Shown in pieces: positions 1 through 14,948 of a DNA stretch of 14,948 nt. The stretch's first letter is position 1. Every line of letters starts with the position of its first letter. The notes beneath the pieces are model-generated. The model did no database searches. It saw nothing but the letters and a program-made list of their open reading frames with translations, and was not told where the DNA came from. The stretch spans positions 1-14,948 of the forward strand of contig NYZA01000241.1 of the NCBI GenBank assembly GCA_002686955.1, read 5' to 3'. The position numbers and the translations under genes are program-made. The DNA is from Gemmatimonadota bacterium (GTDB lineage Bacteria; GCA-2686955).

Positions 1-123
1 ACACATGGACAGAATACCGAGCGCTGCCGTGCTCAGAATCCCCTTGGCGATTCGCGCCGAAGCCGCGCGATCTAATGCAATTCCCAGTCCGTCGACATCT
101 TTGGAATTCATGGCGATTCCCAT
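1..123 (-). CDS. Possible 5' end of a minus-strand gene running off the left edge
   Basis: Reading leftward from an ATG at 123 there is an open frame of 41 codons to the window edge, with a second in-frame ATG at 111. The frame stays open upstream of 123 to a TAG near 190, so a GTG start is also possible. The peptide has a short polar N-terminus (NSKDVDG), then a basic and hydrophobic stretch (ARIAKGILSTAALGILSMC) that could begin a signal peptide or membrane anchor. A weak GAAGA precedes the first ATG. No family can be recognised from so short a piece, and third-position composition is mixed, so this may be chance. The opposite strand over the same bases is also open (5-190) but shows nothing recognisable. 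Confidence 0.22.
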   Translation of the reverse strand, partial: MGIAMNSKDVDGLGIALDRAASARIAKGILSTAALGILSMC

Positions 124-435
124 TGTCTTCGGCTCGGCCAGCACACACGGACGTCCCGCGGCCGGCTGGGCCACAGTTGTCTCGCTCTAGTTGAGGCGAG
201 CGTATCGACGTGCTCCCCGACGTGTCAAGGAACAATGCGCGGGTTGCCGTGGGTCGCCCGCCAACCGCAAAGAGGAGGGCGTTCGCCGCACAGCCTTACG
301 AGCGACCAGGCCCGCCGGTTCGGGGGATGCGGGGCGACGGGGCATGCCTGGCAGCGAGGGACGGTATCCGGCGGCCCAGTGCTCGGTCCCCCCCCTTTTT
401 CCGGCCAGAAAAGAAAACGACTAGACGATCCGGCA
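124..435. other. Intergenic stretch with no recognised gene
   Basis: About 310 bases with no convincing coding frame, tRNA or repeat. The short frames here are rich in Arg, Pro and Gly, as expected from high-GC noise. The region lies just downstream of the minus-strand DUF5916 gene, so its 3' UTR and terminator should be here. On the minus strand a T-rich run (complement of 407-418) follows the stop codon by about 18 bases, but no strong stem precedes it, so I do not call a terminator. A plus-strand homopolymer pair, eight C then five T, sits at 388-400. Confidence 0.5.
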
Positions 436-3003
436 TCACCCCACCGGCACCCACCAGTTCACCTTCAGGGCGAACATATGCTCCCCGGGCGCCCCCAGCG
501 CGTCGAAGAGAGAGCCCGGATCGACCTCGCGGCCGGTTAGCTCCGGTTCGGAGCGGTCGCTCTGCCAGACCAGGAAGAGGGTGCTGCCGGGGCGCCATTC
601 CCAGCGGAGCACCGCGTTGCTGCGGAAGGAGTGGAAGCGGAAATCGCTCCGGACGAACGAGAACTCCTCGTCGCCGTCGGTGACCCGCCAGAGGCCGCCC
701 TGTCCCTCGATCGTCGTGCCCCTCTCGCCGTAGAAGAGCAGCTCGTCGTCGCGGGGGCGGGCGAGCTCTCCGAAGGCGGAGTAGCGGCCGCTCGAGGCAA
801 AGGGTTCGGCGTAGAGCTCGAAGGTGAGATCGGGGGTGATCGCCAGATTGAGGCGTGCCTGGAGCAGAAGGGTCGTCTGGTCGAGAGAGGCGAATATGTA
901 GCGTTGCTCGAAGGTCTCGCTCGGGCCTCCGGCGTGAGCGGTCACGTACTGCCGGGTGTCGAGGTTGTAGTCGATGCGCGGTTCGAGCCGGGCTTCCCAG
1001 CGCTCGGCGAGGCGCCAGGTCAGCCCGCCCGAGAAGGTGCCGCCGCCGCCACCGGTCTCGTCCCACCAGCGGTAGGCGCGGGTGTGCCATGTGAGCGGAC
1101 CGGCCCAATTGCTGGCGAGGCTTGCTTCGCCCGAGGCCCCGAGCGCGGTTCCCATCAGCGGTCCCCCCCGGGTCTTCTTGTCGTTCAGCCCGGCACGCCT
1201 GGCTCCGAAGGCGAACGTTGAAGTCCAGAAATTGCCCCAGACCAGATCGGATTCCAGCTGGCCCCGCGCGGTGCGGTGAAGTCCGTCGGAATTGCCGAGC
1301 AGCTCCCCCTCGAATCCGACGTTCATTCTCTGGAAGGGGCCGATTCGGTCGTTCTCTCGCCAGGTCAGGGTGTGCCAGATTCTGGTGTCGTCCGCCGAGC
1401 GGAGTCGGCCCACATCGTTTAGCTCGAAATCGGGGGTTTCGACGCTCGCTCCGAACGACCAGAGCCAATGCTCTCCTCCGTGGCGCGCGATGCCGGCGCT
1501 GGTCATGTAGCCGGTCATGGTGGTTCGGCTCGAATCGACGGCGACATGGGCGGCGTCTGGACGGTGGAAGTAGTGAGCGGACGAGCGCTGCACTTCGACC
1601 AGAGCCCGCGGATCTCCGCGCAGATGGCTGAATCCGAGATTCCAGAAGGCGAAGTACTCGCCTCCCCGAAGCCGCAGGTTGCAGTCGGTTCCCCCCGAGT
1701 AGGCGCGGCGGGCCATCTGGGTGGCGAGATCGCCGCCCGCGCCGAAAGAGCGCTCGACCCCGGTGAGCAGAGCGCCGATTGTCGACCCTTCGTTTCCGAT
1801 CTCCTGCCGGAGGCGCAGAACGCCGTATTCGCTGAGTGGCTCTATTTCGGTCGTCTTCGAGCCTTCGATCGTCGCGTGCTCGGCGCTCGTCAACGCGGCG
1901 AGGGCTCCGACCGAGAGGCCCGATTCGAGACGGCCGGTCAGCTTGCCGGCACCCAGGATCGTCGTATGTTCCGGTTGCTCCAGAACCGTGCCGCCGGTCG
2001 CGACACCGCGCGGCGCGGCTCCGATCCGTCTGGAGTAGAAGTACCCCGGACCCGGTCCGCTCAGCAGCTGCGCCCCCTCGGTGAAGAAGGGCCGCTTCTC
2101 GTCGAAAAAGGTCTCGAATGCGCTCAAATTGACCTCCGCCGGATCGGCCTCGACCTGTCCGAAGTCGGGGTTGACGGTCGCGTCGAGCGTGAGATTCGGT
2201 CCGATCCCCATTTTGAGGTCGGCGCCGATGCGAGGCTCACCCTCCGCGCGATCGAGCCACCGGCCATCTCCCGAAGGCAGATCTGCGGTCGCGGCGGCGT
2301 AGGGGAGGAGCTCGATCCGACGAGAGGGCTCGATCCCTTCGATGCCGACCAGCGCACCCATTCGCGATGCCCATCCGGTCTCGTCCCTGGAGATGTAGAT
2401 CCAGTAGGAATCCTCATTGCGGGTGGGCACCCAACGGTTCAGGTTGAGCCCCCATTCGCCGGTGTCGTTGAAGCGAAGCTGTGAGAAGGGGATCCGCATC
2501 TCCGCCGACCATCCCTGCTCGTCGATCGCGCTCTTCCCCTCCCACACGGGGTCGAAGGAGTAGTCGCGCCGGTGCTCACTGTCGCTCGAATGGTAGTAGT
2601 CGGCCCGCACGTCGGTCGCGGTGAGGGCGAAGCTGTAGGCGGTGCGCCGATCGCGATAGGTATCGAGCGAGACGATGATCCGCTCCGAGCTCCCAACCTG
2701 ATCCCTGCGGCTGACGGTGGCCAGGATCTCATCGGGATCGGCGTGCATCCTCGCGCCGACATAGAGGGCCTCGTCGTCGTAGGCCAACGACACCGCGGTC
2801 TTCAGGGTCGAGGGTTGCCCCGGATCGGGGTCTTTCTGCGTGAACCTCTCGATCGGAGCGGCCAGTGACCAGATCGTTTCGTCCAGTCGTCCATCGATTT
2901 GGATCGTGCCGCCATCGACCGGGAACGCGCGAACGACCCAGTCCGCTTCAGCCGAGGAGGCGGCTAGTGACAGGGCCAAGATCGGGATCAGAGGTGCTGC
3001 CAT
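436..3003 (-). CDS. DUF5916 outer-membrane-like protein with N-terminal CBM9-like domain
   Basis: 855 aa. A signal peptide (residues 1-20, cleavage after AEA) is followed by a CBM9-like fold at about 25-200, shown by the IDGRLDETIW opening, the LAYDDEALYVGARM strand and the FDPVWEGKSAIDEQGW/EMRIPFSQLRF block. The rest (about 230-855) is DUF5916: repeated amphipathic strands, NPDFGQVEADPAEVNLSAFE, FFDEKRPFFTEG, and near the C-terminus LRWEWRPGSTLFLVW. It ends in alternating aromatic strands (FALKVNWWVP), as in an outer-membrane barrel. Family members are widespread in Bacteroidota, Gemmatimonadota and FCB candidate phyla; their function is not established, though a role in binding or importing surface glycans is often supposed. 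A minus-strand AGAAGG ribosome site at 3013-3018 supports the ATG at 3003. It is transcribed divergently from the secreted protein at 3140. Length is normal and no frame break is seen. Confidence 0.93.
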   Translation of the reverse strand: MAAPLIPILALSLAASSAEADWVVRAFPVDGGTIQIDGRLDETIWSLAAPIERFTQKDPDPGQPSTLKTAVSLAYDDEALYVGARMHADPDEILATVSRRDQVGSSERIIVSLDTYRDRRTAYSFALTATDVRADYYHSSDSEHRRDYSFDPVWEGKSAIDEQGWSAEMRIPFSQLRFNDTGEWGLNLNRWVPTRNEDSYWIYISRDETGWASRMGALVGIEGIEPSRRIELLPYAAATADLPSGDGRWLDRAEGEPRIGADLKMGIGPNLTLDATVNPDFGQVEADPAEVNLSAFETFFDEKRPFFTEGAQLLSGPGPGYFYSRRIGAAPRGVATGGTVLEQPEHTTILGAGKLTGRLESGLSVGALAALTSAEHATIEGSKTTEIEPLSEYGVLRLRQEIGNEGSTIGALLTGVERSFGAGGDLATQMARRAYSGGTDCNLRLRGGEYFAFWNLGFSHLRGDPRALVEVQRSSAHYFHRPDAAHVAVDSSRTTMTGYMTSAGIARHGGEHWLWSFGASVETPDFELNDVGRLRSADDTRIWHTLTWRENDRIGPFQRMNVGFEGELLGNSDGLHRTARGQLESDLVWGNFWTSTFAFGARRAGLNDKKTRGGPLMGTALGASGEASLASNWAGPLTWHTRAYRWWDETGGGGGTFSGGLTWRLAERWEARLEPRIDYNLDTRQYVTAHAGGPSETFEQRYIFASLDQTTLLLQARLNLAITPDLTFELYAEPFASSGRYSAFGELARPRDDELLFYGERGTTIEGQGGLWRVTDGDEEFSFVRSDFRFHSFRSNAVLRWEWRPGSTLFLVWQSDRSEPELTGREVDPGSLFDALGAPGEHMFALKVNWWVPVG

Positions 3004-3139
3004 GAATCAAACCCTTCTCGCATGGAGACCGGAGGGATATGCTGGCACGACTCGCGCTCACGCCTGACCGGCGAGGCTACGGCATCCGCCCCTCGCCAGT
3101 GGGCAGGATCGTCCACCTCCCAGAAAGGTTCGTTCAACG
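3004..3139. promoter_or_regulatory. Divergent intergenic region, presumed to hold two promoters
   Basis: The 136 bases between two divergently transcribed genes must serve the DUF5916 gene leftward and the secreted-protein run rightward. A weak plus-strand candidate is TTCTCG at 3015-3020, a 17-base spacer and TATGCT at 3038-3043; the -35 match is poor. No clear operator palindrome is seen. The short frames through it lack coding character. The ribosome site for the rightward gene is probably AGAAAGG near 3122-3128. Confidence 0.35.
3012..3019 (-). promoter_or_regulatory. Ribosome binding site of the DUF5916 gene
   Basis: Minus-strand GAGAAGGG lies about 8 bases before the ATG at 3003. It is a good Shine-Dalgarno match and fixes that start. 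Confidence 0.6.
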
Positions 3140-4753
3140 ATGCATCGTGGCCACCCACTCTCCGCGCTTTCAATTCTGGTGGCGGTCCCCGTGCTGGCCC
3201 AGGGCGTTCTCGAGACCGCCACGCTGGACCGCTCCGAGGAGTTCGTCGAGCTGATCGCCGGCGAATTCGCCGGCATCGACGGTCTGCCGATCGACGCGCT
3301 CACCTTCTACTCCTGGAGAGGCGCTTCCTTCTCGCCGATCCCCCACCAGGTCGACGAGGTCGGCCCGAACGGCGGGGATTTCGGCACCGACGAGGATCCC
3401 GGCAATTTCGATCCGAACGACGAGATCGTTTTCGTTCTAGAAGACGCCGGCGACAGGGTCTACACCGATGTATGGGCGCCGAACGGCGATCCGAGCCGCT
3501 GGGAGATCGAGGTCGAAGATCCGCTGAACCCTGGTGAGAAGAGCTGGGTCTACGTTTTCACCGGAGGGGACGTCCCCGGGTCGTCGGCCGACTACGTCCA
3601 GGTGCTGAACAACAATCCTTTGCAGCTCAGCACCACTTACTACGAAGAGGGTTTCAGGGAGGATGGACCCGCGACCCAGACCGACATGATCGTTTATCCC
3701 CAGCGGGGAAACGGGCAGGATTCGATGGACCGCCTGAAGCTGCGCACGAAGCTTTTCAGCTTCAGCAGCTGGGACACCGAGGAAGACAGTGAGATCGATC
3801 CGGAGCGCTGGAACATCAAGGACGGGACGATCCGGATCATCAACAGTTTCTGGGTCTCATTGGGAGAGCTGCTCGATCTGACCCACGCGACCGTCACTTT
3901 CTATCCGCAGATGACCACGGTCGACAACGATGTGAACCAGATCACCTGGCCGGAGCTGAGAGCGATCGTTTGGCTGGAGGATCTGAACCAAGCGGCCGGC
4001 TCTTCGGGCGGCTTCTGGTACCACGACAACCGTGGCCCCGATCCCGAGGCCGACGTCACTTTTTCCGACCAGGTCGACGGTGGCGGAGAGCAAGATACAG
4101 CGGATGATCCCGCCCTCTTCTACGAATGGGCGAGCGCGGACTACGGACGGATGATCTTCATTCAGTCGGTCCAGCCGATCCTCGATCAGGGCGGCAATGG
4201 GAGTGCCCACGCCTACTACTGCGATGGGTGTACAACCGCCCCCTGGCCCGACACGGGAGATATGGAGAAGTGGGGCGAGTTCGGCACATGGATCAAGAAG
4301 ATCCCGGTTTCCACCTTCTCGATTCTGGCCTGGAATTTCCGCCTCGACGGCGCGAACCCAGAGACCAGCATCGGTGGTGAGTACGGTCGCCGTTACCTCA
4401 ACCATGTGAGCAAGTCGATCACGACGCAGCTCAGCACCTCGGTAGAGGGCGACGCGCCGAGCGCGCCGGCGCTGGGTGTGGCACTGGCCCAAAACGCTCC
4501 CAATCCCTTCAATCCCAGAACCCAGATCGTATTCACGACGGCGGAGGCGGTTTCGGATGCGAAGCTCGCCGTCTTCGACCACAGCGGGCGTCTGGTTCGC
4601 ACCCTGGTGAACGGTGCGATCGAGGCCGGTGCTCATTCGGTGACCTGGGAGGGGCGCGATGAGGCGGGGTTGTCGGTGCCTTCGGGGATCTATCTCTACC
4701 GTCTCGAGGCGGGGAATCAGGTTCTGACGCGGCGGATGGCGCTGGTCAAGTAG
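3140..4753 (+). CDS. Secreted protein with C-terminal FlgD-Ig/type IX-like sorting domain
   Basis: 537 aa. Residues 1-20 form a signal peptide (hydrophobic SILVAVPVLA, cleavage before QG). The N-terminal part has PIPHQVDEV and NDEIVFVLEDAGDR, a pattern seen in large secreted proteins of FCB candidate phyla, some resembling polysaccharide-lyase accessory regions; I cannot name the domain. The body is acidic and aromatic, as in an extracellular beta-rich protein. Residues 449-537 are a typical FlgD-Ig/T9SS-like C-terminal domain: QNAPNPFNP, LAVFDHSGRLVRTL, HSVTWEGRDEAG, PSGIYLYRLEAG and a basic RRMALVK end. In relatives this domain directs export or surface attachment, so a surface or secreted location is likely. 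The only two cysteines of the mature protein are C361 and C364, in CDGC. It ends 23 bp before the SMR-like gene and may head the same transcript. Confidence 0.88.
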   Translation: MHRGHPLSALSILVAVPVLAQGVLETATLDRSEEFVELIAGEFAGIDGLPIDALTFYSWRGASFSPIPHQVDEVGPNGGDFGTDEDPGNFDPNDEIVFVLEDAGDRVYTDVWAPNGDPSRWEIEVEDPLNPGEKSWVYVFTGGDVPGSSADYVQVLNNNPLQLSTTYYEEGFREDGPATQTDMIVYPQRGNGQDSMDRLKLRTKLFSFSSWDTEEDSEIDPERWNIKDGTIRIINSFWVSLGELLDLTHATVTFYPQMTTVDNDVNQITWPELRAIVWLEDLNQAAGSSGGFWYHDNRGPDPEADVTFSDQVDGGGEQDTADDPALFYEWASADYGRMIFIQSVQPILDQGGNGSAHAYYCDGCTTAPWPDTGDMEKWGEFGTWIKKIPVSTFSILAWNFRLDGANPETSIGGEYGRRYLNHVSKSITTQLSTSVEGDAPSAPALGVALAQNAPNPFNPRTQIVFTTAEAVSDAKLAVFDHSGRLVRTLVNGAIEAGAHSVTWEGRDEAGLSVPSGIYLYRLEAGNQVLTRRMALVK

Positions 4754-4776
4754 CGGATTCGGACAGGACCGGACTC

Positions 4777-5151
4777 ATGACCCTTCGCGGGGCGATCCTC
4801 GTCGCGGCAGCGGCTGCCTTGACAGCGGGGGCAAATGTTCTGCTGCGTGCCGGGATCCTCCGCTTCGGCGAGCTCTCGTTGACGCTTCGCGAGCTACCGC
4901 CGGCGATGGTCGCCTTTGCGCGGCAGCCGCTCTTTGTTGCCGGCACTTTCTTGTATGCGGCGGCGGCGATCGTATGGTTCAGCGCCATATCGATCGAGGA
5001 GCTGAGCACGAGCTATCCGGTGCTGGTGGGGATGACCTTCGTGCTCGTCACCGCCTGCGCCGTTCCGATATTCGGCGAGAGTTTCTCGGTTCCCAAGGGC
5101 CTGGGCATTGTCGTGATCCTCTTGGGGGTCGTATTGGTGGCACGCGCATGA
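4777..5151 (+). CDS. SMR/EamA-type four-helix membrane protein, ArnE/ArnF-like flippase candidate
   Basis: 124 aa with four predicted membrane segments at about 5-25, 50-70, 78-98 and 107-123. Length and layout fit the small multidrug resistance superfamily. The loop-helix pattern (RQPLFVAGTFLYAAAAIVWF, then ELSTSYPVLVGMTFVLV, then a GES loop before the last helix) resembles ArnE/ArnF more than EmrE. The acidic residue essential in helix 1 of drug-exporting SMR proteins (Glu14 of EmrE) is absent: there is no Asp or Glu before residue 32. This argues against drug export and for moving a lipid-linked sugar across the inner membrane, as ArnE/ArnF do with undecaprenyl-phosphate-aminoarabinose. 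The function is inferred. AGGA at 4765-4768 precedes the start. The stop overlaps the next ATG (ATGA at 5148-5151), so translation is probably coupled. Confidence 0.85.
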   Translation: MTLRGAILVAAAAALTAGANVLLRAGILRFGELSLTLRELPPAMVAFARQPLFVAGTFLYAAAAIVWFSAISIEELSTSYPVLVGMTFVLVTACAVPIFGESFSVPKGLGIVVILLGVVLVARA

Positions 5152-6188
5152 CGATCAAGAGAGACGAGTCCATGATCGGCGTCGGTATCGTGGGCTACGG
5201 GTATTGGGGTCCGAAGGTCGCGCGAAATTTCGCGGAGCTCGATGGCTGCACCGTCGTGGGCATATGCGACTTCGACGACGAACGGCTGGGTCGAGCGGGC
5301 AGGACCCACCCGGGCGCCTTGATGACCCACGATTATGGAAAGCTCCTCGATCGTCCGGAGCTCGACGCGATCGCCATCGCGACACCGGTCTCCACGCACT
5401 TCGATCTGGCGATGAAGGCGCTGCGCGCGGGGAAACATGTCTGGGTGGAGAAGCCGCTCACCGATGCCCGAGATCAAGCCGAAACGCTGATCGAAACCGC
5501 CGACCGAAAGGGTGTCGCTCTGCTCGTGGACCACACTTTCGTCTATACAGGAGCGGTGCGGAAGATCAAGGAGCTGGTCTCCGGAGGTGAGATCGGTGAG
5601 ATCCGTTTCTACGATTCCGTGCGCGTCAATCTGGGGCTCTTCCAGCACGATGTGGATGTGCTCTGGGATCTCGCGGTTCACGACCTTTCGATCATGGGCT
5701 TCATTCTGGACAATGCCCCGGTGGCGGTATCGGCGACCGGCATGGGTCATGTTCCCGGGCAGATGGAAAACGTCGGCTACCTGACCCTCTTCTTCGAAGA
5801 CGACATGATCGCCCATATACACGCCAACTGGCTGGCCCCCGTGAAGATCCGGCGAACTCTGATCAGCGGAACGAAGAGGATGATTGTGTACGATGATTTG
5901 GAACCGAGCGAGAAGATCAAGATCTACGACAAAGGCATCATTCTCGAGAACGACAAGGATTCCTTCTACTCCACGATCGCCGGCTATAGAACCGGCGATG
6001 TCTGGAGCCCTCAGATCGATCTCACCGAGGCGCTCCACCGCGAAGCGCTCCATTTCTTGCAGTGCATCCGAGAGGGGAGCCGACCGCTGACCGACGGGGA
6101 GGCCGGTCTCTACGTTGTGCGCGTGCTGGAAGCCGCCAGACGTTCGATGGACTCGCGCGGCATGCCGGTTGAAATCTCGAATGGATGA
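5148..6188 (+). CDS. Gfo/Idh/MocA family NAD(P)-dependent sugar oxidoreductase
   Basis: 346 aa from the ATG that overlaps the previous stop. The N-terminal Rossmann domain carries GIVGYGYWGPKVARNF (residues 13-28), then VVGICDFDDER and the family's VEKPLTD (K102, the usual substrate-contact lysine). The C-terminal domain has NLGLFQHDVDVLWDLAVHDL, with H178 at the catalytic-histidine position. It probably oxidises or reduces a hydroxyl of a nucleotide sugar, typically making the 3-keto sugar used by the neighbouring PLP aminotransferase, as WbpB does before WbpE in Pseudomonas. A second possible start is ATG 5172 (MIGVGIVGYG), which matches the usual family N-terminus and follows a GAGAGACGAG stretch. 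The open frame upstream of 5148 lies inside the SMR gene and is not part of this protein. The exact substrate cannot be read from sequence. Confidence 0.92.
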   Translation: MTIKRDESMIGVGIVGYGYWGPKVARNFAELDGCTVVGICDFDDERLGRAGRTHPGALMTHDYGKLLDRPELDAIAIATPVSTHFDLAMKALRAGKHVWVEKPLTDARDQAETLIETADRKGVALLVDHTFVYTGAVRKIKELVSGGEIGEIRFYDSVRVNLGLFQHDVDVLWDLAVHDLSIMGFILDNAPVAVSATGMGHVPGQMENVGYLTLFFEDDMIAHIHANWLAPVKIRRTLISGTKRMIVYDDLEPSEKIKIYDKGIILENDKDSFYSTIAGYRTGDVWSPQIDLTEALHREALHFLQCIREGSRPLTDGEAGLYVVRVLEAARRSMDSRGMPVEISNG

Positions 6189-6195
6189 GCGCTCA

Positions 6196-7326
6196 ATGAT
6201 CCCCTTTCTCGACCTCAAGGCCCAGTACGACGCGATTCGTTCCGAAATCCAGGCCGCGATCGACGAGACGGTCGAGAGCTCCCGCTTCATTCTCGGTCCT
6301 CAGGTCGAGGCGTTCGAGACTGAATTCGCGCGCTACTGCCGGTCGGATCACGCCGTGGGCGTGAGCTCCGGCACCAGCGCGCTTCAGCTCGCCTTGATGG
6401 CGGCCGGAGTAGGCCCGGGCGACGAGGTCGTCACGGTGTCGTGCACCTTCGTGGCCACCGTGGCCGCGATCTACCATGTGGGTGCGCAACCCGTGCTCGT
6501 GGATGTCGATCCCCGCTCTCTCACGCTCGATCCCGCGCGGCTCGAAGACGCGATCAGCGATCGAACGCGCGCCGTGGTACCGGTTCATCTGCACGGCCAG
6601 ATGGCCGACATGGATCCGATCATGGAGATCGCACGGCGCAAGCGCATCGCCGTGATCGAAGATGCCGCGCAGGCCCACGGCGCCGAGTATCGCGGGCGGC
6701 GAGCGGGATCGATCGGCGATCTGGGCTGTTTCAGCTTCTACCCCGGGAAGAATCTTGGCGCCTACGGTGAAGCCGGTGCCGTGGTGACCGGGCGAGCCGA
6801 CCTCGCCGATACACTACGCGTCCTACGGGATCAGGGGCAGGACCGCAAGTACCACCATATTTTGCCGGGCTTCAATTTCCGCATGGACGGGATTCAAGGA
6901 GCGATTCTGCGCGTGAAACTGAGACATATCGAGGAATGGACCGAGGCGCGGCGGCGGCACGCGGCCCTCTATGGCGCGTTGCTCGAGAGTAGCCCTGTCG
7001 CCGTCCCGGTCGAAGTGGACGGAAACCGTCACGTTTATCATGTGTACGGAGTGAGAGTGTCCCATCGCGACCGTGTACAAGCCCTTCTCGATGACGCGAG
7101 CGTCTGCACCGGCATCCACTATCCGGTCCCGGTCCATTTGCAGCCGGCATTCGCGGAGCTGGGCATGCATCAAGGCGATCTGCCGGTCACCGAAGATGCG
7201 GCGGACTCGCTTCTCTCCTTGCCGATGTTCCCCGAGATGAGAGATGAGCAGATCCGGAGCGTCTACGAGGTTTTGGATCGATCGGTGGCTCGCGCCGGAG
7301 AGAAGGCGGGTAGAGGTGACGAGTAG
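6196..7326 (+). CDS. DegT/DnrJ/EryC1/StrS PLP-dependent sugar aminotransferase (first copy)
   Basis: 376 aa, full length for the family. It begins with the characteristic MIPFLDLKAQY. Visible landmarks are SSGTSALQLAL (PLP phosphate contact), VSCTFVATVAAI, IEDAAQAHGA (D156 contacts the PLP ring, Q159 is the common residue) and FSFYPGKNLGAYGEAG, with K185 the Schiff-base lysine. It should transfer an amino group from glutamate to a keto nucleotide sugar, cytoplasmically. Directly following the Gfo/Idh dehydrogenase, the pair matches WbpB/WbpE logic (oxidation then amination, usually at C3). An alternative ATG at 6181 overlaps the upstream gene by 8 bases and adds five residues (MDERS); I prefer 6196 because the family N-terminus starts there and GGATGAG lies just upstream. 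The stop lies inside the next gene's start region. Confidence 0.93.
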   Translation: MIPFLDLKAQYDAIRSEIQAAIDETVESSRFILGPQVEAFETEFARYCRSDHAVGVSSGTSALQLALMAAGVGPGDEVVTVSCTFVATVAAIYHVGAQPVLVDVDPRSLTLDPARLEDAISDRTRAVVPVHLHGQMADMDPIMEIARRKRIAVIEDAAQAHGAEYRGRRAGSIGDLGCFSFYPGKNLGAYGEAGAVVTGRADLADTLRVLRDQGQDRKYHHILPGFNFRMDGIQGAILRVKLRHIEEWTEARRRHAALYGALLESSPVAVPVEVDGNRHVYHVYGVRVSHRDRVQALLDDASVCTGIHYPVPVHLQPAFAELGMHQGDLPVTEDAADSLLSLPMFPEMRDEQIRSVYEVLDRSVARAGEKAGRGDE

Positions 7327-8314
7327 CTCCTCGCAACGCGTGCTGATCACAGGAGGAGCGGGCCTCATCGGATCTCATATCGCCGAAGGCATCGCACAGG
7401 GTTGGGCAGAATCGAAGGTTTCCGAGATCGTCGTCCTGGACAATTTCGTTCGGGGACGCCGGGAGAATCTCCGTTCCGCGGTTGAGAACGCGCGGGTCAC
7501 TATCGTCGAAGGTGATATTCGGGACCGCTCGCTCCTCGGCGAGCTCGTGGACGGCATCGACATCATTTTTCATCAAGCCGCGATTCGAATCACACAATGC
7601 GCGGAGGAGCCGAGACTCGCGACGGAGGTGATGATCGACGGCACCTACAATGTTCTCGAAGCGGCGGTGGAGAAGAAGGTCGGAAAGATCGTCGCTGCAT
7701 CGTCGGCTTCGGTCTACGGAATGGCGGAGATCTTTCCGACTACGGAAAGCCACCATCCCTACGACAATCGCACCCTGTACGGCGCCGCGAAGTGCTTCAA
7801 CGAAGGGTTGCTCCGGAGCTTCAACGAGATGTTCGGTCTGGACCATGTGGCGCTCCGCTATTTCAATGTGTACGGTCCGAGGATGGACATTTACGGTGCG
7901 TACACGGAAGTGTTGATCCGTTGGATGGAGCGGATCGAGAACGGCCAAGCGCCCCTCATTTTCGGCGATGGCGAGCAGACGATGGATTTCGTCTACGTGG
8001 AGGATATCGCCCGGGCGAATCTACTCGCTGCTTGGGCCGACGTGAGCGACCGCGTCTACAACGTGGGGTACGGCCAAGAAGTGTCGCTGAACGAGCTCGC
8101 CACCGCCTTGACGCGGGTGATGGGCTCGGATCTGCGGCCTGAATATCGCGATGAACGAAAGGTCAACCCGGTGCCACGTCGCTTGGCCGACACCGCGGCC
8201 GCGGAGCGCGACCTGGGATTCCGGGCCGCCGTGGGACTCGACGAAGGGCTCACCCGATTAGTAGATTGGTGGCGCTCGGAGCGAGAAGTCGAGAGAGACG
8301 GCGGAGCGGAATGA
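7316..8314 (+). CDS. NAD-dependent epimerase/dehydratase (extended SDR)
   Basis: 332 aa from a GTG start. The Rossmann motif GGAGLIGSH sits at 13-21, DNFVRGRREN follows the second strand, VEGDIRD at 64-70, the ASSASVYG active-site serine region near 128-135, and the catalytic YGAAK with Y155 and K159. RYFNVYGPRM, and GDGEQTMDFVYVEDIARA at 218-235, are typical of the UDP-glucose 4-epimerase/WbpP-like group. It probably epimerises or dehydrates a nucleotide sugar in the same pathway as the flanking aminotransferases. An AGAAGG site at 7301-7306 with a 9-base spacer selects GTG 7316, which overlaps the previous stop by 11 bases. A longer frame from 7244 lies inside the upstream gene and lacks support. 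Whether it is a 4-epimerase, 4,6-dehydratase or other enzyme is not decidable by eye. Confidence 0.92.
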   Translation: MTSSSSQRVLITGGAGLIGSHIAEGIAQGWAESKVSEIVVLDNFVRGRRENLRSAVENARVTIVEGDIRDRSLLGELVDGIDIIFHQAAIRITQCAEEPRLATEVMIDGTYNVLEAAVEKKVGKIVAASSASVYGMAEIFPTTESHHPYDNRTLYGAAKCFNEGLLRSFNEMFGLDHVALRYFNVYGPRMDIYGAYTEVLIRWMERIENGQAPLIFGDGEQTMDFVYVEDIARANLLAAWADVSDRVYNVGYGQEVSLNELATALTRVMGSDLRPEYRDERKVNPVPRRLADTAAAERDLGFRAAVGLDEGLTRLVDWWRSEREVERDGGAE

Positions 8315-9480
8315 CGGAAACCGATGGCCGGAAGACGATCCCGATCGCCCGTCCGTGGATAGGAGAGGAAGAGATCGAGGCGGTGTCCCGCGTTCTTCGC
8401 TCGGGGTGGATTACGCAGGGGCCGGAGGTCGCGAAGCTGGAGCAGGAGTTCGCTCTCGCAATCGGCGCCGATCATGCCTGTGCCGTCTCGAACTGCACCA
8501 CGGCGCTACACCTGGCCCTTCTCGCGCTGGAGGTCGGTCCCGGCGATGAGGTAATCACGGTGAGCCATTCGTTCATCGCCACGGCGAATACGGTTCGAAT
8601 GTGCGGCGCCACGCCGATATTCGTCGACGTAGAGCCGGCGACCTTCAATATCGATCCCGAGCGGTTCGAAGAGGCGCTGACCGACCGCACGAAAGCGATA
8701 CTCTGTGTGCATCAGATGGGGATGCCCTGCGATCTGGGAGCGATTCTCCGATTCAGTCGGCGACACTCTCTCGGTGTGATCGAAGATGCCGCTTGCGCAA
8801 TCGGAAGTGAGGTTCAGGTAGAAGAGAGATGGGAACGTATCGGGAAGCCTCACGGGGATCTCGCCTGTTTTTCGTTTCATCCGCGCAAGGTCGTAACGGC
8901 GGGAGAAGGCGGCATGATCACATCGTCTAGTGGCAAGCTGGACGATGAGATCCGCCTTCTTCGGCACCAGGGGATGAGCATCTCCGACGCCGTACGGCAC
9001 GAGTCGGCATCGGTATTGGTCGAGTCGTATCCGGTCTTGGGGTACAATTACAGGTTGACCGACATCCAAGCGGCCGTCGCTCGAGTGCAGCTCGGGCGTC
9101 TACCGGAGATCGTGGAGCAACGCCGGCGGCTCGGCGCGCTCTACGCCGCCGGCCTCGATCGGGTGCCGGAGGTAAGAGCCCCTCATGAGGCGGATTGGGC
9201 AAGGAGCAACTGGCAGAGCTACTGCGTCCGTCTGGCCGGCGATTTGAAGCAAGAGAGAGTGATGCAGTTCCTTCTGGATCGCGGGATATCCACGCGTCGT
9301 GGGATCATGTGCGCGCATCGTGAAGATCCGTACCGATCTCCGCCCCCACGGCACACCCTGACCGAATCGGAACGGGCGCAGGACCGATGCATCCTCTTGC
9401 CCTTGTACCAAGAGATGAGTGAGGGTGAGATCGAGAGGGTCGTTGACGCTCTGGCTGAGGCGGTCGGTCATTCGCGGTAG
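8311..9480 (+). CDS. DegT/DnrJ/EryC1/StrS PLP-dependent sugar aminotransferase (second copy)
   Basis: 389 aa. It starts at an ATG overlapping the epimerase stop (ATGA) with GGAG at 8303-8306. IPIARPWIGEEEIEAV and SGWITQGPEV are typical openings. Then come VSNCTTALHLAL, TVSHSFIATANTVRM, IEDAACAIGSE (D159, with Cys where the first copy has Gln) and ACFSFHPRKVVTAGEGGM, with K193 the PLP lysine. Fold and catalytic residues are complete, so it should be active. It differs clearly from the first copy, so the two probably act on different keto-sugars or positions and are not a recent duplication. Together with the epimerase between them this suggests a sugar aminated twice, or two amino sugars made by one operon; that is inference. 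The 3' end overlaps the glycosyltransferase start by tens of bases. Confidence 0.92.
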   Translation: MTETDGRKTIPIARPWIGEEEIEAVSRVLRSGWITQGPEVAKLEQEFALAIGADHACAVSNCTTALHLALLALEVGPGDEVITVSHSFIATANTVRMCGATPIFVDVEPATFNIDPERFEEALTDRTKAILCVHQMGMPCDLGAILRFSRRHSLGVIEDAACAIGSEVQVEERWERIGKPHGDLACFSFHPRKVVTAGEGGMITSSSGKLDDEIRLLRHQGMSISDAVRHESASVLVESYPVLGYNYRLTDIQAAVARVQLGRLPEIVEQRRRLGALYAAGLDRVPEVRAPHEADWARSNWQSYCVRLAGDLKQERVMQFLLDRGISTRRGIMCAHREDPYRSPPPRHTLTESERAQDRCILLPLYQEMSEGEIERVVDALAEAVGHSR

Positions 9481-10966
9481 AACCGCTCTGTTGGCGCTGG
9501 GAGCGCTGGCCCTGATTCTACGCCTTTTCGACATAGCGGGCGAGAGTGTGTGGCTCGATGAAGCGTCGGTGGTGACTGAGATCCAACGGAGCAGCTTTGC
9601 GGAGATGAGGGATGCCTCGCGCATCACTTTTCCTGGATCGCCCCCACTCTATCACTACGGCATGTATGGCTGGGGCAATCTGGTCGGTGTCTCCGAGCTC
9701 GCGTTGCGCCTGCCTTCGGCGCTCTTTGGAACGGTGGCTGTGCTATTGGCGGCCTGGTTGCTTCGGAGCGGGGGGGCTCCAACCGCCGTCGCGGTGCTGG
9801 CTCCTCTCGCCATGGCGCTCAACGCCACACATATTGAATACTCTCAGGAGGCGCGCTGCTACGCCCTCTTCGTCGCCCTGGCTACGTGGTCTTCTCTGGC
9901 CTATTTGAGGCTGGGCGAGCGGGGACGAGCCAAGCACTCCATTCCTCTCCTTTACATTGTCGCGACCAGCTCGCTGCTCTACACGCATATCTACGCATTT
10001 TTCGTGTTGGGGGCGCAGTGGTTCGTGCATGCGGTAGACGGGGAAAGCCGTCGTCGATTCGCCTGGCGCCGATGGCTCGGACTGCAGATCATCATTGCCC
10101 TTCTCTACGTTCCGTGGGGTCGAACGATGGCGGCGCAAGTGGCGCTGGAGTTCGAGCCGGAAGGTGGCCACACATTTCTCGATCCGCCGAACCTGGGCAC
10201 GATCCCGCACATCTTGAAGCAGTTGAGCGGGGGTGATCTTTGGGCGGATGGATGGATCGCATTCGGCCTGCTTTGTGCCGGCGTAGCTCTTGCCGCCTGG
10301 ACCTGGATTCGAGACGAGAGGGAGTCGCGACGGAGCGGGAAGCCGACCTCGGCGCTACGATTACAGCGCTATCTTTTTGCATGGCTCATCTTCATCATCG
10401 GCGCGCCTACTCTCGTCTCAATCACGATTACGCCGATCCTTGGAGATGTTCGTTACGTTCTCCCGGCCATCGTGCCCTTCGTATCGCTGGGAATCTGGGG
10501 GATTATCAGACTCCCGGGGCGCGCGGGAACGGCTTTGAGCCTTGCGGTGTTGGCGGCGACGGCAGCTTCGTTGCCCCGCTACTACGGCGAATCGCAGCGG
10601 GAGCCGTGGCGGGAAGTCGGGCGTCTTCTGGAGCTCAATGCCGAGCCGGAGGAGGCGCTCCTTCTGGACGCGCCCTGGATCTCTCAGCCGATTGTGTATT
10701 ACTTCAAGGGACCGAATCGGTTGATAGGGCTCGAGCGAACGAAACGAGCCGATCGTTTGGACGCGAGTTGGGCCGCGGCCCGTGCCGAGGTCGAGCCGGA
10801 GCGGCCGATCTGGTTGGTTCTCGCCTTCGATCTGGGAACGGGGAGGGAGTACTTGGAGAGGATCCTGTGCGAGCGCAGGATCGATCTGCAGTGGCATCTG
10901 CAATCGATCGATCTCTACCGTTTCGCTCCCGTCGAGGCGAGCCCCCCGGTCGCGCCACTGCATTAG
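9419..10966 (+). CDS. GT39/ArnT-like GT-C membrane glycosyltransferase
   Basis: About 515 aa, with many hydrophobic segments in residues 20-390 and a soluble C-terminal portion of about 125 aa. First-loop SVWLDEASVV (D47, E48) is the acidic catalytic site of the family. Further landmarks are PGSPPLYHYGMYGWGNLVG, ALRLPSALFG, the diagnostic IEYSQEARCYAL, and RYVLPAIVPF before the last helices. The family moves a sugar from a polyprenyl-phosphate carrier to a lipid, glycan or protein on the outer face of the inner membrane. With the ArnE/F-like flippase and aminotransferases of the same operon, an amino-sugar donor is plausible; the acceptor is unknown. The start is uncertain: GTG 9419 and GTG 9425 overlap the previous gene by about 60 bases, and TTG 9443 overlaps by 38. 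All keep the first helix. The gene ends the packed block; 98 bases follow. Confidence 0.88.
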   Translation: MRVRSRGSLTLWLRRSVIRGRTALLALGALALILRLFDIAGESVWLDEASVVTEIQRSSFAEMRDASRITFPGSPPLYHYGMYGWGNLVGVSELALRLPSALFGTVAVLLAAWLLRSGGAPTAVAVLAPLAMALNATHIEYSQEARCYALFVALATWSSLAYLRLGERGRAKHSIPLLYIVATSSLLYTHIYAFFVLGAQWFVHAVDGESRRRFAWRRWLGLQIIIALLYVPWGRTMAAQVALEFEPEGGHTFLDPPNLGTIPHILKQLSGGDLWADGWIAFGLLCAGVALAAWTWIRDERESRRSGKPTSALRLQRYLFAWLIFIIGAPTLVSITITPILGDVRYVLPAIVPFVSLGIWGIIRLPGRAGTALSLAVLAATAASLPRYYGESQREPWREVGRLLELNAEPEEALLLDAPWISQPIVYYFKGPNRLIGLERTKRADRLDASWAAARAEVEPERPIWLVLAFDLGTGREYLERILCERRIDLQWHLQSIDLYRFAPVEASPPVAPLH

Positions 10967-11064
10967 GGTCGGCATTAGAGACCACTTTGGCTTGCCGACG
11001 GGGGATGGGTCTCCCTATCTTGCAATTGGGGTCGGGGATCGCCCAGAGACCATTCGGAGACGAT
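10967..11064 (+). promoter_or_regulatory. Intergenic region with weak promoter candidate and inverted repeat
   Basis: This is the first clear gap after the sugar block and is where a new transcript could start. TTGCCG at 10992-10997, an 18-base spacer and TATCTT at 11016-11021 form a weak sigma-70-like promoter. A 6-bp inverted repeat, GAGACC at 10978-10983 and GGTCTC at 11008-11013, overlaps it and could be an operator or chance. No poly-T hairpin terminator for the upstream operon is seen. Confidence 0.22.
11056..11060 (+). promoter_or_regulatory. Ribosome binding site deciding the CoA-transferase start
   Basis: GGAGA lies 4 bases before ATG 11065. It supports this start over the long in-frame upstream extension, which would run back to 10240 through the glycosyltransferase gene in another frame. 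Confidence 0.65.
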
Positions 11065-11931
11065 ATGAGCGGGAGTAGCCCTCCCGACAAAGTGATCTCA
11101 CTCACCGAAGCGATCGCGGAGATCCGCTCCGGCGATCGCGTCGCGTTGGGGGGCGTCCAGATGTCCCGGCGGCCCTTCGGTGCGGTGCGGCAGCTCTTGC
11201 TGGGAGAGGTCGTCGGTCTCGAGATCATCACCTACTCGGTGTGCATCGACACCGATGTATTGCTGGCCGATCGGCGTGCGTCGAGCCTGCGGTACGTGGC
11301 CCCACGAAAGACCACTCTGGGGCCGCCCCCGGCGTTCGCGGACGCATTGCGCACCCACTCCATTCAGATCGTCCCGGAGACCGGAGCGTCGCTCGGCGGT
11401 GGGCTCCGAGCGGCTCTGGCCAAGGTCGCGTTCTTCCCGATTCGTCATGCCGATATGGGAGATGTCGGCACGGAGCGGGATGATCTGGTCGTGATCGAGT
11501 GCCCGTACAGCGGAGTCCCTTTGGTGGCCGTTCCGCCGATTCGCCCCGATGTGGCGTTGTTGCACGTGCAGGCCGCCGATCGACACGGCAATCTGCGCAT
11601 CGACACATCGGCGGGCCTCGACCAGGAAATGGCGCTCTCGGCCGGAAAGACCTTCGCGACGGCGGAGACGATTGTCGATGACCTCGAGGGAGGTGGGCTC
11701 GTGATCTCGGGCCGGCACGTGGATGCCGTCGTGGAGCTGCCGTACGGCGCCTTTCCCGCGGCCTGTTTGCCGAGCTACAAATGGGACCTCGGCTACACGC
11801 TGGCGTACTACGACGCGGTCAGAGAGGGGCAATTCGATCTCTTCCGCGAGAGCCTCGCCGTTCGTTCCTACGACCAATTCCTAGAAGCCAGTCGCAGCCG
11901 CAGCCAAGAGCAGTCCCCCTCCGGGGCCTGA
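11065..11931 (+). CDS. CoA-transferase family I alpha subunit (GctA/IpdA-like), without an adjacent beta subunit
   Basis: 288 aa. The opening (VISLTEAIAEIRSGDRVALGG) and the following RRPFGAVRQLL match the alpha subunit of family I CoA transferases (glutaconate CoA-transferase, the IpdA of steroid-ring degradation, acyl-CoA:acetate transferases). VALLHVQAADRHGNLRI at 164-180 is the conserved AD-x-x-GN region, and GGLVISGRHVDAVVELPYGAFPAA fits the usual C-terminal part. In this family the catalytic glutamate sits on the beta subunit. None follows here: the next gene is a cell-wall amidase. The partner may be encoded elsewhere, or this protein may be a divergent family member with another role. 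Substrate unknown. The ribosome site is GGAGA at 11056. It ends 57 bases before the amidase start. Confidence 0.82.
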   Translation: MSGSSPPDKVISLTEAIAEIRSGDRVALGGVQMSRRPFGAVRQLLLGEVVGLEIITYSVCIDTDVLLADRRASSLRYVAPRKTTLGPPPAFADALRTHSIQIVPETGASLGGGLRAALAKVAFFPIRHADMGDVGTERDDLVVIECPYSGVPLVAVPPIRPDVALLHVQAADRHGNLRIDTSAGLDQEMALSAGKTFATAETIVDDLEGGGLVISGRHVDAVVELPYGAFPAACLPSYKWDLGYTLAYYDAVREGQFDLFRESLAVRSYDQFLEASRSRSQEQSPSGA

Positions 11932-11942
11932 GACTTCGTCTC
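11916..11942 (+). terminator. Two adjacent short hairpins at the end of the CoA-transferase gene
   Basis: CCCC-TCC-GGGG (11916-11926) is followed by GAGAC-TTC-GTCTC (11930-11942), the second starting on the stop codon. The stems are 4 and 5 bp. No T-run follows, so an intrinsic terminator is doubtful; they could be a processing or pausing element, or chance. Confidence 0.2.
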
Positions 11943-11988
11943 GCGATGCTACTTGCCTGCACGCGGATTCATGTGAAGAATGCCCAGC

Positions 11989-13740
11989 ATGCGCATTCTT
12001 CCATGGTTGCGAATCGTGGTCGCCGCGGTTCTTCTGCTCGGTCCCGACGCGGCGGCGGCGCGCGATGCAGCGGAACGGTCTTATGCGATGGCACGCGATC
12101 GCTACCACCGGAACATCGATCATCCCAGAGAGAATACTGCCCGGAACTGGGACCGCGCGATCGCTCTTTTTCAGGATGTGGCGACGCGCCACCCCAGGTC
12201 GCGTTGGGCACCCGACGCCCTCTATTCTATCGGTCTGAGCTACGAGAAGAAGGGGGACCAAAGCTCAGCAGCATCGGCCTTCGAAGCGATGGCCCGGGAG
12301 TATCCGAAATCCCGGCTCGCCGATGACGCGCTCCTGCTCGCCGCGTTGAAGCGGATCCAGCTTTCCGCTCCGGCGAGAGGGGAGAAGAACCTGCTACAGG
12401 TCGTTCGCGATCATCCCGAAGGCGACATGTACGAAAACGCCCGAGATCGCTTGGTCGAGCTCTATCGCGAATGGAAAGACGCGGCGGGCGCCCGCCGCCT
12501 GCGAAAGTTGATCGAATCCGATTCGGGCGGCGGGGCCGCTCGCCGCAACCTCGCCTTGATCGTCGAGGAGCTCGGTGGGACGAGACCGGCGGAGACTTCG
12601 CTCCTCTTGGAGCAACGGCTCTGGGGCGACCCGGATGGAGAGCTGAGCATTGTGGGTCGGGGAGAGGACTGGCTTCGCTCGCAAGGGCGCCCCTACGTGA
12701 AAGGGATCAGAACCTGGTCGGCGCCCCGTTCGACCCGAGTCGTCATCGAGCTTTCGAGCTCGGTCCCTTTCAAACACAATCGACTCGACAATCCGGATCG
12801 GATCTATGTCGACCTCTTCGACGCCGTTGCCTATGAGCAGGCCGCCGAGCTCGAGGTGGACGATGGACTCCTGCGATTGGTCCGCGCCTCCCAGTTCGAC
12901 TCGACGACCGCCAGAATCGTGATCGATCCGGTGGGAGAGACCGAGTACAGCGTCTTCGAGCTCGCCGATCCCTCGCGGATCGTCCTAGATCTGCGGCGCC
13001 CCGGCGAGCCGGAGCTGCGCTACGCGATGCCGGTCGGTACGGCTTCGCTGGCCCAAGAGCTTGGGCTGCGGGTCGCCCAGATCGCGATCGATCCGGGGCA
13101 CGGGGGCCGCGACCCGGGTGCCATCGGCGCCAAAGGACTGCGGGAGAAGGATGTGACCCTACAGGTGGCGATCGAGCTCGAGCGGCTGCTCGAAGCGGAA
13201 GGGACCTTCGACGCCTTCCTCACCCGTTCCGACGATCGTTTCGTCCCGCTCGAAGAACGGACCGCCATCGCCAACCAAAGAAGCGCCGATCTCTTCCTCT
13301 CGATCCACTTCAACGCCCACAAAGACAAACGACGGAATGGATACGAGACCTACTACCTCGCCATGGCCCAAGACGACGAGGCGAGAGCGGTGGCGGCGAT
13401 GGAGAACGCGGCTTCGATGAAGAGCCTCCACGATCTGCCCGGGTTGTTGGATGGCATCTTGCGAACCAGCCATCGCAATGAAAGCCGACGCCTCGCGAGC
13501 GAAGTCCAGATGAGCATGGCGGGGGAGATGGGAGGTGCGAATAGGGGGGTCAAGAGAGCCGGTTTCGTGGTCCTCGTGGGGGCCGATATGCCGGCGATCC
13601 TGGCGGAATGCGGGTTCATCACCAACCCGCGCGAAGGGAGCAAGCTGCGAGATGCCGAGACGGTTCGCCGAATCGCCCGCTCTCTCTACGAGGGCGTGCT
13701 GGCGTATGCGCGCGGCCTGACCATTCTCAGCGAGCACTGA
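11989..13740 (+). CDS. N-acetylmuramoyl-L-alanine amidase with TPR, AMIN and Amidase_3 domains
   Basis: 583 aa. A signal peptide (RILPWLRIVVAAVLLLG, cleavage around residues 23-25) precedes TPR-like helices at about 52-165, with paired motifs such as APDALYSIGLSYEKKGD. An AMIN domain follows at about 237-337, then a zinc-dependent Amidase_3 domain at about 363-578. Zinc ligands are H371 (DPGHGG), E386 (LREKD) and H440 (SIHFNA); catalytic E540 sits in LAECGFITNP. All are intact. It should cut the amide bond between N-acetylmuramic acid and the stem peptide of peptidoglycan in the periplasm, as AmiC does at cell division; the AMIN domain normally targets it to the wall or divisome. The N-terminal TPR is not part of classical AmiC. 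Start: GAAGA at 11975-11979 is well spaced for ATG 11989; ATG 11980, 9 bases upstream, is an alternative with no room for that site. Confidence 0.93.
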   Translation: MRILPWLRIVVAAVLLLGPDAAAARDAAERSYAMARDRYHRNIDHPRENTARNWDRAIALFQDVATRHPRSRWAPDALYSIGLSYEKKGDQSSAASAFEAMAREYPKSRLADDALLLAALKRIQLSAPARGEKNLLQVVRDHPEGDMYENARDRLVELYREWKDAAGARRLRKLIESDSGGGAARRNLALIVEELGGTRPAETSLLLEQRLWGDPDGELSIVGRGEDWLRSQGRPYVKGIRTWSAPRSTRVVIELSSSVPFKHNRLDNPDRIYVDLFDAVAYEQAAELEVDDGLLRLVRASQFDSTTARIVIDPVGETEYSVFELADPSRIVLDLRRPGEPELRYAMPVGTASLAQELGLRVAQIAIDPGHGGRDPGAIGAKGLREKDVTLQVAIELERLLEAEGTFDAFLTRSDDRFVPLEERTAIANQRSADLFLSIHFNAHKDKRRNGYETYYLAMAQDDEARAVAAMENAASMKSLHDLPGLLDGILRTSHRNESRRLASEVQMSMAGEMGGANRGVKRAGFVVLVGADMPAILAECGFITNPREGSKLRDAETVRRIARSLYEGVLAYARGLTILSEH

Positions 13741-13854
13741 TTCACAACAAGGGGCTCGGCGCACCCAGTGGTTTCCGTTCAGGGCGATCGGGTGTAGTCT
13801 CCCACGAGCGAATCCGCGCCTGGCGCACCCCCCAACTCCGCCGAGGGATTCAAG
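13741..13854 (+). promoter_or_regulatory. Intergenic region with weak promoter candidate
   Basis: 114 bases between the amidase and the 84-aa gene. TTTCCG at 13772-13777, a 17-base spacer and TAGTCT at 13795-13800 give a poor sigma-70-like match. GAGG at 13843-13846 is the ribosome site of the next gene, 8 bases before its ATG. Nothing else is recognisable. Confidence 0.2.
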
Positions 13855-14109
13855 ATGTCGGACAAAGACCTCTGGAAAGCGCTCGAAGACCTGAGCAAGA
13901 AGGCGGGCATTCGGGTCGTCTACGGGCGGCCGCGAAGCCGCGGAGGAGTCTGCAGCTACCGGGGCCGGGAGTTCGTGGTGATCCACTGTGACAACGACTA
14001 CGCGCAGCGGGCCGAAGTCTTGGCGGACTGTCTGGCGGAGCGCGAAATCGATCCTGCCCTCCTACGGGATTCAGAGATCGTGGAAGTGCTGGCGGGCCGG
14101 GAGGTCTGA
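13855..14109 (+). CDS. Conserved-looking 84-aa protein of unknown function, three cysteines
   Basis: I do not recognise a named family. The protein is small, soluble and lacks a signal peptide or membrane segment. An N-terminal helix (KDLWKALEDLSKKAGI) is followed by a strand and turn, VVYGRPRSRGGVCSYRG, then REFVVIHCDNDY, and a helical half rich in Leu, Ala and Glu. Cysteines are C33, C45 and C59. The RGGVC turn between two strands looks like a structured motif rather than chance. Good coding character, a GAGG ribosome site 8 bases before the ATG and a position between two envelope genes support it as real. It might bind a metal or act as a small regulator; neither can be shown here. It is 85 bases from the next gene and may share its transcript. 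Confidence 0.75.
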   Translation: MSDKDLWKALEDLSKKAGIRVVYGRPRSRGGVCSYRGREFVVIHCDNDYAQRAEVLADCLAEREIDPALLRDSEIVEVLAGREV

Positions 14110-14162
14110 TTCTCCCGCCTCGCGATCGAGAACATTAGGTTTCGCGCGAACCCTTTGACGAA

Positions 14163-14182
14163 ACCCCGGTCGATCCCGGGGT
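14163..14182 (+). promoter_or_regulatory. GC-rich hairpin abutting the ribosome site of the TPR gene
   Basis: ACCCCGG (14163-14169) and CCGGGGT (14176-14182) form a perfect 7-bp stem with a TCGATC loop. It ends one base before the GGAGA ribosome site and has no T-run after it. It could modulate translation initiation or, less likely, end the upstream transcript. A 10-bp palindrome, TTCGCGCGAA, lies upstream at about 14142-14151. Confidence 0.35.
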
Positions 14183-14183
14183 C

Positions 14184-14188
14184 GGAGA
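14184..14188 (+). promoter_or_regulatory. Ribosome binding site selecting a TTG start
   Basis: GGAGA lies 6 bases before TTG 14195. The next in-frame ATG is far inside the protein (residue 26), so this site decides the unusual start. Confidence 0.55.
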
Positions 14189-14194
14189 CCGGCA

Positions 14195-14857
14195 TTGGCC
14201 ACACCGAAGCGAAGCGATCTCACCGAAGATCCGGTCCACGAGCAGCTGGAATACGCCCTCGCATGGGCGATGAAGAACCGCAACCGCCTCGCGGTGATCG
14301 CGACGGTTCTCGTCGCCGCCGTGGCGATATCGAGCTTCTACCTGCAGATGCGCTCGGCGAGAGAAGACGATGCCAGCACGGCCTTTTTGCAGGGTCTTGC
14401 CGAGCTCAATCTCGGCAACGCCGAGGAGTCCCGCGCGATCTTCACCAAGCTGGGCGACGACATGTCCGGCACGGCGGCTTCGCGAGATTCGGAGCTATAC
14501 CTCGCGAATTCTCTCTTTTGGCTGGGTGAGCACGGCGCCGCGAAGGCGGCGTTCGAATCGTATCTCGGGCGGGCCGAGGATCAGTACCTCCGTCTGGCGG
14601 CCAAGGAGGGACTCGCCGCCTGCGCCGAAGAGCAGAAGGACTGGAGAGCGGCGGCCGAGGCGTACACGACCATCTCGCGGGAGCATGTCGACGAGACCTC
14701 GAAGGTGCGTAATCTGATGGCGGCGGCACGATGCCTCGCCACCGACGGAGACATGGAGGGCGCCCGAGCGCTCTATCTCCAAATCGAAGAGAGCCACGAG
14801 CTGGCCTCGGTCGACGCGCGTGTCGCCCGCTCCCTTCTGGGACCCGCTTCCGAGTAG
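14195..14857 (+). CDS. Membrane-anchored tetratricopeptide (TPR) protein, YfgM-like topology
   Basis: 220 aa. A short polar N-terminus and a helix (DPVHEQLEYALAWAMKNRN) lead to one membrane segment at about 31-50 (LAVIATVLVAAVAISSFYL). A helical-repeat domain fills the rest: QGLAELNLGNAEESRAIF, LANSLFWLGEHGAAKAAFESYL, LAACAEEQKDWRAAAEAYTTI, and a fourth repeat with RCLATDGDMEGARALYLQI. The topology, cytoplasmic tail then periplasmic TPR, is that of YfgM/TPR_21 proteins, which assist the SecYEG translocon and periplasmic chaperones. Similarity beyond topology is not certain, so this is a structural comparison. The start is TTG with GGAGA 6 bases upstream, and a GC-rich hairpin lies directly before that. 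Expected partners are membrane or envelope proteins. Its neighbours are the 84-aa protein and the amidase on the same strand. Confidence 0.85.
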   Translation: MATPKRSDLTEDPVHEQLEYALAWAMKNRNRLAVIATVLVAAVAISSFYLQMRSAREDDASTAFLQGLAELNLGNAEESRAIFTKLGDDMSGTAASRDSELYLANSLFWLGEHGAAKAAFESYLGRAEDQYLRLAAKEGLAACAEEQKDWRAAAEAYTTISREHVDETSKVRNLMAAARCLATDGDMEGARALYLQIEESHELASVDARVARSLLGPASE

Positions 14858-14948
14858 CTCGAGCTCTAGCCCGGATATCTCACGAGATTCCTGCTGCGAC
14901 CGCACATCTCCCTGTCCTGCCGGCACTTCCCACCGTTTCGCTTTGTGC
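14858..14948. other. Right-edge non-coding remainder
   Basis: 91 bases after the TPR stop. A 10-bp palindrome, AGCTCGAGCT, lies just after the stop and ATCTCACGAGAT at 14877-14888 could fold into a tiny stem. Neither has a T-run, so no terminator is called. No coding frame can be supported before the edge. Confidence 0.4.

Follow-up and report, generated by a model that had tools for sequence, protein, structure and literature searches.

The question raised by a contig of a Gemmatimonadota bacterium (NYZA01000241.1) is what purpose might be served by a single operon that encodes four sugar enzymes together with a small ArnE/F-like membrane protein and a GT-C glycosyltransferase. The stretch of DNA analysed, hereafter the window, is 14,948 nt long. 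On the evidence set out below, we lean towards reading it as the greater part of an extracytoplasmic glycosylation system, in which an amino sugar would be linked to a lipid, flipped, and transferred outside the inner membrane, in a manner resembling the Arn pathway but with a different donor sugar. The host genome, at 84.5% completeness, comes from a barely sampled phylum with two genomes for comparison. The features of the locus are as follows:

3140..4753, + strand: secreted protein with a C-terminal FlgD-Ig/type IX secretion (T9SS) type A sorting domain (PF13860, 51 bits; TIGR04183, 31.3 bits, cut-off 23)
4777..5151, + strand: SMR-family four-helix protein of the lipid (ArnE/F) type, putative flippase for a sugar carried on polyprenyl phosphate (NCBIfam and residues)
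5148..6188, + strand: Gfo/Idh/MocA oxidoreductase, probable NDP-sugar 3-dehydrogenase (PF01408, NF040723)
6181..7326, + strand: DegT1 aminotransferase of the 3-aminotransferase (DesV/QdtB/WbpE) class; alternative ATG at 6196 (PDB sequence matches)
7316..8314, + strand: SDR, epimerase type (PF01370, motifs)
8311..9480, + strand: DegT2 aminotransferase, 4-aminotransferase (perosamine synthetase/ArnB/PseC) class (PDB and NCBIfam)
9419..10966, + strand: GT-C glycosyltransferase with a predicted GT-C_A fold (ArnT/Pmt/OST); start uncertain, GTG at 9419 or 9425 (AlphaFold/Foldseek)

The six same-strand ORFs at 4777–10966 are those described in a first-pass annotation, which had reported that nearly every junction overlaps. 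All five do so, by 4, 8, 11, 4 and up to 62 nt in gene order, the size of the last overlap depending on the choice of the GT-C start codon. A gap of 23 nt separates the gene for the secreted protein from the SMR gene that follows it; co-transcription is possible, not certain.

Searches of Pfam and NCBIfam agreed with the original assignment of the four central genes to a Gfo/Idh dehydrogenase, two DegT aminotransferases and an SDR. The Gfo/Idh protein matched PF01408 (6.6e-24), carries EKP at position 101 and DxxxH at 174, and scored 174 bits against the UDP-GlcNAc 3-dehydrogenase family NF040723, below the cut-off of 450; its match to WlbA (3q2k) reached only 1.4e-10. Judged by sequence, it lies closer to the UDP-GlcNAc 3-dehydrogenase family than to WbpB/WlbA. 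DegT1, which has the PLP-lysine motif SFYPGK at 185, matched 7b0d best among PDB entries (407 bits; a literature search for the origin of this entry found nothing), followed by DesV (357), QdtB (346), WbpE (304) and ArnB (179), and is placed in the WbpE class of 3-aminotransferases. Of the ‘WbpB/WbpE-type pair’ previously proposed, these scores uphold the aminotransferase and not the dehydrogenase. The SDR (PF01370, 1.2e-49; GalE 152 bits and LegB 142 in NCBIfam) carries the motifs GGAGLIG at 13, SASVYG at 130 and YGAAK at 155, and its orthologues are 45–70% identical across phyla. In SDRs of this kind, Asp-Glu at the central motif denotes a dehydratase, and Glu an ArnA-type decarboxylase; SASVYG has neither, and a role as a 4,6-dehydratase or ArnA-type decarboxylase was rejected. 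DegT2, with the lysine motif SFHPRK at 188, gave nearly equal PDB matches to perosamine synthetase (227 bits) and ArnB (226), ahead of DesV (163) and WbpE (141), and is 36% identical to E. coli ArnB (227 bits). Its NCBIfam scores were 316 bits for PseC and 300 for ArnB; since the latter falls below the equivalog cut-off of 631, DegT2 is placed in the ArnB class and not as an ArnB orthologue.

The SMR protein gave zero matches in Pfam. In NCBIfam, ArnF was the best named family (53 bits, 4e-14; cut-off 99), followed by ArnE (23 bits; cut-off 92) and EbrA (20), in keeping with its earlier description as an ArnE/F-like four-helix protein; we know of no solved structure of ArnE/F for comparison. 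SMR proteins of the lipid subtype lack the central glutamate of helix 1 and retain the switch tyrosine (PMC9574504). The window protein shows both features: its first acidic residue is E32, so the EmrE-type central Glu is missing from helix 1, and the switch tyrosine, Y80, is invariant with ArnE, ArnF and the SMR protein of locus L062 (see below). It therefore groups with lipid flippases, and the flipping of a polyprenyl-linked sugar is predicted from its genetic context. Of 29 loci elsewhere with relatives of this protein, 9 have arnC-like genes close by, compared with 1 of 29 GT-C control loci; the nearest by sequence (52%, genome G295) sits outside any sugar cluster. A PDB sequence search returned just weak EmrE matches (E 0.12 to 0.64), which could point to a drug or guanidinium exporter with no sugar role. 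The lack of acidic residues in helix 1, an ArnF score far exceeding that of EbrA, and the proximity of arnC-like genes to the relatives make this scarcely credible.

The protein encoded by the last gene showed weak sequence matches to PMT_2 and Agl23 in the Pfam and NCBIfam searches, and a comparison with E. coli ArnT by hhalign gave a probability of 32%. Its AlphaFold model (pLDDT 85, pTM 0.88) had ArnT (5f15) as the top Foldseek match (E 1.2e-8), which supports the fold part of its original designation as an ArnT-like GT-C transferase. Structural comparison (VIA) of the model gave Z scores of 29.6 for Pmt4, 27.3 for OST and 27.1 for ArnT, with 355–435 residues aligned; Pmt, ArnT and OST are thus tied within about 2–3 Z, and monophosphate and pyrophosphate donors are not separable by fold. 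Because the predicted fold resembles those of ArnT, Pmt and OST, the model indicates a GT-C enzyme of GT-C_A fold. A D47-E48 motif is near-invariant across 23 homologues. Weak matches to the protein were found in 24 of 98 genomes, and tblastn with the window proteins at 29 other GT-C loci found a sugar gene adjoining one only (a 28% SDR match, L033).

The four sugar enzymes (Gfo/Idh, DegT1, SDR and DegT2, hereafter the cassette) were compared with 31 intact loci elsewhere. Gfo/Idh and DegT2 were each found in 30 of these and DegT1 in 25, and the bit scores of the members were rank-correlated (0.50–0.74) across the 31 loci. The four form a patchy, horizontally spread, mobile cassette, present in Acidobacteriota, Nitrospira, deltaproteobacterial, Bacteroidota, Actinomycetota (L054-L056, L079) and other genomes; the second of the two genomes of the phylum lacks the SDR. 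A literature search for any description of the cassette found nothing. A hexapeptide (WbpD-type) acyltransferase was present in 30 of the 31 other loci; the window has none, and one weak relative lies elsewhere in the genome. Conservation of the six-gene order, suggested in the first-pass annotation as a check, was not borne out, since the SMR gene directly precedes Gfo/Idh only once more, in L062, and a GT-C gene in the same position or order was absent from the other cassette loci compared. A 442-residue fusion seen upstream of the L062 SMR was discarded as a low-complexity frame artefact. A nearby nucleotide-sugar dehydrogenase had also been suggested as something to look for: a UDP-sugar 6-dehydrogenase was a cassette member in none of the 31 loci, and a uronic acid is therefore not favoured, although the host genome encodes three 6-dehydrogenases.

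The search for a nearby polyprenyl-phosphate transferase had a divided outcome. None is present in the operon or on contig NYZA01000241.1; in six loci elsewhere, however, an ArnC/GtrB-like GT2 gene adjoins the cassette at ≤140 bp on the same strand, one of them matching GtrB sll0501 at 2.6e-77 and ArnC at 3e-46. These six loci support a lipid-phosphate-linked product. Equivalents of ArnA, ArnC and ArnD had been reported as absent, which is correct for the operon and the window but not for the genome: distant relatives occur elsewhere in it, namely five ArnC-like GT2s unlinked to the operon, one of them fused to an ArnA-type formyltransferase, and an ArnD-like protein.

Because the cassette shares its operon with the genes of a small lipid flippase and a GT-C membrane transferase, its sugar is most likely built on a membrane lipid and attached outside the inner membrane, by a route distinct from, though working in the manner of, the aminoarabinose pathway of polymyxin resistance. 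In the cytoplasm, Gfo/Idh and DegT1 would aminate C3 of an NDP-sugar whose probable source is UDP-GlcNAc; at C4 the work would fall to the SDR and DegT2, giving an NDP-(3,4-di)amino sugar, possibly 2,3,4-triamino. Transfer to polyprenyl phosphate might then be the task of one of the five ArnC/GtrB-like GT2 candidates encoded elsewhere in the genome (among them the formyltransferase fusion); the SMR protein would flip the lipid-linked sugar, and the GT-C enzyme would move it to a periplasmic acceptor, e.g. lipid A, LPS, a further glycan or a protein. The lipid-carrier-linked amino sugar first envisaged is thus favoured by the lipid-type SMR, the ArnT-fold GT-C, the 3- and 4-aminotransferases, their common operon and the GT2 genes adjoining the cassette in six loci, but not by a conserved six-gene order. 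A bolder and more doubtful extension is that the widespread cassette yields a polyprenyl-phosphate-linked 3,4-diamino or 2,3,4-triamino sugar that many unrelated phyla place beyond the inner membrane, and that here free amines and a dedicated SMR and GT-C would produce a cationic envelope modification, in parallel to Arn.

It is possible, though we would not expect it, that the cassette delivers its product as an NDP-sugar to a conventional polysaccharide or O-antigen pathway, and that the neighbouring SMR and GT-C genes are simply transcribed along with it while acting on a different lipid-linked sugar. Many other cassette loci are indeed export-polysaccharide clusters, with PF02397 phosphoglycosyl transferase, Wzx or Wza-type proteins and with neither SMR nor GT-C, and SMR and GT-C linkage is rare; yet the junctions overlap at both ends of the cassette, an independent SMR-Gfo/Idh junction is present in L062, and ArnC/GtrB-like genes adjoin the cassette in six loci. 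An SMR protein together with an ArnT-fold enzyme is typical of lipid A modification, and both are found in this operon; moreover, the best dehydrogenase family, UDP-GlcNAc 3-dehydrogenase, corresponds to a GnnA-type reaction. Gfo/Idh and DegT1 could then act like GnnA/GnnB to make UDP-GlcNAc3N for amide-linked lipid A, the rest modifying lipid A. The same enzymes occur in actinobacteria, which have no lipid A, and their association is with SDR-DegT2, not with lpx genes, so such a role is highly unlikely.

The genome also carries homologues of T9SS SprA (523 bits), a PorU-like sortase and PorV, which fit the FCB-type lineage suggested from the window. The linking sugar of Porphyromonas gingivalis requires WbpB and WbpE (PMC7468200), the window holds the sole adjacent Gfo/Idh-DegT 3-amino pair found, and a T9SS type A C-terminal domain is encoded just upstream of the SMR gene; the operon might accordingly supply a linking sugar, or an A-LPS-like glycan, joined to T9SS cargo in the Wbp/Vim manner. 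This is improbable, since the operon has no WbpA-, WbpD-, VimA- or VimE-like gene, about 18 T9SS-type C-terminal domains occur in the genome besides PorU, the PorU-like gene belongs to another glycan cluster (C29), and the four actinobacterial loci carry the same cassette. If the favoured reading, lipid-linked extracytoplasmic glycosylation, is true, it would represent a second bacterial route for envelope amino sugars, possibly with positive charge, besides Arn, and would assign a role to a sugar cassette spread over all the groups listed above.

Compared with known systems, the operon shares with that for L-Ara4N of E. coli (arnBCADTEF) an ArnB-class 4-aminotransferase, an ArnE/F-type SMR and an ArnT-fold GT-C. 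It differs in lacking ArnA, ArnC and ArnD, in adding a 3-dehydrogenase, a 3-aminotransferase and an epimerase-type SDR, in having one SMR instead of two, and in gene order; its GT-C is far below family level by sequence. The Wbp pathway to UDP-GlcNAc3NAcA (WbpB/WbpE/WbpD) likewise has adjacent Gfo/Idh and 3-amino-class DegT genes, and most cassette relatives include a WbpD-type acyltransferase, but the window dehydrogenase is not near WbpB/WlbA, WbpA and WbpD are missing, and an SDR and a 4-aminotransferase come next. Three-component glycosylation (GtrA/GtrB/GT-C; pentofuranose systems, PMC11127046) also pairs a small flippase with a GT-C, and polyprenyl-phosphate transferases stand beside the cassette elsewhere; the window operon, in contrast, has two of the three parts, without the transferase, plus its own amino-sugar synthesis. 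Finally, the O-antigen of Psychrobacter cryohalolentis contains 2,3,4-triacetamido-2,3,4-trideoxy-L-arabinose, the pathway for which is described as unknown (PMC8040287). The likeness considered here is one of structure: this sugar bears amines at C2, C3 and C4, a pattern to be expected if UDP-GlcNAc were the substrate of 3- and 4-aminotransferases.

The window spans the entire contig C241. The source genome, 4.28 Mb in size and 84.5% complete, belongs to a phylum represented by only two genomes in the set searched. Six genes lie on the same strand at 4777-10966, in the order SMR, Gfo/Idh, DegT1, SDR, DegT2 and GT-C, and overlap at successive junctions by 4, 8, 11, 4 and up to 62 nt. A 23-nt gap separates the SMR gene from the gene upstream, whose product carries a type IX secretion sorting domain. 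The gene that follows the operon is:

11065-11931: lone CoA-transferase-type subunit (PF01144, 57 bits)

It starts 98 nt downstream of the GT-C gene and lies 48 nt ahead of an AMIN/Amidase_3 gene; no partner subunit was seen nearby.

The Gfo/Idh protein carries EKP and DxxxH motifs. DegT1 groups with the 3-aminotransferases DesV, QdtB and WbpE. DegT2 falls among the 4-aminotransferases (perosamine synthetase, ArnB and PseC), and the PLP lysine is retained in both proteins. The WbpB/WbpE-type pair proposed in the first-pass annotation thus fits DegT1, but not Gfo/Idh, which is only a distant relative of WlbA and scores best with the UDP-GlcNAc 3-dehydrogenase family (174 bits vs a cut-off of 450). 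The SDR contains the motifs GGAGLIG, SASVYG and YGAAK. Acidic residues at the position equivalent to SASVYG mark 4,6-dehydratases and ArnA-type decarboxylases; since the SDR lacks them, both assignments were ruled out and the enzyme is, on these motifs, of the epimerase type.

When the SDR was used as query against 84,980 species genomes, about 45 loci from many phyla were identified (SDRs 45-70% identical, some partial), and such an SDR was present in 6 of 385 additional broadly sampled genomes. Genes were counted over the 31 loci with sufficient flank, some of which may be duplicates since the genome sets scanned overlap; L062, on a short contig, was left out. Gfo/Idh and DegT2 were each found in 30 of the 31, and DegT1 in 25. 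Across loci, the bit scores of these four enzymes (the cassette) against the window showed rank correlations of 0.50-0.74, indicating that they travel together. A hexapeptide acyltransferase was present in 30/31 loci, and eight contained genes of the formyl-, methyl-, GNAT or radical-SAM type. At the cut-offs applied in this count, a UDP-sugar 6-dehydrogenase was found in 0/31. The window is unusual in having no acyltransferase; the source genome has one weak relative only.

Other insertions and neighbours were also seen. L043, L044 and L045 form a distinct cassette variant, in which DegT1 and SDR are separated by a methyltransferase, and SDR and DegT2 by a B12-binding radical SAM gene. In L051, a contig from Poribacteria, a sulfatase gene (3129-4811) is located between DegT1 and SDR. 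A large protein with a C-terminal N,N-dimethylformamidase beta-like domain (L040:4030-6525; PF20254, tested on the L040 member) adjoins the cassette in ten loci (L040 and nine others).

ArnF is the top-scoring family for the SMR protein (53 bits), ahead of ArnE (23) and EbrA (20). Its first acidic residue is E32 and the switch tyrosine is kept, as expected for the lipid subtype of the family (PMC9574504); a drug exporter is unlikely. SMR matches occurred in 53 of 386 diverse genomes, the source genome included, and an arnC-like gene lay within 1.5 kb of the SMR relative in 9 of 29 loci inspected (GT-C control loci, 1/29). The nearest relative (52%, genome G295) sits outside any sugar cluster. 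The GT-C protein gave a confident predicted structure, with ArnT, Pmt and OST as the top structural matches; because these were tied within about 3 Z units, the modelled fold class is clear but the comparison does not separate donor classes. The profile match to E. coli ArnT alone was weak.

No polyprenyl-phosphate transferase is encoded in the operon. In six loci an ArnC/GtrB-like GT2 lies on the same strand within 140 bp of SDR or DegT2 (L042, L047, L051, L069, L072 and L076, from Acidobacteriota, Hydrogenedentota, Poribacteria and Bacteroidota); the L051 protein matches GtrB, a polyprenyl-phosphate transferase, at 2.6e-77, and ArnC at 3e-46. The source genome contains five good ArnC-like candidates outside the operon, one of them the fusion protein on contig C159. 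Unlinked Arn relatives in this genome include:

L172 (contig C159) 2883-4871, minus strand: ArnC/GtrB-like GT2 plus ArnA-type formyltransferase, a single 662-residue ORF
L177 (contig C137) 1282-2445: ArnD-like deformylase relative, 35% identical and scoring 148 bits with NCBIfam (cut-off 382)
Contig C152, 8045-8962: ArnC-like gene, the best match running across one in-frame TGA

The reported absence of ArnA, ArnC and ArnD equivalents hence holds for the operon but not for the cell, as relatives of ArnC, ArnD and the ArnA formyltransferase are found on other contigs; these are only candidates for acting on the cassette sugar. The C159 fusion neighbours a methyltransferase and a carbamoyltransferase-like (NodU-type) ORF, the latter read by eye, and a B12-radical-SAM-like gene lies about 3 kb from the ArnD-like gene.

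The most likely role of the operon is three-component extracytoplasmic glycosylation in the manner of Arn, but with another donor sugar. From the gene content, enzyme classes and linkages observed, we infer the substrates, regiochemistry, acceptor and a GT2 acting in trans: Gfo/Idh and DegT1 would oxidise and then aminate an NDP-sugar at C3, SDR and DegT2 would act at C4, a candidate GT2 encoded outside the operon would load the sugar onto polyprenyl phosphate, the SMR protein would flip it, and the GT-C enzyme would make the final transfer. Such a sugar has a precedent in nature, the 2,3,4-triacetamido-2,3,4-trideoxy-L-arabinose of Psychrobacter (PMC8040287).

In the main rival reading, the product of the cassette goes into polysaccharide synthesis and the flanking membrane genes are incidental. 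SMR and GT-C genes were each found in 0/31 loci at the cut-offs applied in that count. The proposed linkage of SMR to the sugar enzymes does recur in L062 (Deltaproteobacteria), where SMR directly precedes Gfo/Idh, after which come acyltransferase, DegT1, SDR and DegT2; a GT-C gene in the window's position was not recovered, and in L081 and L059 GT-C relatives are several kb away from the cassette. A second rival, that the operon makes the type IX secretion linking sugar, is suggested by the cargo-type gene immediately upstream, by SprA, PorU-like and PorV genes in the source genome, and by the parallel of the P. gingivalis Wbp/Vim pathway (PMC7468200), but is weakened because WbpA, WbpD, VimA and VimE are missing from the operon and cargo sorting domains are common in this genome. 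As to the location of these secretion genes, the PorU-like sortase adjoins a glycan cluster (L103, contig C29, 1330-19943; Wzz/kinase, three SDRs, ArnC-like GT2, GT9), SprA is on a separate contig (C17:38438-42898) and PorV is close to the C159 fusion.

The membership tests made place the operon outside both the Arn and the Wbp pathways. While lacking WbpA and WbpD, it shares with Wbp a WbpE-class 3-aminotransferase; and while lacking ArnA, ArnC and ArnD relatives, it shares with Arn an ArnB-class aminotransferase, an SMR protein that scores best with ArnF and a GT-C protein with the predicted fold class of ArnT, Pmt and OST.
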